Assembly: GCA_015064555.1 (NCBI GenBank)
Contig: SVRZ01000016.1
Span: forward strand, 1-51,143
From: Oscillospiraceae bacterium
Lineage (GTDB): Bacteria > Bacillota > Clostridia > Oscillospirales > CAG-272
Direction of reading: 5' to 3'
DNA length: 51,143 bases
Positions 1 to 51,143 of this stretch are shown piece after piece (the first letter of the stretch is position 1; every line of letters starts with the position of its first letter). The notes beneath the pieces are model-generated. The model did not search any database and had not been told where the DNA came from. It worked only from the letters and a program-made list of their open reading frames with translations. A program made the translations under genes and the position numbers.

Positions 1-1193
1 TCTATCTCAACAGTCACCGTATCAAGCACCGCCGCCGCCATCTGGCTGGCGATGAAGCGCTCCCAGATAAGCTTATAAAGCTTATACTGGTCGGATGAAA
101 GCATACGTCTTACATCCTTCGGATTGAGCGAGGAATTCGAGGGACGGATCGCCTCGTGTGCATCCTGAGCGTTTCCGCGGCTCTTATATACTCTCGGGCT
201 TTCGGGAAGATATCCCGCGCCGTATTCGGCCTCTATATATTTTTTCGCATGCTCCGCGGCGGTATCCGAAATTCTCGTCGAGTCTGTTCTCATGTAGGTT
301 ATCAAGCCCTGAACGCCTCCCAGCTCGTGTCCGAGATTAAGACCGTCGTAAAGCTCCTGCGCTATTTTCATGGTTTTATGAGATTGGAAGCCCAGCTTCT
401 TTGATGCCTCCTGTTGAAGCGTGGAGGTCGTAAAGGGCGGTGCGGGCATTCTCATTTTTTCGGCATGCTTAACCGAGGTTACAAGGTACTTGCTTGCCTT
501 GAGGTCACGCTCTACGTCTCTTGCCTCACCCTCGCTGTCAAGCCTGGTTCTTATTCCCGTCTTTCCGTAATAGTGCGATTTGAGTGTATCGCCCGAAGCC
601 AAGGACAGAGTTACGTCGACCGTCCAGTACTCTTTCGGGACGAATTCTGATATTTCTTTTTCTCGCTCGGATATTATCCTCGCCGCAACCGACTGAACTC
701 TTCCGCCCGAAAGACCGCTTCCGACGTTCTTCCAGAGAACCTGGCTGAGATTGAAGCCAACAAGCCTATCGAGAATTCTTCTCGCCTGCTGAGAGTTAAC
801 GAGATCCATATTTATGCATCTCGGAGACTTTATCGCCTCCTTAACCACGCTTTTTGTTATTTCGTTGAATGTAACACGACAAGCCTTCCCCTCCGGGATA
901 CCAAGCTGTGTTGCTATATGCCAGGCGATAGCCTCGCCCTCGCGGTCAGGGTCGGTTGCGATGAATATTTTGTTTGCCGACTTAGCTTCCTTTTTGAGCT
1001 CCCTTATAACGTCGCCCTTACCGCGAATATTTATATAATGCGGCTCAAAGCCGTTTTCTACATCTATACCAAGACTGCTTTTGGGCAGATCTCTTATATG
1101 TCCCTTTGATGCAATAACTCTGTAGTTAGAGCCAAGATATCCTTTTACTGTATTTGCTTTTGCGGGGGATTCCAAAATAACTAAATTTGCCAT
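1..1193 (-). CDS. topA: DNA topoisomerase I (partial, C-terminus off the window)
   Basis: Type IA topoisomerase, which relaxes negative supercoils by cutting and rejoining one DNA strand. The 397 visible residues begin MANLVILESPAKANTVKGY, the Toprim start with its metal-site Glu. They continue with ATDPDREGEAIAWH (the DxDxE-type Toprim motif), NSQQARRILDRLVGF and SGGRVQSVAARI. The active-site Tyr lies in ITYMRTDSTRIS, followed by DAHEAIRPS. The frame is open to the window edge, so the C-terminal zinc domains are not seen. The start fits the family, but the nearest Shine-Dalgarno (AAAGGAG) is about 20 nt upstream of the ATG, so translation may be weak or coupled to dprA, which ends 26 nt before it. 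The dprA-topA order is common in Firmicutes. Confidence 0.95.
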   Translation of the reverse strand, partial: MANLVILESPAKANTVKGYLGSNYRVIASKGHIRDLPKSSLGIDVENGFEPHYINIRGKGDVIRELKKEAKSANKIFIATDPDREGEAIAWHIATQLGIPEGKACRVTFNEITKSVVKEAIKSPRCINMDLVNSQQARRILDRLVGFNLSQVLWKNVGSGLSGGRVQSVAARIISEREKEISEFVPKEYWTVDVTLSLASGDTLKSHYYGKTGIRTRLDSEGEARDVERDLKASKYLVTSVKHAEKMRMPAPPFTTSTLQQEASKKLGFQSHKTMKIAQELYDGLNLGHELGGVQGLITYMRTDSTRISDTAAEHAKKYIEAEYGAGYLPESPRVYKSRGNAQDAHEAIRPSNSSLNPKDVRRMLSSDQYKLYKLIWERFIASQMAAAVLDTVTVEI

Positions 1194-1219
1194 ATTACAA
1201 GCGGCACGCACCGCTCCTT

Positions 1220-2497
1220 TCAATTAATGTTTCTTTTTACCTTTTCTCCGGGAAGCATTGTTATAAATCTTCCCATTTCAAGCTTCAATAATGCTTTCAT
1301 TACAATAGGCATTTTGTCGGTGTCATCCGAGAGGGAGTCGACCGTGCAATCGGCATCCGCCGGTATCTTCTTATATATGCGGATGGTTGCCTCGTCAAAA
1401 TTCATATCCTTAAGCGACAGCTCGGCATCGGAAGTACGCCTTGCCGCCTCCTCAAGCGTAACGACCTCCTCGGTCAGCTCTGCCGCTTTCTTTACTCTTT
1501 TTCTTCTCGGCGGTGAAAAAATACCGTCCCCTGCGGAAACGCATGATATCTGAAGCTCGGAGAATATTTCATTCATATCGACCTCAGGACGCTTCTTGAG
1601 ATTGAAGGGGTTTATTATTCCGGTGTAGATGAATTCAAGATCACTGACAATATCGTCTGCCGCGGTTATAAGCTGAGCACCTGTCTTTATAAGAAGATTG
1701 GTTACCTCGCTTGTCTTATTATCGACGTTACCAGGTAATGCATACAGCCTTTTACCGAATTCCTTGGCATATCTTGCCGTAATTATTGAACCGCTGTTTT
1801 CTCTGCCCTCTATAACCACAGTAGCACAGCTTATAGCCGCTATCAGGCGGTTGCGCTTAGGGAAATTGTACCTCTCCGGACGTGTGCCGGGAGCATATTC
1901 GGTCATAACACAGCCGCTCTTCACTATTTCGCGTGCAAGCCGCTTATGCTGCTCGGGATAGCAAATGTCGATACCGCTTCCGAGAAACGCAACGTTCACA
2001 CCACCCGCCGCAAGCGAGCCGGCATGAGAAACACCGTCGATACCTATCGCCATACCCGAAGCGACTATCGCGCCTGCGCAGGCAAGGTCATACCCAATGG
2101 CAAAGGCATTCCGCCTGCCGTAATCGGTGAGCCGTCTCGTTCCCACCATCGCAACCGTACAAGAGCTGTTGAAATCAGGCAAAATACCGCGATAATAAAG
2201 CAAAACGGGCGGTGTGGGAATTTCGGTAAGAGCTTTGGGAAACTGCGGATCGCAATAGGTGATGATGCCTATGCTTTTGCGCTTGCATAAGTCGTATATC
2301 TCCCGAGCACGCTCCAGATCCTTCTCCTTAAGAGCGGAAAGATCAGACGATCTCGAACCGATGATGTGTGATAATTCATCGTCCTCGGCATTGTATATAG
2401 CCTCGGGGGTATCAAGCTCGCCTATGAGCTTTGAAAACGTAACCGAACCGGGCGTTACTGCCAAAGAAAGCCATATCCAATAAACAAGCTCATCCAT
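1220..2497 (-). CDS. dprA: DNA processing protein DprA/Smf
   Basis: DprA protects incoming single-stranded DNA and loads RecA onto it during transformation; many non-competent Firmicutes also keep it. The Rossmann core is plain: VGTRRLTDYGRRNAF, GIDGVSHAGSLAAGG, FLGSGIDICYPEQH, FPKRNRLIAAI and GSIITARYAKEFGK, ending at LPGNV. The C-terminal 130 residues include a basic linker (PPRRKRVKK) and a probable winged-helix region. A GTG 12 nt upstream (2509) is also in frame. The ATG at 2497 is preferred because GGTGGAG sits 6 nt before it, and that GTG lies inside this Shine-Dalgarno. The upstream methyltransferase gene stops 12 nt before the ATG, so the two are probably translationally coupled. Confidence 0.93.
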   Translation of the reverse strand: MDELVYWIWLSLAVTPGSVTFSKLIGELDTPEAIYNAEDDELSHIIGSRSSDLSALKEKDLERAREIYDLCKRKSIGIITYCDPQFPKALTEIPTPPVLLYYRGILPDFNSSCTVAMVGTRRLTDYGRRNAFAIGYDLACAGAIVASGMAIGIDGVSHAGSLAAGGVNVAFLGSGIDICYPEQHKRLAREIVKSGCVMTEYAPGTRPERYNFPKRNRLIAAISCATVVIEGRENSGSIITARYAKEFGKRLYALPGNVDNKTSEVTNLLIKTGAQLITAADDIVSDLEFIYTGIINPFNLKKRPEVDMNEIFSELQISCVSAGDGIFSPPRRKRVKKAAELTEEVVTLEEAARRTSDAELSLKDMNFDEATIRIYKKIPADADCTVDSLSDDTDKMPIVMKALLKLEMGRFITMLPGEKVKRNIN

Positions 2498-2509
2498 AAA
2501 ATTCTCCAC

Positions 2510-3346
2510 CTAGATAGTTTTACTTTGCTCCCACATAAAGATAGCCGCCGCTACCGATGCATTGAGCGACTCTGTTCTCGAAGAAATAGGAATATACACC
2601 GAAGCATCAGTCATAGCAGATATCTCCGCGGGGATTCCATGTCCCTCGTTACCGATAATCACCGAATCCCAACGGTCGAGTCCGAGATCCGAAAGAGGAA
2701 CGGCAGATTCGGAAAGCTCGGCAGAATATACCCGCCTACCGTTTGCCTGCATCGCCCTTATGTATTCCTTCATATCACCGACGATCCTTACGTTTACACG
2801 AAAAAGACTTCCCATAGCACCCCTTACGGTCTTAGGATTGTAGATATCGGCACAGTCGCCCGAGAGAATTATCTCCTCTACACCGAAGGCAACGGCGCTC
2901 CTTATCACCGCACCGAGATTGCCCGGATCACGCACCGAGCAAAGCGCGATAGACCTTCCACAGGCCTCGCGAGAAAAGTCTTCCTTATATATTATATCCA
3001 TTTGACGTAAAAAGTCAAGATGTTTTATGATACTTATTACGCCTTCAGGCGAATTTTCGGTGGAAATTTTTTCAAAAACGCCTCTGGAAACCGTCTGAAC
3101 CACCGTTTTTTCAAATTTTTCATCATGCGAATATTTTTCCAGCATAGAAAGCGCACGCTCGCGGCAGTCCTCGGCAACGTATATTTTTTCCACCGGCAAG
3201 CCCGAGGAAAGCGCCTCCGCGGTAAGCTTTGCACCCTCTGCCATAAAGAGTGCCGCCTTGTATCTTCCCTTCTTTTCCTTAAGCGATGCGGCGAGCTTTA
3301 CCGCAGGGTTATTACGGCTTATGATGACCTCATTGGCAAATATCAT
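2510..3346 (-). CDS. TrmH/SpoU-family RNA 2'-O-ribose methyltransferase
   Basis: SPOUT-fold methyltransferase that puts a methyl group on a ribose 2'-OH of rRNA or tRNA using S-adenosylmethionine. The N-terminal third is the substrate-binding domain (ISRNNPAVKLAASLKEKKGR, EGAKLTAEAL). The catalytic domain has motif 1 SVRDPGNLGAVIRSA, motif 2 IIGNEGHGI and motif 3 IPISSRTESLNASVAAAI, which together form the knotted SAM site. At 278 residues it is full length. A clear AGGAGG lies 6 nt before the ATG. It sits between the rplT terminator and dprA. The target nucleotide cannot be told from sequence; YsgA-like or 23S-modifying enzymes are closest in layout. Confidence 0.9.
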   Translation of the reverse strand: MIFANEVIISRNNPAVKLAASLKEKKGRYKAALFMAEGAKLTAEALSSGLPVEKIYVAEDCRERALSMLEKYSHDEKFEKTVVQTVSRGVFEKISTENSPEGVISIIKHLDFLRQMDIIYKEDFSREACGRSIALCSVRDPGNLGAVIRSAVAFGVEEIILSGDCADIYNPKTVRGAMGSLFRVNVRIVGDMKEYIRAMQANGRRVYSAELSESAVPLSDLGLDRWDSVIIGNEGHGIPAEISAMTDASVYIPISSRTESLNASVAAAIFMWEQSKTI

Positions 3347-3423
3347 AAAATCCTCCTGAAATTAACACGGTATGGGGGTAATAAGCAAAAACGGGCTTTT
3401 TACAACTAAAAAAGGCACCGCGC

Positions 3424-3468
3424 TGCAAACAAAGAAGGTAGCCCAAGTGCAAACCGGAGCTACCCTCT
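3424..3468 (-). terminator. Intrinsic terminator after rplT
   Basis: On the minus strand AGAGGGTAGC pairs with GCTACCTTCT (10 bp, one G-T wobble) around a 16-nt loop, followed by TTTGTTTG. It lies 13 nt past the rplT stop and closes the infC-rpmI-rplT unit. Confidence 0.8.
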
Positions 3469-3480
3469 TATTTATTTCAA

Positions 3481-3834
3481 TTAAAGAGCTGCCTTAGCCT
3501 TCTCGCAAAGTGCAGCGAACGCTTCCTTATCGGAAACTGCAAGCTCAGCAAGCATCTTGCGGTTGAGATTAATATCGCAAAGCTTAAGACCGTGCATGAG
3601 GGTGGAATAGTTCATTCCGCAAACCTTAGCCTGTGCGGATATTCTGGTGATCCAGAGAGAACGGAAATCTCTCTTCTTCTGCTTACGGCCGATAAATGCA
3701 TAGTTACCGCTCTTGAGAACGGCCTGCTTAGCCATCTTGAAGTGCTTGGACTTTGCTCCCCAATAACCCTTAGCTGCCTTGAGGATGCTCTTTCTTCTCT
3801 TACGCGCCATCATAGCGCCCTTTACTCTTGCCAT
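3481..3834 (-). CDS. rplT: 50S ribosomal protein L20
   Basis: L20 is an early 23S rRNA-binding assembly protein and, in Firmicutes, the repressor of its own operon through the infC leader. The sequence begins [19 protein letters not shown], then has [36 protein letters not shown] and [10 protein letters not shown]. Its 117 residues are the standard length. It is the last gene of infC-rpmI-rplT and is followed by a terminator. Confidence 0.98.
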
Positions 3835-3886
3835 TTTATATGTTCCTCCAAATTTTCTTCTTTTGTCTTGTCACGTACAGATCTGA

Positions 3887-4081
3887 TTACTTGTTGATAA
3901 GAGTTCTGTAGGTGGGAGCAAAGCTCTCGCTGAGAACGGCGCCCTTACGAAGGCCTCTCTTACGCTTAGCGGTCTTAAGACCGAGCTTATGACGGTGATT
4001 GTTGTGCGACATCTTAACCTTGCCGGTTCCGGTGAGAGAAAATCTCTTAGCGGATGCTTTATGTGTCTTGATCTTTCCCAT
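3887..4081 (-). CDS. rpmI: 50S ribosomal protein L35
   Basis: Small basic large-subunit protein of 64 residues: MGKIKTHKASAKRFSLTGTG, then HKLGLKTAKRKRGLRKG, the usual L35 pattern. It follows infC by 2 nt, so the two are very likely translationally coupled, and precedes rplT by 52 nt. Confidence 0.97.
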   Translation of the reverse strand: MGKIKTHKASAKRFSLTGTGKVKMSHNNHRHKLGLKTAKRKRGLRKGAVLSESFAPTYRTLINK

Positions 4082-4083
4082 TT

Positions 4084-4665
4084 TTATTTCTCCTTTTCAT
4101 CGGGTTGTACCCTGTTATTAATTTGTTTTTGCGTTTTCTTCTCGGGTTTTACAGGTGCAAGAACTATAGACATAAATCTACCGTCCAGAACGGGCTTCTT
4201 TTCTGCCACGCCTACGCCCTTGAGAGCCTCCTCAAATCGAAGAATAACATCTCTTCCGAGCTCCATATGAGACATTTCTCTTCCTCTGAAGCGAACAACA
4301 GCCTTAACCTTATTGCCCTCGCCAAGGAATTTCTTTGCCTGATTGACTCTTGTGTCCAGATCGTGCTGCTCGATACGGCAGGAGAGCTGAACCTCCTTTA
4401 CCTTAACAACGACCTGTTTCTTCTTAGCCTCCTTCTCACGCTTATCGCGCTCGAAGCAGAACTTGCCGTAATCGATTGCACGGCAAACAGGCGGCGTTGC
4501 GTTAGGAGCGATAAGAACAAGGTCAACGCCCATATTCTCAGCATAGTTAAGCGCATCTGCTATCTTCATGATGCCTACCTGCTCATTTGCGGGACCGAGT
4601 ACTCTTACCTCGGGATGCTTGATCTCTTCATTAGTAAGAAGAGCCTTTTCGTCCTTAGTGCTAAT
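4084..4665 (-). CDS. infC: Translation initiation factor IF-3, AUU start
   Basis: IF-3 keeps 30S subunits free and checks initiator tRNA and start codons. Domain N starts STKDEKALLTNEEIKHPEVR, followed by APNATPPVCRAIDYGKF, the KKKQ linker, and the C domain (LSCRIEQHDLDTRVNQAKKF, VRFRGREMSHMELG). Only non-homologous sequence lies upstream of the S-T-K-D-E start, and no ATG or GTG fits. The codon at that point is ATT, with CGGAGG 10 nt before it. An AUU start is the known device by which infC represses itself, since IF-3 rejects non-AUG starts. The resulting 193 residues include a Lys-rich tail, slightly longer than usual. An ATG further upstream (4818) would add 51 unrelated residues encoded by the leader RNA and is not used here. 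Confidence 0.93.
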   Translation of the reverse strand: MSTKDEKALLTNEEIKHPEVRVLGPANEQVGIMKIADALNYAENMGVDLVLIAPNATPPVCRAIDYGKFCFERDKREKEAKKKQVVVKVKEVQLSCRIEQHDLDTRVNQAKKFLGEGNKVKAVVRFRGREMSHMELGRDVILRFEEALKGVGVAEKKPVLDGRFMSIVLAPVKPEKKTQKQINNRVQPDEKEK

Positions 4666-4669
4666 AGCC

Positions 4670-4828
4670 TTATACCTCCGAAAAACAAAAAATGCATACA
4701 GAATCCTCCGTACGCACACCAAGACACCCCACAAAAAACGCGAGATGAAAATGATATTAACCAATACGCACCCTTGTGGTATGGTGAGAACGGAAGTTCT
4801 GCTTTGTTTTGGTAGCAATCTGCTACGA
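4670..4828 (-). promoter_or_regulatory. infC leader RNA, probable L20 (IF3-L35-L20) autoregulatory leader
   Basis: About 160 nt of non-coding RNA separate the promoter from infC. It opens with a GTAGCA-gat-TGCTAC hairpin, then GCAGAACTTCCGTTCTCACC and an AGGGTGCG segment. These resemble the Firmicutes L20 leader, in which L20 binds a 23S-like structure and causes early termination or blocks expression. I assign it from position and these segments only; the full fold was not computed. Confidence 0.65.
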
Positions 4829-4833
4829 GTGAC

Positions 4834-4862
4834 ATTGTATCATACTTTTCATCGTTTGTCAA
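4834..4862 (-). promoter_or_regulatory. Promoter of infC-rpmI-rplT
   Basis: Housekeeping promoter on the minus strand: TTGACA, a 17-nt spacer ending TGA (extended -10), then TACAAT. It is the best match to consensus in the first 5 kb. Confidence 0.85.
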
Positions 4863-4994
4863 GTGTTTTTTTGAGATTTTCTGAAAATTTGTATGTTTTC
4901 TATCCGTACCCACAGAAAAGGCGGTCTTAAAAACAAATAATGTCGTTTAAATTGTAAAAAAATTTTAAATACTATAGATTTTTTATATTTTATG

Positions 4995-5003
4995 TGTTAT
5001 AAT
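4995..5003 (+). promoter_or_regulatory. Probable lon promoter (extended -10)
   Basis: TGTTATAAT forms an extended -10. No good -35 is present at 17 nt in this very AT-rich stretch. No CIRCE or CtsR-like operator was seen before lon. Confidence 0.5.
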
Positions 5004-5051
5004 ACCAAGAGTGCATTGCTACTTATTATTTAATTTGAAAAGGAATTCTCT

Positions 5052-7388
5052 ATGTCAGATAAATATAATGGCTCGGATCTTGTAAAGCTTCCGCTTATAC
5101 CCCTGCGCGGCGTTGTTGCATTTCCGGGTGTTCAGCTCAATATAGAAATAATCCGTCCCGCCTCACTTAAGGCATTTACTGCAGCGGCCACTATCCACGA
5201 TATGGACGTCCTTCTTGTAACTCAAAAGGATATTACGGTGGAAAATCCCAAGCCCGAGGATCTATATCCCATTGGTGTTCTGGCGAAGATCAGACACGTC
5301 GTCAAAAACACCCAGAACAATCTCTCGGTCGTTTTTGAAGGAATTGCAAGAGCCACCATCACCACCGTCAAGGGCTCTCATGACAGCTTTATGCTTGCCG
5401 AGGCCGAAATAAGAGATGAAGGAAAATACTCCGCCTGCCCTCCGAAGATCGAGTTACTTATGCGCGAAGTGAAGAATGCGCTCACCAACCTTGCAGATAT
5501 CCATCCTCATTTCACCGATGATATGAAAATGGGTGCCGAGGCTATAACCGATCCCGGCAGATTCGCAGACTTCGTTGCATCGGCGGCTATAATCGAATAT
5601 ACGAACAAGCAGGCTATTCTTGAGCTTGTTACCCCAAAGGCGAGGCTCGAGAAGCTTCTTGTCCTTATAAACGAAGAGCGAATGCTTCTTGAATGCGAGC
5701 ACGATATCCAGATGCAGGTGCGCGAGAAGATAGACCGTAATCAGAAGGATTATTTCCTCCGCGAGCAGGTCAAGGCGATCCAGGCAGAGCTCGGAGAGGA
5801 TGACGATGATGAAATAAGCGAATATGAGGAGCGCATAGCGGCAAAGAAGCTCCCCGATGAAGTAAAAGAAAAGCTTATGAAAGAGCTTAACAAGCTCTCA
5901 AAGACTCCCTTCGGTGCTGCAGAGGGGACTGTTCTGCGCTCATATCTTGATACATGTCTTGATTTCCCCTTCGGTGTACGGAGCGAGGATACTGTATCCG
6001 TCGCGCGCGCAAGAGAGATACTTAACGAGGATCACGAGGGGCTTGAAAAGGTCAAGGAGCGCATTCTTGAGTTCGTTGCCGTCAAGCAATTCTCCTCGGA
6101 CGTAAAGAATCAGATAATATGCCTTGTCGGCCCTCCCGGCGTCGGAAAAACCTCGGTTGCGGCATCCATCGCACGCGCGCTCGGCCGTTCATACGCACGT
6201 GTGTCGCTCGGAGGTATGCACGATGAAGCTGAGATAAGAGGACACAGAAAGACCTACGTCGGTGCTATGCCCGGCAGACTTGTCAATGCTATCATCACCT
6301 CAAAGGTCGAAAATCCCGTCATAGTTCTTGATGAAATAGATAAGCTGGCAAACGATTTTCGCGGAGATCCCACGTCTGCCTTGCTTGAGGTTCTCGATCC
6401 CGAGCAGAATAAATTCTTCCGCGATAACTTTATGGAGATCCCGATAGATCTTTCCGATTGCCTTTTCATCGCAACGGCTAACAGCTACGACAGGATCCCC
6501 GCACCTCTGATCGACAGAATGGAGGTAATAGAGCTCTCTACATATACAGATTCCGAAAAGCTTGCTATCGCCAAGAATCATCTTGTGCCGAAGCAGCTTA
6601 AAAGAAACGGTATGAGCAAGCGCTTCTTCAGGATCAACGATGATGCTCTCCTTAAGCTTATTAAGGAATACACGCGCGAGTCGGGTGTAAGAAACCTGGA
6701 GCGCGAGATCGCATCGCTGATAAGAAAGGTGGCGAAAATAATCGCTGAAACCGATAAAAAATCGGTAACGGTCTCCGTGAAGAACCTCGAAGCGCTCCTC
6801 GGCCGCCCGAAAGTCCTGCCCGAAAGGCTTGAGGCAGAAGATCAGGTGGGAGTGGTAAACGGTCTTGCCTATACCCAGAGCGGCGGAGATCTGCTCAAGG
6901 TGGAGGTCGCCATTATGGAGGGCACAGGTAAGATAGAGCTTACCGGCTCGCTCGGTGACGTTATGAAGGAATCGGCAAAGATAGCCCATTCTTACGTAAG
7001 AACAGTCACGGATAAGTACGGCATTTCTCCATCCTTCTACAAGGACAAGGATATTCACATACACTTCCCCGAGGGTGCTATTCCCAAGGACGGACCTTCT
7101 GCCGGTGTTACTATGGTCACCGCTATAATAAGCGCGCTCTCCGATATTCCTGTGAAGCGCACTGTGGCTATGACGGGAGAGGTCACACTCAGAGGAAAAG
7201 TCCTGCCTATCGGCGGTCTCAAGGAAAAGACACTTGCCGCATTCAGAAGCGGTATAAGCACGGTGCTCATCCCGAAGGATAACGTCAAGGATCTCGACGA
7301 TATAGATGCGGAGGCAAAGAAGCACCTCAGCTTCGTCCCCTGCTCTACGATAGGCGACGTGCTTTCCGCAGCACTTTTGCATCAATAA
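5052..7388 (+). CDS. lon: ATP-dependent protease Lon (La)
   Basis: Cytosolic AAA+ protease that unfolds and degrades damaged and regulatory proteins. Its 778 residues are full length: an N-terminal LON substrate domain (LPLIPLRGVVAFPGVQLN), a coiled linker (REKIDRNQKDYFLREQVKAI), the AAA+ module with Walker A GPPGVGKTS near residue 359 and Walker B VIVLDEIDKL, and the C-terminal protease. The Ser-Lys dyad is visible: PKDGPSAG gives Ser683 and GGLKEK gives Lys726, 43 residues apart as in E. coli Lon. The ATG has AAAAGGAA 8 nt upstream. engB follows after 19 nt, the same lon-engB pairing as in B. subtilis lonA-ysxC. Confidence 0.98.
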   Translation: MSDKYNGSDLVKLPLIPLRGVVAFPGVQLNIEIIRPASLKAFTAAATIHDMDVLLVTQKDITVENPKPEDLYPIGVLAKIRHVVKNTQNNLSVVFEGIARATITTVKGSHDSFMLAEAEIRDEGKYSACPPKIELLMREVKNALTNLADIHPHFTDDMKMGAEAITDPGRFADFVASAAIIEYTNKQAILELVTPKARLEKLLVLINEERMLLECEHDIQMQVREKIDRNQKDYFLREQVKAIQAELGEDDDDEISEYEERIAAKKLPDEVKEKLMKELNKLSKTPFGAAEGTVLRSYLDTCLDFPFGVRSEDTVSVARAREILNEDHEGLEKVKERILEFVAVKQFSSDVKNQIICLVGPPGVGKTSVAASIARALGRSYARVSLGGMHDEAEIRGHRKTYVGAMPGRLVNAIITSKVENPVIVLDEIDKLANDFRGDPTSALLEVLDPEQNKFFRDNFMEIPIDLSDCLFIATANSYDRIPAPLIDRMEVIELSTYTDSEKLAIAKNHLVPKQLKRNGMSKRFFRINDDALLKLIKEYTRESGVRNLEREIASLIRKVAKIIAETDKKSVTVSVKNLEALLGRPKVLPERLEAEDQVGVVNGLAYTQSGGDLLKVEVAIMEGTGKIELTGSLGDVMKESAKIAHSYVRTVTDKYGISPSFYKDKDIHIHFPEGAIPKDGPSAGVTMVTAIISALSDIPVKRTVAMTGEVTLRGKVLPIGGLKEKTLAAFRSGISTVLIPKDNVKDLDDIDAEAKKHLSFVPCSTIGDVLSAALLHQ

Positions 7389-7407
7389 TTTTTTTGAGGT
7401 CATAAAT

Positions 7408-8013
7408 ATGAAATTTAACGTCAATAATTCAAGCATAGCAATGACGGTGGGAAATTCAAAGCAGTTTCCGCGCGATCCTAAGCCCGAGATAGCTCTCTCC
7501 GGAAGATCGAACGTAGGTAAAAGCTCCCTCATAAATACCATGCTCGGCAGGAAGTCACTTGCAAGAGTCTCCTCTGCTCCCGGAAAAACCATTACGATAA
7601 ACTACTACAGTGTGGACGGTAAATTTTATCTTGTCGACCTCCCCGGATACGGCTACGCAAAGCGTTCTGCCGAATCGAAGAAATCCTGGAGCAGTCTTAC
7701 CGAGGATTATTTTTTGAAGAACCCCTCATCGGACGCTATCAGACTCATAGTTCAGCTTGTGGATATCAGAACCGGTCCTACGGATGACGATATAATGATG
7801 ATAAATTTCATGATCGACTGCGGATACCCCTTCGTAATAGTCGCAACCAAGACAGACAAGCTTTCAAAATCCCAGCTGAATACCGCACTCAATAATATGA
7901 AAGAAGAATACTTTGCAGGTACGGGAATAGAAATTATCCCCTTCTCATCGGTTACGCGCGATGGCAAGGAGGAGCTCTGGAGCCGCATCTGCGACGTACT
8001 GTCAAAAAAATAA
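7408..8013 (+). CDS. engB: Ribosome biogenesis GTPase EngB/YsxC (YihA family)
   Basis: Essential small GTPase for late assembly of the 50S subunit. The 201 residues carry G1 GRSNVGKSSLIN, G3 DLPGYGYAKR and G4 TKTDKLSK, with SSAPGKTITINYY as the switch I region, all in the family's order. The gene directly follows lon and is followed after 4 nt by an M50 protease gene. Confidence 0.96.
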   Translation: MKFNVNNSSIAMTVGNSKQFPRDPKPEIALSGRSNVGKSSLINTMLGRKSLARVSSAPGKTITINYYSVDGKFYLVDLPGYGYAKRSAESKKSWSSLTEDYFLKNPSSDAIRLIVQLVDIRTGPTDDDIMMINFMIDCGYPFVIVATKTDKLSKSQLNTALNNMKEEYFAGTGIEIIPFSSVTRDGKEELWSRICDVLSKK

Positions 8014-8017
8014 GCTA

Positions 8018-8755
8018 ATGGATATTATTTATTTGATTTTATCGGCGTTCGCCGTTCTTATCACGCTTACCGTTCATGAATACTTTCACGGATACGCGGC
8101 TTATAAGCTTGGCGACAGGACTGCCGAAAAGCTCGGACGGCTATCTCTGAATCCGCTCCGACATATAGATCCCATAGGTGCCCTATGCATGATATTCTTC
8201 CACTTCGGATGGGCAAAGCCGGTGCCGGTCAATACCCGCTATTTCAAAAATCCGAAGCGCGATTTTGCAATAGTTGCGCTCGCAGGCCCTGTTTCCAATT
8301 TTGTGCTGGCGATCATATCGGCATTTATTTATCTGCTGATATACGCCCTTCTGCGTGACGTCAGCTTCACGAGCGAATTTCTTTTCGGTCTTGCGGAAAA
8401 TACTCTTAATTTCTTTATGATATTCCATCTTGTAAACGTGGGAATCGGAATATTCAATATGATACCGGTGCCGCCTCTTGACGGCTCTCGCGTGCTGGGT
8501 GCATTCTTGCCTTACCGCATATACAATAAAATGCTTGAGCACGAAAGAACCATATATTATATCCTTATCGGCTGGCTTCTTCTCGGCGACAGTGCCGCGG
8601 CATTTTTGCTCTCATCCCCTATCGTTACAGCAAGTCCTGTTCTTACGGTTCTTGCGAAAATACTCTCTTTACCCGATCTTCTCGGATATGCCATTGAGGG
8701 TATTTCATCCGCTATATTTTATCTTTTTGAATTAATTCCCTTTTTGAAAGCCTGA
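8018..8755 (+). CDS. Site-2 protease family (M50) membrane metalloprotease, YwhC-like
   Basis: Intramembrane zinc metalloprotease of 245 residues. The active-site motif HEYFH lies in the first membrane segment (VLITLTVHEYFHGYAAYKLG). The second metal ligand is in NMIPVPPLDGSRVL, matching the family's NxxPxxxLDG. NPLRHIDPIGALCMI and FAIVALAGPVSNFVLA are also typical. It is a short S2P type without a PDZ domain. The ATG 4 nt after the engB stop gives the family start (MDIIYLILSAFAVLITLTVH); a longer in-frame ORF from 7961 would add residues encoded inside engB and is unlikely. The substrate is unknown; position suggests co-expression with scpAB. Confidence 0.9.
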   Translation: MDIIYLILSAFAVLITLTVHEYFHGYAAYKLGDRTAEKLGRLSLNPLRHIDPIGALCMIFFHFGWAKPVPVNTRYFKNPKRDFAIVALAGPVSNFVLAIISAFIYLLIYALLRDVSFTSEFLFGLAENTLNFFMIFHLVNVGIGIFNMIPVPPLDGSRVLGAFLPYRIYNKMLEHERTIYYILIGWLLLGDSAAAFLLSSPIVTASPVLTVLAKILSLPDLLGYAIEGISSAIFYLFELIPFLKA

Positions 8756-8770
8756 AACGGAGATTATCTG

Positions 8771-9607
8771 ATGAGTGAACAACTGACATACAGACTCGAT
8801 CAATTTGAAGGTCCTCTCGACCTCCTGCTTACCCTGATAAGCAAAAACAAGGTAAGCATAACCGATATTCCCATCGCTATGATATGCGATCAGTATATGG
8901 AATACATCGAGCAGGCTCAGCGCATGGACCTCGAAATAGCCAGTGAATTTATAGTGATGGCAAGCGAGCTTATGCTCATTAAGAGTAAGATGATCCTACC
9001 GCATGAGGAAGGAACCGAAAACGACCCAAGACGCGAAATTGCAAATGCCCTCCTCCTTTATCAGCAGGCAAAGCTTGCGGCAACAAAGCTCCGCCCGTTA
9101 TACGACGAATTTTCAACCAGATACGTAAAGGGCACCGACGACGTGCCTCCGGAAAAAGGATTACCGCTTAATCTGGATCCGAATCTTATGATAAAGGCTC
9201 TTAACGCTATTCTCAGACGAATGAGAATAGCAGAGGCTGAAAGAAAGCCTACCGATCTTGTAAACCCACTTATAAAGCATAAGGTTGTTTCGGTTGAGGA
9301 AAAGATAGAGGAAATCTGCGCACTGCTTGAGGATCGCGAGGAAGCTTCGCTCTTCTTCTTGCTTAAGGACGCAGACTCACGCGCGGAGCTTGTAGCACGC
9401 TTCATGGGTGTACTTGAGCTGATAAAGATACATAGAATAATGATAACAACGGTTCATTTTGTCGAGGACGTCGCAGAATACGATGCAGAAGGACTTGATA
9501 TAAAATTCAAGCTCAATCCCGATTATGTTCCCACTGTCGGCGCTGAGAGCGAATTCGACATGATGGCAAATGACAACACAGAAAAGGACGAAAACAAAGA
9601 TGAGTGA
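8771..9607 (+). CDS. scpA: Segregation and condensation protein A
   Basis: Kleisin subunit that bridges SMC heads in the condensin SMC-ScpA-ScpB and helps chromosome segregation. It starts with the family signature LTYRLDQFEGPLDLLLTLIS, followed by NKVSITDIPIAMICDQYMEY and ASEFIVMASELMLIKSKMIL. The C-terminal winged helix includes LELIKIHRI. Its 278 residues are slightly longer than usual because of an acidic tail (about 25 residues). It overlaps scpB by 8 nt. Confidence 0.96.
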   Translation: MSEQLTYRLDQFEGPLDLLLTLISKNKVSITDIPIAMICDQYMEYIEQAQRMDLEIASEFIVMASELMLIKSKMILPHEEGTENDPRREIANALLLYQQAKLAATKLRPLYDEFSTRYVKGTDDVPPEKGLPLNLDPNLMIKALNAILRRMRIAEAERKPTDLVNPLIKHKVVSVEEKIEEICALLEDREEASLFFLLKDADSRAELVARFMGVLELIKIHRIMITTVHFVEDVAEYDAEGLDIKFKLNPDYVPTVGAESEFDMMANDNTEKDENKDE

Positions 9608-10412
9608 AGTAGAAAAGAATAGCGCTGAGGAGCAAAATACTCCAATTGAAGAAGAGCGCGTAGTGGTTTTTGAGGAAGGTCTTGAGGCGGTTCTCTTTGC
9701 TGCAGGCCATCCCGTTTCCTATGCCACTCTCGCACGAGTCTTTGAAATGACTCCGTCGAAGGTCAAGGATAAGATTTTCGAGTATGCGATAAAATACAAC
9801 GATCCGAAGCCCTTCCCCCGCGGAGTTATGCTTCTTACATACGCGGATTCCTGTCAGCTGTGCACAAAGGAGAATTATCTGCATGAGATCCGCGATGCGC
9901 TCGGTATAAGAAAAAGCGGCTCTTTATCAACCGCCGCTATGGAAACGCTTGCGGTGGTTGCCTACAACCAGCCTGTTACGCGCGTTTTCGTTGATACCAT
10001 AAGAAAAGTAGATTCCTCCTATGCGATGAACAGCCTTATAGACCGCGGTCTTATAGAGTGTGTCGGTAGACTTGATGTTCCCGGTCGTCCTATGCAGTAC
10101 GGAACAACGTCCGATTTCCTCCGCTGCTTCGGCTTGAAATCCATTGAGGAGCTTCCTACGGCATCCGAGGATCTTGCTAATATGTTTGAAAAGACCAAGG
10201 AGAAGGAAGAGGCCGAAAGAAACGCGGATGAGGATCAGATCACCATCAGCGAGCTTGAGACCGAAAGCGAGATCTCCAAAACCGAAACGGAAGCATCGGA
10301 AGCAAACGCCGATGAAGAAAAAGAGCTTACCGAAGAAAGCACCGAGACCAACGATAATAATAACTTTGACGATGAGCCCTCGGCAGAGGACGATATAGTC
10401 GACGTAGAATAA
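9600..10412 (+). CDS. scpB: Segregation and condensation protein B
   Basis: Partner of ScpA in the SMC condensin. The family core is clear: LEAVLFAAGHPVSYATLARVF, LSTAAMETLAVVAYNQPVTR, RGLIECVGRLDVPGRP and YGTTSDFLRCFGL. About 70 residues after the core are strongly acidic (Glu/Asp/Thr/Ser-rich) with no known function. The start at 9600 overlaps the scpA stop, with AAGGACG 11 nt upstream. The in-frame ATG at 9570 has no Shine-Dalgarno and would add ten basic residues. Confidence 0.95.
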   Translation: MSEVEKNSAEEQNTPIEEERVVVFEEGLEAVLFAAGHPVSYATLARVFEMTPSKVKDKIFEYAIKYNDPKPFPRGVMLLTYADSCQLCTKENYLHEIRDALGIRKSGSLSTAAMETLAVVAYNQPVTRVFVDTIRKVDSSYAMNSLIDRGLIECVGRLDVPGRPMQYGTTSDFLRCFGLKSIEELPTASEDLANMFEKTKEKEEAERNADEDQITISELETESEISKTETEASEANADEEKELTEESTETNDNNNFDDEPSAEDDIVDVE

Positions 10413-10421
10413 AGGAGCTTT

Positions 10422-10946
10422 ATGGCAGAGGCACTGATATTCCTGTTTCTTTCACTGTCAGTCTTTCTGATATTGACCGAAATAGTCACTGTAGACCTTG
10501 TATACGGCATCAGCACCTCTGTTCAGATAAGCCTGAATGTATTCGCACTTAAATTCACAAAAAACAAGGAGCGGAATATAAAGCCGCAGCGCCGTAAGCG
10601 GCGCTTCCCTGCCCGCGGTGCCATATATCGCATCCTGAGCGCACTTATCCCGAGGAGCGAGATCCACGTGCGCGAGCTTTCGCTCGGCTTTAATGCGAGT
10701 GATCCCGCCTCATATGCACTGAGGCGCGGATTTTTGCTCCTCTTTATTTCACCCCTTCTGGCATTCGCAGAGAAAAATGCCGGAAAGTTTACTGCTGATA
10801 ATATAACACTCGGTGTTTCTGAGCATAATAATCACGACGTCAGAATGAGCATCTCGATCAGAATATCGCTTCTGGATATTATTATCGGGCTGTTATCTGC
10901 TCTTACGTCAGCAAGGAGAAGCTATGGCAGAAAACAAAATGAGTGA
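10422..10946 (+). CDS. DUF2953 protein (YtfI-like)
   Basis: Membrane-associated protein of unknown function, 174 residues. It has a hydrophobic N-terminal segment (ALIFLFLSLSVFLILTEIV), a short basic stretch (KPQRRKRRF), a soluble middle and a second hydrophobic segment near the end (LLDIIIGLLSAL). Assignment to DUF2953 rests on its place just before ytfJ, as ytfI precedes ytfJ in B. subtilis, and on this layout. The end overlaps the ytfJ start by 23 nt. Confidence 0.7.
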   Translation: MAEALIFLFLSLSVFLILTEIVTVDLVYGISTSVQISLNVFALKFTKNKERNIKPQRRKRRFPARGAIYRILSALIPRSEIHVRELSLGFNASDPASYALRRGFLLLFISPLLAFAEKNAGKFTADNITLGVSEHNNHDVRMSISIRISLLDIIIGLLSALTSARRSYGRKQNE

Positions 10947-11307
10947 AATGATACGCGCTTCGCTTGACGGCATCAAGGAATTTGCCGATGTGGATACCGT
11001 ATTCGGAAAAGCCATAAAGACCGATAATGGAGTTACGGTAATTCCGGTATCAAAAATAACCGTGGGATTTGCCACGGGAGGACTGGATTTTCAGACGAAA
11101 AGGCCTATTTCGCCCACCAATTTCGGCGGTGGAAGCGGAACGGGAGTTTCTATAACGCCCGTAGCCTTTCTCACAGTCAATGCGAAGGCGGAAATAAGCC
11201 TTATACCGATAGCCGCAGGAGAGCTTACCTCGATCGACCGTGTATGCGACCTCGTTGAGCGCTCGCCGTCTATACTTGAAAAGCTGAAGGACACCTTTAA
11301 TCGGTGA
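10924..11307 (+). CDS. ytfJ: GerW family sporulation protein YtfJ
   Basis: Conserved sporulation protein. In Bacillus its homologue is made in the forespore, and the related GerW is needed for efficient germination. Family marks: KTDNGVTVIPVSKITVGFA, GGGSGTGVSITPVAFL and the GG-rich middle; 127 residues, as usual. AAGGAGAAGCT lies just before the ATG, inside the DUF2953 gene. It is one of the clearest signs here that the organism forms spores or descends from a spore former. Confidence 0.92.
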   Translation: MAENKMSEMIRASLDGIKEFADVDTVFGKAIKTDNGVTVIPVSKITVGFATGGLDFQTKRPISPTNFGGGSGTGVSITPVAFLTVNAKAEISLIPIAAGELTSIDRVCDLVERSPSILEKLKDTFNR

Positions 11308-11370
11308 TTTTTTCGGTTGGAAGGAATATAATGACCTCTTTTATGCAAAATATCATAAAGGAGATGTTAT

Positions 11371-12237
11371 ATGAAAAATCCCAGAGAACGAATCATATCG
11401 GCAATGATCCTTATCGTCCTTCTGCTGTTTATATATATGATAGCCGTATCCTCGGCGGCAGAGCCGACGGTGAGCGCACGCTCCGCCGTACTGTACGAGC
11501 CTGCAGAGAAATCCTTCCTCTTTGAAAAAAATGCGGATGAAAGACTTCCGATGGCAAGCACTACGAAAATTATGACCGCGCTTCTGGCTATCGAAAATCT
11601 ATCGCCCGATGAGGAAATAACGGTAGTGCCCGAGGCTTGCGGAATCGAGGGCTCATCGCTTTATCTTAAGCCGGGAGAGATCCTTACAGCATCCGATCTT
11701 ATAATGGGAATGATGCTCAGGAGCGCAAACGATGCCGCTGCCGCGCTGGCATATGCAGTGTCGGGCGGTATTCCCGAATTTGCCGCGCTTATGAACGAGC
11801 GCGCCGCTTCAATGGGGCTCAGGAATACCTCGTTTTCCAATCCTCATGGGCTTGACGGTGAGGAGCATTACACCACCGCAAGAGAGCTTGCAATAATTTC
11901 AGCCGTGGCTATGAGCGATCCGACATTCAAGTCTGTCGTATCAACAAAAAGCTGTACCATAACAAACAAGGACGGCTACCGACGGCTTGTTACAAATCAC
12001 AATAAGCTTCTGTCGCTTTACGAGGGTGCTACAGGCGTAAAGACCGGATATACAAAGAAAAGCGGAAGATGCCTGGTCGGCGCCGCAGAGAAAGACGGAA
12101 TATCGCTCATATCGGTTACGATAAGCGCACCCGATGACTGGAACGACCACATGAAAATGTTCAATTACGGCTTCGGGGCACTGAAAGGGCCGGATACCCA
12201 CCCCGATGACGATGTAAGCCTTATCCCCACCCTATGA
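11371..12237 (+). CDS. dacF: Serine-type D-Ala-D-Ala carboxypeptidase (DacF-like)
   Basis: Penicillin-binding peptidase S11 that trims the terminal D-Ala from peptidoglycan stem peptides. A signal peptide is visible (MKNPRERIISAMILIVLLL..., likely cleaved near VSSAAE). Active-site motifs are in order: SxxK in MASTTKIMTAL, SxN in LRSANDAAAAL and KTG in GVKTGYTKKSGRCL. At 288 residues it lacks the C-terminal beta-rich PBP5 domain of full-length DacF/DacA. The scpAB-ytfJ neighbourhood supports the DacF name, which is otherwise less certain than the enzyme class. Confidence 0.88.
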   Translation: MKNPRERIISAMILIVLLLFIYMIAVSSAAEPTVSARSAVLYEPAEKSFLFEKNADERLPMASTTKIMTALLAIENLSPDEEITVVPEACGIEGSSLYLKPGEILTASDLIMGMMLRSANDAAAALAYAVSGGIPEFAALMNERAASMGLRNTSFSNPHGLDGEEHYTTARELAIISAVAMSDPTFKSVVSTKSCTITNKDGYRRLVTNHNKLLSLYEGATGVKTGYTKKSGRCLVGAAEKDGISLISVTISAPDDWNDHMKMFNYGFGALKGPDTHPDDDVSLIPTL

Positions 12238-12272
12238 TCCGACATACAAATTCATCACGAAGGACTTAATTT

Positions 12273-13010
12273 ATGGAAAAAATCCGACTTCAGAAATTCA
12301 TTGCAGATTCAGGTCTTATGTCGCGCAGAGCGGCAGAGGCAGAGATTGAAAAGGGCAGCTTTGCGATAAACGGTCATCTCGCCTCGCTCGGTCAGAAAAT
12401 AGATCCGGCTCACGACCTGGTTACATATAAGGGCAAGAAGGTTGCCTACAGACGCGAGAAATACACCTATATAATGATGAATAAGCCGCGCGGATATCTT
12501 TCCAGCACATCGGATGACAGAGGAAGAAAATGCGTTACGGATCTTATGGAGGGTGTCGGCGGAAGAATATATCCCGTCGGAAGACTCGACCTCATATCCG
12601 AGGGCATGCTTCTGCTTACCGATGACGGTGAGCTTAAAAACAGGCTTACTCACCCCTCGTATTCTCTGCCTAAGGTATACAGAGTAAAGGTTGGAGGAAA
12701 TGTTTCCGAGGATCAATTAGATATCCTCACATCTCCGCTCGTAATAGACGGCTACGAAATAAAGCCCGTGGACGTAAAGGTCAGCGGTACGGATGATAAC
12801 GGAACCGTCCTCAAGATGACTCTTACGGAGGGCAGAAATCGCCAGATAAGAAAGATGTGCGAGCAGGCGGGGCTGACCGTACGCAGGCTTTCACGCGTTT
12901 CTATCGGAAATCTCAGGCTGGACGGACTTCAGGTCGGTAAATGGCGCTATCTTACCGATGATGAAATAGAATATCTCAAGAAAGCAACGAGGAAAAAATC
13001 CAATGTTTAA
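12273..13010 (+). CDS. rluB: 23S rRNA pseudouridine synthase RluB family
   Basis: Converts a uridine in the 23S peptidyl-transferase region to pseudouridine. An N-terminal S4 RNA-binding domain (RLQKFIADSGLMSRRAAEAE) is followed by the catalytic domain with GRLDLISEGMLLLTDDGEL (catalytic Asp in GRLD) and TEGRNRQIRKMCEQAGL. Its 245 residues are the normal RluB size. In B. subtilis rluB lies near scpAB and dacF, as here. The next gene overlaps its end by 8 nt. Confidence 0.94.
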   Translation: MEKIRLQKFIADSGLMSRRAAEAEIEKGSFAINGHLASLGQKIDPAHDLVTYKGKKVAYRREKYTYIMMNKPRGYLSSTSDDRGRKCVTDLMEGVGGRIYPVGRLDLISEGMLLLTDDGELKNRLTHPSYSLPKVYRVKVGGNVSEDQLDILTSPLVIDGYEIKPVDVKVSGTDDNGTVLKMTLTEGRNRQIRKMCEQAGLTVRRLSRVSIGNLRLDGLQVGKWRYLTDDEIEYLKKATRKKSNV

Positions 13011-13392
13011 GATATCTCCTGTTCAGGATCAGAGCACTGCCGAGAAATACCTAGCTCAATGCGGTGCAAATTTAAGGAGCGGAAGCTTCGTTTATGCTAT
13101 GACGGACGTTGATACGGGCGACGTCATGGGAATCGCTCAGTTTGAGATCACCGATTCCTTCGGATTCATATCAGACTTGCGCCCTGCTGTCGGTACGGAT
13201 GATTTCGAGGCTATGTTTATTTTGGGCAGACAGACTATGAATTTCATAGATGCCTGCGGTATGCACATCTGCCGCGCAGATAATGTCTCAGGCGATCAGT
13301 CGCTTATGAAAGCTATCGGCTTCAGAGAAGACGGGGACGGATATTACCGCGACATGACGGGGATGTTTGATGGCAACTGCGGCTGCCATTAA
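13003..13392 (+). CDS. Small GNAT-like acyltransferase domain protein
   Basis: A 129-residue protein whose layout suggests a GNAT N-acetyltransferase fold: GDVMGIAQFEI then FISDLRPAVGT then an alpha segment FEAMFILGRQTMNFIDACG, then SLMKAIGFRED-GYYRDM, like the usual 'GF...Y' end of GNATs. No clear acetyl-CoA loop (RxxGxG) is present, so activity is uncertain. It ends NCGCH, a Cys-His tail that could bind metal. It overlaps rluB and is the last gene before the terminator. Confidence 0.5.
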   Translation: MFKISPVQDQSTAEKYLAQCGANLRSGSFVYAMTDVDTGDVMGIAQFEITDSFGFISDLRPAVGTDDFEAMFILGRQTMNFIDACGMHICRADNVSGDQSLMKAIGFREDGDGYYRDMTGMFDGNCGCH

Positions 13393-13429
13393 CTCCACGA
13401 TTCTTTGAATAAAATATGCTATTAATATA

Positions 13430-13500
13430 ATAAAAAGGATAACAATCTGCCACTCGGCTCGCAAAAGCGAGTCGTAGGGCTGTACTGTTATCCTTTTTAT
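13430..13500. terminator. Bidirectional terminator between convergent genes
   Basis: ATAAAAAGGATAACA and TGTTATCCTTTTTAT form a 15-bp perfect inverted repeat enclosing a smaller GCTCGC-aaaa-GCGAGT hairpin. A-rich and T-rich ends on both strands fit termination of the plus operon and of the nucleoside hydrolase gene. Confidence 0.8.
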
Positions 13501-13532
13501 ATTGTTATCTAATTTCCGGGACAGATGCGTAA

Positions 13533-14462
13533 TTACTTGGAAAGCTTGTTTATAAGATCGTTCAGGAGCGCATCACGGTTGATGTGATATGCGTAGGCAA
13601 TAGGCTCACGGGAATCATCGTGCGAATATGTGAAATCGTATTCACATATCGGTGAGGGCACGTGCCTGTATCTCATAAAGCGGTTTGTTCCGTTCTCCAT
13701 AGCGCCTGTGATCCACGCAATAGCCGTTACGTCCCATATTACCCTGCTCCATGCCGCACCGGGCTTGACGTAAGAGCTGACCTCGTCCTCCGAGTGGGTA
13801 GTGAGGTAATTGCAAAGCTCGTTTTTACCGTAAAACTTACCCCTCAGATCATCACCGGAAACGGTAAATGCGCTGACAACGCCCATACAAGGAAGCTGAA
13901 CCACGGGTGCTCCGCATCCGAAGATGACTCTTGCTGCGGCTACGTCCTGGAACATATTGAATTCCTTGGTATCGGGCCATTCAAATGAATGACCGCCAAG
14001 CCATACTATAACTACTCTGGAGACAATATCGGGATTTATAAGAAGTGCAGATGCTACGTTCGTAATAGCACCGATAGCTACCACATACAGAGGATTCGCT
14101 TCGCTGTATTCCATTGCGAGAGCCGCAAGATGCTCAGCCGCGGGGGATATCTGCGCTGTTTTCTCGTCGGCAAGATAGCCAAGCGATCCCTTATAAACCA
14201 CCTTTTTAAGCTCATTTTCTCCCATAAGATCAAGTATATTGAATATCTCGTTATAGCTTCTCTCCATTCCGTCCGCAGGAGAGGTGGAATGAGAATTAAA
14301 GAAGGGGGCGGCATATATAGCCTTAAGATTGATCTTATCGTCAGAACGTACCATATATGCAAGCGCAAACTGATCGTCTATCTCGTTATACGTATCGGTA
14401 TCAAGAACTGCATCCACTCTTCCCACCGGCGGGGTAAGAAGCTTTTTACGATTATCTTCCAT
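13533..14462 (-). CDS. Nucleoside hydrolase (IunH/RihA family)
   Basis: Calcium-dependent hydrolase that splits ribonucleosides into base and ribose. The N-terminal Asp cluster is a variant of the family DTDxGxDD motif: VLDTDTYNEIDDQFALAYM, with an Asn-Glu-Ile insertion-like change. The rest follows the family: NPLYVVAIGAITNVASAL, VWLGGH and a late DVTAIAW. It has 309 residues. Substrate preference is not evident. It stands alone, 38 nt downstream of the tgt gene. Confidence 0.85.
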   Translation of the reverse strand: MEDNRKKLLTPPVGRVDAVLDTDTYNEIDDQFALAYMVRSDDKINLKAIYAAPFFNSHSTSPADGMERSYNEIFNILDLMGENELKKVVYKGSLGYLADEKTAQISPAAEHLAALAMEYSEANPLYVVAIGAITNVASALLINPDIVSRVVIVWLGGHSFEWPDTKEFNMFQDVAAARVIFGCGAPVVQLPCMGVVSAFTVSGDDLRGKFYGKNELCNYLTTHSEDEVSSYVKPGAAWSRVIWDVTAIAWITGAMENGTNRFMRYRHVPSPICEYDFTYSHDDSREPIAYAYHINRDALLNDLINKLSK

Positions 14463-14500
14463 AGCATTTTATTCCTTTTCTTAATTTTAAATATGTCGAC

Positions 14501-15643
14501 TCAGTCGGAGCATCTTTCCGCGAGCTTGAATCTGTATTTGTTGTAGAACTCCTCATATGCCCCCTCATCAAGAGCATCTCGGATCTTCTGCATAAGGTCA
14601 TTGTAGAAGTAAAGGTTGTGCAGAACGGCAAGGCGCATACCAAGCGCCTCCTTTGCCTTGAATAGATGTCTGATGTAAGACCTCGAATAATGCTTACATG
14701 ACGGGCATCCGCATTTGTCGGAGATAGGTCTTGGATCATCTGCATATTTCTCGTTTACGATATTCATCTTTCCGTCCCAGGTGAAGAGATTGCCGTGACG
14801 TGCATTACGGCTTGGCATAACGCAATCGAAGAAATCGACTCCGCGGTAAACGGCCTCAACTATATTCTGAGGTGTGCCAACACCCATAAGGTATCTCGGC
14901 TTATCGGTAGGCATATGCGGCTCTACCGTTTCGATTATTTCATACATAGTATCGGCGTCCTCACCGACGGCAAGACCGCCTATAGCATATCCGTCACACT
15001 CGATCTCACGTATTGCCTGCATATTTCTCACACGGAGATCTTTATAGGTACCGCCCTGATTTATACCGAAAAGCATCTGATCGGGATTGACAACGCCCTC
15101 GGATGCATTGAGCCTGTCAAGCTCGGCGCGGCATCTTCTGAGCCATCTTACGGTCCTCTCCTCCGATGCCTTAACGTAGGGATACGGCGCGGGATTTTCA
15201 ACGCATTCGTCGAATGCCATCGCTATCGTTGAACCGAGATGCGACTGGATGCGCATAGATTCCTCGGGACCCATAAAAATACGTTTTCCGTCAACGTGTG
15301 AGTTGAACTGAACCCCCTCCTCTGTGATCTTTCTGAGCTTTGCAAGCGAGAATACCTGAAATCCGCCCGAATCGGTCAGGATAGGTCTGTCCCAATTGAA
15401 GAATTTATGCAATCCGCCCATTTTGTATATAAGATCGTCCGACGGGCGCACGTGGAGGTGGTAGGTATTGGAAAGCTCCACCTGACAGTTCACCTCATGA
15501 AGATCCATCGTGGAAATTCCGCCCTTTATAGCGGCTGAGGTTCCTACGTTCATAAAGACCGGTGTTTCTATCGTGCCGTGAACCGTTTCAAATCTGGCAC
15601 GCCTTGCCTTTCCCTCGGTTTTTAAAAGTGTAAATTTTCCCAT
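14501..15643 (-). CDS. tgt: tRNA-guanine transglycosylase
   Basis: Exchanges G34 of Asp, Asn, His and Tyr tRNAs for the queuosine precursor preQ1. Motifs: TPVFMNVGTSAAIKGG, LSNTYHLHVRP, the catalytic Asp region DSGGFQVFSLAKLRKI, DCVMPSRNARHGNLFT, and the zinc site CGCPSCKHYSRSYIRHLFK with HNLYF. The 380 residues are full length. Its Shine-Dalgarno AAGGAG overlaps the mutL stop codon. No queA or other queuosine gene is in the window. Confidence 0.97.
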   Translation of the reverse strand: MGKFTLLKTEGKARRARFETVHGTIETPVFMNVGTSAAIKGGISTMDLHEVNCQVELSNTYHLHVRPSDDLIYKMGGLHKFFNWDRPILTDSGGFQVFSLAKLRKITEEGVQFNSHVDGKRIFMGPEESMRIQSHLGSTIAMAFDECVENPAPYPYVKASEERTVRWLRRCRAELDRLNASEGVVNPDQMLFGINQGGTYKDLRVRNMQAIREIECDGYAIGGLAVGEDADTMYEIIETVEPHMPTDKPRYLMGVGTPQNIVEAVYRGVDFFDCVMPSRNARHGNLFTWDGKMNIVNEKYADDPRPISDKCGCPSCKHYSRSYIRHLFKAKEALGMRLAVLHNLYFYNDLMQKIRDALDEGAYEEFYNKYRFKLAERCSD

Positions 15644-15657
15644 TAAAACAAAACTCC

Positions 15658-17664
15658 TTATTTGATACGGTCAAACTGTCTGTCAAGCTCGCTCTTCTTC
15701 AGCTTATATGCGATAGGACGTCCGTGAGGACATACAGTTATATCCGGAAGCTCAAGAACCTTCTTTATAAGCCACTCAATCACAGCTCTGTCATAGACTC
15801 TGCCGCCCTTTATAGCCGCCTTGCAGGCAACCGTGTGCAGTATCTTCTCCCGGCGAAGCTGCTCCAGATTTTCGGGTGTACCTGAGCCCGAAATAATATC
15901 ACCAAGCATTTCAACAAATAGCCCCTCGGCATCCGACGGCAGTATCGCATCGGGTATTCCGGTTATATCTACAGACCTGTCATTGATTCTGAATTCAAAG
16001 CCAACAGCCTCGAATTCGGCGGTATATTCGGCAACCGACGAAAGCTCATCGGGGGTGAGTATCACCGTCATTGGGAGCATCAGCGCCTGTGATGCTAGCC
16101 TCTTATCTTCGCTTCTGCCGCGCTTTAAGTCCTCAAAAATAATTCTTTCGTGTGCTGCGTGCTTATCTATTATCAAAAGCGCTCCGTCATACTCGATCAT
16201 AACGTAGCAATCAAAAGCCTCACCTACGTACTTGTATTCCGGCAGCTGCGGCTTATCATCGGTTAGCTTTTCTTCTATAGGTTTATCCTCGGAGGTATCA
16301 ACCCTTGAGGTCCTGTATCGCTCGAGAAGATCCACCGATTCTCTCGGTGTGAGAACTGTCGCGTCTCTCTTTGGCGATGAATCCGAGAAGAGATTCTTAG
16401 TCTCGCTTCTCACGGTCACGGGCCTGTCGATTCCAAAGGATGCTCCGCCGGTATATCTCTCGGATGCCGAGAACGAGCCGCCGATTTTCCTCTCGGATGA
16501 AATATTATCACGGGGCATGACCGCCTCGGAATTTCTATCACGGTACCCTGACTCTGCCGATCTTTGTGCCGATATCGATATCTGTTCTCCCTTGGTGTCA
16601 GCACCTATTGGGACAAAAGCATCCGCGGGATTATACATCCCCTTATTTGTGCCAAGCTGCATCTCGGGGCGATATTCACTCTCCTCAAGTGCACGTCTGA
16701 CCGAGTAATACACCGCCTCAAAAACACGCCTTTCATCCGAGAACTTGACCTCAAGCTTCGCCGGGTGTACGTTAACATCCACGATGCCGGGGTTCATTTC
16801 TATAAAGAGTGCACAGCAAGGAAAATGCTCGGTAGCTATATAAGAGGTGTATGCCTTTTCAAGTGCTGCCTGTGCGGTAAGACTTTTTACGTATCTTCCG
16901 TTTATAAATATGTTTTCCAGATTTCGATTTTTACGAACGTTATCGCTTCTTCCAACATATCCCGTTACCTTTATTCCGTCTGCAGAGCCGTTGACCTCAA
17001 TAAGCTTTGATGCAAAATCTCTGCCAAAAACAGCTCTCAGCGCATTTATGAGCTTGGAATCACCCGGAGTTTTGAATTTCTCCTGACCGTCTATAAGAAG
17101 CTGGAATGAGATATCGGGACGCGAGAGCGCCACCTTTTCAACAAGGGCGGCGACATTCATTGCCTCGGTTGAATCCTTCTTTAAAAATTTGCGCCTTGCG
17201 GGAACGTTAAAGAATAGATTCTCAACAACGACCGTAGTTCCCTCCGATGCTCCTACCTCACTTATGTCAATGATATTTCCGCCCTCGGAGGAAAGCATAT
17301 ATCCGATTTCGGATTCCTTGGTCTTTGTTATTATCGTAACCTCTGAAACCGAGCTGATAGCCGCAAGCGCTTCGCCGCGAAAGCCGAGCGTGACTATGGA
17401 ATTAAGATCTTCCCTATCCTTTATCTTGCTTGTGGCATGCCTCTTTAATGATACGGGAAGATCATCCTTTTCTATTCCGCAACCGTTATCGGTAACGCGA
17501 ATCAAAGCAACTCCGCCGCGCTTTATCTCTGCTACTATTTCGGTAGCACCTGCATCTATGGAATTTTCGATAAGCTCCTTTAACACAGAGGACGGTCTTT
17601 CAACCACCTCGCCTGCGGCGATGAGATTAGCTATCTCAAAGCTCAAAACATTTATTTTTCCCAT
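15658..17664 (-). CDS. mutL: DNA mismatch repair protein MutL
   Basis: Links MutS mismatch recognition to strand removal. The N-terminal GHKL ATPase is intact: IAAGEVVERPSSVLKELIEN, DAGATEIVAEI, DNGCGIEKDDL, TLGFRGEALAAISSV. A long polar linker follows (about residues 335-460). The C-terminal domain has the Firmicutes endonuclease motif as DKHAAHERIIFEDLK (usual DQHAAxERxxxE), ACKAAIKGG and CPHGRP, so nicking activity is likely. It has 668 residues. It follows mutS by 10 nt. Confidence 0.97.
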   Translation of the reverse strand: MGKINVLSFEIANLIAAGEVVERPSSVLKELIENSIDAGATEIVAEIKRGGVALIRVTDNGCGIEKDDLPVSLKRHATSKIKDREDLNSIVTLGFRGEALAAISSVSEVTIITKTKESEIGYMLSSEGGNIIDISEVGASEGTTVVVENLFFNVPARRKFLKKDSTEAMNVAALVEKVALSRPDISFQLLIDGQEKFKTPGDSKLINALRAVFGRDFASKLIEVNGSADGIKVTGYVGRSDNVRKNRNLENIFINGRYVKSLTAQAALEKAYTSYIATEHFPCCALFIEMNPGIVDVNVHPAKLEVKFSDERRVFEAVYYSVRRALEESEYRPEMQLGTNKGMYNPADAFVPIGADTKGEQISISAQRSAESGYRDRNSEAVMPRDNISSERKIGGSFSASERYTGGASFGIDRPVTVRSETKNLFSDSSPKRDATVLTPRESVDLLERYRTSRVDTSEDKPIEEKLTDDKPQLPEYKYVGEAFDCYVMIEYDGALLIIDKHAAHERIIFEDLKRGRSEDKRLASQALMLPMTVILTPDELSSVAEYTAEFEAVGFEFRINDRSVDITGIPDAILPSDAEGLFVEMLGDIISGSGTPENLEQLRREKILHTVACKAAIKGGRVYDRAVIEWLIKKVLELPDITVCPHGRPIAYKLKKSELDRQFDRIK

Positions 17665-17674
17665 TTTTGCTCCA

Positions 17675-20302
17675 TCATTCTGCGAGCTGCTTTTTCAGCT
17701 CAAATAACAAATTCATAGCCTCTATAGGGGTTATAGTATTGAGATCGCAGGAGCGAAGGCGCTCTGCAACCTCACTTTCCTTAGTGGCAATAAGACCGGT
17801 AAAGAGATCAAAACCGTCCGATTCCTGCTTTTGTGCTACCGGTACTGCAGACCTATCACCACCCTCGATCTCGGCAAGTATCTCCTTTGCGCGCCTTACG
17901 ACCTCGTTCGGAACTCCGGCGAGCTTGGCTACCTCAATACCGTAGGAATCATCTGTACCACCGCGGACTATTTTCCGTAAGAAGGTTATCGAATCACCAC
18001 GCTTCTTGGCAGCTATATTGTAATTGACTACACCCGGTAATTCATTCTCCATAGTTATAAGCTCGTGATAATGAGTTGCAAACAGCGTTTTTGCGCCTAT
18101 TTTTTTAGAATGTGTGTACTCAACCACCGCCTTGGCTATAGACATACCGTCATACGTGCTTGTGCCTCTGCCGACCTCATCATATATAATCAGCGAACGC
18201 TTGGTTGCATTTTTGAGTATAGCCGCAACCTCGTTCATCTCAAGCATAAAGGTCGACTGTCCCGATGCAAGATCATCAGATGCGCCTACTCTTGTAAAGA
18301 CCTTGTCCACTATGCCGATATGCGCCTCGCGTGCAGGAACAAATGAACCGATCTGTGCCATTATCGTTATTATTGCAACCTGACGCATATAGGTAGACTT
18401 ACCTGCCATATTCGGACCGGTTATCAGCATTACCCTGTCGGTAGTAGTATTCAGAGTCGTATCGTTCGGCACGAAAAAGCTGTCGGTAACGAACTTTTCA
18501 ACGACCGGATGCCTGCCATCCTTTATTGTAATATCGCTTCCGAGATCCACCTCGGGGCAAACGTAGGAATTCTTGCTCGCCACCTCTGCAAATGATCGGT
18601 AAACGTCAAGCTCGGCGATCATCGACGCACTTTTTCTTATTCTGTCGGAATTTGCGGCTACCGTCTCGCGGATCTTGGTGAAAAGCTCAAACTCAAGCAT
18701 AACGAGTTTTTCCTCCGCACCGAGAATGGTTGTCTCCATCTCCTTCAGCTCCTGGGTTATATATCGCTCACAGTTAGTAAGCGTTTGCTTTCTTATGTAT
18801 CTGTCGGGAACCTCGTCAATAAAGGATTTAGATACCTCGATGTAGTACCCGAAGACCTTATTGTATGCTACCTTCAGTGTTTTAATTCCGGTAGCATCCT
18901 TCTCGCGCTGCTCTATTGAGCGCATTATATCCTCGCCGTTATCTCTTATAGAACGGTAATAATCAATATCACGGTCGAAGCCCGCTCTGATCATACCGCC
19001 CTCACGCACGGTAAAAGGAGGAGTATCAACGATAGAATCTCCGAGTAAACCCGATATATCGTCAAGCGTATCCAGCTCACGCGCGATTGCCGATATCGAC
19101 TCACTCTTAAGCTCGGATATCAGTGCTTTTATAGCAGGAAGTACAACTATACTCTGATATATCGCTCTGAGATCCTTTGCATTTGCCGTTCCGTATACCG
19201 CCTTTGCGGTAAGTCTTTCTATATCAAGAACGCCCGAGAGGATCTCGGCTATGTCCTCGGAATGTATTCTGTTTTTAACAAGATCACCAACCGCTTCCTG
19301 GCGCCTTGAAATAAGCGCCGGATTCAAAAGAGGTCTTATGATCCAGGAGCGCATAAGCCTTGCGCCCATCGCAGTTTTGGTCTTATCGAGCACCCAGAGA
19401 AGCGAGCCTCGCTTTTCCTTCGTCCTCATAGCTTCAACAAGCTCGAGGTTACGCCTGGTGTTGATATCAAGCTCAAGATATTTGCCCTTGGAATATACGT
19501 TGATATCCTTAACGAAGGACACCTCGCTCATCTGAGTTTCTTTTATGTATTGCAGAAGCGCTCCAACTGCCATTACCATTTCGGGCGAGCCGAGCTTATC
19601 GTATTCATCAAAGAAGGCTCGCTTTACCGCCTCCCTTGCCTTTTCATATTCGAAAAGTCGCTTCGAGGACGGCTCAACGAGAGCTGCGGTCTTATCCCTG
19701 AGGAAATCAACCGCTCCTCTCGATTCCTTTTCCGAAACATTTATGATGACCTCGGAGGGCTGATACGAGGAAAGCTCATTGAAAAGTATATTGATGTCAT
19801 CATCCGCCTTGATCTCGGTTACAGATACCTCGCCTGTGGAAATATCGGCAAATGCACAGGAAACGCTTCCGTTTCCGAAGCAGAGTGCGGAAAGGAAATT
19901 ATTTTTACTCTCATTAAGAAGTGAATTATCGGTTATAGTACCCGGAGTTACCACTCTTGTAACGTCTCTGCGGACAAGTCCTGTAGCCACCTTGGGATCC
20001 TCCACCTGCTCGCATATCGCAACCTTGAAGCCGCGCTCAACCAGCCTGCCGACATACTGATCGGCTTTATGGAAAGGAACTCCGCACATAGCGGCGCGCT
20101 TACCGTCGCCGCAATCACGCGCAGTAAGTGTCAGCTCCAGCTCTCTTGAAGCAAGAACGGCATCCTCGAAGAAGCATTCGTAAAAGTCGCCCAGACGGTA
20201 CATAAGAACATAGCCCTCATATTCAGCCTTGACGTCAAGATACTGCTTCATCATAGGTGTGACCGTTTTCAGCTCACTTCTGTTATTCAATACCTCTGCC
20301 AT
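17675..20302 (-). CDS. mutS: DNA mismatch repair protein MutS
   Basis: Mismatch-binding ATPase. N-terminal domain TPMMKQYLDVKAEYEGYVLM with the mismatch-wedge Phe region (YRLGDFYECFFEDA); lever and clamp domains; ATPase with Walker A TGPNMAGKSTYMRQ, Walker B LIIYDEVGRGTSTYDG and FATHYHEL. Its 875 residues are full length. It sits in the miaB-ymcA-mutS-mutL order also seen in B. subtilis, except that cotE is missing here. Confidence 0.98.
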   Translation of the reverse strand: MAEVLNNRSELKTVTPMMKQYLDVKAEYEGYVLMYRLGDFYECFFEDAVLASRELELTLTARDCGDGKRAAMCGVPFHKADQYVGRLVERGFKVAICEQVEDPKVATGLVRRDVTRVVTPGTITDNSLLNESKNNFLSALCFGNGSVSCAFADISTGEVSVTEIKADDDINILFNELSSYQPSEVIINVSEKESRGAVDFLRDKTAALVEPSSKRLFEYEKAREAVKRAFFDEYDKLGSPEMVMAVGALLQYIKETQMSEVSFVKDINVYSKGKYLELDINTRRNLELVEAMRTKEKRGSLLWVLDKTKTAMGARLMRSWIIRPLLNPALISRRQEAVGDLVKNRIHSEDIAEILSGVLDIERLTAKAVYGTANAKDLRAIYQSIVVLPAIKALISELKSESISAIARELDTLDDISGLLGDSIVDTPPFTVREGGMIRAGFDRDIDYYRSIRDNGEDIMRSIEQREKDATGIKTLKVAYNKVFGYYIEVSKSFIDEVPDRYIRKQTLTNCERYITQELKEMETTILGAEEKLVMLEFELFTKIRETVAANSDRIRKSASMIAELDVYRSFAEVASKNSYVCPEVDLGSDITIKDGRHPVVEKFVTDSFFVPNDTTLNTTTDRVMLITGPNMAGKSTYMRQVAIITIMAQIGSFVPAREAHIGIVDKVFTRVGASDDLASGQSTFMLEMNEVAAILKNATKRSLIIYDEVGRGTSTYDGMSIAKAVVEYTHSKKIGAKTLFATHYHELITMENELPGVVNYNIAAKKRGDSITFLRKIVRGGTDDSYGIEVAKLAGVPNEVVRRAKEILAEIEGGDRSAVPVAQKQESDGFDLFTGLIATKESEVAERLRSCDLNTITPIEAMNLLFELKKQLAE

Positions 20303-20351
20303 ATGGCATACCTCGCATTCAAATCAAATAGTAGTGCTTTTTCTCTCTTTA

Positions 20352-20747
20352 TCAGTGGCATCCGCCACAGGTAGAGCAATCGTGGGTGCAGTTTACGGGG
20401 CGCTCTCCTGTAATGCAGAACTTTATCTCTGCATTTACCTCAGCCATAAGATCGTTCATCGCCTTCTGTGCATTGGCAAATGCAACGTAGGAGTCGTTTG
20501 CGCATATTTCTCTTGTAAGCTCCTCTATTCTGGCTCTGAGATCAGCAACTGCCTTCTCATCAACATCTGCCGCATCCTTCGAAAATTCCTCGCCGAGAAG
20601 CTTTCTCTCGGTCTCATACTCGCTGAGCTTTGCCTGAAGCTCGGCATCTCTTTCATATACATCCTTAGCCGCCTCAAGGCTCTTTATCTGTTCGCTCCTT
20701 GCGATCTCTTCTCCGAGGGCATGTGCAAGCTCAATTATTTTAGTCAT
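20352..20747 (-). CDS. ymcA: YlbF/YmcA family protein with Cys-rich tail
   Basis: Short helical protein of 131 residues matching the com_ylbF family: LAHALGEEIARSEQIKSLEAA, then ELQAKLSEYETERKLLGEEF and ANAQKAMNDLMAEVNAEI. In B. subtilis YmcA, YlbF and YaaT form an Fe-S complex that acts with RNase Y and affects competence and sporulation. The place between miaB and mutS is that of Bacillus ymcA, which supports the name. The tail CTHDCSTCGGCH contains four Cys and two His and would suit an iron-sulfur or metal site. Confidence 0.75.
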   Translation of the reverse strand: MTKIIELAHALGEEIARSEQIKSLEAAKDVYERDAELQAKLSEYETERKLLGEEFSKDAADVDEKAVADLRARIEELTREICANDSYVAFANAQKAMNDLMAEVNAEIKFCITGERPVNCTHDCSTCGGCH

Positions 20748-20840
20748 TGTTCTTTCTCCTTAATTTTTAAATTTCGATTCAGGATTTCGCGCCTGAACGG
20801 TCGGAATCCTTATATTTTATTTTGCGGAAAGCACCGCATT

Positions 20841-22250
20841 TTATTTAACAAGTGTGGCAAACAGGTCAAAAGCTCCGGCGCGCTCAATATCCACATAAAC
20901 AAAATTCTCGCCAAGATAATTTTCCGAGGTGAAATGCACAAGCTTATTCGAACCTGTACGTGCCGTGTATGTGTATCCTTCGGGAGCTGACTCTGCTCTT
21001 TCGATAAGTACCTTCTCACGCCTGCCGACGTAACGAAGATTTTGGGATAGAGAAATTTCATCCTGCATAGTTAAAAGCCGCTTCATTCTCTCGTCCTTTA
21101 TCTCCTTTGGAACGGTTTCGGTCATTTTTGCCGCACGCGTCCCCTCTCGCGGTGAGAAATTGAAGCTATAGACAAGGTCAAATCCAACCTCACGAAGTAC
21201 ATTCAGCGTATCCTCGAAGTCCTCCTCCTCCTCGCCCGGAAATCCTATTATCACGTCTGTAGAAAGCGCAATATCGGGAATCGCCTCCCGCAGTGAACGG
21301 GCAAGCGAAAGATACCTTGCAGAATCATAAGTGCGATTCATCGCCCTGAGAATGCGGTCACTGCCGGATTGAAGCGGAAGATGGAAGAACGGAGCTATCT
21401 TTTCGGGATTTCTACTCATCACCTTTATAAGCTCGTCCGAGGCGTCTTTTGGATGGCTTGTCATAAATCTTATTATGAAATCCCCGGGTATCATAGCGAT
21501 TTTTTCAAGAAGCATCGGGAAATCCATATCAGATCGGTAGGAATTTACGTTTTGACCGAGAAGCGTTATTTCCTTTATCCCCGAGGCTACAAGCTCGCGG
21601 CATTCGGTAATTATCGCATCCGAAGAGCGACTCCTTTCTCTGCCTCTGACATAAGGAACTATACAGTAGGTGCAAAAATTGTTACAGCCGTACATTATGG
21701 ATACCCATGCACGACTTTTGCTGATGCGCTTGACGGGTAAGCCCTCAACTATATCGCCCTGATCCTCGCCCAGGAGAAAGCTTCTCTTGGCGTCGTCCAT
21801 ATAGGAAAGGACACGTGAAGGAATTTTATGAAGCATATTTGGCTCGAGCGTAAAGCTGACGTAATGGAATTTTTCCTTGAGATGGCGAGCTACCTCAGGT
21901 CTTGCCGCCATGCATCCTAAAATGCCTATGATAAGCTCCGGTCTTTCTTTCTTGAGTGCTTTGAAATTTCCGAGAAGCGAAAGCGCCTTCATTTCGGCAT
22001 GCTCGCGGATAGCGCAGGTGTTTATAAGGATAAGGGATGCCTCCGAGGGCTTATCCGTGAGACTGTATCCCATATCGAGAGCTATGCCTCGGGCGCGCTC
22101 TGCATCCGCCTCGTTCTGCTGACAGCCAAAGGAGATGACGTATGCAAAGTGCTCTCTTTCCGATACCCGACGGCGCACCTCAGCTACCGTTGCTTTGTAA
22201 TCGGTTTCATTAATATCAATAATCATATTTTCTTTTTTGTCCGTGTTCAA
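20841..22250 (-). CDS. miaB: tRNA-2-methylthio-N6-dimethylallyladenosine synthase MiaB
   Basis: Radical SAM enzyme that adds a methylthio group to i6A37 of tRNA. The N-terminal UPF0004 domain has SFGCQQNEADAERARGI and NTCAIREHAE for the auxiliary cluster. The radical SAM motif is CNNFCTYCIVPYVRGRERS (CxxxCxxC), followed by LLGQNVNSY, a key MiaB mark, and HLPLQSGSDRIL. A TRAM domain ends the protein (VLIERAE...YTARTGSNKLVHF). It has 469 residues. Confidence 0.96.
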   Translation of the reverse strand: MNTDKKENMIIDINETDYKATVAEVRRRVSEREHFAYVISFGCQQNEADAERARGIALDMGYSLTDKPSEASLILINTCAIREHAEMKALSLLGNFKALKKERPELIIGILGCMAARPEVARHLKEKFHYVSFTLEPNMLHKIPSRVLSYMDDAKRSFLLGEDQGDIVEGLPVKRISKSRAWVSIMYGCNNFCTYCIVPYVRGRERSRSSDAIITECRELVASGIKEITLLGQNVNSYRSDMDFPMLLEKIAMIPGDFIIRFMTSHPKDASDELIKVMSRNPEKIAPFFHLPLQSGSDRILRAMNRTYDSARYLSLARSLREAIPDIALSTDVIIGFPGEEEEDFEDTLNVLREVGFDLVYSFNFSPREGTRAAKMTETVPKEIKDERMKRLLTMQDEISLSQNLRYVGRREKVLIERAESAPEGYTYTARTGSNKLVHFTSENYLGENFVYVDIERAGAFDLFATLVK

Positions 22251-22324
22251 CGGATGACTGATCTTGTAAATTCATCGGTCGAAAATCACTTCTGCTTCGA
22301 AATAAATGTGGTTTTTAGAGATAT

Positions 22325-24229
22325 TTATCTGTTTATCGTTTTCTTCATACGCTCCTCAAGCGCCGATGAGGAAAGTGAAAGATATTCATATATATCCATC
22401 GGTACAGAAGGAACGGCAAAGCTATCATCTATTGCAGCGAAGGAAATTTGCATACGTGAGATATCTATTGATGCTTTGGCGGCGATATCTCTTATGAGCG
22501 ATGCGGAGATCATGGAATATCCACCGTTGAGTATTCCCTCCTCAACAAATAAAAGGCTTTTGACACCCGGTAAAAGACCTGCAATAAGCTCTGCCGAAAT
22601 TCTATGCGGCTTAAGCTGCTCAACAAGAATTATACCGACGTTTATTCCCTCTGCTTTGAGAGAATCGGCAGCCTCTATCACCTTCTCGGTTATATTGCCG
22701 TAGGTTACGAAGAGATGCTCAGGTACAGAGGCAATATCAAAATCGGTTCGAATACCCTTGCAGGTATAATCACCGTCGGAGTAAAACCTGTTTTTTATGC
22801 ATCCTATCTCGGCACTGTTCGCATATCTTATCGCAACCGGCCGCGAGGCGGATGCGGTGATACGCATGATCTCCTTTAATGAGCCGTACGTCACGGGCGC
22901 ATATATCTCCATATTTGGTATATGACCTAAAAATGCAACGTCGAATATTCCGTGGTGTGTAGCACCGTCCGATAGCGCAAGACCCGCGCGATCTATCATC
23001 ATATGGACCGGCAGATCCTGAAGAGCTATGTCGTGTACTATATTATCATATCCGCGCTGAAGGAAGGTCGAATAGATAGCGACGTACGGTCTTTTGCCCG
23101 CAGCGGCAAGCCCTGCCGAAAAGGTCAGCGCGTGCTCCTCTGCTATCCCTACGTCAAAGTATCTGTCGGGATACTGCTTTTCAAATGCTACAAGCCCCGT
23201 GCCTATTCCCATAGCGGCAGTTATAGCAACAACGTTCTCATCATTCCTTGCTATATCTATAAGCTCTTCGGCAAATACACCGTGAAGTGTGGAGTTATCC
23301 GATGAACGGGACTGCACACTGTGAAATCCATCAGGCGAGCTTTCGGCGGGAGCATACCCCTTGCCCTTTATCGTGTAGGTATGAACTACACAGCATTTTC
23401 CAAGCTCCTTTGCTTCGCAAAATGCCTTTTCTACTGCCTTTGTATCGTTGCCGTCCACAGGACCGATGTAATAGAGTCCGAGATCCTCAAAATAGTTAGC
23501 CGGGTAGATTATTCTCTTTATACCGTTTTTGATAAAGCTCAGGAGTCTGTGCATAGGCTTTCCGAGAAGCGGTATTTTATCTATAAGAGAGCCGGTGCTG
23601 TCCTTCCACCTTCTGTAGCGCTTGGATACGCGCACCTTAGCAAGATAGGATGCGAATGCCCCCTTGTTTTTCGAGATAGACATCTCGTTTTCATTCAATA
23701 CGATTATAAGACGCAGATCAGGCCTGCAATTATTGAGTGCCTCGTGGACCATGCCGCCGGTATATGCTCCGTCACCTATAACGCATACGGTATACGCATC
23801 GCTTTTGTTTAGTGCATCGGCCTCGGCAAAGCCAAGTGCGGCAGAGATGGAGGTTGAGCTGTGCCCTGCTCCGAAAGGATCGTGCTCGCTCTCGCGCCTT
23901 GCGGTAAATCCCGAGAGTCCTCCGGGGCGGCGCAGGTCGGAGAATCTGTCCCTCCTGCCTGTCAGAAGCTTGTGAACGTAAGCCTGATGCCCAACGTCAA
24001 ATATAATATGATCGCGCGGCGAATCAAAGACTCTGTGCAAGCCTACCGTAAGCTCTACGACTCCGAGATTCGATGCGAGGTGACCGCCGGTTTCTTCAAC
24101 GGTATCGAGAAGAAAGCGCCGTATATCATCGCAAAGCGCCGGAAGATCCTTCTTCGGCATTTTTTTCAGATCGCCGAGCGAGCTGACGGTATCCAGAATT
24201 TCATATTTCATATTCAAATCCCGTTTCAT
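22325..24229 (-). CDS. dxs: 1-deoxy-D-xylulose-5-phosphate synthase
   Basis: Thiamine-diphosphate enzyme that starts the MEP isoprenoid pathway from pyruvate and glyceraldehyde-3-phosphate. Seen: GGHLASNLGVVELTVGLH, DVGHQAYVHKLLTGR, the ThDP site VIGDGAYTGGMVHEALNN, AAMGIGTGL, DVGIAEEHALTFSAGLA with its Glu, and DRAGL-SDGATHHG. It has 634 residues. The ATG at 24229 overlaps the araC-type gene stop (ATGA). A second ATG at 24211 (MKYEILDTV) is also possible and closer to usual family starts. Confidence 0.96.
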   Translation of the reverse strand: MKRDLNMKYEILDTVSSLGDLKKMPKKDLPALCDDIRRFLLDTVEETGGHLASNLGVVELTVGLHRVFDSPRDHIIFDVGHQAYVHKLLTGRRDRFSDLRRPGGLSGFTARRESEHDPFGAGHSSTSISAALGFAEADALNKSDAYTVCVIGDGAYTGGMVHEALNNCRPDLRLIIVLNENEMSISKNKGAFASYLAKVRVSKRYRRWKDSTGSLIDKIPLLGKPMHRLLSFIKNGIKRIIYPANYFEDLGLYYIGPVDGNDTKAVEKAFCEAKELGKCCVVHTYTIKGKGYAPAESSPDGFHSVQSRSSDNSTLHGVFAEELIDIARNDENVVAITAAMGIGTGLVAFEKQYPDRYFDVGIAEEHALTFSAGLAAAGKRPYVAIYSTFLQRGYDNIVHDIALQDLPVHMMIDRAGLALSDGATHHGIFDVAFLGHIPNMEIYAPVTYGSLKEIMRITASASRPVAIRYANSAEIGCIKNRFYSDGDYTCKGIRTDFDIASVPEHLFVTYGNITEKVIEAADSLKAEGINVGIILVEQLKPHRISAELIAGLLPGVKSLLFVEEGILNGGYSMISASLIRDIAAKASIDISRMQISFAAIDDSFAVPSVPMDIYEYLSLSSSALEERMKKTINR

Positions 24230-25029
24230 TTATGTGTAGGAGGAGTACCCAGTATTTTAACGTAGGCTCTGTAAAAAGCCGAATAATCACCGAAGCCAAC
24301 CTTGTATGCCGCGCCCGATGCTGTTTCTCCCGCCTCTATAAGTTTTTTAGCGTATATAACACGCTTATTCGTGATATAAGAATGAATGGAAACGCCGCTG
24401 TATTTCTTAAAGGTACGGCAAAGGTAATATTTGCTTACGAAAAATCGCTTTGCTATAGAATCAAGAGATATTTTGTATTCGAGATAATCGTTGATATACT
24501 TAGCCACCTGGGCGGCAATATCGCGGTTATCGTGAGCTATGCGCTCCTTGCTCGCTATCGACAGAAGTAATATCATCTCGGAAAGCACAAGCTTGATATA
24601 CAGAGCTCTTTCGGATTCGGGAAGCTGATCCGCACGGTCGAATTTATCGAAAAGAGATATTATGTCCTGGGAGAGCGATCCGGGAGAAAAGAAGCTTCCG
24701 CTTTCGAAGTCCTCCGCACCCGCCATTTTATCGAGTATATCCCTGACATCCTTTGACACCATCGAGGCGTCAAAATGTAAAACGCGGCGCTCGTAATCAG
24801 ATTCACACTCTACCTCAACGCAATGATATGCAAGAGGCCGTATGAGGAGCAGCGTTCTGGGCTTCAGGTCGAAACGCGCGCCCTCTATAAGATAGCGCCC
24901 TCTTCCGTTAGCCACGTAAAGTATCTCATACAAATCGTGGCAATGCCTGGTGCTCAGCTTTTCGGATATTTTATTATCAATGCTGTGACTGTATTCAAAA
25001 GCACCGTCCGAGAACTTATATTTCTTCAT
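24226..25029 (-). CDS. AraC family transcriptional regulator
   Basis: DNA-binding regulator of 267 residues. The N-terminal cupin sensor (RHCHDLYEILYVANGRGRY) probably binds a sugar or sugar acid. The C-terminal double HTH is clear: SLDSIAKRFFVSKYYLCRTF and the second helix region GAAYKVGFGDYSAFYRAY. It is divergent from the sugar operon starting at 25197, with repeated TTGCAATAG sequences between, so it most likely controls that operon. It also overlaps dxs by 4 nt and may be co-transcribed with it. Confidence 0.9.
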   Translation of the reverse strand: MKKYKFSDGAFEYSHSIDNKISEKLSTRHCHDLYEILYVANGRGRYLIEGARFDLKPRTLLLIRPLAYHCVEVECESDYERRVLHFDASMVSKDVRDILDKMAGAEDFESGSFFSPGSLSQDIISLFDKFDRADQLPESERALYIKLVLSEMILLLSIASKERIAHDNRDIAAQVAKYINDYLEYKISLDSIAKRFFVSKYYLCRTFKKYSGVSIHSYITNKRVIYAKKLIEAGETASGAAYKVGFGDYSAFYRAYVKILGTPPTHK

Positions 25030-25082
25030 TGATCATCACCTCCCCATACCAATCCATTCTATATCATAGCACATTCGAGCAA

Positions 25083-25161
25083 TTTTTGCAATAGTTTTTG
25101 CAATAGTTACAATAAATATTTTTATTTTTATATTGCAAATTTCGGATGCTTGTGTTAGAAT
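25083..25161 (+). promoter_or_regulatory. Promoter and likely AraC operators of the sugar operon
   Basis: TTGCAA (25133-25138), a 17-nt spacer and TAGAAT with a TG extension form a promoter. Upstream, TTTTTGCAATAG is repeated twice head to tail (25083-25106). A TATTGCAAA overlaps the -35, and an inverted CTATTGTAA lies after the -10. Direct repeats next to a -35 are typical AraC-family sites; that this AraC protein binds them is inferred. Confidence 0.6.
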
Positions 25162-25196
25162 TGGATTGTGAAACTATTGTAAAGGAGGAGCTTTTT

Positions 25197-25955
25197 ATGA
25201 AATTAGGAGCTCAATTTTTCACCATACGTGAAAAGAACAAGACTCCCGAAGGACTTTACAGATCCTTTGCGGAAATGAAAAGAATAGGCTATCAGGTTGT
25301 CCAGATGTCTGCTATCTGCCAGATCGAGGCTGAAAGACTCAAGGCATTCTCAGAGGAGTTCTCTCTCCCCATCACCTGTACGCATTCCTCACCCGACCGC
25401 ATCCTTAACGATACAGATGCTCTCATCAAGGAGCACATCATATACGGATGCCCCGTTATCGGTATGGGATCTATGCCGAATGAGTATCGCGGCTCCGTCG
25501 AGGGCGCAAGAAAGTTCCTTGAAACGTACAAGGATCCCATCAAGCGCATCGAGGCTGCAGGTCTTAAATTCGGCTATCACAACCATGCATTTGAGTTTGA
25601 CGATCTCGGCGGAGTTTGCTCATACGATATCCTTATCGAGGAGGCTCCCACCATTGACTTTATTCTTGATACATACTGGTTCAAGTACGCCGGCAGAAGC
25701 TATCTTGACTACATAAAGCTGCTCGGCAAGGACAGACTCTCAAACGTACACTTCAAGGATATGAAGACCGAGCCCAAGGGTGATATCTGTCCCTGCGGCG
25801 AGGGCGTTATCGATTTTGCTCCCGTTGTTACTCTTTGTGATGAGCTTGGTATTCCCAATGCACTCGTTGAGCAGGACAATGCTCCCAAGCTTGGCGACGA
25901 GTATGAGCAGATGGAGCTCAGCTTTAATAATCTCAAGCACCTTTTCAGCTTGTAA
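25197..25955 (+). CDS. Sugar phosphate isomerase/epimerase, TIM barrel (AP-endonuclease-2 fold)
   Basis: Xylose-isomerase-like TIM barrel of 252 residues. It shows the usual metal-binding strand ends: THSSPDR, GYHNHAFEFDD, DTYWFKYAG, HFKDMKTE and a late NALVEQDNA Glu. Members isomerise or epimerise keto-sugars, inosose or 3-keto-glycosides. A strong AAAGGAGG precedes the ATG at 25197; a longer ORF from 25146 would run through the promoter. It is the first gene of a five-gene operon and its codon use suggests good expression. The exact substrate cannot be told. Confidence 0.85.
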   Translation: MKLGAQFFTIREKNKTPEGLYRSFAEMKRIGYQVVQMSAICQIEAERLKAFSEEFSLPITCTHSSPDRILNDTDALIKEHIIYGCPVIGMGSMPNEYRGSVEGARKFLETYKDPIKRIEAAGLKFGYHNHAFEFDDLGGVCSYDILIEEAPTIDFILDTYWFKYAGRSYLDYIKLLGKDRLSNVHFKDMKTEPKGDICPCGEGVIDFAPVVTLCDELGIPNALVEQDNAPKLGDEYEQMELSFNNLKHLFSL

Positions 25956-25989
25956 TTTAATAATGTTTTCTTAGAGAAAGGATACAAAA

Positions 25990-26871
25990 ATGGCAAGATT
26001 TGCATTTTCCGCTTTTGCGGACGAGGCAGGCGTTTCTCTTGACGAGCAGATAGCCGCCCTCTTAGCGAACGGTATTCACTACATCGAGCCCCGAAACATC
26101 GGCGGAAAGTCGATAGTTGACTTCTCGGATGAGGAAATTCTCGAGATCAAGGCTAAGCTTGATGCAAACGGTATAAAGGTAGGCTCGGTAGGCTCTCCTA
26201 TCGGTAAATACCCCATCACCGATGATTTTGATGCCTATATTCCTAAAGTAAAGCGCGCTATAGAGATAGCTAAGCTTCTCGGCACGAAGTACATAAGAAT
26301 ATTCAGCTTCTTCGTTAAGCAGGAGGAGCTTTCGACCTACAGAGATGAGGTTATCAGACGCATGAAGGCTATGGTAGCACTTGCTGAGGCGGAGGGCGTT
26401 GTTCTCTGCCATGAGAACGAGTCCAAGATATACGGTCAGATGCCTGCCGAGGTTCGTGACGTGCTTACAAACGTTCCCGGTCTTGGCGGTATATTCGATG
26501 CGGCTAACTACAGAATGAACAACGCCGATACTATGGAGGGCATAGGTGCAACTCTTATAAACTTCAGGTATCTGCACATCAAGGATGCTATCTACGACAG
26601 ACAGACGATAGTTCCCGCAGGCGAGGGCGAGGGCCGCATCGGTGACGTTCTCGATATAGTAAACGGTCATACCGATGATCTCGTTTACCTCACTCTTGAG
26701 CCCCATCTTCACGCCTTCCTTGCTTACAAGCAGATAGACGATCACGAGCTCAAGGGAATGCACAGCTTTGAAAATGGCAGAGATGCCTTCGATTTTGCGG
26801 TAAAGGCGCTTGAAAAGCTTCTTACCGAGCATGGATATGGAAAGGATGAAAACGGAATATGGAAAAAGTAA
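25990..26871 (+). CDS. Second sugar phosphate isomerase/epimerase, TIM barrel
   Basis: Another xylose-isomerase-like barrel, 293 residues, not a close copy of the previous gene. Metal-ligand strand ends: CHENESKIYG, GGIFDAANYRM, YLHIKDAIYD and TLEPHLHAF. Strands 1 and 2 read FAFSAFADEAG and HYIEPRNIGG, common in this family. Its 3' end overlaps the next Gfo/Idh gene by 13 nt, showing tight coupling. Together the two isomerases suggest successive steps on an oxidised sugar. Confidence 0.85.
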   Translation: MARFAFSAFADEAGVSLDEQIAALLANGIHYIEPRNIGGKSIVDFSDEEILEIKAKLDANGIKVGSVGSPIGKYPITDDFDAYIPKVKRAIEIAKLLGTKYIRIFSFFVKQEELSTYRDEVIRRMKAMVALAEAEGVVLCHENESKIYGQMPAEVRDVLTNVPGLGGIFDAANYRMNNADTMEGIGATLINFRYLHIKDAIYDRQTIVPAGEGEGRIGDVLDIVNGHTDDLVYLTLEPHLHAFLAYKQIDDHELKGMHSFENGRDAFDFAVKALEKLLTEHGYGKDENGIWKK

Positions 26872-28010
26872 GATTTGGTATAGTAGGTTGCGGAAATATG
26901 GGTAGCGGCCACGCAAAGAATTTCCTCAAAGGAAAGATCACCAACGGTGTTATTACCGCCGTTTGCGATATCAACCCCAAAAAGTTCGAGTTCTTCAAGG
27001 AGAAGTTCGGTGACAGCATCAAGTACTTCACCGACGCCGAGGAGATGTTCAAGTCCGGCGAGTGCGACGTCGTTATGATCTGCACACCTCACTACATCCA
27101 TCCCGACCTTGCAATACTTGCACTTGATAACGATCTTAACTGCATCGTTGAAAAGCCTGCAGGCGTTTACACCCTTCAGGTCAAGAAGATGCTTGAGCGC
27201 GCTGAGAAGTCTGACAAGGTTCTCGGTATAATGTTCAACCAGAGAACCAATCCCGCATTCAAAAAGATGCGTGAGATGGTTCAGAACGGAAGCATCGGCG
27301 AGATTAAGAGAACCAACTGGATAATTACCGACTGGTACAGAACCCAGCAGTATTACGACAGCGGCGACTGGAGAGCTACCTGGAAGGGAGAAGGCGGCGG
27401 CGTTCTCTACAATCAGGCGCCCCATCAGCTCGACCTCTTCCAGTGGATAGTCGGAATGATGCCCTCCAAGGTTCATGCATTCTGCCATTACGGAAAGTGG
27501 CACGAAATCGAGGTTGAGGATGACGTTACCTGCTACGTTGAATATCCCAACGGCGCTACCGGCGTATTCATCACCACCACAGCAGATGCTCCCGGTACCA
27601 ACCGCTTCGAGATAACCGGTACCAAGGGTACTCTTATATTTGAGAACAACAAGCTCTACTACAAGCAGCTCACCGTTGACGAGCGCGAGTGGTGTAAGAC
27701 CTGCGAGGAGGGCTTCACGAAGCCCGAGTGCCTTGATACGGTTGAGGTCGAGCTTGAGGGCGAGAACACTCAGCATAGCGGTATCTGCAATAATATCGCA
27801 AATGCAATTCTCGGACTTGAGGAGGTTTATGCTCCTGCTAAGGATGGTATCCACGGTGTTCATCTTGCTAATGCAATGCACCTCTCCTCCTGGCTCGGTG
27901 AGTCCGTTACCCTTCCCATCAATGACGAGCTCTTCTTCGAGGAGCTTCAGAAGAGGATCGCTATCTCCAAGCCTCACAGAGTTAACGAAAAGACCGAGAT
28001 ACAGGGTTAA
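26859..28010 (+). CDS. Gfo/Idh/MocA family NAD(P)-dependent oxidoreductase (1)
   Basis: Dehydrogenase of 383 residues. The N-terminal Rossmann fold starts RFGIVGCGNMGSGHAKNF. The conserved EKP motif is VEKPAGVYT, with IICTPHYIHPD-type sequence before it. The substrate-domain His lies in GGGVLYNQAPHQLDLFQW. Family members oxidise sugar hydroxyls, often at C3, with tightly bound NAD(P). The gene overlaps the upstream isomerase, so the product of one may be the substrate of the other. Confidence 0.9.
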   Translation: MEKVRFGIVGCGNMGSGHAKNFLKGKITNGVITAVCDINPKKFEFFKEKFGDSIKYFTDAEEMFKSGECDVVMICTPHYIHPDLAILALDNDLNCIVEKPAGVYTLQVKKMLERAEKSDKVLGIMFNQRTNPAFKKMREMVQNGSIGEIKRTNWIITDWYRTQQYYDSGDWRATWKGEGGGVLYNQAPHQLDLFQWIVGMMPSKVHAFCHYGKWHEIEVEDDVTCYVEYPNGATGVFITTTADAPGTNRFEITGTKGTLIFENNKLYYKQLTVDEREWCKTCEEGFTKPECLDTVEVELEGENTQHSGICNNIANAILGLEEVYAPAKDGIHGVHLANAMHLSSWLGESVTLPINDELFFEELQKRIAISKPHRVNEKTEIQG

Positions 28011-28033
28011 TTAATGCCCTTCTATTTCCAATT

Positions 28034-28067
28034 GGGCTGTCCTGCGCCTTGAAGCTCGCGACAGCCC
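28034..28067 (+). other. Intergenic RNA hairpin between the two oxidoreductase genes
   Basis: GGGCTGTC and GACAGCCC form an 8-bp stem around an 18-nt loop, with no T-run after it. It could stabilise the 3' end of the upstream message or tune downstream expression rather than terminate. Confidence 0.4.
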
Positions 28068-28088
28068 CATAAAGGAAAGGTATAAGAT

Positions 28089-29093
28089 ATGGAAAAGACT
28101 TTTAACGTTGCTCTCGTAGGATGCGGAACTATAGCACCCAATCACCTGAGAGCTCTATTGAAACTTCCTAACGTGCGCATTGTAGCTCTTTGCGACGTTA
28201 ACCGCGAAAAAGCAGAAAAAAGAAAGTCCGAATATGAGCTTTCGGCGAATATATATGAGGACTTTTTGGCAATGCTTAATAATGAGCAGCTTGACTCGGT
28301 TCATATTGCCACCCCCCACTACCTTCATGCTCCCATGGCTATCGAAGCACTAAAGAGAGATATAAACGTATTTCTTGAGAAGCCGATGTGCATAAATGAG
28401 AAGGAGATAGAGGATATCATCGCTGCAGAAAAGGCAAGCCGCGCATCCCTTTGCGTATGCTTCCAGAACAGATTCAATCCGTCCACCGTCCTCGCAGAGC
28501 GTATTGCCAAAGAGGATGGCGGTGTTAAGTCGGCATTCGGAAGCGTATTCTGGTATCGCAACGAGGATTATTATGAGAAAAGCGGCTGGCGCGGAAGCTA
28601 TGCGACCGAGGGCGGCGGTGTCATGATAAACCAGGCGATCCACACTCTCGATTTGCTCTGCTACTATCTCGGAGAGCCCGAGTCGGTTATTGCAACGATC
28701 GCAAATCATCACCTCAAGGAAAAAATCGAGGTCGAGGACTCCTGCGAAGGAATTATCACCTTTACCAACGGCAAAAAGGGTAATTTCTACGCAACTACCT
28801 CTTTTGACGGTAAAGATGCGACCATACTCTATCTTGTTACCGAGAAAAAGCGCACGATACAGATTCAGTATTCAGCGGTTTACGTAGACGGTATTCGCGT
28901 TGATGATCCCACCCTCGTTTCAGATTATGTAGGTAAGGAATGCTACGGAAATGGACATACTTATCTTATCGCAAAGTACTATGATGCACTCGCAAGCGGA
29001 GCGCAAATGCCGGTTACCGCAGAGAGCGCACAGTATGCCCTGAGAGTCCTTCTCGCGGCTTATAAGTCAAAGGACACCGAAACAAAAATTTAA
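28089..29093 (+). CDS. Gfo/Idh/MocA family oxidoreductase (2)
   Basis: Second dehydrogenase of the operon, 334 residues: NVALVGCGTIAPNHLRAL, VHIATPHYLHAPMAIEALK, FLEKPMCINEKE and GGGVMINQAIHTLDLLCYYLG. It diverges strongly from the first copy in the C-terminal half, so it probably acts on a different substrate or direction. AAAGGAAAGG precedes the ATG. Confidence 0.9.
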   Translation: MEKTFNVALVGCGTIAPNHLRALLKLPNVRIVALCDVNREKAEKRKSEYELSANIYEDFLAMLNNEQLDSVHIATPHYLHAPMAIEALKRDINVFLEKPMCINEKEIEDIIAAEKASRASLCVCFQNRFNPSTVLAERIAKEDGGVKSAFGSVFWYRNEDYYEKSGWRGSYATEGGGVMINQAIHTLDLLCYYLGEPESVIATIANHHLKEKIEVEDSCEGIITFTNGKKGNFYATTSFDGKDATILYLVTEKKRTIQIQYSAVYVDGIRVDDPTLVSDYVGKECYGNGHTYLIAKYYDALASGAQMPVTAESAQYALRVLLAAYKSKDTETKI

Positions 29094-29113
29094 GAAAAGG
29101 AACGGTAAATAAT

Positions 29114-29968
29114 ATGAAATTACCCTTTAACGTTGACCTTACAGGCAAGGTTGCAGTAGTTACAGGTGCAGGCGGAATACTCTGCTCCGACTTCTCCCGC
29201 GCTATTGCTCAGTGCGGTGCGGCTGTTGCGCTTCTTGATATCAATCTCGATGCAGCCGAGGCTGTAGCCGAGGAGATCCGTGCCTCAGGCGGCAAGGCAA
29301 TCGCCGTAAAGACCAACTGCCTTGATAAGGAAAGCATAGAGGCAGCAAAGGAGATCGTTGACAAGGAGCTTGGTACCTGTGATATTCTTATCAACGGTGC
29401 CGGCGGAAACAACGGCAGAGCTACCACTGCAAACGAGTACTTCGATCCCGCAACTCTTGACAACCCCGACGTTCAGGACTTCTTCGATCTCAGCACCGAT
29501 GGCATTAAGTTTGTATTCGATCTTAACGTAACCGCAGCTTTCATCACCACTCAGGTCTTTGCACTTGATATGGCTCGCAGCGGCAAGGGCGGAAATATCA
29601 TAAACATCTCCTCGATGAATGCATACCGTCCTCTCACTAAGATCCCTGCATACAGTGCGGCTAAGTCTGCAGTTTCCAACTTCACTCAGTGGCTCGCTGT
29701 TCATTTTGCAAACGCAGGCATCAGAGCAAATGCTATTGCTCCCGGCTTCTTCGTAACCAACCAGAACCGTTCCCTTCTCTTCACCGCTGACGGCACTCCC
29801 ACAGCGAGAACCGAGAAGATACTCAGAGGAACTCCTATGAACAGATTCGGCGAGAGCGACGAGCTTCTCGGCGGCCTTCTCTTCCTTCTTTGCGAGGAAG
29901 CATCAGGCTTCATCACCGGTACCGTTCTTCCTATAGACGGTGGATTCTCCGCATATTCCGGAGTTTAA
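29114..29968 (+). CDS. SDR family oxidoreductase, D-mannonate oxidoreductase-like
   Basis: Short-chain dehydrogenase of 284 residues: nucleotide site VVTGAGGILCSDFSRAIA, NGAGGNNG, catalytic Ser region INISSMNAY, YxxxK in PAYSAAKSAVSNF and the end LPIDGGFSAYSGV. The PAYSAAKSAV and ANAIAPGFFVTNQNR stretches are like UxuB/YjmF-type mannonate oxidoreductases, which reduce fructuronate. That would suit sugar-acid catabolism, but no uxuA or uxaC is present, so the substrate is open. It is the last gene before a strong terminator. Confidence 0.85.
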   Translation: MKLPFNVDLTGKVAVVTGAGGILCSDFSRAIAQCGAAVALLDINLDAAEAVAEEIRASGGKAIAVKTNCLDKESIEAAKEIVDKELGTCDILINGAGGNNGRATTANEYFDPATLDNPDVQDFFDLSTDGIKFVFDLNVTAAFITTQVFALDMARSGKGGNIINISSMNAYRPLTKIPAYSAAKSAVSNFTQWLAVHFANAGIRANAIAPGFFVTNQNRSLLFTADGTPTARTEKILRGTPMNRFGESDELLGGLLFLLCEEASGFITGTVLPIDGGFSAYSGV

Positions 29969-29982
29969 TATAATAAATGTGA

Positions 29983-30020
29983 ACAACTATGCCCGAGCCG
30001 CAAGGCTCGGGCATAGTTGT
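29983..30020 (+). terminator. Strong terminator of the sugar operon
   Basis: A 17-bp perfect stem (ACAACTATGCCCGAGCC) with a GCAA tetraloop, followed by CTTTTCGTT. It also lies past the end of the convergent minus-strand gene and may serve both. Confidence 0.9.
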
Positions 30021-30051
30021 CTTTTCGTTCAAGGTGCATACACACAAAGAA

Positions 30052-31221
30052 TTATTTATTTATCGCGTTGATGTAATTATTTATTTCATTTGAGTATTTC
30101 TGGATTTGCAAAAGCCTATGTTTACACTCTTCCTTCTTCTTATATAGGCATGTGAGAGGTATTTTAAGATCATTTATAGATTTCTTAACAGTGCTCTTTG
30201 CCCCAAAAGCAGTCTTGCTTATTTTTTCCGATTCGGCTTGAAGCTCCGATATCTTGTCCTCGTGTTCTTTTATTTCTTCGTCTATGGAAGCAATTGAAGG
30301 CTCCTCTACCCTATCCATTATAGCTTTGAGAATTACCATCCGTGAAAATTCAAGGAGCCCTGTAAGTTCTTTGGCAATCTCTTTTTTCTTTGCTCCGTCC
30401 ATAAGTCCAAGATAGCTGTACTCCTTACAGAGCTTTTCCATTTTGTGCTGATTTTCAACGACTTTATTAAAGCGATTCTCTTCATTCGCGTTTTCCGGCG
30501 TGATCCAGATTGCACCTTTTACCATAATCTTCATCGGAACTCGCTCAGTGTGAGTTTGAGAAACGGTTTTTGTTACTGTCCTTTGTTCGGGGGATATTAA
30601 GTAATCGGATTGTCTTGATCCCGGACTATAATCCTTCCGGATAATATAATCACCGGTGTTTACCCGACTGGTTTCCTTGTGCGTCGTTACAAAGCTTTCG
30701 GTTGTGGATTCCTTATGGCTCACACTAACCTCTTGTCCCTGCAAAAGCTCATCGGATGTGTTTGCCAAAATAAATTTTATAGTTTCTACAAGTTTTCTTT
30801 CCTTGTTATTCGTTGCTTCACAGATGCTTGAACTGTAGAATACGGGAGCGTAATTTTTGCCATCAGGTGACTTTACTAATTTCACGTAAGTGACATAGTC
30901 CTCGGGATAATGCCACATTAGATCTGTTTTAGTATTTGTCACCCACCAAGGATCAGAAAAAACTTGACGCATGCTGGAATTGCGTGAATTTTCAATATTA
31001 GCACTTATCTTGTAATTTTCATCAATAGAATTGTCAGTAATATATTGATCTTTATGTGATTCGATTTCTTTTAGAATATAGTGACTAACATAAAGATGCA
31101 TATATTCCCAAATTGAAATATCGCTGTAATCATAGTCATTAACAGTCATAACTACTTCATGACCTGTAATAGTGGATTTTACACTACGCTTAAAGCGTAT
31201 CATGAGGTTTTTGATATTCAT
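30052..31221 (-). CDS. Hypothetical coiled-coil protein downstream of a structured RNA
   Basis: I do not recognise a family for these 389 residues. The protein looks soluble, with no signal peptide or membrane segment. The first half has mixed strands and helices with aromatic patches (DPWWVTNTKTDLMWHYPED). A Ser/Thr/His-rich middle (HKESTTESFVTTHKETS) is followed by TERVPMKIMVKGAIWITP. The last 110 residues are a Lys/Glu-rich helical and coiled-coil region starting near EYSYLGLMDGAKKKEIAKEL. AAGGAG precedes the ATG. The gene is more AT-rich than the operon next to it, which suggests transfer. A pseudoknotted RNA with its own promoter and terminator lies directly upstream and controls or accompanies it. 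Confidence 0.75.
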   Translation of the reverse strand: MNIKNLMIRFKRSVKSTITGHEVVMTVNDYDYSDISIWEYMHLYVSHYILKEIESHKDQYITDNSIDENYKISANIENSRNSSMRQVFSDPWWVTNTKTDLMWHYPEDYVTYVKLVKSPDGKNYAPVFYSSSICEATNNKERKLVETIKFILANTSDELLQGQEVSVSHKESTTESFVTTHKETSRVNTGDYIIRKDYSPGSRQSDYLISPEQRTVTKTVSQTHTERVPMKIMVKGAIWITPENANEENRFNKVVENQHKMEKLCKEYSYLGLMDGAKKKEIAKELTGLLEFSRMVILKAIMDRVEEPSIASIDEEIKEHEDKISELQAESEKISKTAFGAKSTVKKSINDLKIPLTCLYKKKEECKHRLLQIQKYSNEINNYINAINK

Positions 31222-31260
31222 AAAATCTTCTCCTTATACTAAATATTTCTCGGTTAAAAA

Positions 31261-31447
31261 CAAAAAGTGCGCGGCATAAAGCCACGCACCGAAAAACGCT
31301 GCTCCATGCCGCGACGCAAACTTTTTAACACTACCATATAAAAGGATAAGCATACAAAAAGGGAGCATACATTTTTGCCAAAAAGGAAAAAAGGTATACT
31401 TATCCCATGTTTATCATGGTAGTGTGGTGTTATTCAGTTTACGTCGC
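31261..31447 (-). ncRNA. Structured pseudoknot RNA A (same class as RNA B at 38.9 kb)
   Basis: About 187 nt, from the predicted +1 to a terminator T-run. Helices read on the minus strand: P1 GCGACGTAAAC with GTTTGCGTCGC (11 bp, 31437-31447 and 31311-31321); P2 ACACTACCAT with ATGGTAGTGT (31416-31425 and 31328-31337); P3 GGATAAGTATAC with GTATGCTTATCC (31394-31405 and 31344-31355). The apical loop has CCTTTTT and TTGGCAAAAATG. Its AAAAATG...GCTCC pairs with GGAGCAGCGTTTTT (31292-31305) outside P1, giving a pseudoknot. RNA B has the same fold with other helix sequences but shares the loop and GCGTTTTTCGGTGCG. No known riboswitch signature was recognised. Confidence 0.75.
31267..31289 (-). terminator. 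Terminator of RNA A, with a competing antiterminator pairing
   Basis: GTGCGTGGC-tttat-GCCGCGCAC (9 bp with one wobble) followed by TTTTTGTTTTT ends RNA A about 40 nt before the ATG. An upstream CGCGGCAT (31307-31314) can pair over 8 bp with ATGCCGCG of the terminator and shares bases with P1, so termination could depend on the fold. Confidence 0.75.
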
Positions 31448-31453
31448 AACAAC

Positions 31454-31482
31454 AGTATATCATACTTTTTCCAATTTGTAAA
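31454..31482 (-). promoter_or_regulatory. Promoter of RNA A and the 30-kb orphan gene
   Basis: TTTACA, 17 nt, TATACT, with TGA before the -10 (extended). The +1 at about 31447 coincides with the first base of P1. Confidence 0.8.
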
Positions 31483-31674
31483 GAGAGTATTTGAAATTTT
31501 ATACCTATTGAATTATTTTCGAATAAAATTAAGGACGAAAACCCGTTATCTTCGAGTCGCCGTCCTACTGCATTATACCTAATCCGTCAGACAATTTCTG
31601 CCGCCTTCCCAAAATAGAAAGCTTATTTGATCAATACGCCCGAGCCTTACCGAAACTTGATAAGTATAACGCGC

Positions 31675-32301
31675 TCAAAGCTTGAGCGCATTCAACTCGG
31701 CAAGAATATTTTCAGGTCTGTGCGCGTCGAAACGCGTGTATTTTCCGCGTGTTCCTACTTCGAGTATCTTTCCGGGATGATAATATCCAAGCAGTCGCGG
31801 CGGCAGATGCGTAACAACATCGTCAATATTCCGGATAACGGTGAAATTTTTGCATTTTTCCGCTATGGCACGGCTTTTTTTACCGAAGAATACTCTCGGC
31901 GCACCGAATCCGTAGCCAAAGCAACCTGCAATCAGATCGGGGCGTACCGTGAGCGCATATTCGTGGCATAGAGCGGCAAGCGCGCCGCCGTGCGAATAAC
32001 CTACGGTTATAATTTTTGCTATTCCCCCGTCCAAAAGATATGAAGCTACCATCGGCTCAACAGCTCGCCATACGCGCAAAAAGCCCTTATGGCAAAAGAG
32101 CATTCCACCGCCTATACGCTTATGGGGCACAGGAAGGAAATCAAAATTATTCACCCAATCCTCAACACCCCTTGAGCATTGAAGATAAATATAAAGGGTC
32201 TCACCCTCTTTTTCAATAAAATAATCGGCCGACTCCGAAATATGGATATAGTCAGCCGATATACATTTTTCAAATAGCTCGTGCAAACATTTCATAGTCA
32301 T
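31675..32301 (-). CDS. Lipase class 3 family protein (alpha/beta hydrolase)
   Basis: Cytosolic protein of 208 residues with lipase-3 marks: HKGFLRVWRAV, the nucleophile elbow ITVGYSHGGALAALCHEY (Ser in GYSHG), GYGFGAPRVF, the acid region VIRNIDDVVTHLPP and a late His in GYYHPGKIL. There is no signal peptide, so its substrate is likely internal: a lipid, or an ester brought in by transport. The stop codon lies inside a GCGCTCAA/TTGAGCGC hairpin. It is followed upstream by another hydrolase gene on the same strand. Start may be 32301 or 32295. Confidence 0.8.
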   Translation of the reverse strand: MTMKCLHELFEKCISADYIHISESADYFIEKEGETLYIYLQCSRGVEDWVNNFDFLPVPHKRIGGGMLFCHKGFLRVWRAVEPMVASYLLDGGIAKIITVGYSHGGALAALCHEYALTVRPDLIAGCFGYGFGAPRVFFGKKSRAIAEKCKNFTVIRNIDDVVTHLPPRLLGYYHPGKILEVGTRGKYTRFDAHRPENILAELNALKL

Positions 32302-32378
32302 CCTCGCTTATTAAGTATCATAAATATGATATTCATACAGCGAAGATATGTTTACCGGTGACCGACTTTCGGTATGCC

Positions 32379-33314
32379 TCAGATGAATCTGTTAAACCAA
32401 TACAAAAGCTCGCGCCGCATGACCTCATTGTAGGTATGCCCCATACCTTCAAGAAGGTGAAGCTCTATGTAAGAGCCGGAGCGCTTCACAGATTCAACGT
32501 ACTCCTTTGCCATAACCGGATCGGTCACGGTATCCTCGGTTCCCTGCCATATTTTAATAGGACATGGCGGTATGACAACACGCTTACCCTCGGAGTTGAT
32601 GAACGAGCGCGTCTTGTACGGATTGAAGCCGATCGTCGTGTTCTCACACCATTCATCCTCTGCGAAGCGGTATACCTCAACGATGCGGTCGTGAGTGCTG
32701 GGATTATTTCCCTTACTCGCCCTTTTATCCCAGGTTCCGATGCAATAATGGCCGTCGATATCAACACCGTCTATATTAAGCCGCGGATAAAAAATTCCGA
32801 GCGCTAACGTAACCGAGGGATAGGTGTGAGCAAAATTGAGAGCGGTATGTCCTCCCATCGAGCCTCCCGCAATGAGCACGCGCTCGGAGAGATTGAAATG
32901 GGTTATCGCATATCTGTATGCCTTGTAAAGAGCGCATATATGCTCGGGACATCCCATAGTAAGCCCGTGTGGCATTGAGCCGTTTACGTCCAGGGCGGCA
33001 TAGCCTGCCTCAATGCAATCCTTAACCAATGGAATGCCGCCTATCGTATTATCGGCTTCCTTCACCTTACTGCCCGCACCGTGGCAGGAAAGAATGAGGG
33101 GTGTAGGCTCTCCGTCCTCTGTATAGCTCTCGGGAAGCGCGAGAACGCATTCGCACTCCTCCATTAGCTCCGCATCGAGAATCTCATTGGCAACAGAATC
33201 ACCAACGGGGCGGAATGCATTGAATTTTACCTTGAAAAATATAAACTCGCGCTCGGGAAAGCCGGGGAGCGGTTCGCGCTGCTTATTGTTGGGTATCACT
33301 CTTTTTCTTATCAA
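32379..33314 (-). CDS. Alpha/beta hydrolase (S9/esterase-like)
   Basis: 311-residue serine hydrolase: oxyanion region LILSCHGAGSKV, nucleophile GGSMGGHTALNFAH, acid Asp region IWQGTEDTVTD and catalytic His in MGHTYNEVM. There is no signal peptide. This layout is that of the prolyl oligopeptidase/acetyl-esterase families; in gut Clostridia such proteins often deacylate sugars. Position beside a second, larger hydrolase and a glycyl radical enzyme suggests one accessory catabolic region, but this gene is on the opposite strand. Confidence 0.8.
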   Translation of the reverse strand: MIRKRVIPNNKQREPLPGFPEREFIFFKVKFNAFRPVGDSVANEILDAELMEECECVLALPESYTEDGEPTPLILSCHGAGSKVKEADNTIGGIPLVKDCIEAGYAALDVNGSMPHGLTMGCPEHICALYKAYRYAITHFNLSERVLIAGGSMGGHTALNFAHTYPSVTLALGIFYPRLNIDGVDIDGHYCIGTWDKRASKGNNPSTHDRIVEVYRFAEDEWCENTTIGFNPYKTRSFINSEGKRVVIPPCPIKIWQGTEDTVTDPVMAKEYVESVKRSGSYIELHLLEGMGHTYNEVMRRELLYWFNRFI

Positions 33315-33426
33315 AGCTGATTTCTCCTTCCGATATCGGTATTTACAATATAATTTTACACCACTTATCTAACGGTGTCAATAGAAATATATTTTTTATA
33401 TTTGGCCACAAAATCCGATAAACGTC

Positions 33427-33455
33427 TTGTTATTCACCGAAAAATGTGCTACAAT
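33427..33455 (+). promoter_or_regulatory. Promoter of the 33.5-kb hydrolase
   Basis: TTGTTA, 17 nt (TTCACCGAAAAATGTGC), TACAAT. The spacer half next to the -10 closely matches those before the glycyl radical enzyme gene and RNA B. Confidence 0.75.
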
Positions 33456-33487
33456 CAGTATAACAAAAAAGTTAAAGGAAAAAAATT

Positions 33488-36181
33488 ATGCTACCCTTCA
33501 AAAAGAACCTTTCCGATTTTGTAGTATGCGACACGCTTCGTATTGAGGATGACCTCCATATTGGCATCCCATATGAGGTGACGCTGCTTTTCGATAAGAA
33601 AAACGGGGATATTATCCCGGGAATAGGCGGGACGCCTATAATTCTCTACGTAATAAACACTAATACCGAAAGAGTCGGTCAGGACGCGGATACCGAAATA
33701 ATCGGCGGTATGCTCCGACGCGGATATGCCGTGCTGGTAATCGATTATCTTTCGGAGGAAAAGGCATGCCCTCCCGCACTCGATTGGTCGATACAAAATA
33801 TCCGTCGCAAGGTCATGGGTGGTGATATCGACGGTATATTTACCCTGCCCGACAGCTCATACCCTGAGACCTTCGTTGTTCCTGCCGGATACGACGTATC
33901 ACTTTCTATGCCGTACTGGGCATTTGACAAGCACGGCGCGGACGGAATACTTGAAAAGATCACCGAGATCTGGAATAACGACTTCAGAGGTACAAAGGGC
34001 GATGTTCTAATAAAATGGTGCTATGCCGATGGCACCCTGAAGCCCCTCGCCAATGGACTTGACGGCACCGAGCCTATGCGCTACCGCAAGGATGGTACCG
34101 AATGTGAGAACGGAGAATATGCTTATATTAAGCATACGCTTGCAAGAGATATAACCGACTGCGTCAAGCCCGATGGAAGTCCTATAGATCTCAATCTCTA
34201 TATGCACGTCATCTATCCGAAAAGCCCCGGAAAACCCGTACCCGTTATGTGTCTTGCCGGCTCGACCGAGCATCTGGCATCAGGTGCGGCAACCCAGGAC
34301 AGACCTCAGCTGAACGGCGCTGCATTCCGCGGCTATGCCTGCGTTATGATAGATTACGGATATACACCAATGGCGCGCGCCGATCATTACGGCTATTTTG
34401 ACGGCTATCCGAAAAAGGGGTACGTTACCGGAGATAACGCGACCTATTCTATGAGCTTCTATAACGATAAAAGAATATTCTGTGCCGCAATGAGGTACAT
34501 AAGATACCTCGCTCTCAGCGAGCCCGAGCGCTATGTATTCGATACCGATGCCATTGGTATCTACGGAAATTCCAAGGGCTCATGGATGACCTTCCTTGGT
34601 GAAAAGGAGCCCGAGAAGCTTCCTTCAAAACGCATGCTCGCAGGTCATCACGATGAAACGAGATTCGATAACGGGCACACCGAAGCTTGTGGCACAATTC
34701 GCGGCGGCGAAGAACAGCCGTGGCAGTTTTTTGGAGATTTGAGAATAAAAAGCGAGGCAGAATTCATTTATTCAAGCTGCGGAGGACTTCACGATTCGAT
34801 AACCGATGGCCACTCGCCTATGTTTATTTCCTGCAACAGAACCGATTCAAGCTGCTATTCGACCTCTAATACAATGCTCGCAGCCTGCCGCGCGCATAAC
34901 GTGCCTTGCATGTGGGTGGACATTCCTCTGCCACACACTCTCGTTTACGGAAACGATCTTTTATTTAACACGGATACCTACTCGGCATTCTTCGCCTTCA
35001 CGGGCTATTATCTTCATCACGATTCCCCGCGCGCTCTTTGCGCGAGGGCCGATATCAGTGCCGCATCCTTTACTCTGAAGCTCCGATTTTCAGGCGGCAT
35101 ACCCGAGAGTGAGATGGCGAAGGTGAAGATTGCCGACAAAAACGGAAACGAGCTATGCGGCAAATGGCGCGGAGAGCTTGGAGGTATTGATTGGAGCTTT
35201 ACCCCATCGGATATCGCACCCAATACCGACTATATACTCACCGTTCCGGATTCCATACTTGGAGATAACGGAAAGGCACTTAGTGATAAATTCACTTACG
35301 CCTTCTCATCTCCCGCCTTTGAAAAAACGGCCGTTCCTATAGAAGAAAAGGCATCCGGAGAATTTCTTGCAGATGTTCCTCTTAATGCATCCACCGAGTA
35401 TAAGTATCTCGAATTCCTGTCCGAGGGCGGATGCGGCTTTGCAATATGTACAGAAGACGGCCAGATTCTTACACGGGTATTCACGAATGCCGACGGAAGA
35501 TGCTTGCTTCCCCTCCATCAGCTCTCGCCTCTTACATCGGGCAAGCTTCTTATCAAGCCTATCGGGGATAAATTCGATAGCAGCTCTACACGATATACGC
35601 CCTGCAAGAGGGCTATTATTGAAGATGGCAAAGCCCCCGACGGCACTCCTGCGATAGTAATCAAGGGCTTCGAATCGGTTACCGAACACCCGACCGAGGA
35701 ATTCTATTCCTATCCTGCAGCGGCAGTCAGGCTCGAAAACCTTCTTGGTGATACGCCTGTATCGGTATCGGATATCGGTCGCAGATTCAATATCCGCTTC
35801 AGGCTCTATGACACCTCGTCAAGATACGTAAACCTTGATCTCAGCCACGTCACCTCTCGTGAGAACAGTATAACCGATCACCGCCGCGGTCATATGAATC
35901 TTATTACTAAGGCAAACGAATGGATAGAAGCTTCAATAGACTATACCGTTTACGAGCCGATATATACCGATCTTTCGGCAGTGACTAAATCCATGACGGT
36001 TTCCACCTACGGAAGCGGAAATATTATGAATCCGCTTTATATTGCGGACGTACACGTCACCGAATATATCGGAGATGCGAAGGGCTTGAGCCTTTCTATT
36101 ATCACCGATACGGACAAAATATCCGCTCTTCCCGAAGGAAAGCTGGATATCGTGTGCGAAAAATCCCCCTGGCAAAAATAA
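33488..36181 (+). CDS. Large alpha/beta hydrolase with C-terminal beta domains
   Basis: 897-residue protein without signal peptide. The first 520 residues contain a hydrolase fold: VPVMCLAGSTEHL, GYACVMIDYGY, nucleophile elbow IGIYGNSKGSWMTFLG (Ser in GNSKG) and a possible His in WVDIPLPHTLVYG. An Ig-like domain follows (about 525-610), then a beta-rich half of unclear type. It resembles the acyl-esterase/peptidase S9 group but is longer; the function of its C-terminal half is not recognised. It is followed by a glycyl radical enzyme gene with its own promoter. Confidence 0.75.
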   Translation: MLPFKKNLSDFVVCDTLRIEDDLHIGIPYEVTLLFDKKNGDIIPGIGGTPIILYVINTNTERVGQDADTEIIGGMLRRGYAVLVIDYLSEEKACPPALDWSIQNIRRKVMGGDIDGIFTLPDSSYPETFVVPAGYDVSLSMPYWAFDKHGADGILEKITEIWNNDFRGTKGDVLIKWCYADGTLKPLANGLDGTEPMRYRKDGTECENGEYAYIKHTLARDITDCVKPDGSPIDLNLYMHVIYPKSPGKPVPVMCLAGSTEHLASGAATQDRPQLNGAAFRGYACVMIDYGYTPMARADHYGYFDGYPKKGYVTGDNATYSMSFYNDKRIFCAAMRYIRYLALSEPERYVFDTDAIGIYGNSKGSWMTFLGEKEPEKLPSKRMLAGHHDETRFDNGHTEACGTIRGGEEQPWQFFGDLRIKSEAEFIYSSCGGLHDSITDGHSPMFISCNRTDSSCYSTSNTMLAACRAHNVPCMWVDIPLPHTLVYGNDLLFNTDTYSAFFAFTGYYLHHDSPRALCARADISAASFTLKLRFSGGIPESEMAKVKIADKNGNELCGKWRGELGGIDWSFTPSDIAPNTDYILTVPDSILGDNGKALSDKFTYAFSSPAFEKTAVPIEEKASGEFLADVPLNASTEYKYLEFLSEGGCGFAICTEDGQILTRVFTNADGRCLLPLHQLSPLTSGKLLIKPIGDKFDSSSTRYTPCKRAIIEDGKAPDGTPAIVIKGFESVTEHPTEEFYSYPAAAVRLENLLGDTPVSVSDIGRRFNIRFRLYDTSSRYVNLDLSHVTSRENSITDHRRGHMNLITKANEWIEASIDYTVYEPIYTDLSAVTKSMTVSTYGSGNIMNPLYIADVHVTEYIGDAKGLSLSIITDTDKISALPEGKLDIVCEKSPWQK

Positions 36182-36364
36182 TATACCAAAACGGACGAGG
36201 CTCGGATCGGGCTTTGTCCGTTTTCTTCGGTATCTCACAGCTTTCTCGGTTATGTCCGAAATAATCGCGCACATTTGAATGATGCATAGCAGCGACAAAA
36301 AAGAACGGCATAATTGTCATTGATCAAAACTTTAAAACGGATATAATCTTTTTTGTGTAACATA

Positions 36365-36393
36365 TTTACAAATCCCGAAATGCGTGCTATAAT
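36365..36393 (+). promoter_or_regulatory. Promoter of the glycyl radical enzyme gene
   Basis: TTTACA, 17 nt (AATCCCGAAATGCGTGC), TATAAT with extended -10. About 65 bp upstream of the ATG, which has GAGGAG. Confidence 0.85.
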
Positions 36394-36439
36394 TGACTCA
36401 TAAGCCCTTTCATTTTAAATACAAAGAGGAGAACATGTT

Positions 36440-38602
36440 ATGCCTATATCTGAAAGAATGCAAATGATATTTGAGCGTTCAAGAGCGGTAGCAATCAATC
36501 CCCCGAGAAACACTTTTAATAGGGATATGCACTCCGCCGCGCTTGGTATATACAAGGATTTGCCGAAATGGGAAAAACAGGCGCGTTCTATGGCCTATGC
36601 AATTGTTAATCAGGAAATATTTATAGAGCCTTACGATAAGATCATCGGCAGAGTTTACTATGATAAAGAAATCGCACCCGAGGCATACGACAGTGACTTT
36701 GACTTCAATCAGCAGATGAAGAGAGATACGATTAAGAACGACCCGGAATATGCCGAGCTATGCGATTATCAGCTGGCAACGTGGGGTGCTCCCGGTCACA
36801 TAGCATGGGATTGGAATTTCCTTCTCAGACGTGGTACTGACGGCATTCGTGAAAGATGCGAGGCGGGACTGAATCGCCACCGGGGTGACGAAAAGGCTGA
36901 GCATTTTTATAAGGGCGTTCTTATAATGCTCGAAGCGATTGAGGCTTGGAATGACAAGCACGTTGAAAAGCTTATCGAAATGGGTAAAACCGAGGAAGCC
37001 GAAATATGCAAAAGAGTTCCCCGCCACCCCGCGAGGAATTTCCGCGAGGCATTGCAGTGCTTCTTTATGCAGTTTATTATTGTAATGAAGGAAAATCCCT
37101 ACGGCGGAAACAGCCCGGGCCGACTTGACTATTATCTCTGGCCTTACCTTGAGTCAGATCTTAAAAAAGGAATTATCACAATCGAAGAGGCAGAGGAGCT
37201 TTGCGAGGAGCTCTTCGTTCGTATAGACGAGCGCCTGTATCGCCGCGATACCTGGGGAGAGAGCGTAGTTCTCGGAGGCTCCTATCCTAACGGAGCATCT
37301 GCTGTCAATCCACTCACCTACGCTATGCTTCGTGCATATATGAAATACGATATCATTCATCCGCTTGTTTACGGACGTGTGCCCGCTAATCCGCCCAAGG
37401 AATATATCGATCTCCTTTCCGATTATGTTATAAACGGAAGAAATCGCGCGCAGGTTATCTCTGACGAGTCGATCATCAGGGCTCTCGTCAAAAACGGCGT
37501 TACCGAAACCGATGCCACCGACTATTATTGCGGCGGCTGTATGGAGGTCGGTGTCCAAGGAAGAACGAGTGACTTTCTCTTTACAGGATGGCAGAATATC
37601 GCAAAAATGCTTGAGCTTTGTATGACGGGTGGCTATTGTCTCAAGAACAAGAAATACCTTGATTTCGTAAAGCCCGCACCGCTAACGGCATTTGACAATT
37701 TTGAGGACTTCTATGCATCCTTTATTTCCTACGTTGAAAAGTGGCTCATAAGAAATCTTGCCTACCAGGATAAGCTCAGCGAGCACGTTGAAGAGTTCCG
37801 TCCCTCGTATCTTCTTTCCTCGATGATCGACGACTGTCTTACGAGAGGAAGAAATATGCACGGCGGCGGAGCAAGATACCACGATTACGGCTCGGCGATC
37901 GTTGCCGTTCCCAATTCCGCAGACTCGCTGACGGCAATTAAAAGAGCCGTCTTCGAGGACAAGATCTGCACCGCCGAAGAGCTTCTCAGAGCATTAGATG
38001 CAAACTTTGAGGGCTATGAAAAGCTCCACGCAAAGCTGCTCGCCCTCCCCAAGTACGGTCAGGAGGACGCGGAGGCGGACGCTATGTGCTCCCGACTTAC
38101 GGTCGACCTCAATCGCATTTACAGCTCATATATCAATCGCTTTGGCGGTAACGGCAAGCTCGTTATGCTCACTTTTGTCTGGGCACCCGTCGCAGGCAGC
38201 CTTTTAGGCGCTACCCCCGACGGAAGAAAGGCAGGCGTACCGATAGCTCATTCGATAACGCCGCAATCTATGGCTATGACAAAGGGTATCACGGTAGCAA
38301 TGAATTCCTGCACGACGCTTCCCTTCGAGCTCTTTAATGGCGGTGCATCTACGATGTGGGATCTTGATCCCTCGTTTGTAACACCAGAGGTAGTTTCCTC
38401 GCTTATGACTACGTTCTTCGAGCAAGGCGGTCAGATTTTCCAGGGGAATATGACAGACGTTGATGAGCTCCGGGAAGCGCTGAAATCCCCCGATCGGTAT
38501 AATCACCTTATAGTACGTGTCGGCGGCTACTCCGCAAGATTCGTTAACCTTAACCGCGCCCTTCAGGAAGAAATAATAAATAGATTCAGGCATAGCCGCT
38601 AA
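36440..38602 (+). CDS. Glycyl radical enzyme (PFL-like; CxE eliminase type)
   Basis: Oxygen-sensitive radical enzyme of 720 residues. The glycyl radical site RVGGYSARF is at the C-terminus (Gly696). The thiyl Cys loop is YYCGGCMEVG, with Cys367 and Glu369 in the GCxE pattern of dehydratases and lyases rather than the CC pair of true pyruvate formate-lyase. Cys364 is an extra neighbour. Both PFL and Gly-radical domains are complete. The substrate cannot be read from sequence; choline, glycerol, isethionate or hydroxyproline enzymes are possible relatives. No radical SAM activase (CxxxCxxC activating enzyme) is near, so it must be activated from elsewhere. Three hydrolases precede it. Confidence 0.92.
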   Translation: MPISERMQMIFERSRAVAINPPRNTFNRDMHSAALGIYKDLPKWEKQARSMAYAIVNQEIFIEPYDKIIGRVYYDKEIAPEAYDSDFDFNQQMKRDTIKNDPEYAELCDYQLATWGAPGHIAWDWNFLLRRGTDGIRERCEAGLNRHRGDEKAEHFYKGVLIMLEAIEAWNDKHVEKLIEMGKTEEAEICKRVPRHPARNFREALQCFFMQFIIVMKENPYGGNSPGRLDYYLWPYLESDLKKGIITIEEAEELCEELFVRIDERLYRRDTWGESVVLGGSYPNGASAVNPLTYAMLRAYMKYDIIHPLVYGRVPANPPKEYIDLLSDYVINGRNRAQVISDESIIRALVKNGVTETDATDYYCGGCMEVGVQGRTSDFLFTGWQNIAKMLELCMTGGYCLKNKKYLDFVKPAPLTAFDNFEDFYASFISYVEKWLIRNLAYQDKLSEHVEEFRPSYLLSSMIDDCLTRGRNMHGGGARYHDYGSAIVAVPNSADSLTAIKRAVFEDKICTAEELLRALDANFEGYEKLHAKLLALPKYGQEDAEADAMCSRLTVDLNRIYSSYINRFGGNGKLVMLTFVWAPVAGSLLGATPDGRKAGVPIAHSITPQSMAMTKGITVAMNSCTTLPFELFNGGASTMWDLDPSFVTPEVVSSLMTTFFEQGGQIFQGNMTDVDELREALKSPDRYNHLIVRVGGYSARFVNLNRALQEEIINRFRHSR

Positions 38603-38625
38603 AGGATCTTTTCCCTGCGGCAATA

Positions 38626-38815
38626 AAAAACAAAGAAAAGCGACATAAAAAAGTAAAACGGTTTGATCCCCCGGCAAAAGTTCAGGGGCTGTGTCATTCA
38701 CGTATAACCGAATATAAGCACCGAGGTGTTGTCCAAAGCAATACCTCGGTGCTTATTTTTGCTGTGCTTTGAGAGAATTATGGTTGAAAACCTACGCTTT
38801 TCGTCATTACTTCAT
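38626..38815 (+). repeat. Direct repeat R1 (left flank of the LRR/SIR2-like cassette)
   Basis: A 190-bp non-coding repeat, about 93% identical by eye to R2 (42405-42596). Inside it a 14-bp stem (ATAAGCACCGAGGT with ACCTCGGTGCTTAT) around a 15-nt loop is followed by TTTTT, so it also terminates transcription from the glycyl radical enzyme gene. It has no ORF or terminal inverted repeats. Confidence 0.85.
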
Positions 38816-38848
38816 TTCGGTTCAATGTAATATTTATATTAAAATATC

Positions 38849-38877
38849 TTTACAAATACCGGAAAATGTGCTAAAAT
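38849..38877 (+). promoter_or_regulatory. Promoter of RNA B and the LRR/SIR2-like genes
   Basis: TTTACA, 17 nt (AATACCGGAAAATGTGC), TAAAAT with extended -10. The predicted +1 is within a base or two of the start of P1 of RNA B. Confidence 0.85.
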
Positions 38878-38882
38878 AATTA

Positions 38883-39088
38883 CGCTACACAATTCAATAA
38901 ACAATTCTTAGGGGAGTTTTATCTTTATAGGGGATATTATGCCCTTTTTCGTGTTTTCCTTTTGAATTTGGTAAAAACGCCAACTTCTCTCGGAAAATAC
39001 GGAATTACTTCCCTATTGTTGAGAATTGTGTAGCGACAATTGGAGTTGGCGTTTTTCGGTGCGGTGACTTCGGTTGCCGCACTTTTTA
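38883..39088 (+). ncRNA. Structured pseudoknot RNA B (same class as RNA A at 31.3 kb)
   Basis: About 206 nt. P1 CGCTACACAATTC with GAATTGTGTAGCG (13 bp, 38883-38895 and 39023-39035); P2 AGGGGAGT with ACTTCCCT (38910-38917 and 39007-39014); P3 CGTGTTTTCC with GGAAAATACG (38950-38959 and 38992-39001). The apical loop holds AAAAACGCCAACT (38973-38985), which pairs perfectly over 13 bp with AGTTGGCGTTTTT (39044-39056) downstream of P1: a pseudoknot. Order, loop motif TTGGYAAAAAYG and GCGTTTTTCGGTGCG are shared with RNA A, while helix sequences differ. The terminator follows at once. Confidence 0.8.
39059..39087 (+). terminator. Terminator of RNA B with UUCG tetraloop
   Basis: GTGCGGTGAC-ttcg-GTTGCCGCAC (10 bp, two wobbles) then TTTTTATTTTT, 27 nt before the LRR gene start. 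The same place and similar stem as the terminator of RNA A. Downstream expression needs read-through. Confidence 0.85.
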
Positions 39089-39114
39089 TTTTTCGAGAAG
39101 GAGACTAAATTTGC

Positions 39115-41271
39115 ATGGCATTAACGAATTATAGCAAAGTAATTGAGCTTGTTAAGCAAAATTATGATAAACTGCAAAGAGAAAATCTATCCTCAAAATC
39201 CGGTTATGAAAAGGTAGTCCTCTATATGAAGGATATACTCCGGAATGCAGGTGTACCTGAAAATTCACAAAAGGAATATTTATCTCGCGAAACGATCAGT
39301 AAATGCATTAAGGATGCCGCAAATTCTATAAATAGAGCACATGAAAATGCGGAAAGATCAAGACTAGCTGCAATAAAAAACGAAGAGCGCATTGAAGCCG
39401 CAAAATGCTCAATTATAGTTCCACCTAAAGGAAAAGCCAAAACTGCCGATTTTTGTCGTATAGCAATTGAATATTATAAATTTCAAATTGAGGCTTGCGA
39501 TATTGCAACATCAATCATAAAGGGCAATTGTTCGAGTCAAAATGCCCTATTTAATCATACAAGTAATACATGGGCATATCATGGCGGAATAGCCAGTGCT
39601 ATTGCAGGACCTGCCGCCGGAATAATGGCGGCGGCAGAAGCAAAGCGTGAAGATGATGCAAGAAATCAATTAAATGCGCAAATCAGAACACTTAATACAC
39701 AAATTGCAAGTGAAAAACTGATAGAAATTATGCAAGTCCAAAAAGACTATAAAGAATCTTTAGTGTCTTGGACAGAAAATTTAGAAGCTACCAGATATCA
39801 GCTTGAAGAAAAGTGTGATCAAAATAAATTATTACGCGCAATGAATCCACAGGTTTTCAAATATACCACATCTGAAACAGGTACTGTAACTCTTGAAATT
39901 GATTTTTCAAGGGATCATAACTGCAAAATATACGGTGAAAAGGAAGCATACATCGATGGAAGCATAGTGGTGCAATTCTCAAAAGATGGAAAAGTATACG
40001 GAAGTACGCTTTGCTATCTTCCTTTCGGAGGTACGGACAGTCACAGAAAAATTATTTGCATAAATACAGAATTACCGAATTTAAAAAAATCCCAAGGTTG
40101 TTATGATATTAAGTTTCTGCCGGGTGATCTTTACCTAGTAGAATCGCTCCCCGAAATTACCACCCGCTATTATAGTGATTATTTTTATACATCACTAAAC
40201 AACTGGTGTTACGAAAAGGCCGAAAAGGAAAAAGCCGCAAAAGAAGCCGCACTTCAAGCTCAGGAAGCAAAGGAACGCCTTAAGAAAAAAAGAAAGGCAC
40301 TCTTAAAAAAATTCATGCCATTAATAGTCACATTATCAACGACACTCGTGGCTTCAATAGTGTTACTTATAGTCTTTTTCCCTAATTTAAAATACAATTC
40401 TGCCGTTAGAAAATATAACAAACAGGAATATAGCGAAGCTGCTTCAATATTTAGGTCGCTCGGCGATTTCAAAGACTCATATGATATGAAGATCAAATCA
40501 TATATGAATGCACAGGACTATCCAAGTGTAATTTCCTGTGGCATCACAGATCTGGTAATTCCGGATGGTATAACCGAAATTTCACACCGACAATTTGCTG
40601 CTACCTTCGATGATGGTCTTTACTCGAGAATTACAAGCATAGTAATCCCGGATAGTGTTACAAGCATTGGAAATCAAGCTTTTTATAACTGTAATTCACT
40701 CAAACGCATAGTAATTCCCGACAGTGTTACGAAAATTGGCACCAATGCATTCGATTCTTGCGATTCACTTACCGAAGTAATCATTGGAAAAAATGTAACA
40801 ACTATAGGTGAAGGTGCATTCTACAATTGCAATAATCTGACGCAAGTAACTTTGGTAAATGGTATGACATCTATTCCGGACAACGCACTCAAGAACTGCG
40901 AAAGCTTAAAAAATGTTATAATACCTGATAGCATAACAAGCATTGGCAATTATGCGTTCTACGGTTGCACAAGCCTTACAAGCATCACGATTCCTGATAG
41001 TGTAACAAGCATCGGCCGATTTGCGTTTCGTGGTTGCGAAAGCCTTACAAGCATAACTATCCCTGACAGTGTAACAAGCATTCGCGAATATGCGTTCAGT
41101 GATTGTAGCAATTTAACAGAAATTATATTTGAAAATCCTAACGGATGGTCGGTTATGCGATATGATGGAGTCTTAAACGTAGATTCAAACGAACTATCCA
41201 ACTCATCAACTGCATGTAATTACTTATGTATAGAATTTGCAGATCGTAAATGGCATCGCACCGAAACTTAA
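39115..41271 (+). CDS. Membrane-anchored LRR_5 (BspA-like) protein with large N-terminal domain
   Basis: 718 residues. A helical N-terminal half includes a Gly/Ala-rich hydrophobic stretch (about 156-176), then a beta-rich part (250-350) and a charged Lys/Glu helix (367-400). One membrane segment lies at about 402-423. After it comes a TPR-like piece (YNKQEYSEAASIFRSLGDFK) common in Clostridia surface proteins. Leucine-rich LRR_5 repeats follow, of the type ITIPDSVTSIGRFAFRGC, running from about 475 to 695. Low GC and AT-rich codons set it apart from the core genes. It follows RNA B and its terminator and precedes the SIR2-like gene by 35 nt. Which face of the membrane the repeats take is unclear. 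Confidence 0.8.
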   Translation: MALTNYSKVIELVKQNYDKLQRENLSSKSGYEKVVLYMKDILRNAGVPENSQKEYLSRETISKCIKDAANSINRAHENAERSRLAAIKNEERIEAAKCSIIVPPKGKAKTADFCRIAIEYYKFQIEACDIATSIIKGNCSSQNALFNHTSNTWAYHGGIASAIAGPAAGIMAAAEAKREDDARNQLNAQIRTLNTQIASEKLIEIMQVQKDYKESLVSWTENLEATRYQLEEKCDQNKLLRAMNPQVFKYTTSETGTVTLEIDFSRDHNCKIYGEKEAYIDGSIVVQFSKDGKVYGSTLCYLPFGGTDSHRKIICINTELPNLKKSQGCYDIKFLPGDLYLVESLPEITTRYYSDYFYTSLNNWCYEKAEKEKAAKEAALQAQEAKERLKKKRKALLKKFMPLIVTLSTTLVASIVLLIVFFPNLKYNSAVRKYNKQEYSEAASIFRSLGDFKDSYDMKIKSYMNAQDYPSVISCGITDLVIPDGITEISHRQFAATFDDGLYSRITSIVIPDSVTSIGNQAFYNCNSLKRIVIPDSVTKIGTNAFDSCDSLTEVIIGKNVTTIGEGAFYNCNNLTQVTLVNGMTSIPDNALKNCESLKNVIIPDSITSIGNYAFYGCTSLTSITIPDSVTSIGRFAFRGCESLTSITIPDSVTSIREYAFSDCSNLTEIIFENPNGWSVMRYDGVLNVDSNELSNSSTACNYLCIEFADRKWHRTET

Positions 41272-41306
41272 CAAAAATTATAATCAAAAAAGAAAGGACA
41301 CTAAAA

Positions 41307-42212
41307 ATGGCAAGAAAAACGAAAATACTCCTTCTCGGCAACGGTATATTGCAAGCCTTTGGCGGTGAATCATGGAATGATTTTCTATCAAGCATCTGCA
41401 AAAGGTCTGATCTACCGAGTCCGGATAAGATCAAATGTCCCGAACCGTTAAAAGCAATACTTCTTACAGGAGATAGAGTTGATATTGCTATGAAGGAAAA
41501 ATGCGCCGATATATTAAATCGGGCGCAAATCAGCGAAAAACTTGCCATGTTTCTAAAAACAATCCTTTCGTTAGGCTTTGATCATATTTTCACTACCAAC
41601 TATACTTATGAGTTAGAGCAAGCCGCCGTTTATCCTGAAAAATTAAGCGAATATAAGCTCAAGAAAATGGCGGCTTCCACCACCGGTGTCATTGATAAAA
41701 AATATCTTTTACATACCTACAACAAAGTTATTTGCAATGGGATTGAAAACAAAATCTGGCACGTTCATGGAGAATCCCGCAAGCCGGACAGCACTATACT
41801 CGGTCATTATTACTATGGCAATTCCCTCTTTAAAATCAAGGATGCACTAGATAAAATAAGGATAACAAATTCTATCGACGAGGATCCCCAAACCTGGGCT
41901 GAAGCCTTTATATTCGGTGATATATACTGTCTTGGATTCGGATATGGACTTTGTGAATTTGACCTTTGGTGGCTACTCAATAGAAAAGCACGAGAAAAGT
42001 TCAATGCAGGAAAGCTCTGCTTCTATGAGCCGTACAACCCGGAGCAATGGGAAAAAATTGATCTCATGAAGCTTATGAAAACAACTGCAGGTACCCCTTT
42101 GGTTAATATCATAGATCTGGGTTATAACTCAAAGCGCAATATGGATTGGGAAAAATTTTATACAGAAGCCATTGAGGACTTAAAGCAACGTATTAATCTC
42201 GAATATAATTAA
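41307..42212 (+). CDS. SIR2-like (NAD-binding fold) protein
   Basis: 301 residues with motifs in the SIR2_2 order: LLLGNGILQAF (nucleotide loop), IFTTNYTYELE (the usual TTNYD, here TTNYT, so the Asp is replaced), IWHVHGESRKP (HxHG with the likely catalytic His154) and CLGFGYGLCEFDLWWLL (the GxSxxDxD-like end). Such domains act as NADases in several anti-phage systems; other members are unresolved. The ATG at 41307 has AGAAAGGAC upstream; a longer ORF from 41250 starts inside the LRR gene. It forms an operon with the LRR gene between the direct repeats. Whether the missing Asp abolishes activity is unknown. Confidence 0.75.
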   Translation: MARKTKILLLGNGILQAFGGESWNDFLSSICKRSDLPSPDKIKCPEPLKAILLTGDRVDIAMKEKCADILNRAQISEKLAMFLKTILSLGFDHIFTTNYTYELEQAAVYPEKLSEYKLKKMAASTTGVIDKKYLLHTYNKVICNGIENKIWHVHGESRKPDSTILGHYYYGNSLFKIKDALDKIRITNSIDEDPQTWAEAFIFGDIYCLGFGYGLCEFDLWWLLNRKAREKFNAGKLCFYEPYNPEQWEKIDLMKLMKTTAGTPLVNIIDLGYNSKRNMDWEKFYTEAIEDLKQRINLEYN

Positions 42213-42369
42213 TTTTTTGAGATCTAAGGAAATCGTACCGGTATAAGACTATAAGGTAAACCGGTGGTTATGACTTTATAAAGAACTAATAGATCAAGCA
42301 CCGATACTATCTATATATTGACTTTGAGCCATGCAAAAAATGCTTTAAATAATATTTATTCGTAAGTTC

Positions 42370-42394
42370 AGCGAGCCGCACACAACGGCTCGCT
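42370..42394 (+). terminator. Terminator of the LRR/SIR2-like operon
   Basis: AGCGAGCCG-cacacaa-CGGCTCGCT (9 bp) then GTTTTAGTTT, 11 nt before repeat R2. Between the SIR2-like stop and this hairpin nothing else is recognised. Confidence 0.8.
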
Positions 42395-42404
42395 GTTTTA
42401 GTTT

Positions 42405-42596
42405 AAAAACAAAGAAAAGCGACATAAAAAAGTAAAACGGTCTGATCCCCCCCGGCAAAAGTTCAGGGGCTGAATCATTCACTTATAACCAAATAAAAGC
42501 ACCGAGGTGTTGTCCAAAGCAATACCTCGGTGCTTATTTTTGCTGTGCTTTGAGAGAATTATAGTTGAAAACCTACGATTTTCGTCATTACTTCAT
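42405..42596 (+). repeat. Direct repeat R2 (right flank of the LRR/SIR2-like cassette)
   Basis: Same orientation as R1, with the same inner terminator-like hairpin (GCACCGAGGT/ACCTCGGTGC). Direct repeats around a 3.6-kb low-GC segment could have arisen by, or allow, gain or loss through homologous recombination. Confidence 0.85.
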
Positions 42597-42700
42597 ACGT
42601 TGATAGTCTTTTTTTCCATGTCCTTCTTTCATAACAACACCGCCCTTCACAAAAGAATTATATATTATTTTAAACAAATAATCAAGTTATCTGATAGAAA

Positions 42701-42730
42701 AAACTCGATACCCAAAAGGATATCGAGTTT
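42701..42730 (-). terminator. Terminator of the small membrane protein gene
   Basis: AAACTCGATA with TATCGAGTTT, 10 bp, 10-nt loop; on the minus strand it is followed by a T-run (TTTTTTC). About 63 bp past the stop of the 61-residue gene. The 100 bp to its left hold nothing recognised. Confidence 0.75.
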
Positions 42731-42793
42731 TAAACAATAATTAAATATAAATTCTTTAAGCACATATCTTCTAAAGTTTGAAATAGAATAACG

Positions 42794-42979
42794 TTATTTT
42801 TCTATACTGATATACTCTATCAATGTAGAGGGGGTGTGTCTAGTATCATTATGCCAAGTTGTCTGATTATAATCACCAGTTACGGTTCGAAGGAATGGCA
42901 ACCATAAAAACCACACTACCAACGCGAGCAATAGCACCGCCACTAGTAATTTAAGTAGTAGTACGATTATTTCTTTCAT
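42794..42979 (-). CDS. Small single-pass membrane protein
   Basis: 61 residues, no known family. A long hydrophobic segment of Leu/Val/Ile and Trp (residues 4-28) is followed by a polar tail rich in Thr, His and Asn (YNQTTWHNDTRHTPSTL). GAGGT precedes the ATG; it has a near-consensus promoter and a terminator, so it is a real, well-expressed unit. It is divergent from an XRE regulator. Possible roles are membrane toxin, small regulator or envelope peptide; none can be shown. Confidence 0.65.
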   Translation of the reverse strand: MKEIIVLLLKLLVAVLLLALVVWFLWLPFLRTVTGDYNQTTWHNDTRHTPSTLIEYISIEK

Positions 42980-43041
42980 TGTTTTTACCTCTTCTTTCTT
43001 TTTTTGCTCCTTTTTCGTTAACAGGAACTATGGTGCTTATA

Positions 43042-43070
43042 ATTATACACTATTCTTCCTGTTTTGTCAA
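43042..43070 (-). promoter_or_regulatory. Promoter of the small membrane protein gene
   Basis: TTGACA, 17 nt, TATAAT on the minus strand: perfect boxes. It lies in the 138-bp gap shared with the XRE gene, whose own -10 is likely TATAAT at 43082-43087 (no good -35). Confidence 0.85.
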
Positions 43071-43117
43071 TACTTTTGTAGTATAATTCCTATATAAGTT
43101 TCTTAGGGGGAAGAATA

Positions 43118-43447
43118 ATGCTTGTTTTTGATTTCATTACCATAGGCAATAAACTATTTCAAATACGTAAAAAGATGGGTATGACTCAAATGGAGGTTGC
43201 TATTGCTGCTGGATTATCCGAGCGCACATATGCGGATATTGAGCGCGGCACGGTAAATATGCGCATAGAAACTATTTTAAAGGTTTGTAAAGTATTACAA
43301 ATCACTCCTAATGAAATACTCACCGAAAGCGATACCGAATCAACTATAAAGCAATCGGAAATTTTACAACAATTAGCAACACTGTCACCAAAAGAAAGAG
43401 AAACTGCTTTTTCTTTATTATCTGTATATATCAATTCACTTAAATAA
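43118..43447 (+). CDS. XRE/Cro-family HTH regulator
   Basis: 109 residues. The HTH is plain: LFQIRKKMGMTQMEVAIAAGLSERTYADIERG, then NMRIETILKVCKVLQITPNEIL, as in SinR/Xre-type repressors. A polar C-terminal helix (LQQLATLSPKERETAFSLLS) may dimerise it. AGGGGG is well spaced before the ATG. As the divergent neighbour of the small membrane protein, it probably controls that promoter and its own. The TTCCT-type repeats in the gap are candidate sites. Confidence 0.88.
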   Translation: MLVFDFITIGNKLFQIRKKMGMTQMEVAIAAGLSERTYADIERGTVNMRIETILKVCKVLQITPNEILTESDTESTIKQSEILQQLATLSPKERETAFSLLSVYINSLK

Positions 43448-43453
43448 CTATAG

Positions 43454-43494
43454 AAGTCCAGAAGGCAATGACTATCTCATCACCTTCTGGACTT
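43454..43494 (+). terminator. Terminator of the XRE gene
   Basis: AAGTCCAGAAGG with CCTTCTGGACTT, 12 bp, 17-nt loop, then TTAATAT. It overlaps the 3' end of the HTH remnant on the other strand. Confidence 0.75.
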
Positions 43495-43615
43495 TTAATA
43501 TATTTACATATTTATAAACAGTATTTCTACTCAAATCACACACCCTTGCAAGCTCGGAGATATTAAGCTCGCCACTAACGTAAGAAGGATAATCCGGTAA
43601 AACAATTAGACACAT
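43472..43615 (-). pseudogene. C-terminal HTH remnant of a serine recombinase/resolvase
   Basis: A 47-codon frame whose residues 16-40 read GELNISELARVCDLSRNTVYKY then VNIL, a resolvase-type HTH_7 domain that normally ends a site-specific recombinase. The catalytic domain is missing; the sequence before it is unrelated and runs into the hairpin array. It may be a decayed mobile-element trace, or a tiny DNA-binding peptide, which is less likely as no Shine-Dalgarno is evident. Confidence 0.5.
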
Positions 43616-43680
43616 CACAACGCATAATGCGAAAATGATGTGTCCGATTTTTATGAATTTGACTTTGCGGTATCGGTTTT

Positions 43681-43799
43681 GCGAAGCTGTGGCTTCGCTT
43701 GAAATGGCAACAAGTTGCCTTGAAATGCCTTACGGCTTGAAATGATGCTACGCATCTTGAAATGAAACGCATCGCGTTTCTTGAAATGCACTAAGGTAC
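43681..43799 (+). repeat. Hairpin array 1 (CTTGAAATG-spaced)
   Basis: A row of short perfect hairpins each followed by (C)TTGAAATG: GCGAAGC-tgtg-GCTTCGC, GCAACAAGTTGC, CCTTACGG, ATGCTACGCAT and AAACGCATCGCGTTT, then a decayed one (CACTAAGGTAC). The spacer is constant while both arms of each hairpin differ. It is immediately 3' of the four-helix-bundle gene. Confidence 0.9.
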
Positions 43800-43803
43800 A
43801 TTA

Positions 43804-44148
43804 TTAGACATTAGCCTTTGCAGTGTTTATTGAGGAAATAAGAAGCTTTCTTATTTTACCGCAGTCGTTTTTCAACTTTTTGTAGACTTCTTCGGAAATT
43901 ATGGCGGTTTTTACGAACAATTCGAGCCAATATTCGGTTTCATAGCATTCCTTTAATGCTATCTGCATTTTTGCTATAAAGTCCGCTCTACTGCTAGCGT
44001 AGTTTGCTTCGTGTATATTTGCACCAATGCTCGTTCCACTGCGGAGAAGTTGATTTACAATGGCAGACTTCCCTTTTATGCTATCGCAAAGATTAACTAT
44101 TGCAACAGAAAAATCCATTGATAAGTCTGCTATTATATTGTTGGTCAT
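43804..44148 (-). CDS. Four-helix-bundle protein (S23/Avd-like family)
   Basis: 114 residues matching the family of 23S rRNA intervening-sequence proteins: QLLRSGTSIGANIHEANYAS, then SRADFIAKMQIALKECYETE and YWLELFVK, then a helical end. Members form basic pentamers. Relatives are encoded inside rRNA intervening sequences or, as Avd, help the reverse transcriptase of diversity-generating retroelements by binding RNA. Start at 44148 has AAAGGG 8 nt upstream; a longer ORF from 44262 would be translated from the hairpin array. The gene lies between arrays 1 and 2. No reverse transcriptase is near. Confidence 0.88.
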   Translation of the reverse strand: MTNNIIADLSMDFSVAIVNLCDSIKGKSAIVNQLLRSGTSIGANIHEANYASSRADFIAKMQIALKECYETEYWLELFVKTAIISEEVYKKLKNDCGKIRKLLISSINTAKANV

Positions 44149-44175
44149 AGTATTTAACCCTTTCATTAAAGAGTT

Positions 44176-44362
44176 GCGAAGCTGTGGCTTCGCTTGAAAT
44201 GGCAACAAGTTGCCTTGAAATGCCTTACGGCTTGAAATGATGCTACGCATCTTGAAATGCACTAAAGTGCGTTGAATGAAATTGCCCTATACCAATTGAT
44301 AAATATGCGCCACGCGGTTTTCCGTCGTGGCGCATTTCAAGCTCACAAAGTGAGCATTTCAA
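44176..44362 (+). repeat. Hairpin array 2 with inverted half
   Basis: The left half repeats the first four hairpins of array 1 in the same order, then CACTAAAGTG. A centre hairpin ATGCGCCACG...CGTGGCGCAT (44305-44335) follows. To its right the spacer appears inverted (CATTTCAAG, ATTTCAA) around GCTCAC-aaa-GTGAGC. Left TTGAAATG and right CATTTCAA can pair, giving a branched fold. It lies just 5' of the four-helix-bundle gene. Confidence 0.88.
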
Positions 44363-44375
44363 TCACTCGATAGTT

Positions 44376-44610
44376 GCGAAGCTGTGGCTTCGCTTGAAAT
44401 GGCAACAAGTTGCCTTGAAATGCCTTACGCCTTGAAATGAAGCGCACAGCGCTTCTTGAAATGCACTTACGTGCATAGAATGAAATTCACCGTCTATTTT
44501 CGTAATGATAATTATGCCCACGCGGAAAATCCGTGTGGGCATTTCAAGACGGCACGCCGTCATTTCAATCTCGTGAAACGAGAATTTCAATCACCGAAGG
44601 TGAATTTCAT
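44376..44610 (+). repeat. Hairpin array 3, a diverged copy of array 2
   Basis: It starts exactly 200 bp after array 2 with the same first hairpins, then changes: AAGCGC-aca-GCGCTT replaces ATGCTACGCAT. The centre is a 13-bp stem, ATGCCCACGCGGA with TCCGTGTGGGCAT (44514-44542). The inverted half has three hairpins, ACGGC-ac-GCCGT, TCTCGT-gaa-ACGAGA and TCACC-gaa-GGTGA, spaced by CATTTCAA/ATTTCAA. Confidence 0.88.
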
Positions 44611-44611
44611 T

Positions 44612-44634
44612 GCAAATAATCTACGATTATTTGC
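44612..44634 (-). terminator. Hairpin at the 3' end of the GGGtGRT gene
   Basis: GCAAATAAT-ctacg-ATTATTTGC on the plus strand, a 9-bp stem that includes the stop codon of the minus-strand gene. It probably ends the unit together with array 3, though a T-run is lacking. Confidence 0.5.
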
Positions 44635-45625
44635 TTGCTTCCTCAATTGCAACAGCGACCGCTACGGTCATACCAACCATGGGGTTGTTACCTGCTCCGA
44701 TCAAGCCCATCATCTCTACGTGAGCAGGAACAGAGGAAGAACCAGCGAACTGTGCGTCACCGTGCATTCTACCCATAGTATCGGTCATACCGTAGGAAGC
44801 GGGGCCTGCAGCCATGTTATCGGGATGGAGAGTACGGCCTGTACCGCCGCCGGAAGCAACCGAGAAGTACTTCTTGCCGTTCTCGTTACACCACTTCTTG
44901 TAGGTGCCTGCAACGGGATGCTGGAATCTGGTGGGGTTGGTGGAGTTACCGGTGATGGAAACGCCAACGTTCTCAAGGCGCATGATAGCAACACCCTCCG
45001 GAACAGAGTCGGAGCCGTAGCATCTTACCTTTGCTCTATCACCGTTAGAGTAAGCGATCTCCTTTACGATCTTAACCTCTTCGGTATAAGGATCGAACTG
45101 AGTCTGAACGTAGGTAAAGCCGTTTATACGGGAGATTATCATAGCCGCATCCTTGCCAAGACCGTTAAGGATAACGCGGAGGGGCTTATTTCTTACCTTG
45201 TTTGCATTAAGAGCGATCTTGATCGCACCCTCAGCAGCCGCGAAGGACTCGTGACCTGCGAGGAAGCAGAAGCACTCGGTGGACTCGGAAAGAAGCATAG
45301 AGCCGAGGTTTCCGTGGCCAAGACCAACCTGGCGGTTCTCTGCAACAGAGCCGGGAATGCAGAAGGACTGAAGTCCGATACCGATAGCGGCAGCAGCGTC
45401 AGCAGCCTTGGTGCAGCCCTTCTTGATTGCGATAGCTGCGCCAACGGTGTATGCCCACTTAGCATTCTCGAATGCGATGGGCTGAGTTTCTTCAACGATC
45501 TTGTAAGGATCGATGCCCTTTGCATCGCAAATAGCCTTACACTCGTCTATAGAGGAAATACCATACTCCTTAAGAGCGGCGAGGATCTTCGCCTCGCGTC
45601 TTTCATAACCTTCAAAATGTGCCAT
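44627..45625 (-). CDS. GGGtGRT protein
   Basis: 332-residue protein of the anaerobe family named for its motif, here VASGGGTGRTLHPDN. Other conserved parts are SYGMTDTMGRMHGDAQFAGS and EMMGLIGAGNNPMVGMT. Function is not established; it is found with a NifU-like scaffold, as here (16 nt upstream), so a role with iron-sulfur clusters is inferred. Codon use is strongly biased and AAGGAGG precedes the ATG, so it is probably abundant. Nothing points to secretion. Confidence 0.88.
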   Translation of the reverse strand: MAHFEGYERREAKILAALKEYGISSIDECKAICDAKGIDPYKIVEETQPIAFENAKWAYTVGAAIAIKKGCTKAADAAAAIGIGLQSFCIPGSVAENRQVGLGHGNLGSMLLSESTECFCFLAGHESFAAAEGAIKIALNANKVRNKPLRVILNGLGKDAAMIISRINGFTYVQTQFDPYTEEVKIVKEIAYSNGDRAKVRCYGSDSVPEGVAIMRLENVGVSITGNSTNPTRFQHPVAGTYKKWCNENGKKYFSVASGGGTGRTLHPDNMAAGPASYGMTDTMGRMHGDAQFAGSSSVPAHVEMMGLIGAGNNPMVGMTVAVAVAIEEASK

Positions 45626-45641
45626 TTATATTTCCTCCTTA

Positions 45642-46358
45642 TTATTCCTTACGGGGATCAATGTACTTAACGGCGTCTGCAAATCTGCCGTATGTACCCT
45701 TAGACTTCTCATAAGCCTCGTTAGGCGACATACCCTTCTTGATGAAGTCGGTCATCTTACCAAGGGAAACGAACTCATAGCCTATAACCTGATCGTCAGC
45801 ATCGAGAGCCATTCTGGTGCAGTAGCCCTCGGTCATCTCGAGGTATCTTACGCCCTTTGCCTTAGTACCGTACATAGTACCAACCATCGAACGCTCGCCC
45901 TTACCGAGGTCCTCCATACCTGCGCCGATTACAAGACCGCCCTCAGAGAATGCAGACTGAGAACGACCGTAAACGATCTGAAGGAAGAGCTCACGCATAG
46001 CAGTGTTTATAGCATCGCATACAAGGTCGGTATTAAGAGCCTCAAGGAGAGTCTTGCCGGGAAGGATCTCTGCCGCCATTGCTGCAGAGTGAGTCATACC
46101 CGAGCAGCCGATGGTCTCAACGAGAGCCTCTTCGATGATACCATTCTTTACGTTGAGCGAAAGCTTGCAAGCGCCCTGCTGGGGTGCACACCAGCCCACA
46201 CCGTGAGTGTATGCGGAAATATCGCTGATTTCTTTTGCCTGAACCCATTTGCCCTCCTCGGGAATAGGAGCAGGACCGTGGTTAGGACCCTTTGCGACAG
46301 TACACATCTTTGCTACTTCAGAGCTCATTGCGTACTCGCAGGAAAAATTCTTATCCAT
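45642..46358 (-). CDS. NifU-like iron-sulfur cluster assembly scaffold
   Basis: 238 residues of the NifU N-terminal/IscU-like fold. It has Cys in GVGWCAPQQGACKL and TIGCSGMTHSAAMAAEI, and LEALNTDLVCDAINTA. The extra C-terminal part (EMTEGYCTRMALDADDQVIGYEF) is typical of the version paired with GGGtGRT. AAAGGAG precedes the ATG. It and the next gene have matching strong codon bias. Whether it builds clusters for one client or more is unknown. Confidence 0.85.
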   Translation of the reverse strand: MDKNFSCEYAMSSEVAKMCTVAKGPNHGPAPIPEEGKWVQAKEISDISAYTHGVGWCAPQQGACKLSLNVKNGIIEEALVETIGCSGMTHSAAMAAEILPGKTLLEALNTDLVCDAINTAMRELFLQIVYGRSQSAFSEGGLVIGAGMEDLGKGERSMVGTMYGTKAKGVRYLEMTEGYCTRMALDADDQVIGYEFVSLGKMTDFIKKGMSPNEAYEKSKGTYGRFADAVKYIDPRKE

Positions 46359-46396
46359 TGTTTTTATCTCCTTTTAAATTATTATCAAATAACAGA

Positions 46397-47011
46397 TCAA
46401 AGCAATGCCTCGATCTTTTCTGCGTAGAGCTTTCCTATAAACTCCGCGCCATTTGCATTCGGGTGAACACCGTCTGCCGAATAATAAAGCTTCTCGGGAG
46501 CAGTCTTCAATGCTTCAGCAAAATGAATATCAAGAGGAATATAAAGATCGGCATACTCATCGGCAAGCCTTCTGACAATATCTATAACCGAAGGCAGCTC
46601 GCTTCTGACGTCTTCCTTATCCTCGCAATCAAGCAAATACGGGGAAAGCATAACTATCTTCGCATTCGTTTTTGATTTAAGCTCACTAAGTATCGCACGG
46701 TAATTAGCTTCTATCTGGTTGTCGGTAGTCATAATTCTGCCTGCACCGTGTCTGTGCCAGACATCATTTATACCTACGAGGATAGATATAATGTCAGGCT
46801 GAAGGCTGATAGCATCTCCCCACAGGCGATCAAATAACTGATCTGTCCTGTTTCCACTTATTCCAAGATTAATAAACTCAATATCCAGCTCAGGATGGGC
46901 AGCTTTTATGTATTCAGCCGCATATTTCGGATAACCGTTACCAAGATGGTAATAGTTACGCCTGTCTCTGCCTGCATCGGTTATGCTGTCACCTTGAAAT
47001 AAAAGCCTCAT
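46397..47011 (-). CDS. SGNH/GDSL hydrolase
   Basis: 204-residue esterase with all blocks: FQGDSITDAGRDR (nucleophile Ser), ISGNRTDQLFDRL, LVGINDVWHRHG and YSADGVHPNANGAEF (Asp and His). There is no signal peptide. It starts 1 nt after the pduL stop, so the two are coupled. Substrates may be acylated sugars or acyl esters. Confidence 0.9.
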   Translation of the reverse strand: MRLLFQGDSITDAGRDRRNYYHLGNGYPKYAAEYIKAAHPELDIEFINLGISGNRTDQLFDRLWGDAISLQPDIISILVGINDVWHRHGAGRIMTTDNQIEANYRAILSELKSKTNAKIVMLSPYLLDCEDKEDVRSELPSVIDIVRRLADEYADLYIPLDIHFAEALKTAPEKLYYSADGVHPNANGAEFIGKLYAEKIEALL

Positions 47012-47012
47012 A

Positions 47013-47585
47013 TTACTTAACTACTACCCCGTAAACCTCACCGAAAGCACAGGAAGCATTAGCCTCATCAGTATCAATGTGCATAGCGGGAGCAAACTTA
47101 TCACTTACTCTTATAACAACGTCGCCGAATACGGTGGTACGCTCGGACTCGATCTTAACAGAAACGATCTCCTTATCGCAAACACCAATCTCTGCTGCCG
47201 CCTCGGGAGTGAGATGGATGTGGCGCTTTGCTGCAATAACACCCTCGGTGAGCTCATACTCATTACCGTTCTCAGGGTTAACAAGCTTGCAGCCGGGAGT
47301 ACCTGCAATATCTCCGCTCTCACGGATGGGAGCTGTAAGACCAACGGTTCTTGCATCGGTGAGCGAAAGCTCTACCTGGCTTGCACCGCGCTCAGGACCA
47401 AGTATAGATGCCTTAAGCTTTCCCTTAGGGCCAACTACCTCGAGCTTTTCAGCACAAGCAAACTGACCGGGCTGACTAAGATCCTTCTTCTTCGTAAGCT
47501 CATATCCCTTGCCGAAAAGAGCATCAACTGCTTCTCTGGAAAGATGGATATGTCTTGCGGAGGTTTCTACCAATACCTTTGACAT
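47013..47585 (-). CDS. pduL: Phosphate propanoyltransferase (PduL)
   Basis: Transfers acyl groups between CoA and phosphate; with an acetate or propionate kinase it yields ATP. Both halves of the duplicated fold and the zinc-binding His are seen: TSARHIHLSREAVD, AAKRHIHLTPEAA and PAMHIDTDEANAS. 190 residues without the N-terminal microcompartment peptide, and no shell genes nearby, so it is likely the cytosolic phosphotransacetylase. Confidence 0.93.
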   Translation of the reverse strand: MSKVLVETSARHIHLSREAVDALFGKGYELTKKKDLSQPGQFACAEKLEVVGPKGKLKASILGPERGASQVELSLTDARTVGLTAPIRESGDIAGTPGCKLVNPENGNEYELTEGVIAAKRHIHLTPEAAAEIGVCDKEIVSVKIESERTTVFGDVVIRVSDKFAPAMHIDTDEANASCAFGEVYGVVVK

Positions 47586-47632
47586 ATTTATTTCTCCTTT
47601 TATTTAGCGGAAAACCGCATTATTACGCATAC

Positions 47633-47661
47633 ATTATAACACAACAAACGTAAAAAATCAA
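47633..47661 (-). promoter_or_regulatory. Promoter of pduL and genes downstream
   Basis: TTGATT, 17 nt, TATAAT with TGT extension on the minus strand. It may also serve the SGNH, NifU-like and GGGtGRT genes, since gaps between them are 1-38 nt. Confidence 0.75.
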
Positions 47662-47722
47662 TGTATAATCTAAAAGATTATGTCAAAAACTAAAAATAAA
47701 ATTATGGAGATGTGAGTAGCTT

Positions 47723-48391
47723 ATGGAAAATCAGAACCTTCACGAAAATTCCGCCAATGAAAACAATCAGAATTCCGGACTCTACCCCATAGAAAACGAA
47801 TCCGGAACCTACTACTGTCTGTCGATAATAGGTCAGATCGAGGGGCATTATATTTTGGATAACAACCAGAAATCGACAAAATACGATCACGTCATTCCAC
47901 TCCTTGTGGCCCTTGAGGAAAGCGAAAAAGTGGACGGTATCATCATTCTCATAAACACTCTCGGCGGTGACGTTGAAGCCGGTCTTGCAATAGCCGAGGT
48001 CATAGCGAGTCTTAAAAAACCTACCGTTTCCATAGTTCTCGGAGGCGGACACTCAATAGGAGTTCCGCTCGCGGTCTGCGCAGATAAGTCATTTATAGTG
48101 CCAAGCGCGACCATGACGATACACCCCGTGCGAACTACAGGGCTTGTTTTAGGCGTTTCTCAGGCTTTCGATTATCTGAATAAAATGCAGGACAGAATAA
48201 TAAAATTTATTGTTGATCACTCTCACATCAGCGAGCAAAAGCTGCGAGAGCTTATATCAAGGACCGACGTTCTTGTCAATGATATTGGCAGTATTCTGAC
48301 CGGCGCGGAGGCAAAAGAATGCGGTCTTATTGATGAGGTTGGCGGTGTGAGCGATGCTCTGGAGTATCTAAAGGGCAGAAAAAGCAAATAA
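47723..48391 (+). CDS. ClpP-class serine protease (TepA-like)
   Basis: 222 residues of the ClpP/crotonase fold: IILINTLGGDVEAGLAIAEV, the Ser in LGGGHSIGVPLAVCADK, the His in ATMTIHPVRTTGL and LTGAEAKECGLIDEVGG. GGGHSIG and the Asn-rich N-terminus match TepA/YmfB, a translocation-enhancing or spore-protein-degrading protease in Bacillus. No signal peptide. A GGAG lies 13 nt before the ATG, a wide gap. Confidence 0.88.
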   Translation: MENQNLHENSANENNQNSGLYPIENESGTYYCLSIIGQIEGHYILDNNQKSTKYDHVIPLLVALEESEKVDGIIILINTLGGDVEAGLAIAEVIASLKKPTVSIVLGGGHSIGVPLAVCADKSFIVPSATMTIHPVRTTGLVLGVSQAFDYLNKMQDRIIKFIVDHSHISEQKLRELISRTDVLVNDIGSILTGAEAKECGLIDEVGGVSDALEYLKGRKSK

Positions 48392-48405
48392 AATTCTGCT
48401 TTTTT
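48379..48405 (+). terminator. Terminator overlapping the ClpP-like stop codon
   Basis: AAAAAGCA with TGCTTTTTT, 8 bp, 10-nt loop, ending in a T-run. Confidence 0.6.
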
Positions 48406-48438
48406 CGTCAAAAAATACAATTTTTTATTATTTCCCCC

Positions 48439-48466
48439 TTGAAAGTTTAAATATTTATGGTAAAAT
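48439..48466 (+). promoter_or_regulatory. Promoter of the DUF1508 protein gene
   Basis: TTGAAA, 16 nt, TAAAAT, about 33 bp before the gene's start; the ATG has GGAGG. Confidence 0.7.
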
Positions 48467-48498
48467 AGTAGTGAAAGCATTTTTATGGAGGAAACATT

Positions 48499-49353
48499 AT
48501 GGCACTTTTTAATTTTAAGAAAAAGCAGAATAAAGAGGAGAAGGCGACACCCGTGGCAACTAAGGTCGAGGTTAAGCCCATCGAAGAGCCCAAGGCTAAA
48601 AAGGAAGCAGAGGTCGCAGCACCCGCCGAAAAAAAGGAGGCAAAGCCCATAGCTACCGCTAAGAAGGAGACGTCGGAGCCCGCAAAGACAGTAAAAGCTA
48701 AGGCACCCACTGCAACAGATAAAAAGGAAGCTCCGGTAAAGAAGGAGGCTAAAGCTACCGAAAAGACGGCAGAAACAAAAAAGACTACCACAAAGGCAGC
48801 ACCGGAGGTCAAGAAGGCACCTGCTAAGCCCGCTGAGACCAAGAAGACGCCCGTAGGAAAAGCACCCGAAGTAAAAAAAGCTTCTGCTAAAGCTACAGCA
48901 AAGACTTCCGCCCCGGAGAAGGCACCCGAACCCGCTCCTGTAAAGGAAGAATATACCGGAAGATTTGAGATCAACAAGTCCAAGGATGGAAAGAAGTACT
49001 TCTTCAACCTCTATGCTTCAAACAAGGTTGGAATCGCGACCTCGCAGATGTATTCTTCTGCGCAGAGCGCGCTGAACGGCATAAAGAGCGTTATCGCAAA
49101 TGCTGACAAGGCTCCCGTTGAGGACCAGTCGCTCAAAAAGTATGATACTCTTCCCTTCCCTAAGTGGGAAATCTATATTGATAATGGCGGAAAGTTCCGC
49201 TTCAGACTCAATGCTTCTAACGGAAACTGCGTTTGCCATTCTCAGGGATACACTACCAAAACTGCCTGCAAAAATGGTATTGACAGTATCATAAGAAGTT
49301 CGAGAAACGCAGAGATCGACAAGACATACATATCTAAAAAGGACGAAGAATAA
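48499..49353 (+). CDS. Double DUF1508 (YegP-like) protein with a basic low-complexity tail
   Basis: 284 residues. Residues 1-150 are almost only Lys, Ala, Glu, Pro, Thr and Val, in PAKK/AKKE-like units resembling histone H1 or bacterial H1-like proteins. The rest is two DUF1508 units: GRFEINKSKDGKKYFFNLYA...GIKSVIANA and KWEIYIDNGGKFRFRLNASN...IDSIIRSSRNAEID. DUF1508 function is unknown; E. coli YegP is its small form. The tail may bind DNA, RNA or the wall. A lipoprotein gene follows after 28 nt. Confidence 0.85.
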   Translation: MALFNFKKKQNKEEKATPVATKVEVKPIEEPKAKKEAEVAAPAEKKEAKPIATAKKETSEPAKTVKAKAPTATDKKEAPVKKEAKATEKTAETKKTTTKAAPEVKKAPAKPAETKKTPVGKAPEVKKASAKATAKTSAPEKAPEPAPVKEEYTGRFEINKSKDGKKYFFNLYASNKVGIATSQMYSSAQSALNGIKSVIANADKAPVEDQSLKKYDTLPFPKWEIYIDNGGKFRFRLNASNGNCVCHSQGYTTKTACKNGIDSIIRSSRNAEIDKTYISKKDEE

Positions 49354-49381
49354 TTCTTATTTTACATTTTAAGGAGTGCTT

Positions 49382-49873
49382 ATGAAAAAAACGCTCGCCC
49401 TTATATTGTTTGCCGCTACGCTAATCCTTGCTCTCACAGGATGCATGCAGATCTTGGGATATTCCGAGATAAAATACGAATTTTATCAGGATACCGATAC
49501 GATTGAATCCATAGAGCTTATCAAAATGACCAACTCAGATTACGATTTTGATGACAACGGCAAAGAAATAATCACTGTATACGAATTTGAAATCTTAACC
49601 CAAGTAACCGATACAAAACAGTTTTTATCCGATTTTGAATCACTTATGTGTTTCACAATGAAGAAAATTGTTGATCTTTACCCGGAAAGTGACGAATATG
49701 CTGTAAAAATCAACTATACTAACGAAACCGCAGAAATTATCGGTGCCTACGGACAGGTATTCATCGTAAACGATACATATATTATATCCGACAAGGCTCA
49801 GCACTTTCTTGAAGATGAATTTAATGGGCTTGTTGAGATGTACCTCGCATCAAATAACTATTTTGAAATTTAA
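49382..49873 (+). CDS. Putative lipoprotein
   Basis: 163 residues with a lipoprotein signal: MKKTLALILFAATLILALTG then Cys (lipobox LTGC). The mature part is acidic with a likely mixed fold; no family is recognised. AAGGAG lies 6 nt before the ATG; a GTG 6 nt upstream overlaps that site and is not preferred. It probably shares the transcript with the DUF1508 gene. Confidence 0.8.
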   Translation: MKKTLALILFAATLILALTGCMQILGYSEIKYEFYQDTDTIESIELIKMTNSDYDFDDNGKEIITVYEFEILTQVTDTKQFLSDFESLMCFTMKKIVDLYPESDEYAVKINYTNETAEIIGAYGQVFIVNDTYIISDKAQHFLEDEFNGLVEMYLASNNYFEI

Positions 49874-49941
49874 GGCTTTGAACCATTGTTACCGCACCGC
49901 AAAAGCAAGCACGATAATTACCTTTAAACCATAGTCACCAT

Positions 49942-49989
49942 AAATACGTCCGGCTCAAATGCAAAAACGCATTTGGGTCGGACGTATTT
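49942..49989 (+). terminator. Terminator after the lipoprotein gene
   Basis: A 21-bp stem (two wobbles): AAATACGTCCGGCTCAAATG and its partner, with a six-base A-rich loop, ending in TATTT. Symmetry suggests it works on both strands. From here to the first tandem repeat (50080) nothing else was found. Confidence 0.85.
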
Positions 49990-50382
49990 ATATTCATTGT
50001 TCATATGCTACCTATTGTCTTATCCTACCGAAGCGATTTGCTGTTCTAAAATAAACACCAAATTTTAATAAAGAAAAAAGGCTTCGCTACAGCACAAACC
50101 CACAAATTCAAACTCTCACCGAAGTGAGTATATTAAACACCTTAATAATAATAAGATGTAATTTGAGCTAAAATGCTCATTAAAAACCGAACAAACTATA
50201 CGAAACGAAGCTCAATCTGTTTTACTGAACTCTATTGAATACTAGCAATAGCAGTTCTCTGCCCTCGGTCAATGGTTCGCGCTTCGGATTTTGAGAAGAT
50301 TTTTCAGATTTCGCCCCGAAGACGTATGAAGATACGTCGAGTAGGAGAAATCGGGAAAAGATTCCAAAAGACGATGTGCGAA

Positions 50383-50455
50383 AGTATCGCTCAACTGAAT
50401 ACATTACGCATACTTACCTGCGATCTATCAAGGTCTAGATTGGAAGCAGTTTGTT
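50383..50455 (-). pseudogene. Decayed 23S rRNA 3'-end copy (unit 1)
   Basis: On the minus strand it reads like the last helices of 23S (TTGATAGATCGCAGGTAAG, ATGTATTCAGTTGAGCGAT), with changes and a missing base run compared with the real end at 51 kb. The outermost piece (CTCGGTCAAT) lies beyond a 109-bp insertion. Confidence 0.75.
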
Positions 50456-50778
50456 TGTAATATGAAAATAAACAAAAAGGCTTCGCTATTGCGAAACCCA
50501 CAAATTCAAACTCTCACCGAAGTGAGTATATTAAACACCTTAATAATAATAAGATGTAATTTGAGCTAAAATGCTCATTAAAAACCGAATAACCTAAGAA
50601 ACGAAGCTCAATCTATCTTGCTGAACCTCTATTGAATACTAGCAATAGCAGTTCCCTGACCTCGGTCAATGGTTCGCGCCTCGGATTTTGAGAAGATTTT
50701 TCGGATTTTGACCCGAAGACGTATGAAGATACGTCAAGTGGGAGAAATCGGGAAAAGATTCCGAAATATAAACGCGAA

Positions 50779-50845
50779 AGTATCGCTCAACCGAATACAT
50801 TACTTACACTTACCTGCGACCTATCAAGCTCCTGATTTGGGAGTT
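50779..50845 (-). pseudogene. Decayed 23S rRNA 3'-end copy (unit 2)
   Basis: Minus strand CTTGATAGGTCGCAGGTAAG and ATGTATTCGGTTGAGCGAT, again broken by a 108-bp insertion before CTCGGTCAAT. Sequence next to it differs from unit 1 (CTCCCAAATCAGGAG). Confidence 0.75.
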
Positions 50846-51042
50846 TTTTCTTTAAAGAAACAAAAAAGGCTTCGCTATTGCGAAACCCACAAATCCAAAC
50901 TCTCACCGAAGTGAGTATATTAAGCATCTAACATAAAGTCAGATGTAATTTGAGCTAAAATGCTCATTAAAAACCGAACAAACCATACGAAACGAAGCTC
51001 AATCTGTTTTACTGAACTCTATTGAATAAGCAATAGCAGTTC

Positions 51043-51143
51043 AAGCCCTCGGTCAATTAGTATCGCTCAACTGAATACATTACTGCACTTACATCTGCGA
51101 CCTATCAAACTCCTAGTCTAGAAGCGACCTTACTCGTTTAAAA
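51043..51143 (-). rRNA. rrl: 23S rRNA, 3' end only
   Basis: Read on the minus strand, the last 101 bases hold the known end of 23S: ACGAGTAAGGTC, TAGACTA in a closing helix, GTTTGATAGGTCGCAGATG, TAAGTGCAGTAATG and GATACTAATTGACCGAGGG. The gene continues past the window. The exact 3' end is estimated from the family's GGGCTTGA. No 5S rRNA or tRNA was found in the 1.1 kb downstream. Confidence 0.92.

What the first reader, a model, noticed from the sequence alone, without database searches (positions are those of the whole stretch)
31256..39114. Two related pseudoknot RNAs ahead of unrelated accessory genes: candidate new RNA class
Seen directly: RNA A (minus, 31261-31447) and RNA B (plus, 38883-39088) each start at the +1 of an extended -10 promoter and form three nested helices of different sequence. 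Each keeps an apical loop with CCTTTTT and TTGGYAAAAAYG, pairs that loop with a downstream strand ending GCGTTTTT (13 bp in B, about 13 with wobbles in A), and ends in a GTGCG-stem terminator 27-40 nt before an ORF. Helices that keep pairing while their sequence changes are the mark of selected structure. Layout (promoter, folded RNA, leaky terminator, protein) recalls type III toxin-antitoxin loci and riboswitch-type leaders, but the genes downstream fit neither. Function is inference.
Basis: partly seen in the sequence, partly recalled or inferred. Interest (0 to 1): 0.88.

Follow-up and report, generated by a model that had tools for sequence, protein, structure and literature searches.

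The report
New switch-like leader RNA family
Two folded RNAs in this gut bacterium belong to a family, absent from the databases searched, of about 130-250-letter RNA leaders, typically with their own promoter and stop signal, that usually sit in front of unrelated accessory genes and may decide whether those genes are read.

Summary
RNA A and RNA B are two of about 14 places in this genome that match a structured RNA family with no Rfam match. Family models hit 70 of 117 relatives and 83 of 245 genomes of the order, but in a 398-genome phylum sample only the window's own genome. The outer stem and a 14-15 bp pseudoknot covary. In the short form the pseudoknot's loop strand also pairs with a local strand, and that covaries too; in the long form, to which A and B are nearer, this alternative is only weakly supported. 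Of 205 copies with enough downstream DNA, 180 are followed on the same strand by a ribosome site and ORF, median 24 nt away, against 57 of 197 and 194 of 615 controls. The genes are mostly unrelated: 166 proteins, 87 clusters. One copy lies in clear phage DNA, and RNA B's cassette is bracketed by a ~190-bp direct repeat. Best reading: a modular cis leader whose fold beside the terminator sets readthrough into accessory genes. The position is well supported; the switch logic and its signal are inferred.

The parts
31454..31482 (-). promoter-like site of RNA A (TTTACA-17-TATACT, TG before -10)
   Evidence: consensus scan; across the family a -10 with at least 5 of 6 matches and TG stands before P1 in 141 of 203 copies, against 11 of 1015 shuffled upstream stretches
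31261..31449 (-). RNA A, family member (102.6 bits with R1, 82.6 bits with R2)
31436..31447 (-). P1 outer stem of RNA A, 5' arm (3' arm 31322-31311)
   Evidence: covariation of P1
31362..31376 (-). X' of RNA A (AAAAATGTATGCTCC), loop strand of the pseudoknot
   Evidence: sequence; family pairing
31292..31305 (-). X'' of RNA A (GGAGCAGCGTTTTT), downstream strand of the pseudoknot, one base before the terminator stem
   Evidence: sequence; family pairing
31261..31290 (-). intrinsic terminator-like hairpin of RNA A with its T tract
30052..31221 (-). gene A, 389 aa, no Pfam family over cut-off and no PADLOC match; found only in the window's own genome
   Evidence: 1 of 147 genomes
38849..38877 (+). 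promoter-like site of RNA B (TTTACA-17-TAAAAT, TG before -10)
38883..39088 (+). RNA B, family member (173.9 bits with R1)
38883..38895 (+). P1 outer stem of RNA B, 5' arm (3' arm 39023-39035)
38964..38971 (+). X of RNA B (GAATTTGG), could pair with the 3' part of X' as a local hairpin (7 of 8 positions)
   Evidence: sequence; this hairpin is only weakly supported in long forms
38973..38987 (+). X' of RNA B (AAAAACGCCAACTTC)
   Evidence: sequence
39042..39056 (+). X'' of RNA B (GGAGTTGGCGTTTTT), one base before the terminator stem
   Evidence: sequence
39058..39088 (+). intrinsic terminator-like hairpin of RNA B with its T tract
39115..41271 (+). gene B, 718 aa, BspA-type leucine-rich repeats (LRR_5, E 2.5e-67)
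41250..42212 (+). 320-aa gene after gene B, weak AbiH / SIR2_2 similarity below cut-off
38626..38815 (+). left copy of a ~190-bp direct repeat bracketing the RNA B cassette
   Evidence: D1 95%, D2 98%
42405..42596 (+). right copy of the direct repeat

Best explanation
A new class of cis-acting leader RNA, found here only within one order. A unit is a promoter, a folded RNA and an intrinsic terminator, followed about 24 nt later by the ribosome site and start of an accessory gene, so in most copies the gene can be reached only by reading through the terminator (shown by position, not by transcripts). In the RNA a loop strand, X' (AAAAACGC...UCC), pairs with X'', which lies one base before the terminator (pseudoknot; shown by covariation). 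In short forms X' can pair instead with an upstream strand X, and X can pair instead with a third strand Y (also shown by covariation); in long forms, which RNA A and B resemble, the X:X' alternative is weaker. Inferred: formation of the pseudoknot at the mouth of RNA polymerase, just as the terminator is made, helps or hinders termination, and a shared signal (small molecule, protein or stress) biases it, giving common control to unrelated cargo genes. The unit is modular: it stands before a gene that lacks it at orthologous loci, and it occurs in phage DNA.
For: Folding z -7.2 and -9.0. P1: 97.0% and 100% of cells paired, 8 of 12 (long) and 6 of 10 (short) pairs with changes on both sides. 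Pseudoknot counted alone: long 95.0% paired, 21 double-change cells against 6.0 in shuffles; short 93.8%, 13 against 4.3; covariation score 0 of 500 shuffles in both. In copies lacking the exact pattern first used to pick the sequences, the pseudoknot holds: 23 long 97.3% (swapped partners 91.0%), 33 short 94.3% (swapped 91.2%). Short forms: X:X' 84.7%, X:Y 77.1%, covariation score 0 of 500 in both. X'' pairs better with its own upstream RNA than the mean of swapped X'' in 173 of 191. In short forms duplex energies of the rivals are close (medians -14.8 and -16.5 kcal/mol, no loop costs counted). Genes: 180 of 205 with RBS plus ORF on the same strand, against 57 of 197 and 194 of 615; 138 of 180 within 45 nt, hardly room for another promoter. 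Extended -10: 141 of 203 against 11 of 1015 shuffled. Order: 83 of 245; phylum sample 1 of 398. Modularity: L127 carries promoter plus RNA where L260 and L261 have a plain promoter-like site.
Against: No transcript, readthrough or ligand was measured. The terminator arms do not compete with any upstream pairing (own better than swapped in 95 and 96 of 192), so the classic terminator/antiterminator switch is absent and the coupling step is a guess. In long forms the X:X' hairpin is weakly supported: 74.6% paired, 34 and 37 of 500 shuffles reach the score and the percentage, 252 of 500 the number of double-changed pairs, and the pseudoknot is stronger in 28 of 28, so a switch in RNA A and B is uncertain. 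For several helices the mere number of double-changed pairs is not exceptional (short pseudoknot 98 of 500, X:X' 145, X:Y 110). Shuffles ignore relatedness, as the tool warns. The aligned sequences were picked by a pattern on X'' and the terminator. Tandem units without a gene between them are odd for a pure leader, and 25 of 205 copies have no gene by my test. None of 30 tested ABC-transporter homologues shows the leader with R2, so association with a given gene is not conserved.
Confidence: 0.55

Rival explanations
1. A stand-alone, trans-acting small RNA family: the terminator is constitutive, the RNA is the product and the downstream genes are leaky passengers.
For: Strong predicted terminators (median -16.7 kcal/mol) with no competing pairing; own promoter-like site; tandem units with no gene between them (L129, G074:C82, G599:C48); up to 15 matches per genome; 25 of 205 copies without a gene by my test.
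Against: 180 of 205 copies are followed by RBS plus ORF at a median of 24 nt, against 57 of 197 and 194 of 615 in controls; 138 of 180 gaps are 45 nt or less. A trans RNA has no need of this position.
Confidence: 0.2
2. A put- or EAR-like RNA that binds RNA polymerase and makes it terminator-resistant without any ligand; it lets cargo genes be read rather than sensing anything.
For: A compact pseudoknot directly after the promoter and directly before an intrinsic terminator. HK022 putRNA works without a dedicated protein, putL lies just downstream of its promoter, and putRNA sits at the opening of the RNA exit channel (PMC9378689, passages). 81 of the 87 genomes with a NusG match have one only, the window's genome included, so no sign of a dedicated RfaH/LoaP-like paralogue. 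In long forms, such as A and B, a competing hairpin is weak, which suits a constitutive element.
Against: putRNA is about 70 nt with two stem-loops, this RNA two to three times longer; short forms keep competing pairings that a constitutive antiterminator would not need.
Confidence: 0.15
3. The conserved object is a DNA recombination site (attC-like folded DNA) that spreads cassettes; RNA folding is secondary.
For: Cassette behaviour: ~190-bp direct repeats around the RNA B unit, phage copies, and in G074 tandem copies 2 and 3 with 89 of 90 upstream bases identical but 95 of 136 interior positions.
Against: The promoter, the pseudoknot across the stem and the terminator one base after X'' are transcription features that a recombination site does not need. 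Opposite case: L170 interiors 75 of 80 identical, upstream flanks 59 of 97.
Confidence: 0.05
4. A type III toxin-antitoxin system: pseudoknot RNA antitoxin, leaky terminator, RNase toxin.
For: Same order of parts: promoter, pseudoknot RNA, terminator, ORF.
Against: 166 downstream proteins fall into 87 clusters, and none of the 25 Pfam families shown (of 54 found) is a type III toxin. RNA A and B hold no antitoxin-like tandem repeats (that such repeats define the type is recalled).
Confidence: 0.02

Closest known systems
Fluoride (crcB) riboswitch and other pseudoknotted transcriptional riboswitches
   Same: Pseudoknotted RNA directly before an intrinsic terminator in a 5' leader; strand exchange (here well supported in short forms only)
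   Different: In fluoride riboswitches the pseudoknot sequence is also the base of the terminator hairpin (PMC11077080, passages). Here X'' stops one base before the terminator stem and the terminator arms have no co-evolving alternative partner. No ligand known; genes share no evident pathway.
HK022 putRNA / Bacillus EAR processive antitermination RNAs
   Same: Cis RNA element after the promoter and before terminators; putRNA acts without a dedicated protein
   Different: putRNA is ~70 nt with two stem-loops (PMC9378689, passages); no Rfam family matches the RNAs. EAR is compared from recall only.
Tandem riboswitches
   Same: Two or three copies in a row before a gene
   Different: In the tandems described in the passages seen, readthrough from the first leads to the second (PMC9481103, passages); here the copies that I looked at each have a promoter-like site.
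Type III toxin-antitoxin loci
   Same: Promoter, pseudoknot RNA, terminator, ORF
   Different: No common toxin, no antitoxin repeats
Prophage moron cassettes
   Same: Accessory cargo with its own promoter; in L195 it lies right after the endolysin gene
   Different: The moron comparison is from recall.

Membership tests
Any Rfam family | Match at or above the family's gathering score | tested here: not met
   window at gathering: 1 match, the 23S end; RNA A and B at E up to 10: nothing near a gathering score; 19 loci with other members at E up to 0.5: no match on the RNAs
Structured cis-regulatory leader RNA | Conserved structure with compensatory changes | tested here: met
   P1 and pseudoknot; X:X' and X:Y in short forms; X:X' in long forms weak
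Structured cis-regulatory leader RNA | Located in the 5' leader of genes on the same strand | tested here: met
   180 of 205 against 57 of 197 and 194 of 615
Structured cis-regulatory leader RNA | Changes expression of the gene downstream | not testable with these tools
   no expression data
Riboswitch | Direct ligand binding | not testable with these tools
   no ligand candidate; downstream genes share no evident pathway
Riboswitch (transcriptional) | Sensor fold shares a strand with terminator or antiterminator | tested here: not met
   terminator arms: own pairing better than swapped in 95 and 96 of 192
Type III toxin-antitoxin | Downstream gene encodes a type III toxin nuclease | tested here: not met
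   87 clusters among 166 proteins; no such family among the 25 of 54 Pfam families shown
Type III toxin-antitoxin | Tandem short RNA repeats forming the antitoxin | tested here: not met
   RNA B no direct repeat of 12 nt or more; RNA A one 13-nt pair at 85%, 94 nt apart
LoaP/RfaH-type antitermination | Dedicated NusG paralogue | tested here: not met
   one PF02357 match in the window's genome (82% complete); 87 of 115 genomes match, 81 of these with one match
put/EAR-type antitermination RNA | RNA acts on RNA polymerase in cis | not testable with these tools
   no transcription assay
Mobile cassette | Present/absent at orthologous sites or bracketed by repeats | tested here: inconclusive
   direct repeats around RNA B; L127 against L260/L261; no empty site for the RNA B cassette could be tested

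The most novel reading that the evidence does not exclude
A general-purpose RNA gate of one bacterial order: a portable promoter-RNA-terminator module placed in front of unrelated accessory and phage cargo genes. It controls readthrough by exchanging one strand between a hairpin and a pseudoknot that abuts, but does not overlap, the terminator. That would be a mode of transcription control unlike either classical attenuators or the known processive antitermination RNAs, and would define a hidden regulon of orphan genes in uncultured gut Clostridia.
Probability: 0.32. Interest if true: 0.88.

Novelty: new variant of a known kind. Interest (0 to 1): 0.76.

Why it matters
The family is large (up to 15 matches per genome) and present in 83 of 245 sampled genomes of one order, yet the RNAs match nothing in Rfam 15 and I recognised no description of them in the listings of the searches made here. 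It links orphan lipoproteins, surface proteins and phage cargo genes into one candidate regulon that can be tested with a single reporter. If the switch works as proposed, it shows how an RNA fold can control an intrinsic terminator without sharing a strand with it, and how genomes put newly acquired genes under common RNA control.

Tried and rejected
U-A-U triple helix in the pseudoknot: considered because three U5/A5 tracts are conserved; set aside because in short forms the upstream U tract is antiparallel to the A tract and pairs with it. Terminator/antiterminator competition: tested and not found. Defence function: no general enrichment; 11 PADLOC families among 86 cluster representatives, each in 1 or 2 members. 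A few of these are strong (PDC-S30 4.2e-94, PDC-S29 6.5e-74, mad3 9.1e-23) and were not followed; the two leader-fronted genes in the window gave nothing convincing. NusG paralogue: no sign. Conserved gene partner: gene A protein in 1 of 147 genomes; no leader by R2 at 30 of 30 ABC loci returned, out of 54 genomes with a match; R1 was not run on them. Empty site for the RNA B cassette: the neighbouring glycyl-radical-enzyme gene has matches in only 4 of 92 genomes, the other three at 48-52% identity. Interior divergence of tandem copies: marked in G074, not general. Plasmids: no match for one short-form query.

Own errors found on checking: I called 25 and 26 rows 'found by the model only', but many also carry the selecting pattern; one search replaces it with 23 and 33 rows that truly lack it. 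In one search the mean energies for X'' were spoilt by failed duplexes; one search repeats it cleanly (173 of 191; one search had 167 of 192).

Rows dropped: the 231 model hits came from 199 chosen sources, not from all loci; 210 stayed after removing duplicate sequences; 5 with under 300 nt downstream were left out of the gene count; a few weak antisense hits (for example L223 1550-1680 +) stayed in and count as copies without a gene. The 166 clustered proteins are 164 of the 180 (start within 130 nt) plus 2 from short stretches. Terminator tests use 192 of 210. The Pfam/PADLOC census used 86 of 87 representatives; the 1809-aa L129 protein was left out. One search scored only 7 candidates per genome and only 12, so both can miss copies.
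Full report
WHAT IS THERE. Each follows a sigma-70-type promoter-like site with TG before the -10 and ends in a terminator-like hairpin. Both fold much better than shuffles (z -7.2 and -9.0). Neither matches Rfam, at the gathering score or at E up to 10. ORFs start about 40 and 27 nt after the RNA ends: a 389-aa protein with no family over cut-off, and a 718-aa leucine-rich-repeat protein followed by a 320-aa protein with weak AbiH/SIR2 similarity.

A FAMILY. A 15-base word shared by A and B occurs seven times exactly in the genome. With the terminator attached, the pattern hits 16 of 59 genomes, against none for the reversed control. The surrounding sequences share promoter, outer stem, loop and downstream strand. 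A covariance model from 28 long forms, A and B included (R1), finds matches in 70 of 117 relatives, 18 of 39 genera, up to 15 per genome. In the window's genome it gives 15 rows, one the antisense of another, so about 14 places; one of these (C43) looks truncated. A scan of named genomes stopped at its limit with 117 stretches; the 80 titles listed are all metagenome-assembled or uncultured Clostridia, such as Oscillospiraceae, Christensenella sp. UBA3770 and Candidatus Woodwardibium. Of 120 units read from these and the viral stretches, 47 were a shorter core form of 130-180 nt, 56 longer and 17 not cleanly read by my script. A model of 43 short forms (R2) hits 83 of 245 genomes of the order (51 of 126 genera). 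In a 398-genome sample of the phylum it hits only the window's own genome; the rows shown include five other genomes of the same order, and only seven candidates per genome were scored. Within these limits the family is restricted to the order, and the sample serves as a specificity control.

STRUCTURE. P1 is 97.0% paired in long forms with 8 of 12 pairs changed on both sides, and 100% in short forms with 6 of 10. The pseudoknot counted alone is 95.0% paired in long forms, with 21 double-change cells against 6.0 in shuffles, and 93.8% in short forms, 13 against 4.3; no shuffle of 500 reached either covariation score. In short forms the same loop strand X' also pairs with upstream X (84.7%, 51 cells against 25.0) and X with a third strand Y (77.1%, 50 against 26.4), again 0 of 500 for the score. 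In long forms X:X' is only suggestive: 74.6%, with 34 of 500 shuffles reaching the score. The number of double-changed pairs alone is often matched by shuffles (5, 98, 145, 110 and 252 of 500). Shuffles ignore relatedness, as the tool warns. X'' ends one base before the terminator stem. Duplex energies, without loop costs, are close for the two partners in short forms (medians -14.8 and -16.5 kcal/mol), and before X'' exists the predicted fold holds X' in the hairpin in 32 of 43; in long forms the pseudoknot is stronger in 28 of 28. One genome copy (C42:43519) lacks the A/U tracts; by my reading another complementary pair replaces them.

SELECTION BIAS. The aligned sequences were picked by a pattern that fixes X'' and the terminator. 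Of 210 unique copies found later by the models, 56 lack that exact pattern. In these the pseudoknot is 97.3% paired (23 long; 91.0% with swapped partners) and 94.3% paired (33 short; 91.2% swapped). Across 191 copies X'' pairs better with its own upstream RNA than the mean of ten swapped X'' in 173.

POSITION. Of 205 unique copies with at least 300 nt downstream, 180 are followed on the same strand by a ribosome site and ORF within 260 nt, median 24 nt; reading away from the promoter gives 57 of 197, random positions 194 of 615. In 138 of 180 the gap is at most 45 nt, too little for another promoter. A -10 with at least 5 of 6 matches and TG stands just before P1 in 141 of 203 copies, against 11 of 1015 shuffled upstream stretches; the looser test gives 195 of 203 against 460 of 1015. 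So in most copies the RNA is the 5' leader of a gene, and the gene needs readthrough.

CARGO. 166 downstream proteins fall into 87 clusters, the largest of 36 by single linkage. Lipobox-like starts occur in 66 of 180 (no control run). Pfam on 86 representatives gives 54 families, 25 shown: zinc ribbons (up to 5 members), several DUFs, and single ABC ATPase, AMP-binding enzyme, M23 peptidase and host-cell-surface lipoprotein Ltp. PADLOC gives 11 families in 1 or 2 members each, three of them strong. Gene A's protein occurs in no other of 147 genomes. An ABC gene that has the leader in a few loci shows none, by R2, at 30 tested homologues. At one orthologous locus L127 has promoter plus RNA where L260 and L261 have an ordinary promoter-like site. 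Leaders and genes therefore seem to combine freely.

MOBILITY. RNA B and its two genes lie between two ~190-bp direct repeats, 95-98% identical, parts of which recur on another contig. One viral contig, with tail and lysis genes, has the RNA directly after an endolysin gene and before a lipoprotein gene (L195). Three further viral contigs share one RNA; one of them has a weak head-protein match, the other two were not examined for phage genes. An unverified human-faecal phage record has one at 139.5 bits. No plasmid match for the one query tried. Tandem units, each with a promoter-like site and no gene between, occur in several genomes; in G074 copies 2 and 3 have 89 of 90 upstream bases identical but 95 of 136 interior positions, while L170 shows the reverse.

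MECHANISM. The predicted terminators are strong (median -16.7 kcal/mol) and their arms have no co-evolving partner upstream (95 and 96 of 192 against swapped arms). This is not a classical attenuator, nor a fluoride-type switch, in which pseudoknot and terminator share a sequence (PMC11077080, passages). I propose that the nascent RNA's fold next to the terminator sets readthrough, in the way HK022 putRNA acts from the opening of the RNA exit channel (PMC9378689, passages), and that strand exchange, clearest in short forms, is the input. Which state is 'on', and what signal sets it, are unknown. A dedicated NusG paralogue is unlikely. The main rivals are a stand-alone small RNA with leaky passengers, which the gene spacing argues against, and a constitutive put-like element, which fits the long forms about as well.

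LITERATURE. Eight searches of the open-access library listed no paper that I could recognise as describing this family (listings and abstract starts only). Three papers were seen in passages. Subscription papers and preprints are not covered.

VERDICT. Function is inferred, with confidence about 0.55 in a cis readthrough control by the RNA fold.

Noticed in passing
window 38626-38815 and 42405-42596: A ~190-bp direct repeat (95-98% identical) with a terminator hairpin brackets the RNA B cassette; parts of it recur on contig C42 of the same genome.
   Followed up: partly
L049 554-1325 (G074:C82): Three tandem promoter-RNA-terminator units; copies 2 and 3 have 89 of 90 upstream bases identical but only 95 of 136 interior positions, as if the interior were exchanged or diversified.
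   Followed up: partly
L195 10499-10641: Family RNA directly after a phage endolysin gene and before a lipoprotein gene, the usual place of lysogenic-conversion cargo (place from recall).
   Followed up: partly
L092 3701-4227: Two tandem units; after the first, only a six-codon stub ORF remains, as if a duplicated cargo gene had decayed while its RNA stayed.
   Followed up: no
L021 2130-2199 and 2226-2309; L006 1013-1087: Gut-1 RNA matches near family members: one above the gathering score (51.7 bits), two below it (37.5 and 32.3 bits).
   Followed up: no
G000:C42:43519-43673: A divergent copy without the A5/U5 tracts; by my reading X' and X'' are replaced by another complementary pair.
   Followed up: no
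downstream proteins of the family (alignment A7): A few cargo proteins match candidate defence families strongly (PDC-S30, PDC-S29, mad3).
   Followed up: no
window 51037-51143: End of a 23S rRNA gene at the window's edge.
   Followed up: no
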